Part shown: positions 1-64,000 of the stretch, piece by piece
How positions within the stretch are numbered: the stretch's first letter is position 1
Layout: each line of letters opens with the position of its first letter
Source of the DNA: an uncultured Paraprevotella sp.
GTDB lineage: Bacteria; Bacteroidota; Bacteroidia; Bacteroidales; Bacteroidaceae
Direction: 5' to 3'
Assembly (NCBI GenBank): GCA_944320765.1
Contig: CALUIS010000005.1
Coordinates: 62,001 to 126,000 of the forward strand
Length of the DNA: 64,000 bases
Program-made: the position numbers and the translations under genes
Notes under the pieces: model-generated
What the model saw: the letters and a program-made list of their open reading frames with translations, nothing else
Told to the model about the DNA's origin: nothing
The model's database searches: none

Positions 1-1130
1 CTTCTTTTGAGGAAGGGGGCAAGCTTCACGCCTTCCGGTCGGTGTTCGAGGGGTTCGAGTCGTTCCTGTTCGTACCCAACACCACGTCGACATCGGGCGT
101 GAATGTACACGATGCGATTGACAGCAAGCGCATCATGATATTTGTGGTCATCGCGTTGATGCCGGCTCTGCTGTTCGGCATGTACAACATCGGCTATCAG
201 AATTATGCGGCTGCCGGCGTGGACGGCACGTTTTGGGAGATGTTCGGTTTCGGTTTTCTGGCCGTGCTGCCCAAGATTATCGTGTCTTACGTGGTAGGGT
301 TGGGCATCGAGTTCATCGTGGCCCAGTGGAAGCATGAGGAAATTCAGGAAGGTTACTTGGTCACGGGTATGCTTGTCCCGATGATTGTGCCGGTGGACTG
401 CCCGTTGTGGATTATCGCCATTGCTTGTGCCTTTGCCGTGATTTTCGCCAAGGAGATTTTCGGTGGTACGGGTATGAACATTTTCAACGTGGCTTTGATT
501 ACACGTGCGTTCCTTTTCTTTGCCTATCCTACGGCCATGAGCGGCGACGCTTGTTGGGTGGCCAAGGAAAGCATCTGCGGCTTGGGGAACAATCTGCCCG
601 ACGGCTTCACGATGGCCACTCCGCTCGGCGAGGTGGCTACGGGTACGGTGCCTGCTTTCTCTTGGGATCAGGTGTGGGGCTTCATTCCGGGATCCATCGG
701 TGAGACCAGCGTGGTGGCCATTGCCATCGGTGCGGTTATCCTCCTTTGGACGGGCATCGCCAGCTGGCGTACCATGCTGAGTGTGTTTGTCGGCGGCGCT
801 TTGCTGGCTTGGATCTTCAACCAGTGGGGACCCGAAGGCAACGCCGGTGCCATGATGCCTTGGTATCAGCATCTGGCGTTGGGCGGCTTCTGCTTCGGTG
901 CCGTGTTCATGGCCACCGATCCGGTGACTTCAGCGCGTACGGCTCCCGGCCAGTTCGTCTATGGCTTCCTGATTGGTGCCATGGCTATCATCATCCGTGT
1001 GCTGAACCCCGGTTATCCCGAGGGCATGATGCTGGCCATCCTGCTGATGAACTTGTTCGCCCCGCTGATTGACTATTGTGTAATCCAGAGTAACATCAAC
1101 AAGCGCGCGAAACGTGCGATTAAAAAATAA
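1..1130 (+). CDS. nqrB: Na+-translocating NADH:quinone reductase subunit B (5' end outside window)
   Basis: Membrane subunit of the Na+-NQR complex, which couples NADH oxidation and quinone reduction to Na+ export across the inner membrane. The open frame runs in from the window edge (frame begins at base 3, reading SFEEGGKLHAF), so a GTG at 42 is not the real start and roughly the first dozen codons are missing. Several hydrophobic segments are visible. The stretch DGFTMATPLG contains the threonine expected to carry the covalent FMN (codon 618-620). The other subunits follow in the canonical order B-C-D-E-F; nqrA should lie just upstream, outside the window. Identification is firm from sequence and gene order. 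Confidence 0.97.
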   Translation, partial: SFEEGGKLHAFRSVFEGFESFLFVPNTTSTSGVNVHDAIDSKRIMIFVVIALMPALLFGMYNIGYQNYAAAGVDGTFWEMFGFGFLAVLPKIIVSYVVGLGIEFIVAQWKHEEIQEGYLVTGMLVPMIVPVDCPLWIIAIACAFAVIFAKEIFGGTGMNIFNVALITRAFLFFAYPTAMSGDACWVAKESICGLGNNLPDGFTMATPLGEVATGTVPAFSWDQVWGFIPGSIGETSVVAIAIGAVILLWTGIASWRTMLSVFVGGALLAWIFNQWGPEGNAGAMMPWYQHLALGGFCFGAVFMATDPVTSARTAPGQFVYGFLIGAMAIIIRVLNPGYPEGMMLAILLMNLFAPLIDYCVIQSNINKRAKRAIKK

Positions 1131-1136
1131 GGAACT

Positions 1137-1997
1137 ATGGCTACAAAGAAATTCAGATGTAAAGTATGTGGCTACATACATGAGGGAGATGCCGCTCCCG
1201 AAAAGTGTCCGCAGTGCCAGGCTCCCGCTTCCGAGTTTGAGGAAATCACGGAGGGGGGGGCGGAGAAGCCTGCCAAGAAAGGGTTGAACACGGACGGCAA
1301 CACCTATACTATTATATATTCCTGCATCGTCGTCGTCATCGTGGCGTTCCTGCTGGCTTTCGTTTCCAAGGTGCTGGAACCGCAGTCGATGGCCAACGTG
1401 CGGATTGACAAGAAGAGCCAGATTCTGGCCGCCTTGAACCTCCGTGACGTGGAGAAGAAGGATGTGGAGAAGACATACGCCGAGGTGATTGTGGCCGACG
1501 AGGTCATTGACAAGGACGGAAACGTGGTCAAGGATGGCAAGTCCAAAGACCAGGACGGATTTGCCGTGGAAGACAAGAACATCTCTGACGAGTGCCTTCC
1601 TTTGTATGTCTGTCAGGTGAACGGCGAGACGAAATATGTCATTCCCGTAACCGGAAAGGGCCTGTGGGATGCCATTTGGGGATATGTGGCCTTGAATGCG
1701 GACAAGAACACCGTGTATGGCGTGTATTTCACGCATAAAGGTGAGACGGCCGGTCTGGGCGCGTTGATTACGGAATACGAGAAATTCCAGAAGCAGTTCG
1801 AGGGCAAGAAGCTGCTCAGTGCAGACGGTTCCGCCATAGCTTTGAGCGTGGTGAAGAAAGGCAAGACCGTGGTGGGATTAGACGAGGCGAACCGCTGCGA
1901 TGCCCTGACAGGTGCCACGCTGACCACCAATGGCGTACACAACATGCTTCAGGAATGCTTGTCCCGTTACATGACTTTTTTAACTACTAACGAATAA
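1137..1997 (+). CDS. nqrC: Na+-NQR subunit C with N-terminal rubredoxin-like domain
   Basis: Residues from about 50 on are a standard NqrC: an N-terminal transmembrane helix (about 57-80) and a periplasmic FMN domain with the TGAT flavinylation motif (Thr codon 1917-1919). In front of this is an extra domain of about 37 residues with Cys8, Cys11, Cys24 and Cys27 in the pattern CKVCGY...CPQC, the short rubredoxin-like fold found at the C-terminus of rubrerythrins. The fusion point is close to where ordinary NqrC proteins begin: LNTDGNTYTII here against a usual MNT...NTYTII. Topology would put the iron site in the cytoplasm. The ATG at 1137 has AAGGA just upstream and follows nqrB by 6 bases. 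A run of eight G (1253-1260) sits in the linker. The iron-binding role is inferred. Confidence 0.93.
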   Translation: MATKKFRCKVCGYIHEGDAAPEKCPQCQAPASEFEEITEGGAEKPAKKGLNTDGNTYTIIYSCIVVVIVAFLLAFVSKVLEPQSMANVRIDKKSQILAALNLRDVEKKDVEKTYAEVIVADEVIDKDGNVVKDGKSKDQDGFAVEDKNISDECLPLYVCQVNGETKYVIPVTGKGLWDAIWGYVALNADKNTVYGVYFTHKGETAGLGALITEYEKFQKQFEGKKLLSADGSAIALSVVKKGKTVVGLDEANRCDALTGATLTTNGVHNMLQECLSRYMTFLTTNE

Positions 1998-2010
1998 AAG
2001 GAGGCAAGAT

Positions 2011-2643
2011 ATGAGCAAGTTATTTTCTAAAGAGAACAGGGCGGTCTTTTCCGCACCCCTTAACCTCGACAACCCGATTGCCGTCCAGGTCTTGGGTATC
2101 TGTTCGGCCTTGGCTGTCACCTCGCAGATGCAGCCTGCCATCGTCATGGGGCTTTCCGTGGCAGTGATTACGGCGTTTTCCAACCTGATTATTTCCTTGA
2201 TCCGAAAGACGATTCCCAACCGTATCCGTATCATCGTGCAGTTGGTGGTCGTGGCGGCGCTGGTGACCATCGTGAGCATGGTGCTCAAGGCTTTCGCTTA
2301 CGACGTGAGCGTGCAGCTTTCGGTCTATGTGGGCTTGATTATCACTAACTGTATCCTTATGGGACGTTTGGAGGCTTTCGCCATGATGAACGGTCCGTGG
2401 GAGAGCTTCCTCGATGGTCTGGGCAACGGTTTGGGCTATGCCCTCGTGCTGGTTGTGGTAGGTACCGTGCGTGAACTTCTGGGCAACGGCTCTTTGCTGG
2501 GCTTCCAGGTTATCCCCCAGAGTTTCTACGACATGGGCTACATGAACAACGGTATGATGACCATGCCGGCCATGGCCTTGATTCTCTTGGGGTGCGTGAT
2601 TTGGGTACACCGGGCCTATAATGAGAAAAAGGAAAAGAAATAA
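2011..2643 (+). CDS. nqrD: Na+-NQR subunit D
   Basis: Integral membrane subunit of Na+-NQR. The 210-residue length and about six hydrophobic segments fit NqrD. Cys31 and Cys114 lie in the two half-helices at the positions known in this family to share an intramembrane iron-sulfur centre with two cysteines of NqrE. An AGGAGG-like site (about 1999-2004, aaaggaggc) precedes the ATG. It is the third visible gene of the nqr operon, 13 bases after nqrC. Confidence 0.96.
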   Translation: MSKLFSKENRAVFSAPLNLDNPIAVQVLGICSALAVTSQMQPAIVMGLSVAVITAFSNLIISLIRKTIPNRIRIIVQLVVVAALVTIVSMVLKAFAYDVSVQLSVYVGLIITNCILMGRLEAFAMMNGPWESFLDGLGNGLGYALVLVVVGTVRELLGNGSLLGFQVIPQSFYDMGYMNNGMMTMPAMALILLGCVIWVHRAYNEKKEKK

Positions 2644-2674
2644 ACGAACCACGACCTAAATATAGAAAGACAAT

Positions 2675-3301
2675 ATGGAACATTTCTTAAGTTTGTTTGT
2701 CCGTTCGATTTTCGTGGACAACATGATTTTCGCTTTCTTCTTGGGTATGTGTTCTTACTTGGCCGTATCCAAGAATGTAAAGACCGCCTTCGGGCTGGGT
2801 ATCGCCGTGACGTTTGTCTTGGTGGTGACCGTCCCCGTGGACTATTTGCTGCAGACCAAGGTGCTGGCTGAAGACGGCATCCTCGGCATAGACCTGACTT
2901 ACCTCTCGTTCATCCTGTTCATTGCCGTGATTGCGGGTATCACTCAATTGGTGGAGATGGTAGTGGAGCGTTTCTCTCCGTCGCTGTACGCAGCGTTGGG
3001 TATCTTCCTCCCGCTGATTGCCGTGAACTGTGCCATCATGGGTGCGTCGCTCTTCATGCAGCAGCGCATCTCGATGGATCCGGCCACGAGTACGCAGGCT
3101 ATCTCTAACGTATGGGATTCCATTGCCTACGCCTTGGGTTCCGGTATCGGTTGGATGCTGGCCATCGTGTCTTTGGCTGCCATCCGTGAGAAGATGGCCT
3201 ATACCAACGTGCCGAAGCCGTTGCAGGGATTGGGCATCACGTTCATCACCGTGGGGCTGATGGCCATGGCCTTTATGTGTTTCTCAGGTTTAAGTATTTA
3301 A
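2675..3301 (+). CDS. nqrE: Na+-NQR subunit E
   Basis: Integral membrane subunit homologous to NqrD with inverted topology, 208 residues. Cys26 and Cys119 are the expected ligands of the centre shared with NqrD at the membrane mid-plane. It lies 31 bases after nqrD and 18 bases before nqrF in the same operon. Known family role: part of the electron and Na+ path between NqrF and NqrC/NqrB. Confidence 0.96.
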
Positions 3302-3319
3302 AAGGAAAGGAATAGAACA

Positions 3320-4588
3320 ATGGATATGAATTTTATTTATGCGAGCATTGGCGTATTCCTCGTTACAATCCTCCTCTTGGTCATCATCCTGCTTGTAGCC
3401 AAGAAGTATTTGTCTCCGAGCGGAAACGTGAATATCACCATCAATGGCGACAAGGTCATCTCTGTGGCTCAGGGCAGCAGCTTGCTTTCCACGCTGTCCG
3501 AACAAGGCATTTATTTGTCTTCGGCTTGCGGCGGAAAGGGTTCTTGCGGCCAGTGCAAGTGCCAGGTGGTGGAAGGCGGTGGCGAAATCCTCGACTCTGA
3601 GAAGGGACATTTCACCCGCAAGCAAATCAAGGACCATTGGCGTTTGGGCTGCCAGTGCAAGGTGAAGGGTGATTTGGCCATCAAGGTGCCTGAATCTGTC
3701 ATGGGCGTGAAGGAATACGAATGTACCGTCATCAGCAACAAGAATGTGGCTACGTTCATCAAGGAATTCAAGGTGCAGTTGCCTAAGGGGGCACACATGG
3801 ACTTCCTTCCCGGTTCGTATGCACAGATTAAAATACCGACGTTCACCATCGATTACGACAAGGACATCGACAAGAGCCTCATCGGCGACGAATACTTGCC
3901 CGCTTGGCAGAAGTTCGGTCTCTTCCCGTTGAAGTGTGTCAATACGGAACCGACTGTCCGTGCCTACTCTATGGCCAATTATCCGGCCGAGGGCGACGTG
4001 TTCATGTTGACCGTGCGTATCGCCACTCCTCCGTTTAAGCCGGATCGCAGTGGCTTCATGGACGTGAACCCGGGTATCGCTTCGTCTTATATCTTCACCC
4101 TCAAGCCTGGAGACAAGGTGGTGATGAGCGGTCCTTACGGAGACTTCCATCCGCATTTCGACAGCAAGAAGGAGATGATTTGGGTCGGCGGTGGTGCCGG
4201 TATGGCTCCCTTGCGTGCGCAAATCATGCACATGACCAAGACGTTGAACACGCGTGACCGCGAAATGCACTATTTCTACGGCGCACGTGCCTTGAACGAG
4301 GTGTTCTACTTGCAGGACTTCCTGAGCTTGGAGAAGGAGTTCCCCAACTTCCATTTCCACTTGGCTTTGGACCGTCCGGACCCCGCAGCCGATGCCGCAG
4401 GCGTGAAGTACACTCCGGGTTTTGTGCATAAGGTGATGTACGACACCTATCTGAAGGACCATGAGGCCCCCGAGGATATCGAGTACTACATGTGCGGTCC
4501 CGGCCCGATGTCGAATGCCGTGGTGCAGATGCTCGACGGTCTCGGCGTAGATTCCGAATCCATTATGTACGATAACTTCGGCGGATAG
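3320..4588 (+). CDS. nqrF: Na+-NQR subunit F, NADH-oxidising flavoprotein
   Basis: Entry point for electrons: oxidises NADH with FAD and passes electrons to a [2Fe-2S] centre. Residues about 5-27 form an N-terminal membrane anchor. A plant-type ferredoxin domain follows with Cys70, Cys76, Cys79 and Cys111 as ligands. The FAD-binding motif RAYSMANYP and the NADH-binding segment VGGGAGMAPL follow, and the C-terminal CGPGPM is typical of ferredoxin reductases. The 422 residues match the family. Last gene of the operon, closed by the terminator at 4614-4661. Confidence 0.97.
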   Translation: MDMNFIYASIGVFLVTILLLVIILLVAKKYLSPSGNVNITINGDKVISVAQGSSLLSTLSEQGIYLSSACGGKGSCGQCKCQVVEGGGEILDSEKGHFTRKQIKDHWRLGCQCKVKGDLAIKVPESVMGVKEYECTVISNKNVATFIKEFKVQLPKGAHMDFLPGSYAQIKIPTFTIDYDKDIDKSLIGDEYLPAWQKFGLFPLKCVNTEPTVRAYSMANYPAEGDVFMLTVRIATPPFKPDRSGFMDVNPGIASSYIFTLKPGDKVVMSGPYGDFHPHFDSKKEMIWVGGGAGMAPLRAQIMHMTKTLNTRDREMHYFYGARALNEVFYLQDFLSLEKEFPNFHFHLALDRPDPAADAAGVKYTPGFVHKVMYDTYLKDHEAPEDIEYYMCGPGPMSNAVVQMLDGLGVDSESIMYDNFGG

Positions 4589-4613
4589 TCCCTTATCCAA
4601 AGAAGAGCTATCG

Positions 4614-4661
4614 AAAGTAATAAGCCCCCGAGGATCGCATTCCCGGGGGCTTATTACTTTT
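4614..4661. terminator. Bidirectional intrinsic terminator between nqrF and the MATE gene
   Basis: Perfect 15-bp inverted repeat (4616-4630 and 4644-4658, core TAAGCCCCCG / CGGGGGCTTA) around a 13-base loop. It is flanked by A residues on the left and a T run on the right, so it can end both the rightward nqr transcript and the leftward MATE transcript whose stop lies at 4662. Confidence 0.9.
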
Positions 4662-5996
4662 TCACGTTGCACGCTTGTGTGCCTGCCGCCGCAGGTACCA
4701 GAAGCATATCAACAGCGACACGGTGGTGGCCAGTGGCGGTGCGAAGCCCATCCAGAAGAGCGAGGTGGGGGCGATGTGGCTGAACGCCCACGACAGCGGG
4801 ATGCGGAACAGGAAGGTCGCAATCAGACTGTGTACCATGGGAAACCAGGAGTTGCCCTGCCCGCTGAAGTAGGAGTTGATGCAGAACACGAAGCTGACAA
4901 TGATGCAATCGATGCTGTAGCCGCGCAGGTAGTCTGCTCCCATGGCCACCACGGCAGGATCGTGGGTGAAGATGGCCGTCAGCGTCTCCGGCAGGAACTG
5001 GGAGTAGACGCTGACGCTGATGCCGAACACCAGTGCCATGCCGATGCCCGAGCGCAGGCAGAGGTTCATGCGGCGGATGAGGCCCGCGCCGTAGTTCTGT
5101 GCCGTCATGGCGGCCACGGCGGAGGAGATAGCCATGGGCGGGAGCATGGCGAACGTGATGATTTTCTCCACCACGCCGAGCGCGGCCGAGGCAATGACTC
5201 CCATTTGGTTGACGATGACGGTGATGAGCAGGAACGACACATTGATGAGCGCGTCTTGGAGGGCGATGGGGGCACCCAACTTCACGATGCGTTGGGACAG
5301 CGGACCGTCGAGCCGGATGTCACGGCGGGAGAAGGCAAAATGGAACCCGCGTCGGTGAAGGAACCATAAGGCGGTGGCGAAACTGATGCCTTGCGAGGCT
5401 ACGGTGGCGATGGCCGCTCCGGCTGCCCGCAGGTGGAAGCCGCCCACGAGAAGGAAGTCGAGGATGATGTTGATGGCGCAGGCCAGCCCCACGAAGTAGA
5501 GCGGTGTGCGCGAGTCGCCCAACCCGCGCAGGATGCCGCACACCACGTTGTAACCCATGATGAACGGAATGCCCGCCGAGCAAATCAGCAGATAGTGCCG
5601 TGTGTCGGCCATGGCTTCAGCGGGAGTGTGCATCAGCCGGGCGATTTGGGTATGCAACGCCACCATGACGAGCGTGAGCGCGAATCCCACGAAGGCGAAG
5701 AGCCAGACGGACGTACCGATGGTGCGTGCCGTCTGACGGTCGTCCTTCGCTCCTGTGGCGATGGCGATGAGGATGGTGGTGCCTGTGGTCAGTCCCAGGA
5801 TGATGCCCGTGACGGTCTGCATCACCTGGCTACCGATGGCCACGCCCGCCACGCTGGCCGCGTCGTCGTAGAGTCCCACCACGAACAGGTCCGCCCCGCC
5901 GTAGAGGGCTTGCAGCAGGTTGGCCAGTAGGAACGGCAGCGCGAACCGCAGCAATACTTTGGGTACGCTTCCTTGCGTCAAGTCGAGTTCTTTCAT
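4662..5996 (-). CDS. MATE family multidrug/Na+ antiporter
   Basis: About 444 residues with twelve predicted membrane segments and the two-fold internal repeat of MATE transporters, which export cationic or organic compounds using a Na+ or H+ gradient. The start chosen is ATG 5996 (MKELDLTQGSVPKVLLRFALP), which matches usual MATE N-termini; the longer frame to 6050 runs through the leader. The gene is monocistronic between a terminator on its 3' side and its own promoter at 6136-6166. Its leader, promoter and first codons are duplicated at 7903-8107. The substrate cannot be read from sequence. Confidence 0.9.
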   Translation of the reverse strand: MKELDLTQGSVPKVLLRFALPFLLANLLQALYGGADLFVVGLYDDAASVAGVAIGSQVMQTVTGIILGLTTGTTILIAIATGAKDDRQTARTIGTSVWLFAFVGFALTLVMVALHTQIARLMHTPAEAMADTRHYLLICSAGIPFIMGYNVVCGILRGLGDSRTPLYFVGLACAINIILDFLLVGGFHLRAAGAAIATVASQGISFATALWFLHRRGFHFAFSRRDIRLDGPLSQRIVKLGAPIALQDALINVSFLLITVIVNQMGVIASAALGVVEKIITFAMLPPMAISSAVAAMTAQNYGAGLIRRMNLCLRSGIGMALVFGISVSVYSQFLPETLTAIFTHDPAVVAMGADYLRGYSIDCIIVSFVFCINSYFSGQGNSWFPMVHSLIATFLFRIPLSWAFSHIAPTSLFWMGFAPPLATTVSLLICFWYLRRQAHKRAT

Positions 5997-6037
5997 ATAC
6001 CTATTATATAATATTATTAGTCGTTGCCTGCAACCGG

Positions 6038-6087
6038 AAATGCCGGGCAAGCTGATTGGTTTTACCCAGTCATCTTGTCCGGCATTT
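6038..6087 (-). promoter_or_regulatory. Long hairpin in the MATE mRNA leader
   Basis: Arms 6038-6051 and 6074-6087 pair over 14 bases (AAATGCCGG.CAAG with CTTGTCCGGCATTT) around a 22-base loop. It lies in the untranslated leader about 40 bases before the MATE start codon. The second copy (7959-8007) keeps the stem with one base different (GGGCAAG here, GGACAAG there); both variants pair with CTTGTCC, one through a wobble. It could be an attenuator or ligand-responsive leader; no known riboswitch class was recognised. Confidence 0.55.
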
Positions 6088-6135
6088 CGATTGCCCCCCG
6101 ATGAGGATTACAAAACGTCTCTTCTTTTGCGGGTG

Positions 6136-6166
6136 CAAAGATGGGTAAAAAATCGGTGTCGCCAAA
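6136..6166 (-). promoter_or_regulatory. Promoter of the MATE gene
   Basis: Read on the minus strand: TTTG (6163-6166), 19-base spacer, CATCTTTG (6136-6143), one mismatch to the Bacteroidetes consensus TTTG-N(19-21)-TAnnTTTG. Transcription would start near 6128 and give a leader of about 130 bases. Confidence 0.6.
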
Positions 6167-6228
6167 TATTTTCTCTTTTTTTGTAGAGGGGGAAATTGGT
6201 TATTGACAGGAAGAAGGTGTATTATACT

Positions 6229-6440
6229 TTAGGCGGCATCAAAATGTGCATTTTCTGAGTTTAGGATTTGAAAATTTAGTGCCAATAAGCTCTCCGGTTC
6301 ATTTTGTGGCTTGCTGTTTATTTCTCTTATTAAATCTTTGATGGCTTGATGGAACTTCCACAATCTTTCAATGATGTTCAGATTCGGCGGATAAGGCGGA
6401 AGGAAGAACAGTTCATACGATTTGTTTCGGATTGATGTTG
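6229..6440 (-). pseudogene. IS630-family transposase, C-terminal remnant
   Basis: The translated minus strand gives NKSYELFFLPPYPPNLNIIE and then ERLWKFHQAI. This is the hallmark end of IS630-type DDE transposases (LPPYSPxLNPIExLW), including the catalytic glutamate. Upstream of about 6440 the frame continues into unrelated, higher-GC sequence with no transposase similarity, so the catalytic core and N-terminus are missing. The frame stops near 6229. No intact inverted repeat was found. It marks a past insertion between the two direct repeat copies. Confidence 0.75.
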
Positions 6441-7035
6441 CGGCTGAGGCCGCCGGGATACCGGGGCTTGGTAGCGGGGTGTCAGGGGCTGGTAGGAGCG
6501 GGCCAAACCATAAGCGAGCAATTGTGCGGCAGGAATGCCGCACCTCCTAATGCACAAATTCATGCCGCGCGCAGTATAAAATAAACTCCCCTACAAGGCG
6601 GAGCAGTTGCTTCTCGCAGGTTTTGCTACACCCTCCTCCTGATAATGGGAATGATATATGAACATACAAAGGGATTTCTATTTGAACCGGCTAATCGCTG
6701 CCGTCAAAGGACGAAACAGGGGGAGGCTATAAACCTTGCTTCTCATTATCACTTTTTTCCTGTATGTCAAAGAACACTTTGTATATTGGTTTTCTATAAT
6801 TTGGCTTGTTACAGCCCTGTCAGGTCTGTGCCTTCATGAAAGTATAAAGGATAGACCATGTTGGTACGATGGTTCGTCCTATCAGGGTGGTGTAATTTAG
6901 GGTGATTTTGAGGTTTAGTAGAGAAACGAATCATCCCCTGAAACACGGTTTCGGTCGTGTTCAGGGGACGAAAGAAAAAGGTAAAAGTTCTGCTCTGGTA
7001 CGCTGTGCGATGCAGGAAGCATGGCAGGCACTGTC
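6441..7035. other. Gene-free stretch between transposase remnant and toxin-antitoxin pair
   Basis: No convincing coding region. It contains a small hairpin at 6525-6542 (TGCGGCA/TGCCGCA), one copy of a dispersed intergenic motif near 6584-6640 (GCAGGTTTTGCTACACC), and otherwise AT-rich sequence with scattered stops on both strands. The inverted repeat around 6934-6974 (CCCCTGAA...TTCAGGGG) could be a weak terminator for the antitoxin gene on its right. Confidence 0.5.
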
Positions 7036-7398
7036 TCAGATAAGGTTCACGTCGAGCCTGAGCATGATGCCCAAGGCTGCGGCAATGCGGATGAAGGAGG
7101 ACAGTTGCAGGTCGGTTTCGCCTTTCTCCAGACGGCTGATGTAGGAACGGTCGCGCCCGACGCGCTCCGCCAGTTCTTTTTGGGTGATGCCGAGTGCCTT
7201 GCGGCGGTCGCGCAGCACTTCGCCATAGTACCATGCCAATGCCTTGGCGTTGAACTCGGCGCGTTCTTGGCTTCCTGCTTCGCCGACTTCGCGTGCTAAC
7301 ATGGCTTCTGCCGTTTCGAAGCCGGGCTTCTTGCCAAAGTCCGTCTGACGAAGTTTCTTCACTTCTTCCGCTGTCAGTCTGTTGTTCATCGTTGTCAT
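7036..7398 (-). CDS. HigA-type antitoxin, XRE family helix-turn-helix
   Basis: 120 residues. The C-terminal half is a classic Cro/C1-type helix-turn-helix (LGITQKELAERVGRDRSYIS then RLEKGETDLQLSS), residues about 68-110. The first 60 residues are probably the toxin-binding arm. Its ATG overlaps the end of the toxin gene by 4 bases, so the two are translationally coupled with the toxin first, the order typical of higBA systems. Expected role: neutralise the upstream toxin and repress the shared promoter at 7748-7779. Confidence 0.85.
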   Translation of the reverse strand: MTTMNNRLTAEEVKKLRQTDFGKKPGFETAEAMLAREVGEAGSQERAEFNAKALAWYYGEVLRDRRKALGITQKELAERVGRDRSYISRLEKGETDLQLSSFIRIAAALGIMLRLDVNLI

Positions 7399-7727
7399 AA
7401 TACACTCCTTAAAATGTTAATCGCCTTTGTTATTTCCTTGTCGTAATCCTTGGTGCTTTTCTTCACAAAACCGTTCAGCAGGATGACGTTTGTCGCCAGA
7501 TTGATGTTGTCGTTGTCCACGGTAAACAGGATGACCCGTATCTCGTTGTCCACGGACACCCGCAACTCGAAGAAGTCTGTCCCGACTAGTTTCTTGACGA
7601 ACTTGGTAGGTATTGGATATACTGTTTCCAATATGGATATGGCATAGCACAACTTTTCGCGGGTGCGGGGATTGGCATTTTGCTCAAACTCCTTGAATGC
7701 GGGGGACAATATCAGATTCCGTTTCAT
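7395..7727 (-). CDS. HigB/RelE-like toxin (phage Gp49-like family)
   Basis: 110 residues resembling the RelE/HigB superfamily of ribosome-associated mRNA interferases. The segment KKLVGTDFFELRVSVDNEIR followed by VILFTVDNDNINLATNVILL is the family core (ELR...R..., then a beta-strand and a GFxKK motif, here LLNGFVKKSTK). It is the first gene of a two-gene operon with the antitoxin. It lies in a short island bounded by direct repeats beside a transposase remnant, consistent with horizontal acquisition. Both genes look intact. Confidence 0.85.
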   Translation of the reverse strand: MKRNLILSPAFKEFEQNANPRTREKLCYAISILETVYPIPTKFVKKLVGTDFFELRVSVDNEIRVILFTVDNDNINLATNVILLNGFVKKSTKDYDKEITKAINILRSVL

Positions 7728-7747
7728 GTTTATCTCGAATTATGTCG

Positions 7748-7779
7748 TAAAGGTAACTAATTAGTCACGCCCAGCCAAA
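7748..7779 (-). promoter_or_regulatory. Promoter of the toxin-antitoxin operon
   Basis: Minus strand TTTG (7776-7779), 20-base spacer, TACCTTTA (7748-7755), one mismatch to consensus and about 20 bases upstream of the toxin ATG. The antitoxin would be expected to bind here. Confidence 0.6.
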
Positions 7780-7902
7780 TCTTTTGCCAACAAACTGCTT
7801 GCTTTTGTTTCTGTTTCAGTCTGTCAAAGAACGCTGTTGTTTATAGTTACAGATTATAAATCTTGATACTTATTGCCATCGATTACTAAATCCGGGATGG
7901 GT

Positions 7903-8107
7903 GTCAAGTCGAGTTCTTTCATATACATATTATATTATTAGTCGTTGCCTGCAACCGGAAATGCCGGACAAGCTGATTGGTTTTACCCAGTCATCTTGTC
8001 CGGCATTCCATGTTGCCCTCCGATGAGGATTACAAAACGTCTCTTCTTTTTCGGGTGCAAAGATGGGGCAAAAATTCGGTGCCGCCAAATATTTCCTTTT
8101 CTTTTTA
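7903..8107. repeat. Direct repeat copy B: detached MATE start, leader and promoter
   Basis: About 205 bases copying 5977-6184, including the MATE start codon (cat at 7920-7922) and six following codons, after which the reading frame runs into unrelated sequence. The leader hairpin (7959-7972 with 7995-8007) and the promoter elements (CATCTTTG at 8058-8065, TTTG at 8086-8089, 20-base spacer) are kept. The promoter points left towards the toxin-antitoxin operon. Deletions and substitutions relative to copy A are few, so the duplication is not ancient or the element is constrained. Confidence 0.9.
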
Positions 8108-8225
8108 TTGGGCAGCCCCCTTAGCCCCTACGGCCAGCCCCCTTTCAGGTGGGGCTGTCGCTTCTTGCTGGTTTTGCAACACCTGCAAAATGGAGCAGTT
8201 GGATGGGATATTGCGGATATTCACA
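8108..8225. repeat. Short intergenic stretch with dispersed motif
   Basis: Contains CAGCCCC blocks (8114-8155) and TTGCTGGTTTTGCAACACC, which resembles sequences near 6615 and 25035. No coding potential. Confidence 0.4.
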
Positions 8226-8796
8226 TTATTTTATGAGTATCTTTTTTACGGTCCCGTCACTCATCCGTATAAGATTCAACCCCTTGAACGGGGTGTCATG
8301 CCTTTGTCCTCCGAGGTCATAGCGTCCCGTTTCTTCTGCATCCGTTTCTTTTGTCATCTCACCGACGGATAGACCAGAGGCTGCGATGAAAGAGCCAATG
8401 GCCTGTGCCAACGTTGTCCCCGTTTCGGAATAAGCTGTCAGTTTATAGTAATATTATGTCCCTTCGGTCAGCCCGCTTACCGTCAGTTCTTCGGCGGTTC
8501 TGCGCATGGTGCTTGAAGAAGCACTTTGGAACAGGTCGGTCATGCTTTCATCCTTATAAATGTCCACCACATATTCGGTGGCGTGTTGTCTTCCATCCAT
8601 CGAATACATAGCCAGAGTGTGCGACCGCCTGCAATTCGGCTTCATCGCCCAGTTGATATTCTCTCAGGCCATAAATGACTCCGCCGTTTTCGATGGCTTT
8701 GGTTACGTTGACCGAAAGCGGTGCCTCTTCTTCAAAGTAATAGAAATCTTTCCACCCCGTGCTGCGGCGGTAGAGGTCTTCTGTGTTATAAGTTTT
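8226..8796 (-). pseudogene. 3' remnant of a BspA-like leucine-rich repeat surface protein
   Basis: Three pieces of one former reading frame can be followed on the minus strand. First, YRRSTGWKDFYYFEEEAPL, the usual end of a BspA-type repeat block, followed by ENGGVIYGLREYQLGDEAEL and a GYVFDGW repeat motif. After a frameshift near 8600, a fibronectin-III-like segment (ATEYVVDIYKDESM...). This is broken by an in-frame TAA at 8454-8456 between GLTEGT and YYYKLTAYSE. The last part ends in GRYDLGGQRHDTPFKGLNLI and RMSDGTVKKILIK, a typical C-terminal tail of exported Bacteroidales proteins. At least one frameshift and one stop make it non-functional, and no 5' part is present. Confidence 0.75.
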
Positions 8797-8955
8797 GCTT
8801 TACAGTACTTGGTATGGATGTCGGGAAAATGAATAAGTGTGGATAAAATCTTCGGGCGGCAGTGTCATCTGTAAAAAATGGCACTGTCGTCCGGAGTTCC
8901 TGTGTGCAAGGCAGGACGTTGGGATGCGGCTTGTGATGTGACGGAATCTTGTCAA

Positions 8956-10824
8956 TCAGAACTGGAAGTAGATGAACGGCTGCATCTCGGCCGTGACGAA
9001 CTGGTAGAGGACGAACACGGCGGCCACCACGATGAGGGCCATCAGCGGCAGCGGCGTGCGGGCGAACCAGATGCGGTAGCGGCGTTTCCAGTTGTCCGGC
9101 AGCCAATGGATGACCATGCCCAGCAGGAAGAGGCCGAACACCTTGTCGTAGGCCAGGATGATGTCGCCCACGTTGGCGTTCCAGGCCGAGCCTATCTGGT
9201 TCACCATCTCCGAGGCGATGCGCCATGCCGTCTCGTTGGCCACGGCGGGGTCGAGGTTGGAACCCGAACGGAAGAACAGGCGGGTGAAGCTGATGAACAC
9301 GAACGTGACCCACACGGCCCACGCATGGCCTATCCAGCCCACGCGCCAACGCGCTTTGCTGGCCGTGTAGAGGAACTTGATGAGTGCGCTGCCCGCGATG
9401 AAGAGCATGAACACGAGGAACAGGTTCCACACCGGTGCCGGGATGAACACCGAGAACGCCCAGACCAGTGCGAGGAAGAACAAGGCCCAGAGCAGCTGGT
9501 GGAACGGGCGGAAGTCGCGCCAGAACTTGTAGACAATCATGCCTACGCCGTTCAGGCCGCCCCACACCATGAAGTTGCAGCTCGCGCCGTGCCAAAGCCC
9601 GCCCAGCAGCATGGTAATCATGGAGTTCAGGTTGGCCCAGATTTTCCTCCGCCGGTCGGGATAGCGCAGTCCGGTGTAGACCACGGCGGCGGCCAGCAGC
9701 AACACACCGACGGCGATGTAGGGGTTGCCCGACAGCACCAAGGCGGCCAGCGTGATGGTCAGAATCCAGAAGTACGTGCCGAAGGTGGAGTTGCGGTTGC
9801 CGCCCAAGGGGATGTAGAGGTAAGTCTGTAGCCAGCGCGAGAGCGAGATGTGCCAGCGTTTCCAGAAGTTGCTGCAGTTGGGGGCCTTGTAGGGCGAGTT
9901 GAAGTTGCGCGGCAGGTGGAAGCCCATGAGCAGCGAGAGGCCGATGGCGATGTCCGTGTAGCCCGAGAAGTCGGCATACACCTGCAGCGAATAGGCGAAG
10001 AGGGCCATCAGGTTCTCGAAACCGGAGAAGAGCATCGGGTTCTCGAACACGCGGTCGATGAAGTTCACCGCGATGTAGTCGCTCAGGATGATTTTCTTGA
10101 GCAGGCCGTTGAGAATCCAGAATACGGCCATGCCGAACTGTAGCCGGCTCAGGCAGTACTTGCGGTAGAGCTGGGGGATGAAGTCGCTGGCTTTCACGAT
10201 GGGGCCGGCCACGAGCTGGGGGAAGAAGGTGACGTAGAACCCGAAGTCGAAGAAGTTGCGTACGGGTTTCACCAGCCCCTTGTACACGTCCGCCGTGTAG
10301 CTGATAATCTGGAACGTGTAGAACGAGATGCCCACCGGCAGGATGATGCGGTCGATGCTGAACACCGGTTCGCCCACGGCCCGGTTGAAGCCTTCGGCCA
10401 GGATGTTCGTCACTTGGAAGGAAGTGCCGCAAAGCGTGTTGACCAGGTCGGCGAAGAAGTAGGCATACTTGAAGTAGCACAGGATGGAGAGGTCGATCGT
10501 CACGCTCAGGATGAGGAACAGTTTCTTTCCCCACCGCGCCCGGCAGGCGTAGATGAGCTGGGCGATGATGAAGTCGCTGAGGGTGACGAAGAGCAGCAGG
10601 CCGAAGAACAGCCCGCTCGTCTTGTAGTAGAACAGGACGCTGATGAAGAACAGGTACGTGTTGCGCAGCAGCCGCTTGTTGCGGAAGAGTGCGAACACGG
10701 CGAAGACGATGGCGAAGAACGCCCAGAATTGGAACTGCGTGAAGAGCAGCGGGCTTTCGGGGTCGAAGGAGAACACCGTCTTCAGGTATTCCCACAGCAT
10801 CGTCAGGTTTTCTTTAATTTCCAT
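8956..10824 (-). CDS. MBOAT family membrane-bound O-acyltransferase (AlgI/DltB-like)
   Basis: 622 residues with about a dozen membrane helices. Family hallmarks are present: FFPQLVAGPIVKASDF (about 200-214), FNSPYKAPNCSNFWKRWHIS (His325) and the catalytic histidine in GGLWHGASCNF (His412). MBOAT proteins of the AlgI/DltB/PatA group move an acyl (often acetyl) group across the inner membrane for transfer to a surface polymer. It overlaps the upstream SGNH hydrolase gene by 11 bases, and both neighbours in the operon are SGNH proteins, as in alginate or other polysaccharide acetylation machines. The acceptor is unknown. Confidence 0.9.
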   Translation of the reverse strand: MEIKENLTMLWEYLKTVFSFDPESPLLFTQFQFWAFFAIVFAVFALFRNKRLLRNTYLFFISVLFYYKTSGLFFGLLLFVTLSDFIIAQLIYACRARWGKKLFLILSVTIDLSILCYFKYAYFFADLVNTLCGTSFQVTNILAEGFNRAVGEPVFSIDRIILPVGISFYTFQIISYTADVYKGLVKPVRNFFDFGFYVTFFPQLVAGPIVKASDFIPQLYRKYCLSRLQFGMAVFWILNGLLKKIILSDYIAVNFIDRVFENPMLFSGFENLMALFAYSLQVYADFSGYTDIAIGLSLLMGFHLPRNFNSPYKAPNCSNFWKRWHISLSRWLQTYLYIPLGGNRNSTFGTYFWILTITLAALVLSGNPYIAVGVLLLAAAVVYTGLRYPDRRRKIWANLNSMITMLLGGLWHGASCNFMVWGGLNGVGMIVYKFWRDFRPFHQLLWALFFLALVWAFSVFIPAPVWNLFLVFMLFIAGSALIKFLYTASKARWRVGWIGHAWAVWVTFVFISFTRLFFRSGSNLDPAVANETAWRIASEMVNQIGSAWNANVGDIILAYDKVFGLFLLGMVIHWLPDNWKRRYRIWFARTPLPLMALIVVAAVFVLYQFVTAEMQPFIYFQF

Positions 10825-12094
10825 TGGTTTCCAAGTAATCTGTAATCAGGGCGTTGTAGAGCAGGTCGCCGATGAGGCGGTAGCCTTCGGCGGTGAAGTG
10901 TATGCGGTCGGGGCGCATCAGGCCTTTCCCGCGCCACAAGGCCGAGGAACGCGAGCCGCCCATGATGGCGTATTGGTCCCACACGGCCGCGCCGTATTCT
11001 TCGGCCAGCTCCTTCATCGCCCGGGCCACGCGGGCCGTGTTGGGGTTGGTGCGCTTGCCGTAGCGTTTGCCCAAGTTGAGCAGGCAGTCGTTGTTGGTGA
11101 CGAAGAGCAGGGCGCAGTGCGGGTTGGCGGCCTTGAAGAGGGCGATGAGCCGGCGGTAGTTGGCTTTGAACTCTTCCGGGTCGAAACGGTCGGGCGGCAC
11201 GTTGGCATCGTTGATGCCGATGCCGAATATGGCCAGGTCCGGACAGACGAGCCGCAGGTCTTGGGGCAGGTGGACGCAGCGCAGCCAGGCCGGCACGTCG
11301 GCCCCGTTGATGCCCGTGGCATGGTAGGTGATGCCGTCGCATCCGTTCTCGGGGATAATGCCCGTCAGGGTGAACCGTCCGCCGGAGGGGAGGCGGAAGC
11401 GGATGTCCGCCTGTCCGCAGGGTTCGGGGAAATCGATGAGATAACTGTGGGTGGCCTGTTCATGCCGTGCCGCCAGCTCTTTTCCTTTATATAATATGTA
11501 GGGCATGGCCGTGGTGTCGGTGGCGTATCCCAACAGGCGCAGGCGGGTGAAGTGGAACGGGACGGAGTCGCGCAGGTTGAGCGTGAGCGAGAGGGAGGCC
11601 GTGTGGTCGCGTGTGCTGACCGCCGCGCCGGCCAGTCCGAGGGTGTCCGTGCCGTTCGGTTTGATGCATCGTGTGCCTTCCCAGTGGCCGGTGTAGGTGA
11701 TGCGGTAGTTTTGCGGCGCGTTGGTGCGCAGGATGCGGAAGGGGAAGAGCAGGCCGCGTTCCGTCATGACGGAGTCGCCCAATGTGGCGAAGTCCGTGCG
11801 CAGCTGGTGGCTCAGGTAACCGGCCTGCACGTGGCTTCCTCCGATGTGTACGATGGAGATGCGCCCTTTCCCGGTTCGCAGCAGGGTGTCCAGCTTCTGG
11901 TAGAGGGTGTCGAACGGCTGGTGTCCGCCGGGGAACTGCAATGCGTTTTCCTCATACCGGATGAACGGGTAGGTGGGCAGGGGGCGGAGCATGGCTTGCC
12001 GTTCCCCTTGTGCGGCTTCCGGCCTCACGAGGCAGGAGGACAGCAGGACGAATGCCGCGAGGCATGCGGCGACGAGGTCGTGTTTCTTCATCAT
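10814..12094 (-). CDS. SGNH/GDSL hydrolase-like lipoprotein, putative acetyltransferase partner
   Basis: 426 residues. The N-terminus is a lipoprotein signal (VLLSSC, Cys21). The SGNH blocks are recognisable: block I VHIGGSHVQ (Ser87), block III FGIGINDAN, block V PDRIHFTAEGY (Asp396, His399). In MBOAT operons such proteins (AlgJ/AlgX-like, PatB-like) act outside the inner membrane, accepting the acyl group from the MBOAT protein and placing it on the glycan. It starts one base after the stop of the second SGNH gene and overlaps the MBOAT gene, so the three are probably translated together. Confidence 0.85.
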   Translation of the reverse strand: MMKKHDLVAACLAAFVLLSSCLVRPEAAQGERQAMLRPLPTYPFIRYEENALQFPGGHQPFDTLYQKLDTLLRTGKGRISIVHIGGSHVQAGYLSHQLRTDFATLGDSVMTERGLLFPFRILRTNAPQNYRITYTGHWEGTRCIKPNGTDTLGLAGAAVSTRDHTASLSLTLNLRDSVPFHFTRLRLLGYATDTTAMPYILYKGKELAARHEQATHSYLIDFPEPCGQADIRFRLPSGGRFTLTGIIPENGCDGITYHATGINGADVPAWLRCVHLPQDLRLVCPDLAIFGIGINDANVPPDRFDPEEFKANYRRLIALFKAANPHCALLFVTNNDCLLNLGKRYGKRTNPNTARVARAMKELAEEYGAAVWDQYAIMGGSRSSALWRGKGLMRPDRIHFTAEGYRLIGDLLYNALITDYLETNGN

Positions 12095-12095
12095 G

Positions 12096-13574
12096 TTATA
12101 TTGAATCGTCAGAATGTGTGTGCAGTGTGTCCGTTTCTTCCACCACCAAGGCCGTGCTGTCCGCGTTCAGCTTCAGCCGGTCCTTTCCCGTGCGGAAACG
12201 GTAGAACTTGTGATAGAACTCCAAGGTCTCGTAGAGGATGTTGCCCACGTGGCGCGCGCCCTTCGGCGTGAAATGCACATAGTCCGGGCCGGCCAGGTGG
12301 CTGTCCACCCACTTCATCATGGAGTTCCGTCCGCCCATGGCCGCGTACAGGTCCCAATAGGCGATGCCGCTTTCTCCGGCCATCCGTTTCAGTGCCTCCA
12401 CTGTTTGGGGCAGGACGGGGTAGGTCTGCATCTCCCCTTCGATGGACGTGGACATGTCCGACGGCCCGATGAAGAGGAAGCAGGCTTCCGGCAGCAGTTT
12501 TTTGAGATAGCTGATTTGCCGTTTCAGTCCGTTCATGTAGCCCGCGATGTCCCGGTCGTCCTTCAGGTAGGGTACGGAGTTTCCGCCATATTGCAGGATG
12601 ACGAGGCGTACGTTCCCGCGCCGGAAGAAGGGGGTGAGGGTGGATTGGCCGATAGAGGTGAAGACCGTGCCCGAGCAGCCGCGCATGGGAATGTTGTCCA
12701 CCGACACGCCGTCCGCTCCGTCGAGCAGGATGCCGTAGAGGTCCGCCTGTCCGCTGACTGTCAGGCTGACCGTGGAGCGGGAGCCGAGCCGGGCGGTGTA
12801 GAAATACAGGTTTTCGCTGCCTTGGGCTTCATCCATCTCCAGCGTATCCGTCCCCGCCACGACACAGGCCTTGACCGAATCGCCGGCCAGTAGCGTGACG
12901 CGGCTGAAGCGGGAGGCATTGGGATAGGTGTCGCGCATTCGGGTGGTGAAACTGAAGCTGGCTGTGCCGTCCACAGTGGTTGTCTGCCCCATGGGGCCGT
13001 AAAGGTTTCCTTCCAGCCGCATGGTTTTCGGGCCGTACACCAGATGGCGGGCCAGGTCGGACGGTTCGGCGGTTTGCGAGAGGGTGTAGGTCGGTACGGT
13101 CTGTATGAGGGGAATCATGCCCACGCCGCTTCCGCCGAATTTCCCTTGGAACGCTTCGCGCAGCACGGAGGTGATGCGGTCGCCCTCCAGCTGCGAGTCG
13201 CCGTAGTGCAGGATGCGCATGGGGTGTTTGCGGGCCGCTTCGAGGGCGTCGAAGAACGGGTCAAGGTAGCCGATGCTGTCGCCCGGCATGTAGATGCGGG
13301 CCGGATTGGTCCGGCAATACGTGAGGAATTCGCTTTCCTTTTCTGCTTTGAGTGCGTCCATGCGCAACTGCATCAGCTCTTCCGTGGTGAGGGTGTCTTC
13401 GGGGATGGTGTCCGCCGGGATTTCCTCTTCCTCTGCCTGAAGCACTTCAGCGAGGGTGGGGAAGCGCAGTTGCATTCCGCCCAGGGCGACTCCTTCTTGT
13501 GGAAAGAAGTAGGCCACGAGGGCCAGCAGGCCGATGACGGAGAAGATAAAGCAAACGATGTGTCCGATTTTCAT
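12096..13574 (-). CDS. SGNH/GDSL hydrolase-like exported protein
   Basis: 492 residues with one N-terminal membrane segment (about 4-24). Block I is LHYGDSQLEGDR (Ser127) and block V is PDYVHFTPKGA (Asp431, His434). A coiled, acidic linker (about 45-85) lies before the catalytic domain. First gene of the MBOAT operon. It is only distantly similar to the next SGNH protein, so the pair probably has divided roles (acyl relay and transfer, or transfer and esterase). A promoter-like element lies at 13609-13616. Confidence 0.83.
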   Translation of the reverse strand: MKIGHIVCFIFSVIGLLALVAYFFPQEGVALGGMQLRFPTLAEVLQAEEEEIPADTIPEDTLTTEELMQLRMDALKAEKESEFLTYCRTNPARIYMPGDSIGYLDPFFDALEAARKHPMRILHYGDSQLEGDRITSVLREAFQGKFGGSGVGMIPLIQTVPTYTLSQTAEPSDLARHLVYGPKTMRLEGNLYGPMGQTTTVDGTASFSFTTRMRDTYPNASRFSRVTLLAGDSVKACVVAGTDTLEMDEAQGSENLYFYTARLGSRSTVSLTVSGQADLYGILLDGADGVSVDNIPMRGCSGTVFTSIGQSTLTPFFRRGNVRLVILQYGGNSVPYLKDDRDIAGYMNGLKRQISYLKKLLPEACFLFIGPSDMSTSIEGEMQTYPVLPQTVEALKRMAGESGIAYWDLYAAMGGRNSMMKWVDSHLAGPDYVHFTPKGARHVGNILYETLEFYHKFYRFRTGKDRLKLNADSTALVVEETDTLHTHSDDSI

Positions 13575-13608
13575 CTCGTTGTCTTTTGTGTTTGTAACAA
13601 AACGGGTG

Positions 13609-13644
13609 CAAAGTTACGCATTATCGCTGGAATAATCGAACAAA
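13609..13644 (-). promoter_or_regulatory. Probable promoter of the SGNH-SGNH-MBOAT operon
   Basis: Perfect minus-strand TAACTTTG (13609-13616), 35 bases before the first ATG. A TTTG at 13641-13644 is 24 bases away, wider than usual. Confidence 0.5.
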
Positions 13645-13679
13645 ATCAGCTGATTGGCATTTTATTTGAGACAAAAGTG

Positions 13680-13718
13680 AAAGATGCGGCCGGGCCGGAG
13701 CCGTTTGGCCGCATCTTT
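13680..13718 (-). terminator. Terminator after the M56 regulator gene
   Basis: 12-bp perfect inverted repeat AAAGATGCGGCC / GGCCGCATCTTT around a GC-rich loop, about 50 bases past the stop codon of the BlaR1-like gene on the minus strand. The T run is short. Confidence 0.65.
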
Positions 13719-13766
13719 CGGGGGAAAGTATAAATGTAATATTGGTGTTTTTGTGTCTTCGGGGGA

Positions 13767-15527
13767 TTACAGGCCGGTGCATTCCAGCATCCGGTCGAGT
13801 TCTTCAGGGATTTCCGTGCGGGTCCATACTTCGCTGAATTCCACGCCGTCCCAAAGGAAGGTGGTGGTGAACGTGTCATCCCCGTCCCATTGCAGGCGGT
13901 GGTCGCCTCCGTTCTTGCGGAGATGGTTTCCGTCCACATACTCAAAAGTGCCGCCATTACCGCTGAACTGGTAAAGGGGATTTCCTTCCATGTCTGTCAT
14001 GGTTTGTACGAGTACGGTAAAATAGTGGTCTTTCCCAAAGAACTTGTATTGGGGCGGATTTTGCGGAACTTTCTCTCCCGTGTTCCGGTCTATGTAAGCG
14101 CTCATTTTCCATGCGCCTTTCAGCCGGTCCTTCCGTTCGCGGCATTCTTTGTAGGCTTGCATGATCCGTCGGGACTCCCCTGCGGGCGTATGGCGTACCC
14201 ACTGTTCTGTCTTCCATAATCCGGGGATATTGGAGACCCCGTTGGGGTCATACCACGAGAGGTTGAACGAGGCGGAATCCACTCTTTGCACGGGGCATTC
14301 CAAACCTTGCTCGACGGCCACGCTGTCTGAGGACATACGGAAAGAACCCAACTTGCCGGAGAAGAAAGTGGGGCCGTCGGGCGCTTTCCTGCCCGTCACG
14401 GCTACTGTGAGGACATTTTCTTTTCCGATAAATTTGTAGTGCGGGACGATGTCTGTCGTTCGGGTGGTCCGGAAAGCGGAATCTCCGATGCACTGCATGG
14501 CCCAACAGCCTTGCAGGTCGAAGGGTTCCGGAGAGGCCGGAGCTTCTTTTTTCGTATCCATACATCCGCATACGCTAAGGCATAAAGCCATACATCCGGC
14601 AAATGTCAACCGGGCATTACTGTTCTTGATTTTCTTGTTCATAAAAATAATACGTGATTTAAGGGTTGAATGGTTGTAGTTCGAGCGGACGGGTATCCAT
14701 TCCCGGTGTTCCTTGCACGTCAGCACCAGGTGTATCTGGTATTGTTCGCGGTCAGCCCCTTGGTCCAGCACGTCGCGGTCGGCTTCCATCTCCTGCTGCT
14801 CGCGCATGGCCCGGTAGAACAGGTAGGCGAAGGGGTTGAACCAGTTGAGGGCCGTCAGGCATTGCAGGGCCAGCAGCTTGTAGAAGTGTCCCCGCCGGAT
14901 GTGGCTCGCCTCATGGTTCAGGATGAATGCGGCCTTTTCTTCGTCCGTGTCAGCAGGGATGAAGATGGAACGGGCGAAAGAGAAAGGCATCTCATAATCC
15001 GTGTGGTAAAGTGTGGCCCCCTCGTGTTGTCCTGCCTTTACGGCGTAGCGGCGGATGTGGAGCAGGCTGGCCAGTTGGCCGGCGAGATAAAGCAGGTATA
15101 GCACCCCGCCGACTATGTACCATGGAAGAAGCCTTCCGCCCCATTGCGTCCAGGAAGTCCCGGTTGGTTCATGGGAGCTTGCGACACCGGAAGAGGGCCG
15201 GGGGACATCCAAGGCTTGTTTGAAGCGGTCTCGGGGGAAAGCCGGGAATCCCGGAGTGGTAGAGGGGATGGCGTGGGATACGGCTTGGCGGGCAACTTCG
15301 GTGGGGGGAGAGGTGGCCGCCTTCTCCGTGACGAAGGTCAGGCGCAGGAACAGGCTGGCGGCCATGAACACCATTCCCGCCGCGATGAATCCTTGTGCCG
15401 GTCGGCTCTTGCATTTCATGCGCACCAGCAGCATGTAGCACAAATAGGCCGCGCCGCCCGTGAGCAGGGCGGCCAGCGGGAAGAAGCCCGGCGTCAGTTG
15501 CACGTGTGTCAGTACGGGGAGCGGCAT
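13767..15527 (-). CDS. BlaR1/MecR1-type M56 metallopeptidase with C-terminal lipocalin-like modules
   Basis: 586 residues. Membrane helices flank a cytoplasmic zinc-protease domain with NHEASHIRRGH (His205, Glu206, His209) and a downstream REQQEMEAD acid motif. In BlaR1-type sensors this protease is switched on by an external signal and relieves repression by a BlaI partner, encoded 12 bases upstream here. The extracytoplasmic C-terminus is not a penicillin-binding domain. It appears to be two related beta-rich modules (FDLQGCW...YKFIGKENV and LKGAWKM...YKFFGKDHY), similar in style to DUF4488/lipocalin-like domains. An internal ATG at 14642 begins a lipoprotein-like sequence ending VCGC, so an independent shorter product cannot be excluded. 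Signal unknown. Confidence 0.82.
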   Translation of the reverse strand: MPLPVLTHVQLTPGFFPLAALLTGGAAYLCYMLLVRMKCKSRPAQGFIAAGMVFMAASLFLRLTFVTEKAATSPPTEVARQAVSHAIPSTTPGFPAFPRDRFKQALDVPRPSSGVASSHEPTGTSWTQWGGRLLPWYIVGGVLYLLYLAGQLASLLHIRRYAVKAGQHEGATLYHTDYEMPFSFARSIFIPADTDEEKAAFILNHEASHIRRGHFYKLLALQCLTALNWFNPFAYLFYRAMREQQEMEADRDVLDQGADREQYQIHLVLTCKEHREWIPVRSNYNHSTLKSRIIFMNKKIKNSNARLTFAGCMALCLSVCGCMDTKKEAPASPEPFDLQGCWAMQCIGDSAFRTTRTTDIVPHYKFIGKENVLTVAVTGRKAPDGPTFFSGKLGSFRMSSDSVAVEQGLECPVQRVDSASFNLSWYDPNGVSNIPGLWKTEQWVRHTPAGESRRIMQAYKECRERKDRLKGAWKMSAYIDRNTGEKVPQNPPQYKFFGKDHYFTVLVQTMTDMEGNPLYQFSGNGGTFEYVDGNHLRKNGGDHRLQWDGDDTFTTTFLWDGVEFSEVWTRTEIPEELDRMLECTGL

Positions 15528-15539
15528 GTCGGGCTTGGG

Positions 15540-15917
15540 CTATGATTTGTTTTTCTTGATGAGCCGGATGAGTTCGTCGGCTTCCTCGTCCGTCAGCTTT
15601 TCCTTTTCGGCGAAGAAGCTGACGAGCGACACGAGGGAGCCGCCGAAATAGGTGTCCTTCACGCTGTTCATGAAGTACCGCGTGTATTCGTCCCGGCTGA
15701 TGAGCGGGGTGAAGCGGTGCATCTTGTTCACCATGTCCGAGTCCACGAAGCCTTTCTTCTTCATGATTTTCAGGAAGGTGGCCAACGTGGTGTAGGCCGG
15801 TTTGGGATAGGGGATGGCGTTCAGGATTTCGCTGATGAAGCCGCTTTGCCCCGGCATGTTCCACAGCACGTCCATGATCTGGTATTCCGCTTTGGTCAGA
15901 GGTCTGTTCTTTTCCAT
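15540..15917 (-). CDS. BlaI/MecI/CopY family transcriptional repressor
   Basis: 125 residues from ATG 15917 (MEKNRPLTKAEYQIMDVLWN). The winged-helix N-terminus and the C-terminal dimerisation and cleavage region (ADELIRLIKKNKS) are typical of BlaI. The longer open frame to 16043 crosses the promoter and is not used. It forms an operon with the M56 protease gene downstream; by family knowledge it represses its own operon until cleaved. A near-perfect promoter lies 20 bases upstream. Confidence 0.9.
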   Translation of the reverse strand: MEKNRPLTKAEYQIMDVLWNMPGQSGFISEILNAIPYPKPAYTTLATFLKIMKKKGFVDSDMVNKMHRFTPLISRDEYTRYFMNSVKDTYFGGSLVSLVSFFAEKEKLTDEEADELIRLIKKNKS

Positions 15918-15937
15918 CGTTCGTAAGTTTAGTGATG

Positions 15938-15968
15938 CAAAGATACAGCTAAAAATATAGTAAACAAA
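15938..15968 (-). promoter_or_regulatory. Promoter of the BlaI/M56 operon
   Basis: Minus strand TTTG (15965-15968), 19-base spacer, TATCTTTG (15938-15945): full match to the Bacteroidetes consensus. The BlaI operator is expected to overlap it, but no clear dyad was picked out. Confidence 0.75.
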
Positions 15969-16009
15969 CTGCGCGGCGCGAAATAAGCCGGAATTATGGA
16001 TTATTAACT

Positions 16010-16350
16010 GTCGCGTGTATGATAAAAGAGGGCGTGCAGTCATTCAGGCAGGCACGCCCTCTCATGGAGTGAAATGAAAAACAAGGGTTTGCGGGGACGT
16101 TGTGGGCAGTTCCGCAGCGGGCGGAGGATTCGTGCCGGTCGCGGGTTTCGTCCATACCGTCAGGCGGAGGAACAGCGCGGCGATCATGAGGGCACATCCC
16201 GAGAGGCAGGAACGCCTGCGCCAGTCGGCTTCGGCATCTCATGCGGATGAAGAGCCGGTAGAGGACGTAGAGGGCCGCGCCGGTCAGCAGCGAGGCGAGC
16301 GGGTAGAAGCCCGGGACGAGTTGCAGGTTGTCGAGGTATGTCTGGTTCAT
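16010..16350 (-). pseudogene. Truncated second copy of the M56 (BlaR1-like) gene
   Basis: The frame starting at 16350 (MNQTYLDNLQLVPGFYPLAS) matches the N-terminus of the intact neighbour (LTPGFFPLAALLTGGAAY). After SRLAQAFLPLGM the similarity moves to another frame: LMIAALFLRLTVWTKPATGT, which matches GMVFMAASLFLRLTF of the intact gene. This shows a small frameshift. The sequence then ends at a TGA near 16074, with the protease and sensor domains absent. A hairpin at 16027-16062 follows. Confidence 0.8.
16027..16062 (-). terminator. Hairpin after the truncated M56 copy
   Basis: 11-bp perfect inverted repeat AGAGGGCGTGC / GCACGCCCTCT, followed on the minus strand by TTTTATC. It could end transcripts of the decayed copy and insulate the BlaI promoter. 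Confidence 0.6.
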
Positions 16351-16366
16351 GGTATCGGGGGATAAG

Positions 16367-16441
16367 TTAATGTTTGCCTTTTTGGATGATGTCGATAATC
16401 TGGTCTATTTCTTCCTGCCTTAGGTTCTCTTCCTTAAGTAG
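16367..16441 (-). pseudogene. C-terminal remnant of a second BlaI-like repressor
   Basis: The minus strand reads KHLLLKEENLRQEEIDQIID then IIQKGKH and a stop just before the truncated M56 copy. This is the same acidic/hydrophobic tail as in the intact repressor (FAEKEKLTDEEADELIRLIK). Nothing upstream continues the family, so only the last 25 or so codons survive. Spacing to the following M56 remnant mirrors the intact pair. Confidence 0.65.
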
Positions 16442-16940
16442 AAGATGCTTGTTTTTATAGAATATTTAACGCTTGGCGTAGTCGGTTCAGGCTTCCGTGC
16501 GGACTGCCAAAATGGCAGGAATGGGAGGGTTTTCAGGACTGCCAATGTGGGAAATAGGCATGAAATAGGACGCGGAATGTGCGGATTTTTCAACGGAATG
16601 CGGAAAACGGGCGGATTTTTGGCGCAAAAACGGGTGTTTTGGCGCGGCAAACTTTGTATTTCTTTGCGGAAAGAAAAAAATTTCTTGCCGCAAAGACGGA
16701 ATTTTCTTGCCGCAAAGCGGAAAATCTGTCTCTCCACGGCGGGGAAAAGGGCGGCTTTCCGCCGTTTTCGTTTCTATTTTGAGCGGTTTTCCGTTCAAGG
16801 GCGGGCTGACAGATTGTTGCGCGGAAGCGGGGCGGGGCTTTCGGGAGAGGGTGCGGCTGGCGCAAGGGAGAGGGGCGGGCGGCGCAGGATGACAGGGAAA
16901 AGGGGCGTACGGCTGTCTTTCTGACTTCCGGGCATCTCAC
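16442..16940. repeat. Gene-free stretch rich in short repeats
   Basis: About 500 bases with no convincing gene; open frames here have repeat-driven composition. It holds a 24-base sequence (16678-16701, AAATTTCTTGCCGCAAAGAC plus GGAA) that is identical at 46683-46706, and a tandem second partial copy (16702-16717). Further short GCGGAAA/GCGGCAA variants surround it. The right part (16800-16890) is G-rich and loosely resembles 46800-46860. Confidence 0.6.
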
Positions 16941-16994
16941 GAGAATCGCGTGTTTCCGTCCGAGTCCGGCAGCGGACGGAAACACGCGATTCTC
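16941..16994. repeat. 22-bp perfect hairpin downstream of the TPR protein gene
   Basis: Arms 16941-16962 and 16973-16994 (GAGAATCGCGTGTTTCCGTC plus CG, and its exact complement) around a 10-base loop, 16 bases past the stop of the leftward gene. There is no T run on either strand, so it is either a factor-assisted terminator and RNA stabiliser or a dispersed palindrome. The outer motif ACGAGAATCGCG recurs inverted at about 46281-46292. Confidence 0.75.
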
Positions 16995-17010
16995 AGAGGG
17001 GAAAATACTG

Positions 17011-18720
17011 TCATTCTGGCAGGGCGGAAGGCTGTCCCCCTTCTTCTTCCGCCAAAAGGTTCTTGGCGGCCTCGTCCCCCATCTGGGCGGCCTTCCGCAG
17101 GTTGGCCAGCCCTTCCTCGCGCTGCTTCGCGCTGATCTGGCAGAGGCCCATCAGGCGGTAGCCCTCGGCGTAGTCCGGGTCCAGCTCCACGCTCCGTTGG
17201 GCGGCCTTGGCGGCTTCCGCCGGCTCTCCGATGCGGTAAAGCACCACGGCCCGTTCGGCGTGGTAGAGCGGTTCGTCGGGGTCGATGCGGATGGCGCGGT
17301 CGATGTCGTCCATGGCCTGCTGGAACATGCGGCACTGCATTTCGGCCTGCTCGCGCCGGTAATAGAAGTTGGCGTTCAGCTCGCCGCCCATCAGCCGCCC
17401 GTAGTCGTTCATGTCCTGCACGGCCTCGCGGTAGCGTTCCAGCGACAGCAGGGTGGAGGCGCGTTCCAGCAGGGCGGGTGCGGCTTCCTTGGGGTAGGGC
17501 TTCGTGAAGCAGGCCACGGCGCTGTCCTGCAGCGCGAGCACCTGCAGGGTGTCGGCCCCGGCCATGCGCTTGCATTGCGCGGCGTAGAGGAAGATGTCGG
17601 CCGAGCGCATGTTGGTGTTCCGCAGGGAGAGGTATTTGCCGCAGGCCTCGTCGTACTGCTTGAGGGCGTAGAGGATGTTGCCTTCCTGCTGCACGTAGAC
17701 GGGCAGCGGGTTGAGGGCGTGGGCTTCCCGGATGAAGGCGAGGGCCTTGTTGAAGTCCCAGTCCTTGTACACCTGGTAGCCCTGGCGGAGGTTCAGCTCG
17801 TAGAGCAGGCGGCTGAACGAATAGTAGGCCTCGTCCTTCTTTCCGGCCACTTCCAGCCCTTTCTCCATGTCCTTCTCGGCTTCGGCGTAGTTGCCGCGGG
17901 CCATGTAGAAGTCCGCCCGTTGCGTGTAGGCGTCGGCGCTTTGGGGGAACTGCGCGGCGTAGTCGTCCAGGTATTGTCCGTAGGTGGCCGAGTCCGCGCG
18001 GGCGGCTGTCATGAAGAGGAAGGTGCGCGCGTCGTCCTCTTCCGCCGGGAGGGCCTTGCGGATGCCGATGGCGTTCAGGTCGCCGTCTCCCGCCGACATG
18101 CCGTCGGTGGCCAGCGAGCGGGCGTAGGCCACGCTGACGGCGTAGGAGGTGGGGGCGGACTCGTCGGCCTTGCGCTGTATCATGCCCAGCACTTCGCCCT
18201 CCTCGTCCATGACGGGGCTGTTCAGGTATTTGCCGTCCAGCGGGCGGCCCAGCGTGTAGTAGCCGTATTCGCCGTCGAACTTCTGGATGTCGTGCAGCGT
18301 GTCGTTCAGGCACACCTTCTTCTCCTTGGTGGGGTAGGGCAGGACGTAGACATGCTCGTGCTTCACGCCCGTGCGGTCGGAGACGGTCAGGGCCGGCGTC
18401 TCCTTGTCGGTCCTGACGCGGAACTTCACCACGTCGTAGAGCGAGCTGGCGCCCAGGATGGCGTCCACCTCGTATTCCTTGCCTTCCGCGCTGACTACCT
18501 TGGCCTTTTGGGCCTGTTTGAACAGCTGGTAGTCGGCCACGGCGGTGCCGTCCTCGCCGATGAAGAAGCCGTTGCCGGACTGGAGCATCTGCCCTTGCCC
18601 GTCCATGGTGACGATGGTGATTTGCGCCTTGGCCGCCTTCTTGAACCATTTGGGGTTCTGGGCGGACAGTCGGATGCCGGCGGCGAGCAGGCCGGCCAGT
18701 ATAAGGATGGTTTTTTTCAT
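17011..18720 (-). CDS. TPR protein with N-terminal degenerate trypsin-like domain
   Basis: 569 residues: signal peptide (1-20, cleaved after LSA), a trypsin-like beta-barrel (about 30-210), then many tetratricopeptide repeats to the end. In the barrel, the histidine position of GxGFFI...NxHV is glutamine (VADYQLF, Gln65). Asp95 is kept. The serine loop, normally GNSGSPV, reads KYLNSPV, placing leucine at the nucleophile. The protein is therefore probably not a protease and may be a periplasmic scaffold. It starts two bases after recN at the end of the dnaN-recN run. Confidence 0.8.
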   Translation of the reverse strand: MKKTILILAGLLAAGIRLSAQNPKWFKKAAKAQITIVTMDGQGQMLQSGNGFFIGEDGTAVADYQLFKQAQKAKVVSAEGKEYEVDAILGASSLYDVVKFRVRTDKETPALTVSDRTGVKHEHVYVLPYPTKEKKVCLNDTLHDIQKFDGEYGYYTLGRPLDGKYLNSPVMDEEGEVLGMIQRKADESAPTSYAVSVAYARSLATDGMSAGDGDLNAIGIRKALPAEEDDARTFLFMTAARADSATYGQYLDDYAAQFPQSADAYTQRADFYMARGNYAEAEKDMEKGLEVAGKKDEAYYSFSRLLYELNLRQGYQVYKDWDFNKALAFIREAHALNPLPVYVQQEGNILYALKQYDEACGKYLSLRNTNMRSADIFLYAAQCKRMAGADTLQVLALQDSAVACFTKPYPKEAAPALLERASTLLSLERYREAVQDMNDYGRLMGGELNANFYYRREQAEMQCRMFQQAMDDIDRAIRIDPDEPLYHAERAVVLYRIGEPAEAAKAAQRSVELDPDYAEGYRLMGLCQISAKQREEGLANLRKAAQMGDEAAKNLLAEEEGGQPSALPE

Positions 18721-18722
18721 AT

Positions 18723-20393
18723 TCAGATGTTTTTGGAGTGGCGGAGTAGTTCTTTGGCGTTGCTGACGGCGGCTTCCGTCAGGGTGCTGCCGCTCAGCAT
18801 GTGGGCGATTTCCTCTATGCGCCCCTGTTCGTCCAGCCGGACGATGTGGCTGGTGGTGCCGTCGGCGTGGTCTTCCTTGTAGACCTTGTAGTGCGCGGTG
18901 CCCATGGCGGCGATTTGCGGCAGGTGGGTGATGCTGATGACCTGCCGGTTGCGGCTGCCCATCTCGTGCATGATGCGGGCCATCTTCTCGGCGATGCTGC
19001 CGGACACGCCGGTGTCGATTTCGTCGAAGATGATGGTGGGCAGCTTGACCGCGCCGGAGATCATGGCTTTCAGCGAGAGCATGACGCGGGCGACCTCGCC
19101 TCCGGAGGCCACCTGCGAGATGGGTTGCAGCTGGCCGCTCTTGTTGGCGCTGAAGAGGAAGTTGATGCGGTCCGCCCCCGTCCCGTCCGGCGCGTCCTTG
19201 GGCGTCAGCTCCACCTTGAACCGCACGTTGGGGATGCCCAGCGGCACCAGTTTCTCCTTCATCTGCCGCTCGGCCTCCAGGGCGGCTTCCCGGCGGAGGG
19301 CGGTGAGCCGCCCGGCTTGTGCGGACACTGCCGCGTATGTCTCTTCCTTCCGTGCCTGGAGGGCTTTGAGATGCTCGTCGCTATGGTTGATGGCTTCCAG
19401 CTTGCCGCGGTATTCCTCCTCGATGCGCAAGAGTTCACCCACCGAGTCCGTGCGGTGTTTCTGCTGCAGGTCGTAGAGCGTGTTGAGTCGCTCGTTGACG
19501 TATTGCAGCCGTTCGGGGTCGAACTCGATTTGTTCCGCCCGTGCGGCGATTTCCCCGGCCAGGTCTTTCAGCTCGATGTGGCACGACTCCAGCCGTTGCG
19601 CCCATTCCCCGGCGTCGGGGTAGATCCGCTGCAGGTTGTCTATCAGGTGGTGCGCGTCTTTCAGCACGTCCACGAGTCCCTGTTCGCCGTCCAACATCCG
19701 GTCGGCCTGATAGAGCGTCTGCTTGATGTCCTCCGCATGGGCGAGCAGCTCGGCCTCCTGTTCCAGCTCCTCCTGTTCGCCCTCTCTCAGTCCCGCCTTT
19801 TCCAGCTGCTCCAGCTGGAAGGCGATGTAGTCCTCCTCCTCCTTGGCCTTTTCCGTCTCTTTCCGTGCGGCCTCCAGTGCCTTCTCCGCCTGGCGGTAGT
19901 CGGCGTACAGCGCCTTGTACCTCAGGAGTTCCTCCTTGTCGCCTGCCAGGATGTCGATGACGTTGAGCTGGAAGTCCTCCTGGTTCAGCAGCAGGTTCTG
20001 GTGCTGGGAGTGGATGTCGATGAGCATACTCCCCAATTCCTTTAGCAGCCCCACCTGCACGGGCGTGTCGTTGATGAAGGCGCGGCTCTTGCCGGAAGGC
20101 ATGACCTCGCGGCGGATGATGCATTCCTGGCCGTCGAACTCCAGGTCGTTCCGCCGGAAGAAGTCCTCCATGCCGTAAGGACCCAGGTCGAAGCGGGCCT
20201 CGATGACGCATTTGGCCGTCCCGTTCTTGATGGCCTTGCTGTCGGCCCGCTGCCCGAGCAGCAGGCCGATGGCCCCGAGGATGATGGATTTTCCGGCCCC
20301 GGTCTCGCCCGTGATGACGGAGAAGCCCGGCTGGAACTGTATGTCGAGGGTGTCTATCAGTGCGTAATTCTGGATGAATAAAGATTGAAGCAT
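18723..20393 (-). CDS. recN: DNA repair protein RecN
   Basis: 556 residues, SMC-like ATPase of double-strand break repair. Walker A GETGAGKSI (about 30-38) and the sequence LIDIHSQHQNLLLNQEDF are near the N-terminus, long coiled coil follows in the middle (about 150-370), and the C-terminal signature and Walker B region (ASGGEVARVMLSLK, TIIFDEIDTGVSG) are intact. It is encoded 3 bases after the DUF4835 gene. Confidence 0.97.
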   Translation of the reverse strand: MLQSLFIQNYALIDTLDIQFQPGFSVITGETGAGKSIILGAIGLLLGQRADSKAIKNGTAKCVIEARFDLGPYGMEDFFRRNDLEFDGQECIIRREVMPSGKSRAFINDTPVQVGLLKELGSMLIDIHSQHQNLLLNQEDFQLNVIDILAGDKEELLRYKALYADYRQAEKALEAARKETEKAKEEEDYIAFQLEQLEKAGLREGEQEELEQEAELLAHAEDIKQTLYQADRMLDGEQGLVDVLKDAHHLIDNLQRIYPDAGEWAQRLESCHIELKDLAGEIAARAEQIEFDPERLQYVNERLNTLYDLQQKHRTDSVGELLRIEEEYRGKLEAINHSDEHLKALQARKEETYAAVSAQAGRLTALRREAALEAERQMKEKLVPLGIPNVRFKVELTPKDAPDGTGADRINFLFSANKSGQLQPISQVASGGEVARVMLSLKAMISGAVKLPTIIFDEIDTGVSGSIAEKMARIMHEMGSRNRQVISITHLPQIAAMGTAHYKVYKEDHADGTTSHIVRLDEQGRIEEIAHMLSGSTLTEAAVSNAKELLRHSKNI

Positions 20394-20396
20394 GTC

Positions 20397-21326
20397 TTAT
20401 TTCTTGAGTTTTTCCCAATAGTTGCTTTGCGAGGCGTTGATGGCAAAGACGATGTCGTACACCTTTTCCCGCTCTTCCGCCGTGCCTTTCCCGCTGTAGA
20501 TGTTGACCAGCTCGTCGCGCTTGATGTCCGTGAAGATGACGGGGAGCGCGCTCATGGTCTTCTGGTCGCGGGCCTGCTTGAGCAGTTCGATGGAGGCCGT
20601 GATGGCGGCGCGGGCCGTGTCGGTGTTCTCGACCATGCGGTCCAGCCCCTGGCGGTGGTATTCGTATTCCATCTGCCGGAACGGCTCCATGGCCCCGTCC
20701 AGGTAGTCGTTGATGAGGGCGAAGCGGTTGCGGTCGTCCTCGAAGGCTTTCCAGCCCGGATAGCCGAGGTTCTGCGAGTTGTTGGCCACGTCCATGGCCA
20801 TCTGCAGCACGTCCGTGCCGCCGAGCGGGGCCATCGTGTCCATGTCCAGCCCGATGATGAGGTAGGCGTAGTAGGCGATGACGGCCGTCAGGTTGTTGTC
20901 CACCTGTTCGGGGCGGAACTCCAGCTGGTCGAACTGCTGGAAGTTGAAGTTGAAGTTCTCGTCCTGGAAGTTGAATACCGTGGTGGAGTAGTTGGAGTTG
21001 TATACAGGGCGCGTGCTTTGCACCTGCACCGAGCCGGTGAAGGAGTTGTCCGTCTCGCTGTACGTCTTCAGCGTGATGCTGAACGTGCAGTTGATGCGTT
21101 CCTCTTCCTCATATTGCATCCCCGTCCATTGCTGCTCGTTGACGAAGGCCGTCAGCGAGTTTTCCAAGGCTTCGAACACGGCTTCCGTCGTGTTGGAAAT
21201 CTGCTGGCGGTTGATGGTGATCCGGGCGTTGAGTTCCTGGGCGTTGGCGGGCAGGACGGCCAGGCAGCACATGGCAGCTGCCGCAGCCTTCAGTCTCTGG
21301 GCGATGTGGATGGATGGATGTCGCAT
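20397..21326 (-). CDS. porD: DUF4835 family protein, PorD-like
   Basis: 309 residues with a cleavable signal (cleaved near ANAQ). The mature start QELNARITINRQQISNT and the later SNYSTTVFNFQDENFNFNFQ and YYAYLIIGLDMDTMAPLGG are characteristic of DUF4835, the family that includes PorD of type IX secretion in Porphyromonas gingivalis. In many Bacteroidales it sits, as here, between coaBC and recN even when the rest of type IX secretion is absent, so its exact role in this organism is open. Symbol given by family. Confidence 0.85.
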   Translation of the reverse strand: MRHPSIHIAQRLKAAAAAMCCLAVLPANAQELNARITINRQQISNTTEAVFEALENSLTAFVNEQQWTGMQYEEEERINCTFSITLKTYSETDNSFTGSVQVQSTRPVYNSNYSTTVFNFQDENFNFNFQQFDQLEFRPEQVDNNLTAVIAYYAYLIIGLDMDTMAPLGGTDVLQMAMDVANNSQNLGYPGWKAFEDDRNRFALINDYLDGAMEPFRQMEYEYHRQGLDRMVENTDTARAAITASIELLKQARDQKTMSALPVIFTDIKRDELVNIYSGKGTAEEREKVYDIVFAINASQSNYWEKLKK

Positions 21327-21337
21327 GGGGATGGGGA

Positions 21338-22549
21338 TTAGAGGAAAGATGCCAGTCGGTCGATGATGTCGGCGGCCACCTCTTTTTTGTCTTTCAGCGG
21401 ATAAGGGATGGCTTCCGTGCGGGTGATGATGGTGATTTTGTTGGTGTCGTGCCGGAATCCGGCGCCTGCGTCGTTCAGTGAGTTGAGTACGATGAAGTCG
21501 AAGTTCTTGCGTTCCAGCTTCTCGCGGGCGTGGGCCGACTCGTCGTGGGTCTCCAGCGCGAATCCCGCCAGGATCTGGCCGTCGCGTTTCATCTGCCCGA
21601 GGGTCTGCGCGATGTCGCGTGTCGGTTTCAGGCGTAGCACAAGGTCGTCCTTCTCCCGCTTGATCTTGCGGTCAGCAGGCTGTTCCGGCGTGAAGTCGGC
21701 CACGGCGGCGCAAAGGATGGCCGCGTCCATGCCCGCGAAGCGTTCTGTGGACTCGCGGAACATCTCTTCGGCCGATTCCACGTCGACGCGGCGGATGGAC
21801 GGGTGGGGCGTCTGGAGCGGCGTGGGGCCGCACACCAGGGTCACCTCGGCCCCGCGCCGGGCGCATTCCCCGGCCAGGGCCATGCCCATCTTTCCCGAAG
21901 AGTAGTTGCCGATGAACCTCACGGGGTCGATTTTCTCGTAGGTGGGCCCGGCGGTGATGAGCACTTTCTTCCCGCCCAAGTCCTGTGCGGAGGCGAAGAA
22001 GTCCTCCAGCACGCGGATGATGTTTTCCGGCTCTTCCATGCGGCCTTTCCCTTCCAGGTGGCTGGCCAGCTCGCCGCTCGTAGGCTCGATGATGTGGTTG
22101 CCGTAGCTGCGGAGCTGCCGGAGGTTCTGCTGGGTGGAGGGATGGGCGAACATGTCCAGGTCCATGGCCGGCGCGACGAACACCGGGGCTTTCATGGATA
22201 GGTAGGTCGTGACCAGCATGTTGTCGGCGATGCCGTGGGCCATCTTCCCGATGGTGGATGCGGTGGCCGGGGCGATGACCATGGCGTCGGCCCATAGGCC
22301 GAGTGCCACGTGGCTGTGCCAGCTGCCGTCCCGCCCGGAGAAGAACTCGCTGACGACGGGCTTGCCGGTCAGCGCGGAAAGCGTGACGGGCGTGATGAAC
22401 TCCTTGCCTGCCGGGGTGATGACCACCTGCACCTCCGCGCCTTTCTTGATGAGGCCGCGGATGAGCAGGCAGGCCTTGTAGGCGGCGATGCTGCCCGTGA
22501 TTCCCAAAACTATCTTTTTGCCTTTCAGTGTGTCCATGCCGTATGTCAT
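21338..22549 (-). CDS. coaBC: Bifunctional phosphopantothenoylcysteine decarboxylase / phosphopantothenate-cysteine ligase
   Basis: 403 residues catalysing two successive steps of coenzyme A synthesis. The N-terminal FMN decarboxylase domain starts at GKKIVLGITGSIAAYKA, with PAMDLDMFAHPS. The C-terminal ligase domain has ITAGPTYEKIDPVRFIGNYS. The ATG at 22549 overlaps the stop of the exonuclease gene (ATGA); a second ATG at 22537 (MDTLKGKK) is an equally plausible start. The window also has panB (58444), from the same pathway. Confidence 0.95.
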   Translation of the reverse strand: MTYGMDTLKGKKIVLGITGSIAAYKACLLIRGLIKKGAEVQVVITPAGKEFITPVTLSALTGKPVVSEFFSGRDGSWHSHVALGLWADAMVIAPATASTIGKMAHGIADNMLVTTYLSMKAPVFVAPAMDLDMFAHPSTQQNLRQLRSYGNHIIEPTSGELASHLEGKGRMEEPENIIRVLEDFFASAQDLGGKKVLITAGPTYEKIDPVRFIGNYSSGKMGMALAGECARRGAEVTLVCGPTPLQTPHPSIRRVDVESAEEMFRESTERFAGMDAAILCAAVADFTPEQPADRKIKREKDDLVLRLKPTRDIAQTLGQMKRDGQILAGFALETHDESAHAREKLERKNFDFIVLNSLNDAGAGFRHDTNKITIITRTEAIPYPLKDKKEVAADIIDRLASFL

Positions 22550-23313
22550 TTGTTCATGTCCAGGCGGATCTGGGTCAGAATCTGTTTGGTGTTGCGGGCG
22601 AAGTCGCCTTGCAGGATCCAGCTGTAGTAGCCCGGGTCGGCGCGGAGCACGTCGGTCACTTTCTTTCCTTTGTACTTGCCGAAGTTGAACACGATGTCGC
22701 GGTTCTCGTCGTACACCATGCGGCCGGCGAAGTCCACGTTGTCGGTCATGCGGGAGAAGTCGGCCAGGAAACTGACGTCGTTCTGCAAGTCGTCGGGGTA
22801 ATGGTCCAGCTGCGCCATCAGCACCTCATAGGTAGCCTGCGTGTCGGCCAATGCGGAATGTGCGTTCTCCAAGTCCTTCCCGCAGTAGAACTTGTAGGCC
22901 GCACTGAGCGTGCGGCGCTCCAGCTTGTGGTAGATGTTCTGCACGTCGATGAACTTCCGCTTGCGCAGGTCGATGTCTATGCCCGCCCGGAGGAATTCCT
23001 CCACCAGCACCGGCACGTCGAAGCGGTTGGAGTTGAACCCGGCGAAGTCGCAGCCTTTGATGGTGTTCGCCAGCTCCTGGGCAATCTGCTTGAAGGTGGG
23101 GCAGTCCGCCACGTCCTTGTCGTAGATGCCGTGGATGGCCGATGAGCTTTCCGGAATGTGCATTTCCGGATTGACGCGCATACTTTTCGATTCCTCGTTG
23201 CCGTTGGGCCAGACCTTGATGTAGCACAGTTCCACGATGCGGTCCGTGGTGATGTTGATGCCGGTGGTCTCCAGGTCGAAGAAGACCAAGGGGTTCTTCA
23301 GGTTGAGCTTCAT
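22546..23313 (-). CDS. DnaQ-like 3'-5' exonuclease
   Basis: 255 residues of the DEDD exonuclease family: Exo I VFFDLETTGI, Exo II around GFNSNRFDVPVL, Exo III HSALADTQATYEVL. The C-terminal part (VFNFGKYKGKKVTDVL...YYSWILQGDF) is the small exo-associated domain often present in Bacteroidetes. It follows dnaN by 10 bases; a role in replication proofreading or repair with the clamp is inferred from this context. Confidence 0.9.
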   Translation of the reverse strand: MKLNLKNPLVFFDLETTGINITTDRIVELCYIKVWPNGNEESKSMRVNPEMHIPESSSAIHGIYDKDVADCPTFKQIAQELANTIKGCDFAGFNSNRFDVPVLVEEFLRAGIDIDLRKRKFIDVQNIYHKLERRTLSAAYKFYCGKDLENAHSALADTQATYEVLMAQLDHYPDDLQNDVSFLADFSRMTDNVDFAGRMVYDENRDIVFNFGKYKGKKVTDVLRADPGYYSWILQGDFARNTKQILTQIRLDMNK

Positions 23314-23323
23314 CCTTTTTCCG

Positions 23324-24448
23324 TTAGTCGTTCAACATCATGGGCATCAGCAGCATGAGCAGGTCCTCGTTCTCTTCCTGTTCGGCGGGCTTGATGACTC
23401 CGGCCCGGCTGGGGTCCGCCAGCTCTATCACCACGTTCTCCCCGCTGAGGTTGTTCAGGATGTCGATGAGGTACGTGCCTTTGAACCCGATGTTCAGCGG
23501 TGCGTCCGCGTAGTCGCAGGGGATGTATTCCTCGGCCGAAGTGGAGTAGTCGATGTCCTGCCCCGACACCACCAGGCGATGGTCTTCCAGGTGCAGCTTG
23601 ATGAGCGCGATGCTTTGGTTGGAGAAGACCAGCACGCGCTTGAGCGCGCTCAGCAGCGTCAGGCGGTCCACCGTCACCCGGTAAGGATTGTTGGCCGGGA
23701 TGACGGAGTTATAGTTGGGGTAGCGTCCTTCGATGAGGCGGCAGATGAGCTTGGATGACTCCATGTGGATGACGGCGTTGCGCCCGTTGAACTTCAGGGT
23801 GACGTCGCCCTCCTCCTTCGGCAGGAGGTTCTTCAGGAGCGTGGCCGGCTTTTTGGGAAGGATGAACGATGCGGGCTGGTTGCCGCTGACGCTGTAGACC
23901 TTGTCGCGCACCAGCTGGTTGGCGTCGGATGAGACGAAGGTCAGGTTGTCTGCCTGCACGTCGAAATAGATGCCGGTCATGATGGGGCGCAGGTCGTCAT
24001 TGGCCGTGGCGAAGAGGCAATGGTTGATGCCGCCCAAGAGGGTGGACGCCGGCATGAGCAACGTCTCAGCCTCGTCCAGTGCGGCGTTCATGTTGGGGTA
24101 TTCGTCCGCGTTCTGTCCCATGATGCTGAAATGCCCGTTCTGGTAGCTGGCCCGGATTTCCATGTTGTCGGTGTTGACATCGAACGCGAGCGGCTGCTCC
24201 GCGATTTCCTTCATGGAGTCCTGAATGGTCTTGGCGTTGATGCAGAAGCGGGCATTGGCGTCGCTTTCCACGAGTTCCATGCTTGTAATCAGGGTGGTCT
24301 CACTGTCCGATGCGGTAAGGGTCAGTGTGTTATCCTGGATTTCAAACAAGAAGTAGTCTAATATGGGGAGCGTGTTCTTGGAATTTATGACACGTCCGAT
24401 CATCTGCAGGCGGTTGAAAAGCGCTGAGCTCGATACGATGAATCTCAT
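23324..24448 (-). CDS. dnaN: DNA polymerase III beta subunit (sliding clamp)
   Basis: 374 residues with the three repeated clamp domains; starts MRFIVSSSALFNRLQMIGRV and ends with the conserved LLMPMML tail. Forms the ring that tethers polymerase to DNA. It is first in a leftward run with exonuclease, coaBC, porD-like and recN and has its own strong promoter. There is no dnaA or origin nearby, as is usual in this phylum. Confidence 0.97.
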   Translation of the reverse strand: MRFIVSSSALFNRLQMIGRVINSKNTLPILDYFLFEIQDNTLTLTASDSETTLITSMELVESDANARFCINAKTIQDSMKEIAEQPLAFDVNTDNMEIRASYQNGHFSIMGQNADEYPNMNAALDEAETLLMPASTLLGGINHCLFATANDDLRPIMTGIYFDVQADNLTFVSSDANQLVRDKVYSVSGNQPASFILPKKPATLLKNLLPKEEGDVTLKFNGRNAVIHMESSKLICRLIEGRYPNYNSVIPANNPYRVTVDRLTLLSALKRVLVFSNQSIALIKLHLEDHRLVVSGQDIDYSTSAEEYIPCDYADAPLNIGFKGTYLIDILNNLSGENVVIELADPSRAGVIKPAEQEENEDLLMLLMPMMLND

Positions 24449-24476
24449 AATGCGGTATTTTTAGGATTATAATCAG

Positions 24477-24508
24477 CAAAATTACGCAATTCGGGAGAAC
24501 GGAACAAA
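24477..24508 (-). promoter_or_regulatory. Promoter of dnaN
   Basis: Minus strand TTTG (24505-24508), 20-base spacer, TAATTTTG (24477-24484): full consensus, 29 bases before the ATG. Confidence 0.75.
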
Positions 24509-24582
24509 AAAAACAATCTAATAATTCGGGGAAGTAGAAAATTAGTTGTAATTTCGCGTCACTAATCATACTATATAGGTTT

Positions 24583-24963
24583 ATGGAAATTACAGGAAAG
24601 ATCATCGCCGTGCTGCCCGAGCGTGGCGGCGTGTCGCAGCGTACGGGTTCGGAATGGAAAGTGCAGGAATATGTGTTGGAGACGCAGGAGCAGTATCCGC
24701 GGAAGATGTGTTTCGACGTGTTCGGGGCCGACAAAATCGCCCAGTTCGCCATCAAGATAGGCGAGCAGCTGACGGTGTCGTTCGATATTGACGCGCGGGA
24801 ATATAACGGGCGTTGGTTCAACAGTATCCGTGCCTGGAAGGTGGAGCGGGTGGCCGCGCAGCCAGCGGCGGCCCCGGTGAACGACGTGCCGTTCCCCCCG
24901 GCTTCCGATGCCGCCCCGGTGGATTTCTCCGAGGGCGACTCGAAGGACGACCTGCCTTTCTGA
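24583..24963 (+). CDS. DUF3127 family protein, SSB-like
   Basis: 126 residues. The body (MEITGKIIAVLPERGGVSQR...CFDVFGADKIAQF) is DUF3127, an OB-fold-like family of Bacteroidetes. The end is an acidic tail finishing DDLPF, which imitates the C-terminal tip of single-stranded DNA-binding proteins that recruits partner enzymes. It is transcribed away from dnaN. A DNA-binding role is inferred from these features, not proven. Confidence 0.85.
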   Translation: MEITGKIIAVLPERGGVSQRTGSEWKVQEYVLETQEQYPRKMCFDVFGADKIAQFAIKIGEQLTVSFDIDAREYNGRWFNSIRAWKVERVAAQPAAAPVNDVPFPPASDAAPVDFSEGDSKDDLPF

Positions 24964-24984
24964 GGAAGCTTCCCGGACAGGAGA

Positions 24985-25080
24985 GTGTGGCAAAATGAAC
25001 TCCTCCGCCTGAAAGGGGAGGTGGCGGGTCTCACAGGTTTTGCCGCACCCACGTTTCTTGCTTGTTTTGCCCTCTCTTCG
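24985..25080. repeat. Intergenic copy of a dispersed motif
   Basis: Contains AACTCCTCCGCCTGAAAGGG (a small CTCC/GGAG hairpin) followed by CAGGTTTTGCCGCACC, similar to 6584-6640 and 8108-8180. No coding potential. Confidence 0.45.
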
Positions 25081-25095
25081 GGGATATGCAAAAAT

Positions 25096-25133
25096 GAAAT
25101 CCGCTTCAGGCTGCAAAGCCGGAAGCGGATTTC
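25096..25133 (-). terminator. Terminator of the RND efflux operon
   Basis: 12-bp inverted repeat GAAATCCGCTTC / GAAGCGGATTTC, followed on the minus strand by ATTTTT, 22 bases past the stop of the outer membrane factor gene. It may also serve the convergent DUF3127 transcript. Confidence 0.8.
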
Positions 25134-25155
25134 GCTTATGTTAAAATAGAGGGGG

Positions 25156-26526
25156 TCAGTCTGTGTATCCGCCGCCCAATGCCTGGTACAGCTCGATGAC
25201 GGCCTGGATCTGGCTGAAACGGTTGCTGAGTTCGGACATCTGTGCGCTCAGCAAGGTCTGTTGGGCCGTCAATACCTGCAGGTAGTTCGTCGAAGAGTTC
25301 ATCATCAACGCCTGTGTGCTTCTGACGGCTGTTTCCAGAGAGTTGATTTGCTTGTCGTACAAATCCTTCTTCTCACCGGTGGCCTGGATTTTAGTCAGGG
25401 CGGCATTGACTTCCGTTCCCGCGTTCAGCAAGGTCTGCTGGAACGAAAGCTTGGCCTGTTCCTGTTGTGCTTTTGAGATTTTATATTGCGCGCGCAACTT
25501 CCCGTTCTGCAGAATCGGCTGGGTGAGCGAGGCCATCGCGTTCCAGATCCATTTGCCCGGGTTGACGATTGCCGCTCCCAGGTCGTTGGACCATCCTATC
25601 GTTCCGCTCAGGTTCAAGCCCGGATAGAAGGCCGCACGGGACTCGTTCGTGGCATAGTAGGCCATGGCCAGTTGGGTCTCGGCCTGTTTCACGTCGGGGC
25701 GGTTGCACAAGGCCACGGCCGGAATGCCTGCGGAGAGACGGCCGGGAACCTGCCAGCTGTCCATCGTGCCGATGTCGTATTTCTGCGGGGCTTCACCCAA
25801 GAGCGCGGAGAACTCATCCTCCAGGTCGCTGATTTGCTGTTTCAGGTCCGTGATCTGCGTGCAGATGCTGTAGTAGTTCGCCTCTGTCTGCGAGACGGCG
25901 GCCATGTTGCTCTGGCCTGCCTCCATCAAGGCGCGGGTCGTCTCGACATTGGCCTTCCAGCTCTTTTCCGTTTCCATGCTGATGCGAAGCTGGTCGTTCA
26001 GCATGGCCAGAGAATAGTAGTAGTTGGCGATGGCCGCGATGAGTTGCGACTGTACGGCCTGCTTGTAGGCCTTGCTGTTTTCAATCTGCACTTGCGAACG
26101 CTTCTTGGCGTTGTGCAGGCTGCCGAAGATGTCAATCTGCCAGGAGGCCGTCACGGGAATCGTGTAGGTCTGCGTGGCCTTTCCCCAGTCCACGCCGGCC
26201 AGCGAGCCTTGCGGCGCGAAGACCAGGCTCGGGACATAAGCCCATTTGGCGGCTTTCAGTGAAGCCTCGGACTGCTCAATCTGCAGTTGCGCGCTCCGCA
26301 GGTCGGTGTTTTGGGCCAATCCTCTTTCGATGAGAGACTGCAGTTTCGGGTCGGTGAAGACTTCCTGCCAATCCAATGCGGCCAGACCCAGAGAGTCACC
26401 GCTCACGGTGCTGGCGTTGCTGTACAAGTCGTCCGTCTGGATGTCGGCCGGACGCTCATAGCTTCTGTATAGGCCGCAGCTGCTCAGCAGGGCAGCCGCG
26501 GTCATGGTCATGATTATCTTTTTCAT
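25156..26526 (-). CDS. RND efflux outer membrane factor, NodT/OprM family lipoprotein
   Basis: 456 residues. Lipoprotein signal with LLSSC, then two tandem alpha-helical outer-membrane-factor repeats typical of TolC-like channels (first near LQSLIERGLAQNTDLRSAQL, second near ALCNRPDVKQAETQLAMAYY). It forms the exit duct of the tripartite pump encoded by the two genes upstream. It overlaps the pump gene by 4 bases. Confidence 0.95.
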   Translation of the reverse strand: MKKIIMTMTAAALLSSCGLYRSYERPADIQTDDLYSNASTVSGDSLGLAALDWQEVFTDPKLQSLIERGLAQNTDLRSAQLQIEQSEASLKAAKWAYVPSLVFAPQGSLAGVDWGKATQTYTIPVTASWQIDIFGSLHNAKKRSQVQIENSKAYKQAVQSQLIAAIANYYYSLAMLNDQLRISMETEKSWKANVETTRALMEAGQSNMAAVSQTEANYYSICTQITDLKQQISDLEDEFSALLGEAPQKYDIGTMDSWQVPGRLSAGIPAVALCNRPDVKQAETQLAMAYYATNESRAAFYPGLNLSGTIGWSNDLGAAIVNPGKWIWNAMASLTQPILQNGKLRAQYKISKAQQEQAKLSFQQTLLNAGTEVNAALTKIQATGEKKDLYDKQINSLETAVRSTQALMMNSSTNYLQVLTAQQTLLSAQMSELSNRFSQIQAVIELYQALGGGYTD

Positions 26527-29500
26527 TTTTTATCCTTTCCTTTGTTTAATGCACTCAATTCCTGCATGTTCCTCTCGTGTTCGGCGCGGATTTGCGGGTC
26601 CATCTCCTCATGCAGGGCCGGACGGATCTTCTCTTGCAGGTATTGCAGGATGATGAAGAACACCGGCGTGATGAAGAGCAGGGCGATGGTTCCGATGGTG
26701 ATACCACCAACGACACCCGTACCCAACGAACTGTTACCGTTGGCACCGGCACCTGAGGCGAACATCAACGGCAACATACCGAAGATCATCGTCAGCACCG
26801 TCATCATGATAGGACGGAAACGGGCTTGCGCGGCCGTGTAGGCGGCCTCGACGATACCCATGCCGCGACGGCGGCGTTCCGAGGCGAACTCGGTAATCAG
26901 GATGGAGGTCTTGGCCAACAGACCAATCAGCATGATCACACCCGTCTGCAGGTAGATGTTGTTCTCCAACCCGAATAGCTTGGCAAAGAGGAACGAACCC
27001 ATCAGACCGCACGGTACGGACAGGATGACGGCCCAAGGCACCAGGAAGCTCTCGTAGAGGCAGGACAGAATCAGGTAAATCAGCACGACGCAGAGCACGT
27101 AGATGAACACCGTGTCGTTGGAACCGGCCGTCTGGCGTTCCTCACGGGAGATGCTACCGTACTCATAACTGTAGCGGTTGGGCATCGTCTGTGCGAACAC
27201 TTCCTCGATGGCCTGCATGGCCTGGCCCGAAGAGTAGCCCGGGGCGGGGTTCACGTTGCAGGTGATGGCATCGAACAGGTTGAAGCGGTTGGTGATTTCA
27301 GGCCCCATGGTCTTCTTCACGCTCAGGAACTGGCTGATGGGGGCCATTTTGCCGTTGACGCGGACGAAGATGTTGTTCAGCGACTCTTCGTCCAGACGGT
27401 ATTTCGGGTCGGCCTGAATCATCACGCGGTACACTTTAGAGAACAAGTTGAAGTTCGAGGCGTAGATACCGCCACAGTAACCACCCAACGTGCTCAGGAC
27501 CTCGGACGGGGAAATGCCCGCGCGCTTGCACTTGGCGGCATCCACGTCAATCTGGTACTGTGGGAAGTTGGGGTTGAACGTGGAGTAGGCCATGGCCACC
27601 TCCGGACGCTGGTTCACGGCGGCCAGGAACTTCTGGGTGTTCGTATAGAACGTGTTGAGGTCGCCGCCTACGCGGTCCTGCAAGTGAAGTTCGATACTGT
27701 TACCCATACCGTAACCCGGAATCATACCCGGCTGGAAGGTGAAAGCCTGCGCTTCCTTCACGCTTTGAAGCATGAAGTTCAGCTTGTTGATGACAGACGT
27801 GGCATCTTGTCCTTTTCCGGTACGTTCGCTCCAGTCCTTCAGACGGATGATGAACGAACCGTAGGACGTACCCTGACCGGCGATAAAGCCGTAACCGGAA
27901 ATCTTGGAGTAATGCTCGATTTCGGGAATCTGCTTGAGGATGCCTTCAATCTTCTTCATGGTCTTGTCCGTAGTAGCCAAGCTGCTGCCCGGGGCCATGC
28001 TGACGTTCACCATCATGGTACCCTGGTCTTCTTGCGGCACCAGACCGGTCTTGGTGGTCTTCATGAAGTAAACCAACAGGACGCAGGACACGACAACCGT
28101 GCCCCATGCCAGCCAACGGTGGTTGATGAAGACCATCACGCCTTTCTTGTATTTGGCCAGCAAGGCGTTGTAAGAAGCGTTGTAGGCGTTGCGCACGATG
28201 GTGTTGATGTTGTATTTGCCCTTGTTGCCGCTGGCCGGGCGCATCCACATGGCGCACAAGGCCGGGCAGAGCGTCAGGGCGTTCAAGCAGGAGATACCCA
28301 CGGCCACGGCCATCGTGACACCGAACTGCGTGTAGAAGATACCGGCGGTGCCGCCCATGAAGGTCACGGGGATGAACACAGCCATAAACACGAACGTACA
28401 GGAGATAACGGCCATCGTCACGTCCGAAAGGGCGTCCTTTGTGGCTTGGTATGGTGATTTATAGCCGGCATCGAACTTCGCCTGCACGGCCTCCACCACG
28501 ATGATGGCATCGTCCACCACCGTACCGATGACCAGCACGAGCGAGAACAGCGTCAGGATGTTGATACTGAACCCGGCAACCTGCATCGCCGCGAAGGTAC
28601 CCACGAGGGACACGATGATGGAGATGGACGGGATGATTGTACTCTTGAAATCCTGCAGGAAGAAGTATACCACGAGAATCACGAGGATGATGGCGATGAC
28701 CAAAGTCTCTACCACCTCATGGATGGAGGCGAACAAGAAGTCGTTGGAACTCATCATGGTCATGAATTCCGTGCCTTCCGGCAGGTCTTCCGACAAGTCT
28801 TCCAACAGGGCGGTGATGCGCCCGTTCACTTCCGTGGCGTTGGAGCCGGCCACCTGGAACACCATGAAGGTACAGCTCGGATGTCCGTCCACGTTGCTGT
28901 CGAATGCGTATGACTGCGTACCCAGTTCCACACGGGCCACGTCCTTCAACCGGAGCAGGTTGCCGTCATCCATGGAACGGACCACGATGTTCTCGAACTC
29001 CGTGATGTCGGTCAGACGTCCTTTGTACTTCATCGTGAACTGGAAGGTGTTTGGAGAGTTCTCACCCAACGAACCTGTCGGCGACTCCAAGTTCTGCTCG
29101 CCCAGCACGGCAGTGATGTCGGACGGCACCAGGCCGTATTGTGCCATCACGTCCGGCTTCAGCCAGATACGCAAACTGTAGGTGTCACCCATGGCCATCA
29201 CGTCACCCACGCCTTCGATACGCTTGATTTGGGGAACGACATTGATGTCAAGGTAGTTGGCCAAGAACACTTTGTCGTACCGGTTGTTGGGGCTGTAAAG
29301 AGAACCGATTTGCAAGAAGCTCGTCTGACGTTTGGTCGTGGTCACACCGATTTGGGTAACCTCGGCCGGCAACAAGCCTTGCGCCTTGGTCACGCGGTTC
29401 TGCACGTTCACGGCCGCCATGTCGGGGTTGGTGCCTTGGGTGAAGAACACCTGGATGTCGCCCGAACCGGAGTTGGTGGCCGTGGATTCCATGTAAGTCA

Positions 29501-29726
29501 TGTTCTCCACACCGTTGATACTCTCTTCCAACGGCTGGATGACACTCTTCATCACGGCATCCGCGCTCGCACCGGTATAGGTGGCCGACACGCGGACGGT
29601 CGGGGGAGCGATGTCCGGGTACTGCTCCACCGGCAGGGTGCCCAGTGAAATAAATCCTACGATAAGGATGAGGATGGAGATGGACAAGGCCATCACCGGG
29701 CGTTTGATAAATATGTTACCTTTCAT
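26523..29726 (-). CDS. RND family multidrug efflux pump, HAE1/AcrB type
   Basis: 1067 residues, the usual size for AcrB-like inner membrane pumps: twelve helices and two large periplasmic loops. The N-terminus FIKRPVMALSISILILIVGF and the proton-relay aspartates in TM4 (LVLVIGTVVDDAIIVVEAVQ) are clear. Energised by proton influx, it exports drugs or bile-like amphiphiles through the adaptor and outer membrane channel. It lies 24 bases after the adaptor gene. Confidence 0.96.
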   Translation of the reverse strand: MKGNIFIKRPVMALSISILILIVGFISLGTLPVEQYPDIAPPTVRVSATYTGASADAVMKSVIQPLEESINGVENMTYMESTATNSGSGDIQVFFTQGTNPDMAAVNVQNRVTKAQGLLPAEVTQIGVTTTKRQTSFLQIGSLYSPNNRYDKVFLANYLDINVVPQIKRIEGVGDVMAMGDTYSLRIWLKPDVMAQYGLVPSDITAVLGEQNLESPTGSLGENSPNTFQFTMKYKGRLTDITEFENIVVRSMDDGNLLRLKDVARVELGTQSYAFDSNVDGHPSCTFMVFQVAGSNATEVNGRITALLEDLSEDLPEGTEFMTMMSSNDFLFASIHEVVETLVIAIILVILVVYFFLQDFKSTIIPSISIIVSLVGTFAAMQVAGFSINILTLFSLVLVIGTVVDDAIIVVEAVQAKFDAGYKSPYQATKDALSDVTMAVISCTFVFMAVFIPVTFMGGTAGIFYTQFGVTMAVAVGISCLNALTLCPALCAMWMRPASGNKGKYNINTIVRNAYNASYNALLAKYKKGVMVFINHRWLAWGTVVVSCVLLVYFMKTTKTGLVPQEDQGTMMVNVSMAPGSSLATTDKTMKKIEGILKQIPEIEHYSKISGYGFIAGQGTSYGSFIIRLKDWSERTGKGQDATSVINKLNFMLQSVKEAQAFTFQPGMIPGYGMGNSIELHLQDRVGGDLNTFYTNTQKFLAAVNQRPEVAMAYSTFNPNFPQYQIDVDAAKCKRAGISPSEVLSTLGGYCGGIYASNFNLFSKVYRVMIQADPKYRLDEESLNNIFVRVNGKMAPISQFLSVKKTMGPEITNRFNLFDAITCNVNPAPGYSSGQAMQAIEEVFAQTMPNRYSYEYGSISREERQTAGSNDTVFIYVLCVVLIYLILSCLYESFLVPWAVILSVPCGLMGSFLFAKLFGLENNIYLQTGVIMLIGLLAKTSILITEFASERRRRGMGIVEAAYTAAQARFRPIMMTVLTMIFGMLPLMFASGAGANGNSSLGTGVVGGITIGTIALLFITPVFFIILQYLQEKIRPALHEEMDPQIRAEHERNMQELSALNKGKDKK

Positions 29727-29750
29727 TGTTTCTGATTAATTGGTTGTCTT

Positions 29751-30896
29751 TTACTTGCCTTGCTTTTGTGCGCCTTGTTGGGCGGCTGCGCTCGCGTTTG
29801 CGTTGATCGGCGTACCTTCGCGAAGGAGGCCTGCGCCTTCGGCCACGATGACATCACCTACATTCAGACCGTCGGTCACGATGTATTCCGTGCCGTTGTT
29901 CTGCGGGGCTACCTGGATGTTTACGCTCTGCGCCTTGCCGTCCACCACCTTGTAGGCCAAAATCTTGTCTTGCAGTTCAAAGGTGGCGGCCTGCGGGATG
30001 ACAATCACGTCCTTATAGTATACAGGCATGATGACATTGCCGTTTGAACCGCTGTGCAGCAGATTCGATGTGTTGGGGAATGCCGCGCGAAGTTGCGAGG
30101 AACCGGTGTTCGGGTCGATGACGCCACTGATGGATTCCACGCGTCCGGAGTCGGGGAGAAGTGTGCCGTCGTTCAGCATGAGCTGCACCTTGGGCATCTT
30201 TTTCACGGCTTCTTCCAATGAGCCGTATTGGCGGACAAGGTTGATCAGTTCGTTCTCGTTGATGGAGAAGTAAACATACAGTTCGCTGTTGTCCGACACG
30301 GTGGTCAGCGGTTGCGGGATGGCACTGCTGACCAACGCTCCCTGACGGTAAGGCAGTTCGCCGACCACGCCGTTTGACGGGCTCTTCACCACGGTGTACG
30401 ACAGGTTGTTGGCGGCGTTCACCACTTGGGCTTCCATTTGAGCCACAGCAGCTTTGGCACTCATCAGGTTGTTCTGTGCCGTCTGAAGGTCAAAGTCCGA
30501 CACCACTTTCTGGTCGAACAGGCGTTGGGTGCTCTTATAGGTCAGCTCGGCTGTAGCTTGTGCGGCTTTTGCAGCTTCCAGATTTGCCTTGGCGGTGTTC
30601 AATGCAGCCTGATAGGGGACTTGGTCGATGATGAACAATGTCTGTCCTTTGGTTACACGGTCGCCTTCTTTCACGCACAGTTGTTGGAGCGTGCCGCTCA
30701 CCTGCGGATAGATGTCCACGTCCTGACGGCCTTGGATGCTCGCGCTGTAACGGGATTGGAGTTCTCTGGAATCGGTCTTTACGGTCAGGGTCTTGTACGA
30801 ACCCATGTCCATCGCTTGCTGTTGCTTGTTGCAACCAGTCAACGCAACTAAGCAGCAGAATGCTGAAGTTGCCACAGTCTTAATACCTCTATTCAT
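29751..30896 (-). CDS. RND efflux periplasmic adaptor (membrane fusion protein)
   Basis: 381 residues. Lipoprotein signal (VALTGC), lipoyl and hairpin domains (IQGRQDVDIYPQVSGTLQQL, VKEGDRVTKGQTLFIIDQVP), beta-barrel and membrane-proximal domains as in AcrA/MexA. First gene of the pump operon; divergent from an AraC-type regulator. Confidence 0.95.
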   Translation of the reverse strand: MNRGIKTVATSAFCCLVALTGCNKQQQAMDMGSYKTLTVKTDSRELQSRYSASIQGRQDVDIYPQVSGTLQQLCVKEGDRVTKGQTLFIIDQVPYQAALNTAKANLEAAKAAQATAELTYKSTQRLFDQKVVSDFDLQTAQNNLMSAKAAVAQMEAQVVNAANNLSYTVVKSPSNGVVGELPYRQGALVSSAIPQPLTTVSDNSELYVYFSINENELINLVRQYGSLEEAVKKMPKVQLMLNDGTLLPDSGRVESISGVIDPNTGSSQLRAAFPNTSNLLHSGSNGNVIMPVYYKDVIVIPQAATFELQDKILAYKVVDGKAQSVNIQVAPQNNGTEYIVTDGLNVGDVIVAEGAGLLREGTPINANASAAAQQGAQKQGK

Positions 30897-30931
30897 AACA
30901 CTTTATTAAAAATATAATCTCAAAAACGCTG

Positions 30932-30979
30932 CAAAAATACAAATTGTGTGCGAGATAGAGAGTGTTAAAAGTACCTTTG
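30932..30979. promoter_or_regulatory. Divergent promoter region between efflux operon and araC-type gene
   Basis: Minus-strand TATTTTTG (30932-30939), 36 bases before the adaptor ATG, and plus-strand TACCTTTG (30972-30979), about 80 bases before the regulator ATG. Both are perfect -7 elements; no good TTTG upstream element is seen for either. Control by the neighbouring regulator is likely. Confidence 0.5.
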
Positions 30980-31061
30980 TTTTGTTCATTTTGGGAAGTC
31001 ATCTTGCATTTTAGGAATATTCTACTTAAATTTGGTTTCTGTTAACAAAAGAATTCTTTGT

Positions 31062-31898
31062 ATGGAAGATTTGAGTCCGGTGCTTTCCAAAGAGTGTTTT
31101 TATTTGCGGACTTCCTTGGATTGGGCTGAACCGAAAGAGTTCCGTCTGGATAAGTGCATTTTCATTGTGGTGGAGAAGGGAAGGGGGACCCTGCAACTGG
31201 GAGGGGAAGAATATGAGGTAGACCGTAACCGCTTGTTGTTCCTTCGTCCGGAACTGCCTATGAGGAAAGTGCGTTCGTCTGCGGATTTCTCGGTTTCCCT
31301 GTCGGCATTCCCGCCCTTTATGCTCCGGGATTGTGCGCAGCGCTTGGAGCCTCGTTTCATGATGCTCCTTTTTACGAAGACGGTCTGGGGCGTTGGCCGC
31401 CGTGCCAGGAAACTGGCATGTTATTTCAGCGAGTTGTTTGGATTTGCCACAGACGGATATGGCCGCGGGTATACTCGTGAATTGGCTTTGAATTTGGTGG
31501 GAGGATTGGTGTACGGGTTCTACGAGATGGTCGGTAATGCCCAGTTGGGGGAATTTTCCATCGAGTCTTCCCGTTCGCGGGAATTATTCCGGAACTTTAT
31601 GGACTTGCTCCATGAGAATCTGGTGCGTGAGCACGAGGTGCAGTTCTATGCGGGCAAGCTTTGCATCTCTTCCAAGTATCTTACCCAGATTTCCAAAGGG
31701 ACGATAGGGCGTACGCCTAAGCAGATTATTGACGAAACCCTTCTTCAGGAAGCCATGAAGCTGTTGGACAGGAATGATTCGAGCATACAGGACATCAGCG
31801 TTGCTTTAGGTTTTCCCGATCAGTCCTATTTTGGACGCTTTTTTAAACGGATGAAACAGATGTCTCCCCAACAATACCGTTTGCGGGCGAAGACGTAG
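31062..31898 (+). CDS. AraC family transcriptional regulator
   Basis: 278 residues from ATG 31062 (MEDLSPVLSKEC); a TTG at 31032 would add ten residues but is less likely. The N-terminal cupin-like region is about 10-90. The C-terminal double helix-turn-helix is about 180-278: FYAGKLCISSKYLTQISKG, then IQDISVALGFPDQSYFGRFF and KRMKQMSPQQYR. Divergent from the RND pump operon, which it probably controls; the ligand is unknown. Confidence 0.88.
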   Translation: MEDLSPVLSKECFYLRTSLDWAEPKEFRLDKCIFIVVEKGRGTLQLGGEEYEVDRNRLLFLRPELPMRKVRSSADFSVSLSAFPPFMLRDCAQRLEPRFMMLLFTKTVWGVGRRARKLACYFSELFGFATDGYGRGYTRELALNLVGGLVYGFYEMVGNAQLGEFSIESSRSRELFRNFMDLLHENLVREHEVQFYAGKLCISSKYLTQISKGTIGRTPKQIIDETLLQEAMKLLDRNDSSIQDISVALGFPDQSYFGRFFKRMKQMSPQQYRLRAKT

Positions 31899-31927
31899 TG
31901 AGGCTGTTCTGTTCTTGTGGGTGGGAA

Positions 31928-31967
31928 AGGAAGAGGGATACGCTGCAATATGCGTATCCCTCTTCCT
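31928..31967. terminator. Convergent terminator between the AraC gene and rho
   Basis: 16-bp perfect inverted repeat AGGAAGAGGGATACGC / GCGTATCCCTCTTCCT with an 8-base loop. Only a short T run on the plus side. Placed 30 bases after the araC-type stop and 14 bases from the rho stop. Confidence 0.8.
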
Positions 31968-31980
31968 GAGTTTTGTGGAG

Positions 31981-33987
31981 TTATGAGTTCATGCTCAGCA
32001 GGAACTCTTCGTTGTTTCGTGTGGGTTCGATGCGGTCTTTCAGGAAGGTCATGGCTTCCACGGGGTTCATGTCGGCCAGAATCTTGCGCAGGACCCACAT
32101 GCGGTCCAGCGTCTGCTTGTCGTGCAGAAGGTCGTCGCGCCGTGTGCTGGAAGCCACGATGTTGACCGCCGGGAAGATGCGCTTGTTGCTCAACGAGCGG
32201 TCGAGTTGGAGTTCCATGTTTCCGGTTCCCTTGAATTCCTCGAAGATGACCTCGTCCATTTTGCTGCCCGTGTCGATGAGGGCGGTGGCAATGATGGTGA
32301 GTGAGCCGCCGTTCTCAATGTTGCGGGCTGCGCCGAAGAACCGTTTGGGCTTGTGCAGGGCATTGGCGTCCACACCGCCTGAGAGGACCTTGCCGCTGGC
32401 GGGTGACACGGTGTTGTAGGCGCGGGCCAGACGGGTGATGGAGTCCAGGAAGATGACCACGTCATGCCCGCATTCTACCATTCGCTTGGCTTTTTCCAGC
32501 ACGATGCCGGCGATTTTTACATGCCGTTCGGCCGGTTCGTCGAATGTGGAGGCGATGACTTCAGCGTTTACCGTGCGGGCCATGTCGGTCACTTCCTCCG
32601 GGCGTTCGTCAATGAGTAACATGATGAGGTAGGCTTCCGGATGGTTGGCGGCGATGGCATTGGCGATATCTTTCATCAGGATGGTCTTACCGGTTTTGGG
32701 CTGGGCCACGAGCAAGGCACGCTGCCCTTTCCCGATGGGGGCGAAGAGATCCACGATGCGGGTGGACAAGTTGTCGTCGTGCCCTTTGCAGAGCTTGAAC
32801 TTCTCGTCCGGGAAGAGTGGGGTGAGATGCTCGAACGGAACGCGGTCGCGCACGTCGGCGGGATCGCAGCCGTTGATTTTCGTCACCCGGATGAGGGGGA
32901 AATATTTCTCGCCCGGCTTCGGCGGACGCACGGGGCCTTCCACCACATCGCCAGTCTTGAGCCCGAACAGTTTGATTTGTGAGGCACTGACATAAATGTC
33001 GTCTGGGGATGACAAATAGTTGTAGTCGCTGGAACGGAGGAATCCGTATCCGTCCTGCATGATTTCCAATACCCCTTCTCCGGTGAGGATTTCCCCGAAG
33101 TCGAATGCTTGTTCAGGCACTTTTCCGGTTGTTGCGTTCCTTTCCGGTGTGTTGTGTCCTGTTTCAAAAGCATAGTCTTCGCCTATGCCATTGGACGTGA
33201 TGTCTGGCTGTGGGGTGGGGTAAGTCATATATAAGTCTCCCATGGCTGATTCGGGAGACAGTACCGGAATGTCTTCTACGATGACGAAATCGTCTTCGCC
33301 GGAAGAGAAGAATTTCTCAATCGGGTCGTTTTTGGCGTCTTCCGTTTCTGCGTTGCTGTTGTTTGCGGTCGTGTCTTCCGGCATCTCTTCTGCGGGAACG
33401 GAAGGTATGTCTTGCAGGATGTCCATCGGCACATCGGTGAGGGAGTCTTGGGAATCCTGCTCTTGCAGTCCGGCGTTGTCCGGCATTTCCGTTTGTTTCT
33501 CCGTCATTTTCTCTGCCGCCTCCAGTGCTGCTTTTTCCGCCTTGGATTTCCGTCCTCTTTTCTTTGGGGCCGGAGCGGAGGCTGTTTCGGCGGGGGCTCC
33601 GGCTTCGTCGGCCGCGGGGGAGGCCGTTTCGGCCGGGGTGTCGTCCCATTGGGTTTGAATGGCCAGGGCGGGACTCATATTGCCCTCTGCCGGTGTTTCT
33701 TCTTTGCTTTCAGTCTGTGCCTCTTTCCTTTTGAGGTCGAAGTTCTCGCCATTGCCTTGTGAGGCACTGTATACATGGTCGGTCTCTTTTTTACTCACTT
33801 TAATACGTTTGCGTGGTGTCTTGGCCGTGGCAGGCTTTTGTGAAGCGGAGCGTATGGATTCCTCGTCGATGATTTGGTAGATGAGGTTCATGCGGTTTTC
33901 CTCGCCAGACGGTTCGATTCCTAAGTTTTTGGCAATGTCCATCAGCTCTTCCTGGGACATGGCTTCTAATTCAGTTTTTTTATGCAT
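31981..33987 (-). CDS. rho: Transcription termination factor Rho with long disordered insertion
   Basis: 668 residues against about 420 in E. coli. Residues 1-45 are the Rho N-terminal helical domain ([15 protein letters not shown]). Residues about 46-290 are a low-complexity, Ala/Glu/Pro-rich region. The cold-shock-like RNA-binding domain begins near 297 ([20 protein letters not shown]). The hexameric ATPase follows, with P-loop [14 protein letters not shown]. Insertions of this kind are typical of Bacteroidetes, and that of B. thetaiotaomicron Rho has been reported to drive phase separation. Monocistronic. Confidence 0.97.
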
Positions 33988-34266
33988 ATGGAAATTGTGT
34001 TGTTTCTTACTTGCCTATACAAGGTAACCTTGTAAGATAAAAGTAGATTTCGTTTGGAAAATTTGATTGTATTTTAAAGAAAGGATGCCCTGAGCGGCAA
34101 CTGTCCTTGCGTTTTGTTGGTGCAAAAGTAGTGAATAAAATCCAAACAGCATATATATTGCCGTTCTTTTTTTGGCTTAAAGTGGAAAGTTTTCTTCTTT
34201 TGTCTTTCTTTTTGCGCTTTTCGCGGGATTTGATTATATTCGCGGGCAATTTGCAGTGTTTGAGTT
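33988..34266. other. Divergent region between rho and the ABC-F gene
   Basis: AT-rich. A minus-strand TACTTTTG at 34123-34130 may be the rho -7 element, giving a leader of about 130 bases before the rho ATG. Nothing else was recognised. Confidence 0.4.
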
Positions 34267-36171
34267 ATGGCTTTAGTGAATCCTTATTTGCAGGTGGAAG
34301 GTTTGACCAAGCGCATCGGCGAGCGGGTCTTGTTCGAGAATGTATCGTTCGGAATTGCCGAGGGGCAGCATGTGGGGCTGATTGCCAAGAACGGGACGGG
34401 AAAGTCCACCTTATTAAATATACTGGACGGACGTGACGGATATGACGACGGACGGATTGTGTATCGTAACGGATTGAAAGTGGGGTATCTGGAACAGTCT
34501 CCTTCTTATCCTTCGGACTTCACGGTGATAGAGGCATGTTTCAGCCACGGGAACGAGGTGACCAATCTGATCCGGGAATATGAGAAATGTATGGCCGCTC
34601 CGGGCAATCCGGGGTTGGATACCATTTTGGACCGGATGGAACGCGAGAAGGCCTGGGACTACGAGACGCGGGCCAAACAAATCCTTTCGCAGCTGAAAAT
34701 CGTGGCCTACGACCAAAAGGTCTCCACTCTTTCCGGCGGGCAGCTCAAGCGTGTCGCGCTGGCCAACGTGCTGATTACGGAGCCGGACTTGCTGATTCTG
34801 GACGAGCCGACCAACCATCTGGACCTGGAGATGATAGAATGGCTCGAAGGATACCTGAAGCGTTCCAAGCTGAGCCTGCTGATGGTGACGCACGACCGTT
34901 ATTTCCTGGACCGTGTCTGCTCTGTCATATTGGAATTGGACGACCATACTCTTTATGCTTACAAGGGAAACTACAGCTATTACCTGCAGAAACGTCAGGA
35001 GCGTATCGACGCATCCAACGCCGAGGTGGCGCGGGCCAATAACTTGTACCGCAAGGAACTGGACTGGATGCGGCGTATGCCTTGTGCCCGAGGACACAAG
35101 GCGCGTTACCGCGAAGAGACGTTTTACGAGCTGGAGAAGGTGGCCAAGCGGAAGGTCGCGGAGCAGCAGGTGGCTCTGGAAGTGAAGTCGTCCTATATCG
35201 GCAGCAAAATCTTCGAGGCCGACTATATCAGCAAGAGCTATGGTCCGGACAAGGTCATACTGAAAGATTTCTTCTACAATTTCTCACGCTACGAGAAGAT
35301 GGGAGTCGTGGGGAACAACGGTACGGGAAAGTCTACGTTCATCAAGATTTTGTTGGGATTGGTGAAGCCGGACAGCGGACGGGTGGTCGTCGGGGAGACC
35401 GTGAGGTTCGGGTATTACTCGCAGGAAGGACTGGCTTTTGACGAGCAGATGAAGGTGATAGACGTGGTGCGGGGCATCGCGGAATATATCGATTTGGGCG
35501 GGGGGCGCCATTTGTCGGCCATGCAGTTCCTGCAACATTTCATGTTCTCGCCCAAGGACCAGCAGAATTACGTGTATAAGTTGAGCGGCGGGGAGCGTCG
35601 CCGGCTGTATCTTTGTACGGTGCTGATGCGGAATCCCAATTTCCTGGTGCTGGACGAGCCTACCAACGATTTGGACATCGTGACTTTGCAGGTGCTGGAG
35701 GAATATCTCCGTTCGTTTAAGGGGTGCGTCATCGTGGTGAGCCATGACCGTTACTTTATGGACAAGGTGGTGGACCACCTGCTGGTCTTCCAAGGGCAGG
35801 GTGACGTGCGGGACTTTCCGGGGAACTATACGCAGTACCGCGAATGGAAGGAAGAGAAGCTGCAGGCGGAGCGGGATATGCAGAAAGCGTCCCCGCGCCA
35901 GGAGCAGAAGGCGCCGGCAGCCCCGAGGCATCGTTCGGATGAAGATGGCAAGAAACGGAAGCTGACTTTCAAGGAGAAGCGGGAGATGGAGACACTGGAG
36001 AAGGAAATCGAGGCCTTGGAAGCTGAGAAGAAAGAAATAGAGGCGGCTTTGTGCGGCGGTTTCTTGTCGGTGGAGGAACTGACGGAAAAGTCCAAACGCC
36101 TGCCTTTGCTGAACGAGGAGCTGGACGAGAAGTCCATGCGCTGGTTGGAACTGAGTGAGACAGGGGAATAG
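34267..36171 (+). CDS. ABC-F family ATPase, Uup-like
   Basis: 634 residues with two ABC domains and no membrane part. Domain 1: Walker A AKNGTGKST, signature LSGGQLKRVALA, Walker B LLILDEPTNHLD. Domain 2: VGNNGTGKSTF, LSGGERRRLYLC, LVLDEPTNDLD. An interdomain linker (about 240-300) and a charged C-terminal coiled coil (about 545-634) resemble Uup. ABC-F proteins act on ribosomes or nucleic acid structures; the precise role here is not known. Confidence 0.92.
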   Translation: MALVNPYLQVEGLTKRIGERVLFENVSFGIAEGQHVGLIAKNGTGKSTLLNILDGRDGYDDGRIVYRNGLKVGYLEQSPSYPSDFTVIEACFSHGNEVTNLIREYEKCMAAPGNPGLDTILDRMEREKAWDYETRAKQILSQLKIVAYDQKVSTLSGGQLKRVALANVLITEPDLLILDEPTNHLDLEMIEWLEGYLKRSKLSLLMVTHDRYFLDRVCSVILELDDHTLYAYKGNYSYYLQKRQERIDASNAEVARANNLYRKELDWMRRMPCARGHKARYREETFYELEKVAKRKVAEQQVALEVKSSYIGSKIFEADYISKSYGPDKVILKDFFYNFSRYEKMGVVGNNGTGKSTFIKILLGLVKPDSGRVVVGETVRFGYYSQEGLAFDEQMKVIDVVRGIAEYIDLGGGRHLSAMQFLQHFMFSPKDQQNYVYKLSGGERRRLYLCTVLMRNPNFLVLDEPTNDLDIVTLQVLEEYLRSFKGCVIVVSHDRYFMDKVVDHLLVFQGQGDVRDFPGNYTQYREWKEEKLQAERDMQKASPRQEQKAPAAPRHRSDEDGKKRKLTFKEKREMETLEKEIEALEAEKKEIEAALCGGFLSVEELTEKSKRLPLLNEELDEKSMRWLELSETGE

Positions 36172-36196
36172 GTAAAAGGGTGGGGCAAGTGTCCGC

Positions 36197-38410
36197 TCAG
36201 CTGCGGGACACTTGCTTCACCCCTTTGATGGCCTTCAGCTTCTTGACCAACTGTTGCAGCTTGCCGGTATCGTCCAGCATGACGGTCAGCGTGCCGGAGA
36301 AAAGTCCGTCATGGGAGTCGATGCTGATGCTCCGCAGCAGGATTTTCTCTTCCTTGCTGATGACGGACGTGATGTTGCTCACGATGCCCAGGTCGTCGTT
36401 GCCCACCACTTTCAGGGTGATGGGGTACTGGCTGCCCCGTTTGCCGGCCCATCGCGCCTTTACGATGCGGTATCCGAAACGTTTGCGCAGTTCCTTGGCG
36501 TTGGGGCAGTCGCAACGGTGGATTTTGATGCCCCCGTTTATCGTGACAAACCCGAACACGTCATCGCCGTATATCGGCTGGCAGCATTTGGCCAGCGTGA
36601 AGTCCAGCCCTTTCAGGTTTTGGTCGATGACCAGCACGTCGTCGTGGGCTTTGGCTTTCAGTTCGGCCTCAGAGGGGACGTTGTAGTTTTCCGCGCTGGG
36701 GGCCGGCGCGTGTTCCGCTTGTCCGGCTTCAATCTTCTGCTGTTCCAGGTAGGTGTCGATGACCTCGTTCACGTCGAGTGTCTCGTCGGCCAGGCTTTTG
36801 TAGAAGTCCGTCACCACCTTGAAGCCGAGTTTCTTGATGGCGTGCATCATGGTCGGCTCGTCGTATTCGATTTTCCTGTTCTTGAATTTGCGTTCCAGAA
36901 GTTCTTTGGCGAAAGCCCCTTGTTTGGCCTGCATCTCCTTGAGCGCCTGCCGTATTTTGGTGCGTGCCTTTCCTGTGGCGACGAAATTCAGCCAGTCCTG
37001 TTTGGGCGACTGGTTGCCGGCCGTCAGGATTTCCACTTGGTCTCCGCTGCTCAGTGCCTGGCGCAACGGGGCGTTCTTGCCGTTGATTTTCGCTCCGATG
37101 CAGTGGTCGCCCACGTTGGTGTGGATGGCATAGGCGAAGTCCAGCACGGTGGCGCCTTTGGGCAGTTTGAAGAGGTCGCCTTTCGGGGTGAACACGAATA
37201 CCTCGTCCTCGTAAAGGTCCATCTTGAACTGGTCCATGAGCTGCATGTCATCGTTGTTCTCCAATGCGCTGCGGATGTTGTTGAGCCATTCGTCCACGCC
37301 GCTTTCTCCGCTCTTGATGCCTTTGTAGCGCCAGTGCGCGGCCAGTCCGCGTTCGGCGATTTCGTCCATCCGTTCCGTGCGTATCTGCACTTCCACCCAT
37401 TTGTTTTCCGGCCCCAGGACTGTGATGTGCAAGCTTTCGTAGCCGTTGCTTTTGGGAATGGACAGCCAGTCCCTCAGCCGTTTGGGGTTCGGCTGGTACA
37501 TGTCCGTGATGATGGAGTACACTTGCCAGCATTCCATTTTCTCTTTCTCGACCGGGGAGTCCAGAATGATGCGGATGGCGAACAGGTCGTAGATGCCTTC
37601 CACCCCGCAATGCTGCTTTTTCATCTTCTGCCAGATGGAGTGGATGCTCTTGGTGCGTCCCTTGATGTGGAATTTCAGTCCTGCCTGCCTGAGCTTCTCT
37701 TCGATGGGCCCGATGAACTTCTCGATGTATTCGTCACGCGACTTCTTGGTGGCGTTCAGTTTCTCCTTTATTAGATAGTAGGCATCGTGTTCCAGGTATT
37801 TCAGGGACAAATCCTCCAGTTCGCTTTTCAGGCGGTAGAGGCCGAGCTTGTGTGCCAGCGGGGCGTACAGGTAGGCCGCCTCTTCCGACACCCGGTGCTG
37901 GGCCTCCTTGTTCTCCGTGTCCTTGATTTGCCGCATCACGTTCACGCGGTTGGCAATCATGATGAGGATGACCCGCATGTCCTCGGCGAAGGACAGCAGC
38001 AGGCTTCTGAAGTTCTCGCTCTCCACGGTGGGCGTCTTCTCGTACAGTTCCTGGATGCGGTTCAGTCCCCGGATGATGCCGGCCACATCCTCCCCGAACT
38101 CCTTCTCCACGTCTTCCGGGCTGCAATACCCGCAACGCACGCAGGTGTGCACCATGATGCCCACGATGGCGCCCCGTGTCAGTCCGATTTCGGAGGCCAC
38201 GATGAGTGCCGTTTCCATATCGCTGATGATGAGGTTCATGCCGAACACGTTCCGTCGTATCAGGTCGCGGCGCACGGCTTCGATTAAATATCTCTTTATT
38301 TTTTTGCAGTCATCGGGATAGAGGATGCTGCCGGAGAGCTTGAGCAGCTCCCGGTATAATTGGGTCAGCCGTACTTTTTCTTCGGGTGAGAAAAAAGAGT
38401 TTTGTTCCAT
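36197..38410 (-). CDS. relA: RelA-type (p)ppGpp synthetase with degenerate hydrolase domain
   Basis: 737 residues from ATG 38410 (MEQNSFFSPEEKVR). Domain order is HD-like (about 20-180), synthetase (GRTKSIHSIWQKM...YDLFAIRII, IPKSNGYESLHITV, EVQIRTERMDEIAERGLAAHW), TGS (VFVFTPKGDLFKLPKGATVL), and a C-terminal ACT domain. The metal-binding HD of the hydrolase is missing: the expected ALLHDxVEDT reads GIMVHTCVRCGY (His88-Thr89), and the later RLHNMR is MIANRVNVMRQI. Hence a synthetase-only enzyme is expected, with a second bifunctional homologue elsewhere. A -7 element TACCTTTG lies at 38429-38436. Confidence 0.9.
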   Translation of the reverse strand: MEQNSFFSPEEKVRLTQLYRELLKLSGSILYPDDCKKIKRYLIEAVRRDLIRRNVFGMNLIISDMETALIVASEIGLTRGAIVGIMVHTCVRCGYCSPEDVEKEFGEDVAGIIRGLNRIQELYEKTPTVESENFRSLLLSFAEDMRVILIMIANRVNVMRQIKDTENKEAQHRVSEEAAYLYAPLAHKLGLYRLKSELEDLSLKYLEHDAYYLIKEKLNATKKSRDEYIEKFIGPIEEKLRQAGLKFHIKGRTKSIHSIWQKMKKQHCGVEGIYDLFAIRIILDSPVEKEKMECWQVYSIITDMYQPNPKRLRDWLSIPKSNGYESLHITVLGPENKWVEVQIRTERMDEIAERGLAAHWRYKGIKSGESGVDEWLNNIRSALENNDDMQLMDQFKMDLYEDEVFVFTPKGDLFKLPKGATVLDFAYAIHTNVGDHCIGAKINGKNAPLRQALSSGDQVEILTAGNQSPKQDWLNFVATGKARTKIRQALKEMQAKQGAFAKELLERKFKNRKIEYDEPTMMHAIKKLGFKVVTDFYKSLADETLDVNEVIDTYLEQQKIEAGQAEHAPAPSAENYNVPSEAELKAKAHDDVLVIDQNLKGLDFTLAKCCQPIYGDDVFGFVTINGGIKIHRCDCPNAKELRKRFGYRIVKARWAGKRGSQYPITLKVVGNDDLGIVSNITSVISKEEKILLRSISIDSHDGLFSGTLTVMLDDTGKLQQLVKKLKAIKGVKQVSRS

Positions 38411-38526
38411 GTCGCACAGATTTTTAGCCAAAGGTAGCATTTTTTTTGCAGGAATGCTTATCCCATTGCTTAAAAATCCGTATATTTGGATGTTATTTAG
38501 TGCAAAATTTATAAGCTGTTACTTAT

Positions 38527-40041
38527 ATGTTGACAACGGAAGACAAGGCCTTGTTGGCCCGTAAAGGAATTACTGAGGGGCAGATAGAAGCTCAGTTGCA
38601 AACATTTAGGAAGGGTTTTCCTTTCCTTAGACTGAAGGCGGCCGCCTCTTTGGACAATGGAATTCTGGCACTTTCGCCGGAAGACTGCAGGCGTTATGAG
38701 GATGTCTGGAACGCTTACAAGGCGGAGGGTAAGGCTGTCACCAAGTTCGTGCCGGCTTCCGGCGCGGCCAGCCGGATGTTCAAGGACATGTTCGAGTTCT
38801 TGGATGCGGCCTACGATGCGCCGGAGACGGATTTTGAGAAGGCTTTCTTTGCCGGCATCCGCCGGTTCGCGTTTTTCGAGGATTTGGATGCGGCGTGCCG
38901 GAAGAACGAAGGTGCGGGAGTGGAAAGCCTGATGGAGGCCGGACAATATAAGAAGGTGGTGGCGAACATGCTCCGCCCTGAAGGCTTGAACTATGGCCAG
39001 CTGCCCAAGGGGCTGCTGAAGTTCCACCGCTATGCGGAGGGGGCGCGTACGCCCGTGGAGGAGCACCTGGTGGAGGCCGCCTTGTATGCGGCCAGCCAGG
39101 GAAAGGCCGAGGTGCATTTCACGGTAAGCGCGGAGCATAAGGCGCTCTTCAAGGCATTGGTGGAGGAGAAACTTCCCGTGTATGAGAAGAAGTTCGGCGT
39201 GGAGCTGCATGTGACTTTCTCCGAGCAGAAACCGTCCACCGACACGTTGGCGGCCACGATGGACAACGAACCCTTCCGTGTGGACGGCAAGCTCTTGTTC
39301 CGTCCCGGCGGGCACGGGGCCTTGATTGAGAACCTGAACGACTTGCAGGCGGATGTGGTCTTCGTGAAGAACATCGACAACGTGGTGCCGGACCGGCTGA
39401 AGGCCGACACCGTCACCTACAAGCAAGTGCTGGCCGGCGTGCTGGTGGACCTGCAGCGGCGCGCTTTCTCTTATTTGCGGAAGCTGGACAGCGGCGACTA
39501 CGGCCATGCGGACATTGAGGAAATCATCCGTTTCGTGCAGCAGAACCTTTGTTGTCGGCGCGAGGATGTGAAGGACCTTGAGGATGCGGAGCTGGTCATT
39601 TACCTGCGCAAGAAGCTGAACCGCCCGATGCGCGTGTGCGGCGTGGTGAAGAATGTGGGCGAGCCGGGCGGCGGGCCGTTCCTGGCCTATAACCAGGACG
39701 GCACCGTGTCGCTGCAGATTCTTGAGAGCAGCCAGATTGACACGGGGAATCCGGAATACGTGGCGATGTTCAAGGACGGGACTCACTTCAATCCCGTGGA
39801 TCTGGTCTGTGCCTTGAAGGATTACAAGGGAGGCAAGTTCAACCTGCCGGACTACGTGGACCGGAACACGGGTTTCATTTCCTATAAGAGCAAGAACGGG
39901 AAGGAACTCAAGGCTTTGGAGCTGCCAGGGTTGTGGAACGGCGCGATGAGCGATTGGAACACGGTGTTCGTGGAGGTGCCTTTGGACACGTTCAACCCGG
40001 TGAAGACGGTGAACGACCTCTTGCGCGAGCAGCATCAATAA
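38527..40041 (+). CDS. DUF4301 family protein of unknown function
   Basis: 504 residues, soluble, with no signal peptide. The N-terminal region contains FVPASGAASRMFKDMFEFL and the centre RPGGHGALIENLNDL with VFVKNIDNVVPDRLK. These motifs recall sugar-nucleotide or nucleotidyltransferase-type enzymes (glycine-rich loop and a GHGAL motif), but no function is established to my knowledge. It stands between relA (divergent) and purT (38 bases downstream). A plus-strand TATATTTG at 38481-38488 is a likely -7 element. Confidence 0.8.
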   Translation: MLTTEDKALLARKGITEGQIEAQLQTFRKGFPFLRLKAAASLDNGILALSPEDCRRYEDVWNAYKAEGKAVTKFVPASGAASRMFKDMFEFLDAAYDAPETDFEKAFFAGIRRFAFFEDLDAACRKNEGAGVESLMEAGQYKKVVANMLRPEGLNYGQLPKGLLKFHRYAEGARTPVEEHLVEAALYAASQGKAEVHFTVSAEHKALFKALVEEKLPVYEKKFGVELHVTFSEQKPSTDTLAATMDNEPFRVDGKLLFRPGGHGALIENLNDLQADVVFVKNIDNVVPDRLKADTVTYKQVLAGVLVDLQRRAFSYLRKLDSGDYGHADIEEIIRFVQQNLCCRREDVKDLEDAELVIYLRKKLNRPMRVCGVVKNVGEPGGGPFLAYNQDGTVSLQILESSQIDTGNPEYVAMFKDGTHFNPVDLVCALKDYKGGKFNLPDYVDRNTGFISYKSKNGKELKALELPGLWNGAMSDWNTVFVEVPLDTFNPVKTVNDLLREQHQ

Positions 40042-40079
40042 TGAGCGTATGGCGAGTCTTACATTATTAATATATTGTC

Positions 40080-41249
40080 ATGACGAAAAAGATTTTATTA
40101 TTAGGTTCAGGAGAACTGGGCAAGGAATTCGTGATTGCCTGCAAGCGTAAGGGGCAATACGTGATTGCCTGCGATTCGTATGCACACGCGCCGGCCATGC
40201 AGGTGGCTGATGAGTGCGAAGTGTTCCACATGCTCGACGGCGACGCCCTCATGGCTGTGGTGGAAAAGCATAAGCCGGACATCATCGTGCCGGAGATCGA
40301 GGCCATCCGCACGGAGAAGCTGTATGACTGCGAAAAGATGGGCATTCAGGTGGTGCCGAGCGCACGGGCGGTGAACTTCACCATGAACCGCAAGGCCATC
40401 CGTGAGCTGGCCCATACGGAATTGGGCTTGAAGACGGCCAACTACCGTTATGCCCGGACTTTCGACGAGCTGAAGGCTGCGGCGGATACCGTCGGCTTCC
40501 CTTGCATCATCAAGCCTTTGATGAGTTCGTCCGGCCATGGTCAGAGCAAGGTGGACTCCCCGGATGGCCTGAAACAGGCGTGGGACTATGCCTGTGCGGG
40601 TGCGCGGGGGGATGTGAAGGAGGTGATCGTGGAGCAGTTCATTCCTTTCGACAGCGAGATCACGTTGCTGACCGTGACGCAGAAGAACGGCCCCACTCTG
40701 TTCTGCCAGCCCATCGGCCATGTGCAGAAGGGCGGGGATTACCGTGAGAGCTTCCAGCCCGCGGCCATTTCTCCCGAGATGCTGAAGGAGGCGCAGGACA
40801 TGGCGGAGAAAATCACCCGGGCCCTGACCGGTGCCGGCATCTGGGGCGTGGAGTTCTTCCTGAGCCACAAGGAGGGGGTCATCTTCTCCGAGCTGAGTCC
40901 GCGTCCGCATGATACGGGCATGGTGACGTTGGCCGGCACGCAGAACCTGTCGGAGTTCGAGCTGCACTGCCGCGCCGTGCTGGGCTTGCCCGTTCCTGAA
41001 ATCACCCAGGAGCGCATGGGGGCCAGCGCGGTCATCCTTTCCGAGGTGGAGACCGAAGGCCGTCCCCGTTATTCCGGCGAGGAGGAAGTCTGCGCGGCGA
41101 CGAACACCTATCTGCGCATTTTCGGCAAGCCGGTGGCGCATGTGGGACGGCGCATGGGCGTGGTAGTCTGCTGGGACAAGCTGGATGCGGACCAGATGGC
41201 GTTGCGTGAAAAGTGCAAGGGCTTGGCAAGTAAGGTTAAAGTATATTAA
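40080..41249 (+). CDS. purT: Formate-dependent phosphoribosylglycinamide formyltransferase
   Basis: 389 residues, ATP-grasp enzyme of purine synthesis that formylates GAR with free formate. Begins [20 protein letters not shown]; the ATP-grasp centre [20 protein letters not shown] and the metal and active-site region [22 protein letters not shown] are intact. Uses formate, abundant in anaerobic gut metabolism, in place of formyl-tetrahydrofolate. Confidence 0.96.
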
Positions 41250-41277
41250 TACGGAAATAAAAAAGCGGATACAAGGC

Positions 41278-41305
41278 TTGTTTTAAAATAAAAAGCGTAC
41301 CTTTG
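41278..41305 (+). promoter_or_regulatory. Promoter of tRNA-Gly (and probably nhaD)
   Basis: TTG (41278-41280), spacer of about 17, TACCTTTG (41298-41305). The tRNA begins 11 bases later. No separate promoter is visible between the tRNA and the nhaD start. Confidence 0.7.
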
Positions 41306-41315
41306 TATCCGATTT

Positions 41316-41388
41316 GCGACAATAGCTCAGTTGGTAGAGCATCGGCTTCCCAAGCCGAGGGTCGCGGGTTCGAGTCCCGTTTGTCGCT
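41316..41388 (+). tRNA. tRNA-Gly (anticodon CCC)
   Basis: Cloverleaf of 73 bases. Acceptor GCGACAA pairs with TTGTCGC, D-stem GCTC/GAGC, anticodon stem TCGGC/GCCGA with loop TTCCCAA (anticodon CCC), and T-arm with TTCGAGT. Discriminator base T; CCA is not encoded. Confidence 0.97.
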
Positions 41389-41407
41389 CTCTTATCCACT
41401 TTTTCCC

Positions 41408-42817
41408 ATGACCCTTGTAATTGTCATTGTGCTGTTTTTAGGATATTGCGCGATTGCCACGGAGCATATCACCAATATCAACAAGGCGGCGGTGGCGATG
41501 TTTGTCGGGGTCATTGCATGGATGCTCTATATGGTGGCAGGCGGGCATTATGTAAATTTGCTGCACGCCGAGGAATATGCCGAGTTCCTGGCCGGGAGCG
41601 ATTCGTCTGTCACGTCCTTGAAGAATTTCATCGCAAGCCATGTTTTCATCGCCCATGTGGCGGACATCTGCCAGATTGTGCTATATCTGTTGGCCACCAT
41701 GTCCATTGTGGACCTGCTGAACTCCAACGGATGTTTCGACTTCATCAGCGAATGGATCATGACGCGCAACAGCAGGCGGCTGTTGTGGCTGGTGGCTTTC
41801 ATCACGTATGGCCTTTCGGCGAATTTGGACAATCTGACCACGGCGGTGATGATGTTCGCCATCATGCGTCAGTTGTTGCCGAACAGCCGTTTCCGGATGT
41901 ATTACGGGGCGGTGATTGTCATTGCGGCCAATGCCGGGGGGTGCCTGACGGTGATTGGCGACATCTCCACGTTGATGCTGTGGGTGAAGGGTGCCGTGAC
42001 GCCGTCCAACTTTTCCGGGGCCATGTTCCTGCCTTCGCTTGTGGCGATGGTGGTCCCCACCTATCTGGTGTCCAGGGAATTGCCGGAGCAGATGAATATC
42101 AACACGCCGCGTATCCGTTACCGCGGCGACGACACGGTGCTGACGCGCTGGCAGCGCATCCTGATGCTTTTTGTGGGGATAGGCGGTCTTTGGTTCATTC
42201 CCACGTTCCATCACCTCACCAAGCTCCCTCCTTTTGTGGGGGCGCTTTGCGTGTTGGCGCTTTTCAGCGTGGTGAACGAGTTGTGCAACCGTAAGCTGAT
42301 TAAGTCCGAGCAGCCGTTTTTCCGTCCCACGCCGCGTTTCATGCAGTCGGAGAGTATCCAGACCATTTTGTTTTTCATCGGGGTCAGCATGGCGATTTCG
42401 GCCATACAGGAGACCGGCGCGCTCCACACCGCTGCGGCATGGTGCGACCGGTATATCCATAATATATATGTATATAGCCTGATTCTGGGCGTGATTTCCG
42501 CGTTTCTGGACAATGTGGCCTTGGTGCTGACCAGCATTTCCATGTACGATGTGGTGGGGATGGTGGATGCCATTCCGGGAGTGGATGCGGATTATATCCG
42601 TTCTTTCGCCCTTAACGGCCAGTATTGGCAGTTGGTGGCCTACAGTGGCGGGATTGGCGGGTGTCTTCTTTCCATCGGTTCCACGGCGGGATATGCTTTG
42701 ATGAAAAGCGAGAATGTTTCCATTTGGTGGTATCTCCGTCACGTCTCAGGAAAGGTCTTTGTGGGTTGGCTGGCCGGTTTGGGGGTCTATTTCCTTATTG
42801 ACTCTTTTGTCCGGTGA
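41408..42817 (+). CDS. nhaD: NhaD-type Na+/H+ antiporter
   Basis: 469 residues from ATG 41408 (MTLVIVIVLFLGYCAIATEH); the open frame extends back through the tRNA, so this is the first usable start. More than ten membrane helices and the ion-transporter family pattern ALSANLDNLTTAV-like motif (YGLSANLDNLTTAVMMFAIM) fit NhaD. Expels Na+ using the proton gradient, or works with the Na+ gradient made by Na+-NQR at the start of this window. It begins only 19 bases after tRNA-Gly and is followed by a small membrane protein and ravA-viaA. Confidence 0.9.
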   Translation: MTLVIVIVLFLGYCAIATEHITNINKAAVAMFVGVIAWMLYMVAGGHYVNLLHAEEYAEFLAGSDSSVTSLKNFIASHVFIAHVADICQIVLYLLATMSIVDLLNSNGCFDFISEWIMTRNSRRLLWLVAFITYGLSANLDNLTTAVMMFAIMRQLLPNSRFRMYYGAVIVIAANAGGCLTVIGDISTLMLWVKGAVTPSNFSGAMFLPSLVAMVVPTYLVSRELPEQMNINTPRIRYRGDDTVLTRWQRILMLFVGIGGLWFIPTFHHLTKLPPFVGALCVLALFSVVNELCNRKLIKSEQPFFRPTPRFMQSESIQTILFFIGVSMAISAIQETGALHTAAAWCDRYIHNIYVYSLILGVISAFLDNVALVLTSISMYDVVGMVDAIPGVDADYIRSFALNGQYWQLVAYSGGIGGCLLSIGSTAGYALMKSENVSIWWYLRHVSGKVFVGWLAGLGVYFLIDSFVR

Positions 42818-42827
42818 GCGGTTGAAT

Positions 42828-43244
42828 ATGGAAGGTATGCAGGTTGGTAATTCTCTTTTCAGGCAGAAGATATTGGCGTTCACTCTGATACAGGTGGCTT
42901 TGTTAAGTTTCCTGTTGGTGGTGTCCGTGGTCATACGTATCATGCTTTACCCCCACCACTATCTGGAAGCCCTTCCGCTTTATTTCATCGTGGGCTTCTT
43001 CTTTCTGTGGGAGATGCTGGACTTTCTGTTGGTGTCCAAGGAACTGGAGGCTTCCGGCGGCAAGCTGCAGAGTTCGTTTGTGGTGCGGGCAGTCCTTCGT
43101 CTGTTCGTCTCCTTGGCGGCTGGATTCTTCATCAGTGCGTTCCTGTCCGCCCAGTTCCAGTTCACGGCCGTGATTTTCCTGGTGTTTTTGGTGGCCGAAT
43201 ATGTTTTCGATTTCATTTTCTATCGCCAGGTCTTGAGGAAATAG
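42828..43244 (+). CDS. Small integral membrane protein, unknown
   Basis: 138 residues from ATG 42828 (MEGMQVGNSLFRQKILAFTL), 10 bases after nhaD. Four hydrophobic segments (about 15-38, 45-67, 82-106, 110-130). No family recognised; its size and topology resemble subunit-I-type small membrane proteins near ATP synthases, but this is weak. It sits in a likely operon between nhaD and ravA. Confidence 0.75.
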   Translation: MEGMQVGNSLFRQKILAFTLIQVALLSFLLVVSVVIRIMLYPHHYLEALPLYFIVGFFFLWEMLDFLLVSKELEASGGKLQSSFVVRAVLRLFVSLAAGFFISAFLSAQFQFTAVIFLVFLVAEYVFDFIFYRQVLRK

Positions 43245-43262
43245 GAAGCGGTGGGTCGGAAG

Positions 43263-44813
43263 ATGGAAAAGGAGCGGATTGCTTCCCTGCTGGAAGCGTT
43301 GGGAAAAGGGCTTTACGAGAAAGAGCATCTGCTGGCTTTGGCCTTGTTGGCGGCGGTGGCGGGCGAGGGGCTGTTCCTGTTGGGGCCGCCGGGGACGGCC
43401 AAGAGCATGTTGGCCCGGCGGATGCGGCATGCGTTCCGAGGGGGCAGGTCGTTTGAGTACCTGATGTCGCGCTTCAGCACGCCGGACGAGATTTTCGGCC
43501 CGGTTTCCGTGTCAGCCCTGAAGGACGAGGACCGCTATGTGCGGATGACGGAAGGCTATCTGCCCACGGCCGATGTGGTTTTTTTGGACGAGATTTGGAA
43601 GGCCGGGCCGAGCATCCAGAACGCTTTGCTCACGGTGTTGAACGAGAAGGTTTACCTGAACGGGAGGGAAGAGTTGAGATTGCCGCTTAAACTTGTGGTG
43701 GCGGCTTCCAACGAGTTGCCGGCCGAGGGGGAGAATCTGGAGGCTTTGTGGGATCGTTTCCTGATTCGTTGCGTGGCGGGGGGAATCAAGGATGAGCGTT
43801 TGTTTAATTTGATGATAGCCTCTCCGGGGCATGAGGAGGCGGTGGTACCCGACGGGCTTCGTCTGTCGGAGGGGGAGCTTGCTGTCTGGGACGGCGGGAT
43901 AGATGCAGTGGAAATTCCGGATTTTGTCTTCACTTTTGTACATGTTTTCCGTAGCCTGCTGGTGGCCTACAACGAATCGGACGAGCGGGCGGAAGCCCCG
44001 GCCTTTTACGTGTCGGACCGCCGCTGGAAGAAGATAGTGCGTCTGTGGCGCACGGCGGCTTTCCTCAACGGGCGTTCGGCGGTCTCCCTGTCGGATTTGC
44101 TCCTGTCGGAAGCCTGCCTGTGGGACACCCCGGCGCAGGAGCCGGTTGTGGTGCGGCTGATGAGGGAAGCCTTGGTGGCAGTCTGCGAGGAGCATGTGGG
44201 GTTTCCGCTGCTGTCAGAACGGCTTTCGGCCTTGCGGGAAGAAAGCCGGGAGGCGGCGCGTCCCGTTGCGGCATGGAAGGTGGTCAAGGCATTTTTCTAT
44301 CAAGTGCAGTCGTTGTATCCCGGACGAACGGTTCTGGTGTATGTTTCTGAATATGAAGGATTGACGGAGGGAGTGCCTGCGGCCTTCGTTCTGGTGGAAG
44401 ACCGGCGGAAGACGGGGGCGCAAATCCTGCGGAAGTACGACAAAAGCCGTTTCCCGGGAGTCTTTCCGAAAGACCTGCTGCAGGTGTCCCGCACGGCGGA
44501 GGGCTTGCAGGTGAATGGGCGCAAGTATGAATTGGTGCGCGAGGAACAGGACGGGGAGGGCTTGCCGGACCGTCGGGTGGCCGCACCGGCCTTGTCGCTT
44601 GAGGCGGTCCGCAGGTTGGAGGCGGAACAGAAGGAAGCCGCCGCACGTTTGGAGGAATGGCAGCAGAGGGAGGAAGGTTTTGCCAAAGGGCATTTGTTCT
44701 TGGACGATGCGCTGCGGGATGTCCTGAAAAATGCTTTCAAGAGAGTGCGTGCGGACATGACTTCACTGCAAATCGAAAGTCAGGAACTGGGCCATGCGGC
44801 AGGATTGCGGTAG
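43263..44813 (+). CDS. ravA: RavA-type MoxR AAA+ ATPase
   Basis: 516 residues from ATG 43263 (MEKERIASLLEALGKG). Walker A GPPGTAKS (41-48), then FEYLMSRFSTPDEIFGPVSV, Walker B VVFLDEIWKAGPSIQNALLT, LVVAASNELPAEGENLEALW, and YVSDRRWKKIVRLWRTAAFL. These blocks are close to E. coli RavA. The C-terminal region is charged and divergent. It is paired with the VWA gene that overlaps it by 20 bases, as ravA-viaA are in enterobacteria, where they act as a chaperone-like pair linked to respiratory complexes and iron-sulfur proteins. Confidence 0.9.
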   Translation: MEKERIASLLEALGKGLYEKEHLLALALLAAVAGEGLFLLGPPGTAKSMLARRMRHAFRGGRSFEYLMSRFSTPDEIFGPVSVSALKDEDRYVRMTEGYLPTADVVFLDEIWKAGPSIQNALLTVLNEKVYLNGREELRLPLKLVVAASNELPAEGENLEALWDRFLIRCVAGGIKDERLFNLMIASPGHEEAVVPDGLRLSEGELAVWDGGIDAVEIPDFVFTFVHVFRSLLVAYNESDERAEAPAFYVSDRRWKKIVRLWRTAAFLNGRSAVSLSDLLLSEACLWDTPAQEPVVVRLMREALVAVCEEHVGFPLLSERLSALREESREAARPVAAWKVVKAFFYQVQSLYPGRTVLVYVSEYEGLTEGVPAAFVLVEDRRKTGAQILRKYDKSRFPGVFPKDLLQVSRTAEGLQVNGRKYELVREEQDGEGLPDRRVAAPALSLEAVRRLEAEQKEAAARLEEWQQREEGFAKGHLFLDDALRDVLKNAFKRVRADMTSLQIESQELGHAAGLR

Positions 44814-46206
44814 GCGGGACAGGGACACCCGCGTGGAACGATTGTCCGCCCTTTTCTTGCGGCACCTGCGTGAAATCGCGGAACAGGTTTATGCGGATGC
44901 CTTGGCTTCGGGAGCGGTCCGGCCCGAAGAGGCGGAGGCGGAAATCCAGCGTTATTTTGTGCGGAAGAAATCCGGCCTGCAGGATGTGTATTCCTATTAT
45001 GGCGGGCAGTGGGACTATTTCTATCAGCTGGAAATGGCATCCGACGCGGATTTCCTGCCCATGTTGCAGCAGGCCCGTTCGACCTTCGCCCGCCTTTATT
45101 CCCCTTCGGAGCTGGACGTGGCTTTCTATACGGAGCGGATGGTGCGCTATTCCCGCACGGATGTACGTTGGCAGACGCTCCGGCAGCATCTGACGGGCAA
45201 GTGGCGGCGTTTGCTGGAGGAGTGTGAGGAACGTTACCAACGGGAGCATATCGCACGGTTATGTGAGGATTATTTCCGGATGGCTTCAGAACAGTCGCGC
45301 ATGTTGCAGAATGCCGGAAAGGCGGGAGACGGCCTTTCTCCCCGTTTGGCCTGGTTGCAGATGACCGTTTCTCCGGAACTCCGGTCAAAAATCCGCCAGT
45401 TGGCCCAAGTAATCCGTAAAAGCCTTATAATTAAGGAGTTGAATGATGCGCTGGGACGAAAGGAGGCGGATGGGCAACGTCGGTATCAGGCTGTGCGGGG
45501 ACGGGTGCCGGTTGCGCTGTGGCGTCCGGCTTCCCATTCCGACATTGTGGGCATTACGGAGGGGGACAACCTGAACGCGTTGCTTCCTGTGGAATATTGT
45601 TACTTGGCCGAACCCGTTTTGGAGCCGGTTTTTTACCGCCGTTATGCGGAGAAGAAGCTGGCGGTGTTCGATTCGGTCTCCCGCCGGGTGGAACGGGCGG
45701 ATGCTTCGTCGCGGAGCGGGCGGGAGATGCAGAAGCACCGGAGGCGGGGGCCCTTTGTGGTTTGTGTGGACACTTCCGGTTCGATGGCGGGGGAGCGCGA
45801 GGTTTTTTCCAAGTCCATTGTGTTGGCTTTGGCATTGATGGCGGACCGCTTGCGCCGTCCGTGCCGCATCGTTTTTTTCTCCGACCAGACGGAAACCGTC
45901 GATTTGGAGAATCTGTATGACGACCTGCCTGCGTTGGAGGACTTTTTGTGCCGCACGTTCCACGGTGGTTCCGATATGGGTTGTGCGATGCGCGACTCCG
46001 TGGCGGCATTGATGCGCGAGGATTTCCGCTATGCCGACTTGTTGTGGGTTTCCGATTTTGAGATGGAGCCGCTTTCTCCGGTGTGGGTGCAGTATGTGGA
46101 TGAATTGAGGCAACGGGGGATGCGGTTGTATGCGGTGGCTTTCGGTTCTTGTCCCGAGCGGTCGTATGTGGAGTTGGCCGACCGGGCGTGGCATGTCCGG
46201 AGGTGA
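44794..46206 (+). CDS. viaA: ViaA-like VWA domain protein
   Basis: 470 residues. An alpha-helical N-terminal region (about 1-310) is followed by a von Willebrand A domain with the metal-site motif VCVDTSGSM (Asp326, Ser328, Ser330) and later FHGGSDMG and LLWVSDFEM. Together with the upstream AAA+ protein it matches the RavA-ViaA arrangement. The ATG lies inside the end of ravA, so translation is coupled. The cellular target in this organism is unknown. Confidence 0.88.
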   Translation: MRQDCGRRDRDTRVERLSALFLRHLREIAEQVYADALASGAVRPEEAEAEIQRYFVRKKSGLQDVYSYYGGQWDYFYQLEMASDADFLPMLQQARSTFARLYSPSELDVAFYTERMVRYSRTDVRWQTLRQHLTGKWRRLLEECEERYQREHIARLCEDYFRMASEQSRMLQNAGKAGDGLSPRLAWLQMTVSPELRSKIRQLAQVIRKSLIIKELNDALGRKEADGQRRYQAVRGRVPVALWRPASHSDIVGITEGDNLNALLPVEYCYLAEPVLEPVFYRRYAEKKLAVFDSVSRRVERADASSRSGREMQKHRRRGPFVVCVDTSGSMAGEREVFSKSIVLALALMADRLRRPCRIVFFSDQTETVDLENLYDDLPALEDFLCRTFHGGSDMGCAMRDSVAALMREDFRYADLLWVSDFEMEPLSPVWVQYVDELRQRGMRLYAVAFGSCPERSYVELADRAWHVRR

Positions 46207-47042
46207 AGAGGTCCTTTCAGGCATATTGAAATGCCGTGAGAATTCTGTATTCGCGAGTGATTCTCCACATCGTGGATTTTGCGCGATTCTCGTGGCGGTT
46301 TGTATTTTCAAAATGTCACGCTTTCTTTGTTTTAATTTAATTTTGTTTTGCGATTTGCTTGCACTTGCTTCTTTTTGTTTTGTGATATGGGTTTTTGATG
46401 AACGATATGACTTTTATAAGATGTTGTCCGGTTGGGATGAAATAGAAAAATCAGGCCGGGAAAGAGAGACATGTGAGGAATGCAAAGTGTCATTGTTTGG
46501 TGTTTTTTCCTTTCACATAGTTGGATTTTTGCCGGATTCAGTAACGCAGTTGTGTGAAATTCAGGGCAAGTCAGGAGGCTGATTGTTAAAAAACGGCGGC
46601 AGGAAATGCTCTATACGAGCATTTCCGCGCCGAATTTGCGTTTTCTTTGCGGCAAGAAATTTCCGTCTTTCAGCAAAGAAAGAAATTTCTTGCCGCAAAG
46701 ACGGAAAAAGTACTCAGCAAAGCGGTGTTTTTTTGTCAGGAAAGGCGAAAACCGATGGGCTTGGAACGGCTTTTGGAGGCTAGATGAGGTGGGTTTTCCG
46801 ACAAGAACGAGCTGACAAAAAGGGCTGTTTGAGGGAGCGGAGCTGACATGGGAGGCCGCTCTATGCGTTTGTTTTCCCTTTTTGTTTGTCCGTATGGCAG
46901 CCAGTTCGTGCATACGCTTACATTTTGTCCTTTCCCTGGCCACGAAATACGCCCGTATTTTCTTTCTTCCTTTCCGTTGCTCCGGAATATTCGATTCTCG
47001 CGTCTTGTGGCTGACATTGTGACAGATGTCTAATGTGGTGGG
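46207..47042. repeat. Largely gene-free region with hairpin repeats
   Basis: About 830 bases. A low-GC open frame 46313-46582 (90 codons, one hydrophobic stretch FLCFNLILFCDLLALASFCF) is possible but has no recognised homologue. A 17-bp perfect inverted repeat (46646-46662 and 46683-46699, TTTGCGGCAAGAAATTT and its complement) is followed by GACGGAA; the right arm plus this tail is identical to 16678-16701. Near 46281-46292 the motif CGCGATTCTCGT repeats the edge of the hairpin at 16941. The segment 46800-46860 again resembles 16800-16890. Confidence 0.6.
46313..46582 (+). CDS. Possible small membrane protein, doubtful
   Basis: 90 codons from ATG 46313. One likely transmembrane segment near the N-terminus, followed by a polar region with CEECKVS. 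Base composition is much lower in GC than the neighbouring genes. No clear ribosome binding site or promoter. It could be a chance frame in repeat-bearing intergenic DNA. Confidence 0.25.
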   Translation: MSRFLCFNLILFCDLLALASFCFVIWVFDERYDFYKMLSGWDEIEKSGRERETCEECKVSLFGVFSFHIVGFLPDSVTQLCEIQGKSGG

Positions 47043-47810
47043 TCAGAAAGAATTCAGTCCGCTGGCATCCACATTGTTCACGCCGTCAGAGTTGATTTCC
47101 GTCTGGTCTGCGGTGCCGGAAAGATACAACTTGCCCACTCCTTTGTTTTGGGCCTTGAGCGAGTTGCAGTCCAGTCGGGCGCGAATGGTGCCCACGCCTG
47201 TGTTCCAAATGCTGATTTCCTTTCCCCTGAAGTCCAGATTCATGTTGCAGACTCCCTTGCAGTTGAGTTGAAGCTCCGGACTATATATCTGGAATTCAGA
47301 TTTGTCCACTCCTTTGCAGTTGATATGGGCTGTCTGTGATTCTATCTGTGCCTTGCCCTTGCTCACCCCCTTGATGTCGTAGGTGAAATTCTTGCAGACC
47401 AGTTTTTCGCATTGGAAGTCGGACACGCCGCCCACGTTGATTTCAAAATCGTCCGCCGTCATCTTTCCGGTTCGGAATTTCATTACTCCCCCGACATCCA
47501 GCCTGTTGATTTCCGGAGCAGTGATTCGCAGATACACTTTCTCTTTGTCGCTCTTTTTCTTGTTCGGTTCCTTTCTGGCGATGACGAGGGTCTTTCCTTC
47601 CTGATAGATGTGTAGCTGTTTCATGGTCTGGTCCGACCCGCTGGCGGTCACGGCATATTCCTTGCCTTGGGTGTACTGGATGTCGGCGCAGTATTCGCAG
47701 CGGATGTTGTGGAAATTCTTTGCCTCAATCGTGCGGATGTTTCCGTTTTCCTTGAGGTTTGTGGATGACATGCACCCCATGAGTGTCAATAAAGCTAACA
47801 GTTTTTTCAT
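47043..47810 (-). CDS. DUF2807 (GIN domain) lipoprotein
   Basis: 255 residues. Lipoprotein signal (LLTLMGC). The rest is a repetitive beta-helix-like DUF2807 domain with recurring VGGV/KGV turns (LDVGGVMKFRTGKMTADDFE, then INVGGVSDFQCEKL and HINCKGVDKSEFQIY). Such proteins lie on the cell surface in Bacteroidetes and have been called putative adhesin heads. It is the last gene of the ECF sigma operon; its ATG overlaps the stop of the preceding gene. Confidence 0.85.
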   Translation of the reverse strand: MKKLLALLTLMGCMSSTNLKENGNIRTIEAKNFHNIRCEYCADIQYTQGKEYAVTASGSDQTMKQLHIYQEGKTLVIARKEPNKKKSDKEKVYLRITAPEINRLDVGGVMKFRTGKMTADDFEINVGGVSDFQCEKLVCKNFTYDIKGVSKGKAQIESQTAHINCKGVDKSEFQIYSPELQLNCKGVCNMNLDFRGKEISIWNTGVGTIRARLDCNSLKAQNKGVGKLYLSGTADQTEINSDGVNNVDASGLNSF

Positions 47811-48214
47811 TGTTTGGAGTTTTTGGGTTGTTTCTTGAAGTTTATGATAATGGTCACTTCCACGTCCATGTGGTTGTCCGGGTCGTACCTGAGCATGTAG
47901 ATTCGGGGATGGCCCTGGCTCTCAGTCGTGAGGATGAGGGTGGTCTTGTCCTTGGATACCGTCAGTTGGCTGTCGGCCGTTTGTGCCTCCTTTTCAAAGG
48001 CTTGTTTGAACGGTTTGGCATTCATATTCTTGGATTTCAGTGTGTTTACCACTTTTATGACGGCCCGTGTGGACGGGTCCCGTTCCACGGCGGAGGTGAA
48101 GGTGGACTGCCCCGCGCTGGAGTATTGTCTCACCATCCGGTCGATGCTGTTCTGCGCTCCGGACGGAAGTGCGGTGCCGGCGAGCAGCAGGAGGATATAG
48201 GCTGTTTTCTTCAT
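47807..48214 (-). CDS. Small exported protein, DUF5024-like
   Basis: 135 residues from ATG 48214 (MKKTAYILLLLAGTALPSGA), with a cleavable signal peptide. The mature part is a single small domain (STRAVIKVVNTLKSKNMNAK ... MDVEVTIIINFKKQ) similar to short periplasmic proteins that follow sigma/anti-sigma pairs in Bacteroides. It overlaps the next gene by 4 bases and lies 23 bases after the anti-sigma-like gene. Function unknown. Confidence 0.75.
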   Translation of the reverse strand: MKKTAYILLLLAGTALPSGAQNSIDRMVRQYSSAGQSTFTSAVERDPSTRAVIKVVNTLKSKNMNAKPFKQAFEKEAQTADSQLTVSKDKTTLILTTESQGHPRIYMLRYDPDNHMDVEVTIIINFKKQPKNSKQ

Positions 48215-48237
48215 ATAGCGGTCTGTCTTTTCTGTTT

Positions 48238-48804
48238 TTATTCCATGAGTTGCCGGATACGTTCGCGCTCCTTTTCGTCTTCTATGACGTTCAGGATGTC
48301 TGCTTCTGCTGCTTGGATCAGCTTTTCGGCGGACAGGTTTTGTTCTATCCGTTCGGCTTCTGCCAGTGTCCGTTCTATTTCCGGGCGGATGCGGGTCAGT
48401 TTGTCTGTCCGTACGCCATTCACAATCATGTAGCTGCCTTCGTACCGTGCGGCGAGTTTCCTTTCCTGCCGTGTGTGGGTTCCCCATCCGATAAGGGCGG
48501 CCAACAGGATGGTGGCGGCTGCTTCCAAGCTGTATTTCAGCGCGATGCATCGTGCGTTTTGGGGCTTTTCCGGACGGGCTTGTCCGGATGTGCCGGGCGT
48601 GTCGGATGCAAGGAGGCCGGTCTCGCGTTCGGAAAGCGTCAGGGCGGAAAAGTCCAGGAACATGTCCTTGTAGGGTTCCAGGTCTTGCGGAATGTCTTTC
48701 TGGCGGAAGAAGTCATACAGCTGCCGTTCCTCTTCCAGAGTGGTCATCCCCTTGAAGAAGCGGTCCGTCAGTTCCCTTATTTCAGTTTCCAGTTTTGCAT
48801 TCAT
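48238..48804 (-). CDS. Membrane protein, probable anti-sigma factor
   Basis: 188 residues from ATG 48804 (MNAKLETEIRELTDRFFKGM). An N-terminal cytoplasmic part carries an EEERQLYDFF motif common to small Bacteroidetes anti-sigma proteins. A single transmembrane helix is near 93-109 (YSLEAAATILLAALIGWG) and a periplasmic helical tail follows. Its ATG overlaps the stop of the sigma gene (ATGA). The anti-sigma role is inferred from position and topology. Confidence 0.7.
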   Translation of the reverse strand: MNAKLETEIRELTDRFFKGMTTLEEERQLYDFFRQKDIPQDLEPYKDMFLDFSALTLSERETGLLASDTPGTSGQARPEKPQNARCIALKYSLEAAATILLAALIGWGTHTRQERKLAARYEGSYMIVNGVRTDKLTRIRPEIERTLAEAERIEQNLSAEKLIQAAEADILNVIEDEKERERIRQLME

Positions 48805-49280
48805 TCTTCTTTCCTCCTCATATACTGTTTTTTGACAGCCATTCTTGCCCGGCTCAGGGCTTTCCGGACGGCCACTTCCGTGCTGCCCGTCAGCCGTGCG
48901 ATTTCTTTCATCTCCATTCCTTCGATATGGCGCAGGCGGAGGATGATCTGTTGCATGTCCGGCAGGGCGCGTACGATGTTCATCATGCGTTCGATGCGCT
49001 CCGGATGCCCTTCGTCCGTGTCCGGAACGTCGGCCTCCATGCCTTTGAGGGGCGAGACGGGCGGGCGGGAGCGGATTCGGTCGATGCAGAGGTTGCGTGT
49101 GATGGTGGCGGCCAAGGCCTCGAAAGGCAGTGAAAGCTGGTCGCGCATCGTCCACATTCTCAGCAGGCAATCCTGTACGATGTCTTCGCTCTCCTCCTCG
49201 CTGCCGACGTGGCGGCGGGCGATGAGAAGCAGGTGCGGGCGTACCCGCGATGCCTCGTGTTGGAATGTCTCTGCCTCCAT
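48801..49280 (-). CDS. ECF-type RNA polymerase sigma factor
   Basis: 159 residues from ATG 49280 (MEAETFQHEASRVRPHLLLI). Region 2 is SEEESEDIVQDCLLRMWTMR with FEALAATITRNLCIDRIRSR; region 4 is ALPDMQQIILRLRHIEGMEM and the helix-turn-helix STEVAVRKALSRARMAV. It heads a four-gene coupled operon and probably responds to an envelope signal through the next gene. Confidence 0.9.
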   Translation of the reverse strand: MEAETFQHEASRVRPHLLLIARRHVGSEEESEDIVQDCLLRMWTMRDQLSLPFEALAATITRNLCIDRIRSRPPVSPLKGMEADVPDTDEGHPERIERMMNIVRALPDMQQIILRLRHIEGMEMKEIARLTGSTEVAVRKALSRARMAVKKQYMRRKEE

Positions 49281-49695
49281 TTCTTTATGGTTTTCTACTG
49301 ATAGTACGTGAAGATAGCGTTTTTGTGACAGCGAAAGAAGTTTTTTTTGCGGGAAAATGTGGGGGAGGGACAAAAAAAGCGGGACTTGTCGCCCCGCTGA
49401 TGTGTGTGCCTACAGGTCGGAAAGCCATTTCTTTCCCCGTTTGGATTGACCCAAATGGCAATGGCGGCACCGATTACGCTTGTGATGATAAATAGAATGC
49501 TTAATCCGTCTATCTTTTTCTTATTTATTGATAATCTTGTAACCTATGTATGCAAATATATGTGATGTGAAGACTCTTTCTCTCTTTCTTTTCCGTCTTT
49601 CTTGCTGATTGCAGGCGTAAGACAAATAGCGGTAACACGAGCATGTTTTGGCGAAAAAATAAAGGGCAATGGCGCAAACCATCACCCTGCGGGGG
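49281..49695. other. Intergenic region between sigma gene and tRNA-Arg
   Basis: No gene seen. It contains a minus-strand terminator-like hairpin at 49372-49398 (AGCGGG/CCCGCT followed by seven T on the minus strand), which would stop transcripts arriving from the tRNA-Arg side. The rest is AT-rich. Confidence 0.55.
49372..49398 (-). terminator. Intrinsic terminator ahead of the sigma operon
   Basis: 6-bp GC-rich stem (AGCGGG / CCCGCT) with loop, followed on the minus strand by TTTTTTT. It separates the addAB/tRNA-Arg transcripts from the sigma operon. Confidence 0.65.
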
Positions 49696-49770
49696 TGATT
49701 CCGTTGGGACTCGAACCCAAGACCCACGCCTTAGAAGGGCGTTGCTCTAATCCAGCTGAGCTACGGAACC
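49696..49770 (-). tRNA. tRNA-Arg (anticodon TCT)
   Basis: Read on the minus strand: acceptor GGTTCCG with CGGAATC, D-arm GCTC...GAGC, anticodon stem ACGCC/GGCGT with loop CTTCTAA (anticodon TCT), and T-arm TTGGG/CCCAA. About 75 bases, discriminator A. Confidence 0.97.
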
Positions 49771-49786
49771 GACCTTAAACCGGCTG

Positions 49787-49810
49787 CAAAGATAGGGCTT
49801 TATTTCCAAT
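49787..49810 (-). promoter_or_regulatory. Promoter of tRNA-Arg
   Basis: Minus-strand TATCTTTG (49787-49794) is a perfect -7 element 17 bases before the tRNA; an upstream TTGG lies near 49806. Confidence 0.65.
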
Positions 49811-49843
49811 CTTGCAAGCCGTGTGTGCGCTTTTTTGTGCGGC

Positions 49844-52657
49844 TTACTTTCCGCAGAGCAATTTATAGTCGCAATAGTCGCAATTTTTGGCCACGGAAGT
49901 TTGCCGGAACGGAATCTCCGGGTTGAACAGCTCTTCCAACACGCCTTGCAGCGTCTGCCGGAACTCCTCCTTGTAGGGGCCGAAGTCCGTGACCCGTTGC
50001 CTGCCGAATTCCACGGTTGGGTCGTAGTCCTCCGCATGGGACTTGTGTACGAAGAACAAGGCCGGGGAGACGGGCCGCCGCTGCTCTTCCGACAGCACCC
50101 ACGCGTAGAGGAAAATCTGGAAAATGTAGGACGGTCGCCGGTCGGAGGCTTGGACGAGTTGTTCCATGGTGGAGGCGGTTTCGGGAGACCCGCCCGTTTT
50201 ATAGTCCACGATGCGCAGGGTTTCCACTTGCTGCCCGGTCGTCTCGTCCGGTTGCATGACCGTATCCATGCGGTCAATCTTTCCGCCGACGTTTATTTTC
50301 AGGATGCGGCCGCCCGACGGCACTTCCACGCTTCTGCTGTGTTCCTGTTCCGTTTCCAGCAGGATGAACTGTTCCATCCGGCTGTCGTGTGCGAGCAGTT
50401 GTCGGAGGTAGGTGGCCAGCACCTTCCGGGCGACAAGGAGCTGGCCGTTGTAGAATACCGATTCCGGGTCGCCGTTGAAATAGTTTTTCAGGAAAGAGGC
50501 GTCCACGAAAGGCTGCAGGACGGCTTCCTTTCCGGCCAGCAGCTGTTCGATGTCCTGCCGGCGGATGACGGGGTTCCGTTCCGTCAGTTTCCGGTAGACG
50601 AGTTCGGCGGCATCGTGGAAGAGCGTGCCGAACGTGGCGCCGTCCAATCCGTTCTGCGGGTCTTGCGGGGGACGGATGCGGGCGACTTGCTGGTAGTAGA
50701 ACTTCAGCGGGCAGTCCAGGTAGGCGTTGAGGGCCGAGGGCGAGAGGGGGCGCGCCCCCTCTTGTCCGCTGGCATAGTTGCGGTGCATCAGGTCGATAAG
50801 TTCCGGTGTCTTTTCCACCTGCAGCGTGGTTTCGGCGGGTACGGCCTGCCCGGATTGCAGGATTTTTGTTTCTACCGCAAAGTCCGTCTCGGCCAGGATT
50901 TGCCGGAGGAAGCGCGACATCTCGTTCTTGTTCAGCCCGTCCGTGGCGATGTTGTAGACGAAGGTGATGCGCTCCGTGCGTTGCAGGAGGCGGTAGAAGT
51001 AGAAGGCGTAGACGGCGATTTTATGCCGGATGGTGGTCAGTCCGAACACTTCGCGCAGGTGGTAGGGGATGAACGAGGTGTCGCTGACGGCCTTGGGGAG
51101 CATCCCCTCATTGACGGACAGCATCAGGATATGCCTGAAATTCAGGTTGCGGGTTTCCAGCACGCCCATCACCTGCAGGCCGACGGCGGGTTCGCCGTGG
51201 AAGGGGATGGTGGTGGAGGACAGCACCGTGCGCAGCAGCCTCCGCAGGGTGGCGGGCTGCACGTCGAGCGTGTGGTCTTCTGTCAGCCGGATGAAGCGGC
51301 AGACCACCTGATGGGTGCGGTAGAGTGCCTCGTGGTAGAGCTGGCGGTAGACCTCCCCGGCGTTTTCCGTTTCGGCCCCGAACACGCCTGCCAGTTCTTC
51401 CAGCAGGGAGCGGAGATAGCCGAGCAGTGCCTGGTTCCCTGCATGAGGGGCGAAGACATGGCTTTCGGCGAGCAAGGCGAAGTAGGGATGGGCGCGGACC
51501 ACCCGTTCCTGTTCCGGGCGGAAGCGGCGGCGTTCGCGGTCGTATCCGTCGGTCTGGAGCGACAGCAGCGCGTTGACGAAGCTGAATACGGGGGTGTCGC
51601 TCATGGGGAATCCCATGGTGATGTTCGCATGTTTCACCGGATGGGCGGACGTGGCGTCGGGCAGCGAATGCAGGACGGGCTGGAGCAGCGACTCGTTGCA
51701 GAGCACGATGGCCGTGTCTTGTTCCGGCTGGGTGAGGTTTGCTTCCAGCCATTGGGGGATGTAGCGGGCTTGCGCGTTTTCCGAGGTGGCGGCGATGAAT
51801 TCGATGTGCGGCGGACGCTTGAGGTTGTCGTAACAGCTTTCCGGCAGCGCGTTCGGGAAGTCGGCCAGGTTCTGCCGGATGAAGGTGCCGGCCTCGAACC
51901 GGCTGTCCGGTGCGGTGTACAGCACGTCGTAATCCCAGTAGAACAAGGCTTGTCCCCGTTCCGAGAGGAACTTGAACAGGCGTTTCTCCACCTCGTTGAG
52001 GACATTGAACCCCACAAAGGCATACGTCCTCTCCGCCGGGATGCGGCCGGTGCGTTCCTCCAGGTGTTCCGCCACGTCTTTGTACAAGGCCCCTTCGTAG
52101 AGCATTCCTTTTTCCCGAAGCCGGGCGTTGAAGGCCGTGTAGATGTCGTCCATCCGGTTCCACAAGGCCAGGAATTTCTCTTTCAGCCGGCTGTTGCCTT
52201 CGATGGAGAATCCTTCGAAGAAGTGCTTCAGGGCCTCTTCCTGCGCGGGGGTGAGGAATGCGCTGTCGTCCAGTTCCTTGATGGACTGTATGTTGCTGAA
52301 CAGCTGGTGCGCGTCGGCCAGATGCTTGTCGATGTCGTCGAAATCGGCCAGCATGATTTCCCCCCATCCGTAGAAGCGGTCGAGCGTCTCCGGTTCCGGC
52401 ACGTGTCGGGCGTAGGCGCGGTAAAGCTCGCATACGGCCATGATGTCGTCGCACCGGTTGAAGTCCGACAGCTGGTCGAACAGTTCGCTGATGGTGCGGT
52501 AATGCGGCGCCCATATCGGTTGTCCGGCGGAAGCGGCCAGCTGCTGGTTCATGAACAGTCCGGCGCGTTTGTTGGGGAACACCACGGTGACGTCGCGCAG
52601 CCGGTTGCCGAAGCGGCGCAGAAGGTCTTGTGCGGTGAGTTGGATGAATGTTTCCAT
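49844..52657 (-). CDS. addB: AddB-like helicase-nuclease subunit with PD-(D/E)XK nuclease
   Basis: 937 residues. The N-terminal part is a degenerate UvrD-like helicase fold (VVFPNKRAGLFMNQQL). The C-terminal nuclease has GGKIDRMDTV and LRIVDYKTGG. A cysteine in YLDCPLKFYYQQ and Cys926, Cys929 and Cys935 at the very end (NCDYCDYKLLC) form the four-cysteine iron-sulfur staple typical of AddB-type nucleases. The partner helicase gene lies 15 bases upstream. The complex processes double-strand ends for recombination. Confidence 0.88.
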   Translation of the reverse strand: METFIQLTAQDLLRRFGNRLRDVTVVFPNKRAGLFMNQQLAASAGQPIWAPHYRTISELFDQLSDFNRCDDIMAVCELYRAYARHVPEPETLDRFYGWGEIMLADFDDIDKHLADAHQLFSNIQSIKELDDSAFLTPAQEEALKHFFEGFSIEGNSRLKEKFLALWNRMDDIYTAFNARLREKGMLYEGALYKDVAEHLEERTGRIPAERTYAFVGFNVLNEVEKRLFKFLSERGQALFYWDYDVLYTAPDSRFEAGTFIRQNLADFPNALPESCYDNLKRPPHIEFIAATSENAQARYIPQWLEANLTQPEQDTAIVLCNESLLQPVLHSLPDATSAHPVKHANITMGFPMSDTPVFSFVNALLSLQTDGYDRERRRFRPEQERVVRAHPYFALLAESHVFAPHAGNQALLGYLRSLLEELAGVFGAETENAGEVYRQLYHEALYRTHQVVCRFIRLTEDHTLDVQPATLRRLLRTVLSSTTIPFHGEPAVGLQVMGVLETRNLNFRHILMLSVNEGMLPKAVSDTSFIPYHLREVFGLTTIRHKIAVYAFYFYRLLQRTERITFVYNIATDGLNKNEMSRFLRQILAETDFAVETKILQSGQAVPAETTLQVEKTPELIDLMHRNYASGQEGARPLSPSALNAYLDCPLKFYYQQVARIRPPQDPQNGLDGATFGTLFHDAAELVYRKLTERNPVIRRQDIEQLLAGKEAVLQPFVDASFLKNYFNGDPESVFYNGQLLVARKVLATYLRQLLAHDSRMEQFILLETEQEHSRSVEVPSGGRILKINVGGKIDRMDTVMQPDETTGQQVETLRIVDYKTGGSPETASTMEQLVQASDRRPSYIFQIFLYAWVLSEEQRRPVSPALFFVHKSHAEDYDPTVEFGRQRVTDFGPYKEEFRQTLQGVLEELFNPEIPFRQTSVAKNCDYCDYKLLCGK

Positions 52658-52672
52658 AAGGTTCTTTGGGTG

Positions 52673-55600
52673 TTAGGCTTGCACTTCCTCAAGCCGGTTG
52701 TCGGTGATGTACCACAGGTAGCCCCTGACCCGACTGCCGGGTTCCATCAGCCGGATCTGCCGCATGTAGCGGGCCACCTGCTCGCGGTACCGGGAGTCGG
52801 CCCGTCCGAATTTGAAGTCTACCACGGTGGTCTCGTCCGGACCGGACATGACGCGGTCGGGACGGTAGGTGCCGTATTTCTCGGTTTGGTCGTCCTGTTC
52901 CTGTGTGAGGATGGGGCATTCGTTGTAGACGGCCAGCGAGCCGTCGAACCAATGTGCGGCCTCGGGACGGCTGAGGGCGGTTTCCACTTGCCTCCTCAGT
53001 TCTTCCCTTTCTTCGTCCGTGCCGATTTGCCCTTCTGTCTCAAGGGCGGACAGGGCCTTTTTCACGTCGTTCCGGGTGTGGATGGTGGAGAGGATCCGGT
53101 GCATCAGGATGCCCGTCCGTCTTTTCCGGTCGGTGTGCCGGGGCTGTTCCGCTGTGGAGGCCATGCTTTCCAGGAATTCCGCCGCAGGGTTGGACTGCCG
53201 GAAATCGATGCCCGCCTTGTAGGAATGCATCCGCACGTTTTCTGCTTGGTAACGGATGTCCATGCGGTTGTCGTGTTTCTTGTCCCGGGTAGGGAGGAGG
53301 GTGACGAGCGTGCCGTATGAGAAGCGTGCGGTTTCGCCGTTCTCTCCTTCGGTCTCTTCCGCCCCTTCCAGTTGGATTGGCAGGGCTTGATAGATCAGGT
53401 CGCCCGTCGTGCTTCTCTCGTCCAGGGCATACCGGGTGCGGCACCACACGAACAGGTTCTTCTCGGCGCGGGTGAAGGTCACGTAGAGCAGGTTGAGCGA
53501 GTCCACGCGCCGTTGCAGGTGTTCCTCCTCATATTCCGCCCGGAAGATGGAGTTGCGCATGGCGGCCTGGGCGGTGATGGGAATCACCGGCAGCATGTCG
53601 TAGGGCGTCTGGTGCGGCTCGCACCACAGCAAGTCGTTGTTCCGGGTGAATCCGTTGGCATCCTTTTCGATGTCCCAGTCGCAATAGGGCGCGAGGACGG
53701 TGTGGAATTGCAGGCCTTTGGACTGGTGTACCGTGAAGATGCGGATGCCGTCCACCTCGCCCGAAGGGATGGAGGTCTGCGAGAGGGTCTCGTCCCAGTA
53801 GGTCAGGAAAGAGCTGAGGTCGGACGGGTTGTCTTGCAGGTAGTCCGTGAGACGGTCGAAGTAGGCGAACAGATAGGCGTCCTCTCCGGGGATGCGTGCC
53901 AGTCCGAAGAGAGTGTAGAGTTCCTCCTGCAGCTCGTACAGGGGGAGGGTGCGCAGCGTGTCCAGCTGCCGGGTGAAGCCTTCAGGGAGCAGGGATTCCA
54001 GGTCTTTCCGGGCCAGCTGCCTTAGGCCGGTGTCTTCCGGCATGGCGTTTTCCCCGGCATGTCGGGCCAGGAACGCCAGGGCGACACGGTCGTCCGGGTT
54101 CGTCATATAACGCATGGCGGAGATGAGGAGGTTGACGATCAGGGAACTGGACAGCAGGAAGGCTTCGTCGGAGACCATTTTCACCCGGTCGCCGAAGCGG
54201 GTGGAGAAATGGCGGACGATGGGGGCGGTGAATTTCCGTTTGCGCACCAGGATGGCCATTTCCCGATAAGGCAGTCCGGCCTCGTGAAGGGCTTCCACTT
54301 GGTCGCAGAGTTCGTCCAGCATCCGGGCCTCCCAGTCCGTTTCCTTGTCGTTCCGGTCGAAGAAGCGGACTTGCACGTAGCCGCGGTCTCCTTTTCCCGG
54401 GGGGCATTTCTGGGCCACGTCCGCATAGGCTTCCGACAGTCGCGGCGGGGCATCCGGCGCGAGGCGGTCCAGTTCTTCCGCCGCAGCCTTGAAGAGGGCG
54501 TTGTTGAACGTGACAATCCTCTGCTCGCTCCTGAAGTTGGTGTCCAGGTTACGGATGTCGGGGCGGTGGGCGGCCATTTCGTCCTTGATGTTCTTCAGAA
54601 TGGTCCAGTCGCCGTTCCGCCAGCGGTAGATGCTTTGTTTCACGTCGCCCACGATGAGGTTGCCGAAGCCGGAGGCCATGCTTTCCAGCAGGAGGACCTT
54701 GAAGTTCCTCCATTGCAGGGTGGACGTGTCTTGGAACTCGTCGATCATGACGTGGTGGAAGAACGCCCCCATCTTCTCGAAGATGAATGGCGCGTCGTTG
54801 TCTTCAATCAGGCCGTGCAGCAGGATGGGGGTCTTGGCCAGCAGGAAACGGTTGTTCTCGTGGTTCAGGGCCGTGACTTCCTCGTCGATGACGCCCAGCA
54901 GGCGCAGGGGGTTGAGGTGCTTTTGGGCCAGCGACGCGCTGTTGTGGCGCACGAGGCAGTCCAGCTGGAACTGCCGCAGCTCGCCCAGCAAGGTCTGGAG
55001 GCAGGTGGCCGCCTCTCGCAGTCCCGGGTCGTTTTGGTCGGCTTTCTTGAGCCAGTTGTCCGCGCTGTCCACGAAGCCCTGCATCCGGGGCTTGAAGTCG
55101 GGGGCGAGGTTGCCTGCCTCGATGTGCCGCAGGTAGGTGGCGATGTTGCCGCCGTATTTGAAGCGGTCCAGGGTGAGGCCTCGTTGTTCCAGCTCGTCCC
55201 TGAAGTTGGCCGCCGCGCTTTGCACGATGTCCATGGCCGTCTCCTTTTCCGTGTTCAGGGCGGCGCGTAGTTCCCTGATGCGGGCCGTGTCGTTCAGCAC
55301 GTCCCGCAGGCGGTCTTCGTGGGTCAGGTAGGCTTCCTTGAAGATCCATGCGGCGAACGACTTCACTTCGCGGGCGATGTCCCACCGCTCGTTGTTCGCG
55401 ATGCGGTCGTCCACGTATTCCAGGATCCAGTCCATCACGGTGGGGTGGAGGTGCAGGCGTTCCATGAGGCGGTCCACGGCCTTGTCGAGCACTTCGGTGT
55501 CGTTGAGGTCCACTTTCAGGTTGGCCGTGAGGCTCAGCTCGTGCGCCAGGTTTTTCAGCACCGACTGGAAGAAGGAATCGATGGTTTCCACGCGGAAACG

Positions 55601-55930
55601 GTTGTAGTCGTGCAGGATCTGGCAGAGCGACAGGCCGGCCCGTTGCCGGATTTCTTCGTCCGTCAGGCGCACCCCGTCGGCTTGGAGTTCGCCCCGCAGG
55701 GCGGTCAGGTAGCTTTGGGCGGAGGGCAGTCCTTTCCAAAGGCCGTAGAGTTGCTGCAGGATGCGGTCTTTCATTTCCGCCGTGGCCTTGTTGGTGAAGG
55801 TGACGGCCAGGATATGGCTGTAGGTGTGCCGGCTCTCCTGCTCCAGCAAGGTCTTGATGTACTGCAAGGCCAGGGTGAAGGTCTTGCCGGAGCCGGCCGA
55901 TGCCTTGTAGACGATCAGGCTGGGTTTCAT
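52673..55930 (-). CDS. addA: AddA-like UvrD/RecB-family helicase-nuclease
   Basis: 1085 residues. Walker A ASAGSGKTFTL (10-20), TFTNKATAEMKDRIL, Walker B region FHHVMIDEFQDTSTLQW, DVKQSIYRWRNGD, IFTVHQSKGLQF and LLYVTFTRAEKNLF are the superfamily 1 motifs. The C-terminal PD-(D/E)XK nuclease is seen in ETTVVDFKFGRADSRYREQV. It is co-transcribed with the AddB-like gene and 7 bases from the acyl-CoA ligase gene upstream. Expected role: end resection in RecA-dependent repair. Confidence 0.93.
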   Translation of the reverse strand: MKPSLIVYKASAGSGKTFTLALQYIKTLLEQESRHTYSHILAVTFTNKATAEMKDRILQQLYGLWKGLPSAQSYLTALRGELQADGVRLTDEEIRQRAGLSLCQILHDYNRFRVETIDSFFQSVLKNLAHELSLTANLKVDLNDTEVLDKAVDRLMERLHLHPTVMDWILEYVDDRIANNERWDIAREVKSFAAWIFKEAYLTHEDRLRDVLNDTARIRELRAALNTEKETAMDIVQSAAANFRDELEQRGLTLDRFKYGGNIATYLRHIEAGNLAPDFKPRMQGFVDSADNWLKKADQNDPGLREAATCLQTLLGELRQFQLDCLVRHNSASLAQKHLNPLRLLGVIDEEVTALNHENNRFLLAKTPILLHGLIEDNDAPFIFEKMGAFFHHVMIDEFQDTSTLQWRNFKVLLLESMASGFGNLIVGDVKQSIYRWRNGDWTILKNIKDEMAAHRPDIRNLDTNFRSEQRIVTFNNALFKAAAEELDRLAPDAPPRLSEAYADVAQKCPPGKGDRGYVQVRFFDRNDKETDWEARMLDELCDQVEALHEAGLPYREMAILVRKRKFTAPIVRHFSTRFGDRVKMVSDEAFLLSSSLIVNLLISAMRYMTNPDDRVALAFLARHAGENAMPEDTGLRQLARKDLESLLPEGFTRQLDTLRTLPLYELQEELYTLFGLARIPGEDAYLFAYFDRLTDYLQDNPSDLSSFLTYWDETLSQTSIPSGEVDGIRIFTVHQSKGLQFHTVLAPYCDWDIEKDANGFTRNNDLLWCEPHQTPYDMLPVIPITAQAAMRNSIFRAEYEEEHLQRRVDSLNLLYVTFTRAEKNLFVWCRTRYALDERSTTGDLIYQALPIQLEGAEETEGENGETARFSYGTLVTLLPTRDKKHDNRMDIRYQAENVRMHSYKAGIDFRQSNPAAEFLESMASTAEQPRHTDRKRRTGILMHRILSTIHTRNDVKKALSALETEGQIGTDEEREELRRQVETALSRPEAAHWFDGSLAVYNECPILTQEQDDQTEKYGTYRPDRVMSGPDETTVVDFKFGRADSRYREQVARYMRQIRLMEPGSRVRGYLWYITDNRLEEVQA

Positions 55931-55937
55931 GGGGATG

Positions 55938-57599
55938 TCAGAAGCTCATGTTTTGGTAAAGGTAGCGTTTGATGCTCTTCTTGGCCGTCTTCTCGAACTC
56001 CTCGTTCTGGAGGACGACCTTGACGATTTGGGAGTAGGGCGGGAGTTCCTTGTTCAGCTCCTGCCGCGAGATGTCGATTTGCCGCAGCAGGTCACGGTCG
56101 TCCAGCCCGTCCTTCAGGCCTTCGTTGAGGTCGGGGTAGACCAAGGCCACCAGCTTCCCGTTGCTCATGATGACCAGCGACTCGTTCACGTAGGGCAGGT
56201 TGTTCAGCCTCGATTCGATTTCTTCGGGGTAGATGTTCTGTCCGCTGGCGCTGAGGAGCATGTTCTTGCAGCGTCCTTTGATATAGACGTTCCCCTCCGG
56301 GTCGATGACGGCCATGTCGCCGGTGTGCAGCCATCCTTTCTCGTCGAAGATCTGGGCGGTGGCTTCCGGGTTCTTGTAATATCCCAGCATGGTGTTCCGC
56401 CCGCGGCACACCAGTTCGCCGGGAGTATGTACGGGGTCGGGGCTCAGCACTTTGAGTTCCATGCCGTCCGCCGCTTTCCCGCACGACATGTAGGCGGTCT
56501 CATGCCACGGGCTGTGGCAGATGATGGGGCCGCATTCCGTCATGCCGTAGGCGATGGAGTAGGGGAAATTGATGGAACGCACGAAAGCTTCCACTTCGGC
56601 ATTGAAGGGCGCTCCGCCGATGATGACTTCCTTGATGTTCCCGCCGAAGAGGCGGAGGCTTTCCGTGCGGGCGTTCTCCTTGATTTTCTCGCTGATGATG
56701 GGGATGCGCAGCAGCAGTTTCCCCAGTTTGTTGTCAATCTTCGGAAGCACTTCTTTCTTGAATACCTTCTCGATGACCAGCGGGACGCAGGACATGACGC
56801 GGGGATGGATTTCGGCCACCGTGGTCATGATGACCTTGGGCGAAGGCATACGGGTGAGGAAGTAGAGGTGTGCGCCGGAACACACGCCGTAGAGGAAGTC
56901 GTAGACCAGTCCGAAAACGTGGCCTAAGGGCAGCATCGACACTACATTGTCGCCCGGGGAAAGGCCGATGGTGCGGCGGCAGAAGGCCACGTTGGACACC
57001 AGGCTCCGATAAGGGAGCATCACGCCTTTGGAGAAGCCCGTGGTGCCGGACGTGTAGTTGATGACGGCCAGTTGCTCCGGCGAAGCTTCGGGATGGTAAT
57101 GCACGTGTTCGCGGAGGAACATCATGGGGAATTTCTTGCCGAACAGGGCGTTGAGGTTCTTCCGGGCGAACGTGAGCCTTTCGGAACGGCTGTTCACCAG
57201 CGTGAAATCCTTCACGCAGATGATGCCTTGCAGGTCCGGCATACGGTTTTCGTTCAGGTTTTCCCATACTTGGTCGCCCACGAAGAGCAGCTTGGACTCG
57301 CTGTGGTTGACGATGTGGTGCACATTGTCCGGTTTGAATTCGTGCAGGATGGGGACGATGACGGCCCCGTAGGTCAGGGTGGCCAGGAAAGCCACGCACC
57401 AGTTCCCGCTGTTGCGCCCGCAGAGCGCGATCTTGTCTCCCGGACAGATGCCGGCCGCCTCGAACAGCAGGTGCATCTTGGCGATTTTCCGGGCCACGTC
57501 CTTGTATTGCAGGCTTTCCCCGTTGAAGTCCGTGAACGCTTTCCGGTCCCAGTTCTCTTTTATGCTGTGTTCAATGAGTTCGATGAGCTTGTCTTCCAT
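55938..57599 (-). CDS. AMP-forming acyl-CoA synthetase (long-chain fatty acid-CoA ligase type)
   Basis: 553 residues from ATG 57599 (MEDKLIELIEHSIKENWDRK). The adenylation P-loop INYTSGTTGFSKGVMLPYRS, A5 region AYGMTECGPIICH, GWLHTGDMAVIDPEGNVYIK and the C-terminal lysine region GRCKNMLLSASGQNIYPEEI are intact. Activates a carboxylic acid, probably a fatty acid, through an acyl-AMP intermediate. The chain length is not readable. A minus-strand TACTTTTG lies at 57633-57640. Confidence 0.92.
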   Translation of the reverse strand: MEDKLIELIEHSIKENWDRKAFTDFNGESLQYKDVARKIAKMHLLFEAAGICPGDKIALCGRNSGNWCVAFLATLTYGAVIVPILHEFKPDNVHHIVNHSESKLLFVGDQVWENLNENRMPDLQGIICVKDFTLVNSRSERLTFARKNLNALFGKKFPMMFLREHVHYHPEASPEQLAVINYTSGTTGFSKGVMLPYRSLVSNVAFCRRTIGLSPGDNVVSMLPLGHVFGLVYDFLYGVCSGAHLYFLTRMPSPKVIMTTVAEIHPRVMSCVPLVIEKVFKKEVLPKIDNKLGKLLLRIPIISEKIKENARTESLRLFGGNIKEVIIGGAPFNAEVEAFVRSINFPYSIAYGMTECGPIICHSPWHETAYMSCGKAADGMELKVLSPDPVHTPGELVCRGRNTMLGYYKNPEATAQIFDEKGWLHTGDMAVIDPEGNVYIKGRCKNMLLSASGQNIYPEEIESRLNNLPYVNESLVIMSNGKLVALVYPDLNEGLKDGLDDRDLLRQIDISRQELNKELPPYSQIVKVVLQNEEFEKTAKKSIKRYLYQNMSF

Positions 57600-57679
57600 G
57601 TCGTTCGTCAATGTCAATGTAATATATAAAGGCAAAAGTACAAAAAACTGTGAACATCCGGGCTTTGTCGGGCAAGGAT

Positions 57680-57711
57680 TTTGCCGTGGCGGAAGCTTTT
57701 TGTTACCTTTG
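57680..57711 (+). promoter_or_regulatory. Promoter of the HAD phosphatase gene
   Basis: TTTG (57680-57683), 20-base spacer, TACCTTTG (57704-57711); full consensus, 23 bases before the ATG. Confidence 0.75.
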
Positions 57712-57734
57712 TGCCGTTTTTTTAAAGATTCGCG

Positions 57735-58394
57735 ATGATGGAAGGTAAGGATGGCCGTAAAGCGGCGGCATTGTTCGATTTGGACGGAGTGGTGTTCGAC
57801 ACGGAAACCCAATATTCCCTGTTCTGGGGGGAGCAGGGAGCGTTATACCATCCCGGGGTGGAGCATTTTGAGCAGCGTATCAAGGGACAGACGCTGGTGC
57901 AGATTTTCGACGCTTGGTTTGCCGGGCAGGACGAGGTGCGGCGCAGGATTGAGGAGGGGCTGGACCGTTTCGAGCGGGAGATGGCCTACGAGTATGTGCC
58001 TGGCGTGGAGGAGTTTCTGCGGGCCTTGCGCGGGGCCGGGGTCTTCACGGCGGTGGTGACCAGCTCCAACGCGGAGAAGATGCGGAACGTGTACCGGAAG
58101 CATCCGGAATTCAAGACGTATTTCGACCGTATCCTGACGGCCGAGGATTTCACGCGTTCCAAACCGGAACCGGATTGCTATCTGCTGGGTGCCAGTGTGT
58201 TCGGGCTTCCCGTGTCGCGCTGTGTCGTGTTCGAGGACTCCTTCAACGGGCTGAAGGCCGGACGGGCGGCCGGAATGAAGGTGGTGGGGCTTTCCACCAC
58301 GAACGCGCCGGAGCGGATTCAGGACTTGTGCGATGTCGTGATTCCGGATTTTCGGGGCTTCGGCGTGGAAAAAGTGAAGGATTTGCTCGCGTGA
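57735..58394 (+). CDS. HAD superfamily hydrolase, beta-phosphoglucomutase/phosphatase-like
   Basis: 219 residues with the four HAD motifs: I FDLDGVVFDTE (nucleophile Asp), II TSSN, III the lysine of RSKPEPDCY, IV VFEDSFNGLKAG. A helical cap lies between motifs I and II. Family members are sugar-phosphate phosphatases or beta-phosphoglucomutases; the substrate is unknown. It precedes panB by 49 bases. Confidence 0.9.
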   Translation: MMEGKDGRKAAALFDLDGVVFDTETQYSLFWGEQGALYHPGVEHFEQRIKGQTLVQIFDAWFAGQDEVRRRIEEGLDRFEREMAYEYVPGVEEFLRALRGAGVFTAVVTSSNAEKMRNVYRKHPEFKTYFDRILTAEDFTRSKPEPDCYLLGASVFGLPVSRCVVFEDSFNGLKAGRAAGMKVVGLSTTNAPERIQDLCDVVIPDFRGFGVEKVKDLLA

Positions 58395-58409
58395 ACGGAT
58401 TATAATGCT

Positions 58410-58417
58410 TAATTTTG
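58410..58417 (+). promoter_or_regulatory. Possible -7 element of panB
   Basis: TAATTTTG, full match to the -7 consensus, 27 bases before the panB ATG. The nearest TTTG (58382-58385) is 24 bases upstream, wider than usual. Confidence 0.45.
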
Positions 58418-58443
58418 CGCCTTGTTTTCAAATATGACTGATT

Positions 58444-59265
58444 ATGGCAGGATATTTAGTGGAGGATGCGCGCAAGGTGACGACGCACCGCCTGATTGAG
58501 ATGAAGCGGCAAGGCAAGAAGATTGCCATGCTCACATCGTATGACTATACCATGGCCGGCATTGTGGACGGGGCAGGCATAGACGTGATTCTGGTGGGGG
58601 ATTCGGCTTCTAACGTGATGGCCGGAAACACGACCACCTTGCCAATCACGCTGGACCAGATGATTTACCATGCCACATCCGTGATGCACGGCGTGAAGCG
58701 TGCGCTGGTGGTGTGCGACATGCCTTTCGGTTCCTATCAGGTGAATGCCACCGAAGGGGTGACGAACGCGGTGCGCATCATGAAGGAAAGCGGGTGCGAC
58801 GCGCTGAAGCTGGAAGGGGGAGAGGAGATTATAGATACGGTGAAAGCCATATTGGCGGCGGGTATTCCTGTCATGGGGCATCTGGGCCTTACGCCGCAGA
58901 GCATCAATAAATTCGGCACGTATGCCGTACGGGCCAAGGAAGAGGCGGAGGCGGAAAAGCTGGTGGCTGACGCCCATTTGTTGGAAGAGGCGGGCTGTTT
59001 TGCGGTCGTGTTGGAGAAGATACCGGCCGTATTGGCCGCCCGGGTGGCTTCCGAGTTGCAGATTCCGGTCATCGGCATCGGGGCCGGCCCGCAGGTGGAC
59101 GGCCAGGTGCTGGTGGTGAACGACATGCTGGGGATGAACCAAGACTTCTCTCCGAAGTTCCTCCGCCGCTATGCCGACCTGCATACGGTGATGACCGACG
59201 CGGTGGGGCAGTATGTGGGCGATGTGAAGAGCGGTTCCTTCCCGAACGAGAACGAACAGTATTGA
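58444..59265 (+). CDS. panB: 3-methyl-2-oxobutanoate hydroxymethyltransferase
   Basis: 273 residues, ketopantoate synthesis from alpha-ketoisovalerate and methylene-tetrahydrofolate, the first committed step to pantothenate and CoA. The blocks [52 protein letters not shown] and [20 protein letters not shown] are canonical, and the TIM-barrel length is normal. Confidence 0.97.
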
Positions 59266-59299
59266 GCGTGTGGGAAGCGTAGAGAACGGACATCGGCCG

Positions 59300-60421
59300 A
59301 TGTGGCATGTGGATTTCGTGAAGATCCTCATCGCCAATATATGTGTCTGTACTTCCTTGTACATGTTCTTTCCGGCACTGCCGGGGGCGGGCTTGATGCC
59401 GGAGAGTGGCCTTGTGGGCGTGGGAGTGTCTGTCCTTGCTTTTTGCGCGGGGATGTGTCTTCCCGCCCCTTTTTGCAGTTATTGGCTGGACCGTTACCGC
59501 CGCAAGTCTGTGGCTTTGTGGGCCTTGTTCGGTCTGGTTGGCGTGACTTCCCTTTGGGGGGGCGGGCTTTCCGGATGGGAGGTTTATGGGGTGAGGCTGG
59601 CGCAAGGTGCTTTTTATGGCATGTTCCAGATCGCGGTGGGTAGCACCTTGTTGTTGGATTTGTCCGACACGCGCCGACGGACCGAGGCTGCCCATGTGTA
59701 TTATTGGTTCACGCGTTTTGCCTTGGTGCTGGGCTTGTCGGCCGGCTGGATTCTTTCTGTCTATTATGGCCCGCGTCTTTTTGCGGGAGTGGCTGTGGGG
59801 CTTCTTTTGTGTGCGGGCGTTTTCTTGTGGGCGGTCCGTGTGCCTTTCCGTGCCCCGTTGGAGCCTTCGTGGTGTACGCTCGACCGTTTCTGGCTTCCCC
59901 GTGGATTCCGCATCTTCCTGCCGTTGTGCGGAGTCTGTCTGGCGGCGGGCATGATGATGGCCCGCTATCGCGAGGTGGATTTTTACTTGTTCCTTGCGGT
60001 AGGTTTTTGGTTGGCGTTGGGCCTGCACCGTTCGCTGTTGCGGGACCGTTTGCAGGGTGAAATCCTTTTGGGGTATGTCTGCCTGGCCGGAGCTGCCTTA
60101 TGGTCGTGGCTTCAGGACGGGACGGGCGGGGGATACTGGAGTACGGCCATGCTTTTAGGGTGCGGTCTGGGTTTTGTGACAAGCCGCTATCTGCTTTCCT
60201 ACATCCGTATCTGCGAGCATTGCGAGCGGGGGACAGCCCAGACCTCTTATCTGTTGGGCTGGGACATGGGCTTGTGGGCCGGCTATGCCGGGGCTTCCGC
60301 CCTGTGGGGGCAAGGGGATGGCGGCGACACCTATTATATTATAGGGGGATTGTTCCTCGTCACGGGGCTTTTCCATGGCGTGGCGGTCCGGCCTTGGTAT
60401 GCGCGGAACAAGCGCAAGTGA
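59300..60421 (+). CDS. MFS transporter
   Basis: 373 residues from ATG 59300 (MWHVDFVKILIANICVCTSL). Twelve hydrophobic segments and, between helices 2 and 3, a SYWLDRYRRKSVALW loop equivalent to the GxxxDRxGRR signature of the major facilitator superfamily. It lies 34 bases after panB. The substrate is unknown; linkage to pantothenate is only positional. Confidence 0.82.
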   Translation: MWHVDFVKILIANICVCTSLYMFFPALPGAGLMPESGLVGVGVSVLAFCAGMCLPAPFCSYWLDRYRRKSVALWALFGLVGVTSLWGGGLSGWEVYGVRLAQGAFYGMFQIAVGSTLLLDLSDTRRRTEAAHVYYWFTRFALVLGLSAGWILSVYYGPRLFAGVAVGLLLCAGVFLWAVRVPFRAPLEPSWCTLDRFWLPRGFRIFLPLCGVCLAAGMMMARYREVDFYLFLAVGFWLALGLHRSLLRDRLQGEILLGYVCLAGAALWSWLQDGTGGGYWSTAMLLGCGLGFVTSRYLLSYIRICEHCERGTAQTSYLLGWDMGLWAGYAGASALWGQGDGGDTYYIIGGLFLVTGLFHGVAVRPWYARNKRK

Positions 60422-60618
60422 ACCGGTGCGGGGTTTAGCTAATTTTATTGAAACGTCCATGTTCGGGACGGAGGCTTGAAACCAAAAACATGTTCTACAA
60501 CATATTTCCGATTTTAGTTTAAATTTTATTATGCGTTTTTACAGAAATGTCATACCTTTGAATAATCAAATGGGGTGCGGAATGCCCTGATTTTAAAAAA
60601 TGTTGAATAATTAACCTA
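60422..60618 (+). promoter_or_regulatory. Leader and probable promoter of the FAS1-susC locus
   Basis: AT-rich gap. TACCTTTG at 60553-60560 is a perfect -7 element; its upstream TTTG is not clear. The transcript would start near 60567 and carry the upstream ORF at 60619-60774 before the FAS1 gene. Confidence 0.55.
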
Positions 60619-60827
60619 ATGGAATGTGAAGCGTGTGATAATACCATGCACAAGTTCAGTACTTTGAGGAGGAGCGTGCAAGAGAGGTTGAAAAGGCAGC
60701 GGGTTGGTGCGGACGCGTTGTTAGTCAACTCTTTGCCGAGAGACGGGGACGGTATGCTGAAGAGTGGGATTTGATTTGAGATATATGAGAGAAAAAAGAA
60801 ATCTATTAAAATATTAACCTAATGGAA
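60610..60827 (+). repeat. 15-base direct repeats around two start codons
   Basis: ATTAACCTAATGGAA occurs at 60610-60624 and 60813-60827. The first copy sets the start of a 51-codon ORF. The second begins a three-codon mini-ORF (ATG GAA ATA TGA) whose stop overlaps the ATG of the FAS1 gene. Confidence 0.8.
60619..60774 (+). CDS. Upstream ORF (51 codons) in the leader of the FAS1 gene
   Basis: Starts MECEACDNTMHKFSTLRRSV and continues with QERLKRQRVGADALLVNSLP to the stop at 60774; strongly basic in the middle, with an amphipathic helix-like run. No family recognised. It has the same 15-base start context as the mini-ORF just before the downstream gene, and lies between a good -7 element and that gene. 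It may be translated as a leader peptide or small protein. Coding status is an inference. Confidence 0.45.
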   Translation: MECEACDNTMHKFSTLRRSVQERLKRQRVGADALLVNSLPRDGDGMLKSGI

Positions 60828-60829
60828 AT

Positions 60830-63646
60830 ATGAAAGGCAGTAACATTAAAAGTAAAATGGGTCGTTTTACGTTTTCCGCATGTGCGCTGTTCTTGGCCAG
60901 CGGGATGTTCGTCGCCTGTGAGGACGAGTTGCTTACCGGCACGCCCTCTTGGTTGGGCAGCAGCATCTATGACGAGTTGGCGAAGCGTGGGAATTTCCAG
61001 ACGACATTGAGACTGATCAATGACCCGGAAGTGTCCACGTTGAACTCGGACGGCCAGACGGAATACCGCCGAATGTTGGGGCTGACGGGAAGCAAGACGC
61101 TTTTCGTGGCGAACGACGAGGCGTATGCCCGGTTCTTCGAGAACAACAGCTGGGGGGCGAGGAGTTATGACGATTTGACACAATCCCAGAAGCGCACGTT
61201 GTTCAAGTCTTCTATGGTTAACAGCGCTTATCTGATTGAGCTGATGTCCAGCCAAAGTAATAATTCGGAGGACCCGGAGGAAGGAAGCGTCATCCGGCGC
61301 AGCACGGAGCTTTCCCTGTTCGACAGCATCCCGCAGCTTCACGCGGAGGACATGCCGGACAACAAGTATTGGAAGTACTATCGTTCAAAGTATGCGGACG
61401 GAAGCAAGGCCGGAATGCTGGTGATGTGCGACAACACGGTGTCCCCGATGGTGCATTTCCTTTCGGAATACATGGCGAACAAGCAGATTACGGACGACGA
61501 CTTGTCTTTCCTGACCAACGGGGCGTGCAACAGCACGGCGGAGTCCTACATCAACGGACAGCGTCTGACGGAGCGTGACATCACGTGCCAGAACGGCTAT
61601 GTCCAGGTGGTGGAGAACGTGATGGACCCGTTGACGAACATGGCGGAGGTCATCCGCAATGACGAGGACCTCTCCATCTTCAACAGCTTCCTGGACCGTT
61701 TCTGCGTGCCGGTGTTCGATGAAGGTACGACGAACTCCTACAACCAATACAGTTCGGGCGAGGTGGATTCCGTTTTCGTCTGGCGTTATTTCAACGACGG
61801 ATTGGGCTATGCAGACGGTATTAATGGTGTCAATAACTCGTTTGTGTCATACCGGAACGAGAACCCGGAGGATTTGCTTCCTTACGATCCGGGATGGAAC
61901 CAGTATGTGAATGCCGCCGGAGGTATGTCTTCCTATCAGGGTGACATGGCTGTCATCATTGCTCCTACGAACGATGCTTTCAACAAGTATTTCCAGTCGG
62001 GCGGCGGTGCCACGTTGCTGGACCGTTACAAGGAAATTGACAGCATTCCCGACAACATCATCATCGACATGATGGACAACTTCATGAAATATTCGCTGGT
62101 GGCGACGGTGCCGAGCAAGTTCTCCACAGTGACCAATACCGCGCAGATGGACATGGGGCTCAAGAAGGAGAAGTTCGACGAGTGCATCATGGCCAACAAC
62201 GGTGTGGTATATAAGGCCAACGAGGTGTTCCCCGTGCCGGAGTACCAGTCGGTGTCTTTCCCCGCTTCGTTGGATGACAGCATCCGCATCATGCGCATGA
62301 TGATTGACGACGGGCAGTACGGGTTGAACTACAAGGCCTACCTGAACTCCATGGAGAGTGAGTACATCCTGATTCTTCCGAGCGATGCGGCATTGCGCAA
62401 CTATGTGGATCCGGTGGACTTCGGGAAGAACCGCAAGACGGTGGCCCGCTTCTATTATGACGACCGGACCACCTACACCGGTTGCCGCGTGCGCGCGAAC
62501 CTTTATGTAGGGCGGCAGGATGCCGATGGCAGCTGGGTGGCCGACCTGAGCCAGCCGATTTCATGGGACAGCTATGAATACGGCGAGACGGAGTATGTGC
62601 AGAACCGCTTGAAGGATGTGTTGGAAAACTCCATCTATGTGCGGGACCGTGCGCTGAGTTCGGTCAGCGGACAGAACGTGTGGGTTTCCAAGGGCGGATG
62701 CCCCATCATCCTGGAAGGTTCGGGCGAAGGTGTCAAGATCCGGACGGCTTACCGCAAGGAACTGGCCGGAGAGGGCAACTCCATACCGGACAGCTACGTC
62801 TTTGGCGTACGTGTCGAGGACGGTTATTACGATATGGGACCCAACCCGGGAGGAAACGGCGAGACCTACATTGTGGACAAGGAGCCGGTGATGCCGGCCA
62901 CGAAGTCCGTGACTACCGTATTGGCCGGACTGGGTGCGGAATATCAGGAATTCAGGAACTTGCTGACACACAGCACGCTGGTTTCCGAATTGTATGACTA
63001 CGGCGCACCGGACGAGGATACCGGAATCCGTGATGCCAAGACCGTGTCCAACGACACGACCATCAACATCATGGAGAACTTCAACTACACCATCTATGTG
63101 CCTCCTACAGCGGAGATTAACAAACTGTATGCCGCAGGCTTGCTGCCGGACTGGCGGGACATTGTCAGCCTCAATGCGCAGCTGGCTTCCGCTTCCGGGG
63201 CCGACCGGGAGAAACTGCAGGCACAGATTACGGCCAAGACCGACTCGATTGACAATTTCATCCGCTACCACGTCCAGAACAATGCCATCTACTTGAACCG
63301 TCCTTCCCAGACGGGCGGCACGTTCGAGACCTCTTACATGCCGACGAACCGGTTCTCCACGTTGGCTGTGGACTATACGGGGAACGGCATCAGCGTGACT
63401 TGCCGCGACGGCGTGGGTACTGCGATTAAGGATGCGGCGGGCGAGAATCTGGTACGCCACGTGACGGAGGGCAACCATTTTGCCCGTGAGTATCACTTCC
63501 GTGCACCGAATAACGCTGTGGTCGCTACCTTGGACGATGCCCGTGTGCTTTACAACTCGTCCACGGCGGTAATCCACCTGTTGGACAAGCCCTTGCTTTA
63601 TTCCCAGGACTTGTCGGACAAGTACAGCGAGCGGATAGGTAATTAA
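60830..63646 (+). CDS. Fasciclin (FAS1) domain surface lipoprotein
   Basis: 938 residues. Signal with lipobox (ASGMFVAC, Cys30) and an acidic EDE after the cysteine, the usual surface-export signal of Bacteroidetes lipoproteins. Several FAS1-like modules follow; the first has TLFVANDEAYARFFENNSWG, the last ends NSSTAVIHLLDKPLLYSQ, a typical FAS1 closing strand. It precedes a SusC-like receptor by 18 bases, so it is probably an accessory surface binding protein of that uptake system. The ATG at 60830 overlaps the stop of a mini-ORF; ATG 60857 is an alternative. Confidence 0.85.
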   Translation: MKGSNIKSKMGRFTFSACALFLASGMFVACEDELLTGTPSWLGSSIYDELAKRGNFQTTLRLINDPEVSTLNSDGQTEYRRMLGLTGSKTLFVANDEAYARFFENNSWGARSYDDLTQSQKRTLFKSSMVNSAYLIELMSSQSNNSEDPEEGSVIRRSTELSLFDSIPQLHAEDMPDNKYWKYYRSKYADGSKAGMLVMCDNTVSPMVHFLSEYMANKQITDDDLSFLTNGACNSTAESYINGQRLTERDITCQNGYVQVVENVMDPLTNMAEVIRNDEDLSIFNSFLDRFCVPVFDEGTTNSYNQYSSGEVDSVFVWRYFNDGLGYADGINGVNNSFVSYRNENPEDLLPYDPGWNQYVNAAGGMSSYQGDMAVIIAPTNDAFNKYFQSGGGATLLDRYKEIDSIPDNIIIDMMDNFMKYSLVATVPSKFSTVTNTAQMDMGLKKEKFDECIMANNGVVYKANEVFPVPEYQSVSFPASLDDSIRIMRMMIDDGQYGLNYKAYLNSMESEYILILPSDAALRNYVDPVDFGKNRKTVARFYYDDRTTYTGCRVRANLYVGRQDADGSWVADLSQPISWDSYEYGETEYVQNRLKDVLENSIYVRDRALSSVSGQNVWVSKGGCPIILEGSGEGVKIRTAYRKELAGEGNSIPDSYVFGVRVEDGYYDMGPNPGGNGETYIVDKEPVMPATKSVTTVLAGLGAEYQEFRNLLTHSTLVSELYDYGAPDEDTGIRDAKTVSNDTTINIMENFNYTIYVPPTAEINKLYAAGLLPDWRDIVSLNAQLASASGADREKLQAQITAKTDSIDNFIRYHVQNNAIYLNRPSQTGGTFETSYMPTNRFSTLAVDYTGNGISVTCRDGVGTAIKDAAGENLVRHVTEGNHFAREYHFRAPNNAVVATLDDARVLYNSSTAVIHLLDKPLLYSQDLSDKYSERIGN

Positions 63647-63664
63647 CCTTAAAGAGAACAGAAG

Positions 63665-64000
63665 ATGAAAAATTTGAAATATTATATATTGGTATGCTGC
63701 CTGGCACTTGCTTCGGCAGTGAGTGCGCAGGGGATTTCGAGCGTGAGCGGTACGGTGTCCGATACGTTCGGCCCTGTCGTGGGAGCGGCTGTCGTCGAGG
63801 TGGACGAGTCGAACCGTAACATTTCGGCCACGGTGACCGACTTCAACGGTAACTTTACGTTGAAAATCAAGAATCCCAAGAACAAGCTGAAGTTCAGCTA
63901 TGTGGGCTTGAAGCCTCAAGTGCTTCCTATTAATAAGAGAGTGTACAATATCATGCTGGAAGACGCAATGGTGCTGAAGACGGTGGAGGTCAAGGCCAAG
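63665..64000 (+). CDS. SusC/RagA-type TonB-dependent receptor (3' end outside window)
   Basis: The first 112 codons are visible: a signal peptide (to about ASAVSAQ), a carboxypeptidase-regulatory-like beta-sandwich (SSVSGTVSDTFGPVVGAAVV ... ATVTDFNGNFTLKI), and LEDAMVLKTVEVKAK, where the TonB-box region begins. Outer membrane importer that works with a surface lipoprotein; a SusD-like gene is expected downstream. The substrate is unknown. Confidence 0.9.
   Translation, partial: MKNLKYYILVCCLALASAVSAQGISSVSGTVSDTFGPVVGAAVVEVDESNRNISATVTDFNGNFTLKIKNPKNKLKFSYVGLKPQVLPINKRVYNIMLEDAMVLKTVEVKAK

Follow-up and report, generated by a model that had tools for sequence, protein, structure and literature searches.

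A leader of about 265 nt, carrying two start-region elements and a short open reading frame (ORF), precedes the FAS1-susC-susD operon of an uncultured Paraprevotella sp., and it makes a believable candidate for a translational control region, given the strongly conserved second ribosome-start element and the short ORF kept in every species with this leader, all from one genus of gut-type Bacteroidales. A translated, cis-acting leader ORF is the best reading of the stretch, held tentatively and at a little short of an even chance. The anatomy of the locus, the conservation of the first element, its constant spacing, the persistence of the ORF with the constraint on its frame, and the confinement of the arrangement to a single clade are directly established and form the basis of this reading; translation of the ORF, its effect on FAS1 and the duplication behind the leader are inferred.

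The genes, ORFs, promoter and start-region elements described for the window lie on the plus strand of the window, the whole 64,000-nt stretch of DNA that was analysed. The promoter is marked by TACCTTTG (60553-60560), a Bacteroidetes -7 element (TAnnTTTG; consensus from PMC7366714), from whose position transcription would be expected to start near 60567, thus giving a leader of ~265 nt up to FAS1; the median 5' UTR of B. thetaiotaomicron is 32 nt (PMC7366714). Box 1, AAAAATGTTGAATAATTAACCTAA (60596-60619), lies near the 5' end of the leader, with 58 nt from TAnnTTTG to its TTAACC, and starts a leader ORF of 51 codons, MECEACDNTMHKFSTLRRSVQERLKRQRVGADALLVNSLPRDGDGMLKSGI (60619-60774), which contains a second in-frame ATG at 60646-60648. 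Box 2, ATTAACCTAATGGAA (60813-60827), is the start region of FAS1 (60830-63646), the first gene of the operon, which encodes a FAS1-domain lipoprotein of 938 aa with a lipoprotein-like start and a Pfam Fasciclin match (E 3.4e-9). It is followed by susC (63665-64000, running past the window end; profile match to TIGR04056, E 2.7e-209), whose ATG at 63665 is itself preceded by a TTAACCT element found in the genome motif search (63643-63668), and then by a SusD-like gene.

The two starts share an identical 15-base context, as the preliminary description had noticed: ATTAACCTAATGGAA occurs in exact copies at 60610-60624 and 60813-60827, and a search of the window that allowed 2 mismatches gave no others (expected 0.02). 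Copy 1 leads into the 51-codon ORF and copy 2 into ATG GAA ATA TGA, a three-codon ORF (MEI, 60822-60833) whose TGA (60831-60833) overlaps the FAS1 ATG (60830-60832) to form ATGA; both ORFs had been described in just this form, and both are present. The register differs between the copies, the FAS1 ATG standing 16 nt from its TTAACC and that of the 51-codon ORF 8 nt. Across the 2.9-Mb genome ATTAACCTAA has 5 sites, 2 of them in the FAS1 leader, a doubling that exceeds chance. TTAACCT followed by ATGA within 4-25 nt gives 20 genome matches, as against 8 for the reversed control pattern, and most of the 20 stand 5' of real genes, many with signal peptides and this operon's susC among them; TTAACCT 16-29 nt 5' of a start codon is a frequent element of this genome. 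Since it is such a common start-region element, the TTAACCT core is not peculiar to the FAS1 locus, and the unusual feature is the second copy of the box inside the ~265-nt leader. A different multi-copy short element, AAATCTAATACYATGAAAAACAC, was seen with tiny ORFs (about 7 to 34 codons) at three genome sites (L116, L117, L118).

The distribution of the long leader was followed within a genus set of 18 genomes, each with a FAS1-type relative. It is present in all ten congeners with readable DNA upstream of the FAS1 ortholog, namely the window's own genome (G000), G012, G014, G007, G001, G005, G004, G017, G009 and G006; in G015 the contig ends at the FAS1 start and the leader is unreadable. 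The ten genes together with that of G015 form a single clade (support 100/99). In the nearest outgroups, G016 and G011, TAnnTTTG stands 69-75 nt before the start and a second box is absent, and the outgroup G010 also seems to have a short leader, behind an imperfect promoter element; among short-leader relatives and other paralogs with a recognisable promoter, the promoter-to-ATG distance is 69-87 nt. FAS1-type paralogs are multiple in many genomes of the genus, one of which gave as many as seven matches (L081-L110). Among the paralogs whose upstream DNA was read, the long leader occurs only at the ortholog of the window gene, and the two-box leader was not found in the upstream DNA inspected for FAS1 homologs in Prevotella-type genomes. 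Contig breaks at the FAS1 start were seen in two relatives (G007:C14 start, G007:C22 end, G015:C73 end), the G007 contig ends C14 and C22 having 77 bases in common; a DNA inversion or second copy behind the G007 break was considered, and no further copy was found.

All ten leaders place their first TTAACC 57-59 nt from TAnnTTTG, though the intervening bases vary. Over the ten species, mean pairwise identity reaches 0.89 at the -7 element and falls to 0.48 between it and box 1; box 1 itself stands at 0.89 and box 2 (segment TTAACCTAAT) at 0.91, with 0.38 in the ORF body. Because its identity is close to that of box 2 while the DNA between the boxes has drifted, box 1 must be under selection, despite FAS1 starting from box 2.

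In 10/10 leaders an ATG-initiated ORF opens no more than 45 nt past box 1 and closes ahead of FAS1, with lengths of 51, 59, 59, 50, 46, 44, 35, 33, 18 and 58 codons, the 18-codon case being G004. These ORFs are longer than those in dinucleotide shuffles of each leader (Fisher P 1.4e-5 over the combined leaders once that of the window and near-duplicates were removed; 0.81 for the antisense control), in tests that treat related leader sequences as independent, which is only roughly true. Conservation of the ORF in relatives had been named as a check on the preliminary description, and its outcome supports a leader ORF: four relatives (G012, G014, G007, G005) share the frame and ATG of the window's ORF and can be aligned with it over 40 codons without a gap. 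Across these five most similar ORFs M1, H11, Q27, L35, S38 and P40 are invariant, and neutral simulation along their tree, in which the window's frame was required to be open, gave P 0.006 for the lack of a stop in the other four, P 0.0023 for protein score and P 0.009 for identity. Pairwise dN/dS is 0.1-0.7 in frame and 0.5-2.0, mostly near or above 0.8, in the other two frames, single pairs taken alone being mostly not significant. Altogether, the frame shows signs of purifying selection in the five most similar ORFs; the coding signal is moderate overall and weak across the other species, where one ORF is truncated.

The remaining five species (G001, G004, G017, G009, G006) start the leader ORF at a different ATG, 29-33 nt from the box and near the position of the window's second in-frame ATG. 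A profile of the five similar ORFs does not match the leaders of the other species, and searched against the whole genus it finds the leader peptide at the FAS1 locus only, other matches being due to chance; a tail resembling 'I/L-V-N/H/S-x-P' is visible by eye in some of these other ORFs. The ATG at +8 from box 1 lacks A at -3 and has A at -6, -12 and -13; in Flavobacterium, A at the latter three positions aids initiation and the lack of A at -3 makes a weaker start (PMC6847099), and the strength of the leader ORF start is uncertain for this reason. An ATG followed directly by a stop (ATGTGA or ATGTAA) lies out of frame within the leader ORF in G000 (ATGTGA, 60624-60629), G012, G014 and G007, and GTGTAA occupies the matching position in G017, G009 and G004.

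In the favoured arrangement, ribosomes would most likely enter at box 1, translate the short ORF that follows and terminate 8-130 nt short of FAS1, and this translation would set the output of FAS1 and the downstream SusCD genes in cis by occupying or clearing the leader. The peptide sequence would be of little weight, except for the weakly kept tail in some species. Several observations speak against this account: the start lies 8 nt from the box without A at -3, five relatives use a different ATG, the G004 ORF has 18 codons, the coding signal is moderate, and the five-ORF profile misses the other leaders. A bolder and improbable variant gives the tail (leucine/isoleucine-valine, asparagine/histidine/serine, then proline) the role of slowing the ribosome on a cellular signal and thereby gating the FAS1-SusCD operon, with the ORF derived from duplication of the start region. 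The RAGP of SecM is the arrest-peptide comparison for such a tail, and this variant was considered against the alignment of the five ORFs only.

The nearest rival, unlikely on balance though well ahead of any other, dispenses with translation and takes box 1 as a 5'-end element bound by a small RNA or an RNA-binding protein which recognizes box 2 as well, the ORF being a decaying relic. It is favoured by the strong conservation of box 1 while the ORF body drifts, by the shift of the start codon between species and the short ORF of G004, and by the precedent of FopS sRNAs, which bind near susC start codons, and of RbpB, which prefers AU-rich start regions in Bacteroides (PMC11697453). The ORF, however, keeps its length and frame beyond chance, and an Rfam scan of the 57-64 kb stretch returned no match, FopS-like or other; nor is there an obvious seed RNA, since ATTAACCTAA or complementary sites number only 5 genome-wide, most of them 5' of genes. 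A structured riboswitch, or an attenuator switching between hairpins, has in its favour the length of the leader and the repeated box, which could in principle alternate in pairing with one complementary segment, but the leader folds with a z-score of only -0.64 in single-sequence folding, alignment folding gives a weak consensus structure with few compensatory pairs, no conserved anti-box able to pair with either box was found in the leaders, and the Rfam scan was empty, so that this is the least credible of the alternatives weighed.

The two remaining alternatives concern the ORFs themselves. That the frame is under purifying selection in five species would suit an independent small protein working in trans, and the preliminary description had offered a new small basic protein; this is improbable, for the peptide drifts fast, ranges from 18 to 59 codons, occurs only at the FAS1 locus and matches no family in Pfam or NCBIfam (only a chance-level E of 0.09). 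The basic character fares no better, the proposal being weakened by the fast drift, the 18-codon ortholog and a charge that is not conserved, pI running from 6.5 to 9.6 among the four peptides tested. Termination-reinitiation, in which the three-codon MEI ORF would pass ribosomes to FAS1 through ATGA, could point to the exact overlap, which the window shares with six relatives, but the frame is shifted in G007 and G005, the ATG is missing in G006, and an ATG at +8 is missing in most other genes with the TTAACCT element; it is very unlikely, and as the overlap is present in only 7/10 leaders it is neither essential nor the core of the mechanism. Of the earlier proposal of leader-peptide or re-initiation control, the leader ORF has thus held up in all ten leaders, while the overlap meant to carry re-initiation is absent in G007, G005 and G006.

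The closest resemblance to the FAS1 leader is offered by the long 5' UTRs of B. thetaiotaomicron that hold short ORFs likened to leader peptides, single-genome observations awaiting validation (PMC7366714); the FAS1 leader, likewise long and with a short ORF, differs in having been traced in ten species, where its spacing is conserved and the frame was put to a test. The surface-protein gene roc of B. thetaiotaomicron is controlled through a 54-nt mRNA leader (PMC10294740), and the FAS1 operon would resemble it as a colonization- or uptake-type gene with post-initiation control via the leader, which here spans ~265 nt, unlike that of roc, and contains an ORF along with two start-region elements. 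The proposed mode of control recalls FopS and RbpB (PMC11697453) in acting where the first gene of a susC operon starts; these two act in trans, whereas neither a FopS match nor a seed was found at the FAS1 locus. In tetQ of Bacteroides, translation of the downstream gene depends on an mRNA-leader attenuator (Wang et al. 2005, reviewed in PMC5418344); tetQ is grouped with alternative-structure attenuators and responds to tetracycline, while the FAS1 leader is without conserved structure. Compared with ribosome-mediated leader-peptide attenuators, the FAS1 leader has the short ORF (18-59 codons, 10/10) but not the alternative structures masking or freeing a downstream start or a terminator, none being found by folding, alignment or anti-box search, and compared with ATGA termination-reinitiation pairs the overlap is not conserved throughout. 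Nothing beyond the cases in PMC7366714, PMC10294740, PMC11697453 and PMC5418344 was found in the literature on leader ORFs before susC operons. Control of SusC-type uptake after transcription start is known from few Bacteroides cases, and a leader of ten species in which box and spacing are frozen and the peptide drifts offers a comparative system for asking whether leader translation is itself the signal.

The long leader probably arose once, through duplication of ~200 nt that included the start region of FAS1. Measured from the promoter, a start at box 1 would fall at 58 + 16 = 74 nt, within the 69-87 nt at which FAS1 starts in relatives with a short leader; the boxes enclose ~200 nt, and the copies match over ~21 nt in G007. 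The DNA after box 1 weakly resembles the first codons of FAS1 in G017 (P 0.012), G009 (P 0.08) and G006 (P 0.015). Against a duplication stands the weak likeness of the copies beyond the box, which is not significant in the other species, and the leader peptide is not detectable as a copy of the FAS1 N terminus by protein profile. Tandem duplication of this start region would fit, as would a target-duplicating insertion, and either would suggest how a leader ORF can be born, from a copied start region of the downstream gene.

Upstream of the promoter, the palindrome ACATGTTCTACAACATATT (60488-60506), a candidate transcription-factor site, is one of two exact ACATGTTNNNNAACATRTW matches genome-wide; the other (G000:C7:90009-90027, L112) lies 5' of a secreted-protein gene. 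At both genes ACATGTT-N4-AACAT stands about 56-66 nt 5' of TAnnTTTG, so placed that it is possible for the two to be bound by one shared regulator, and a resembling site is visible in the alignments of relatives, G016 included.
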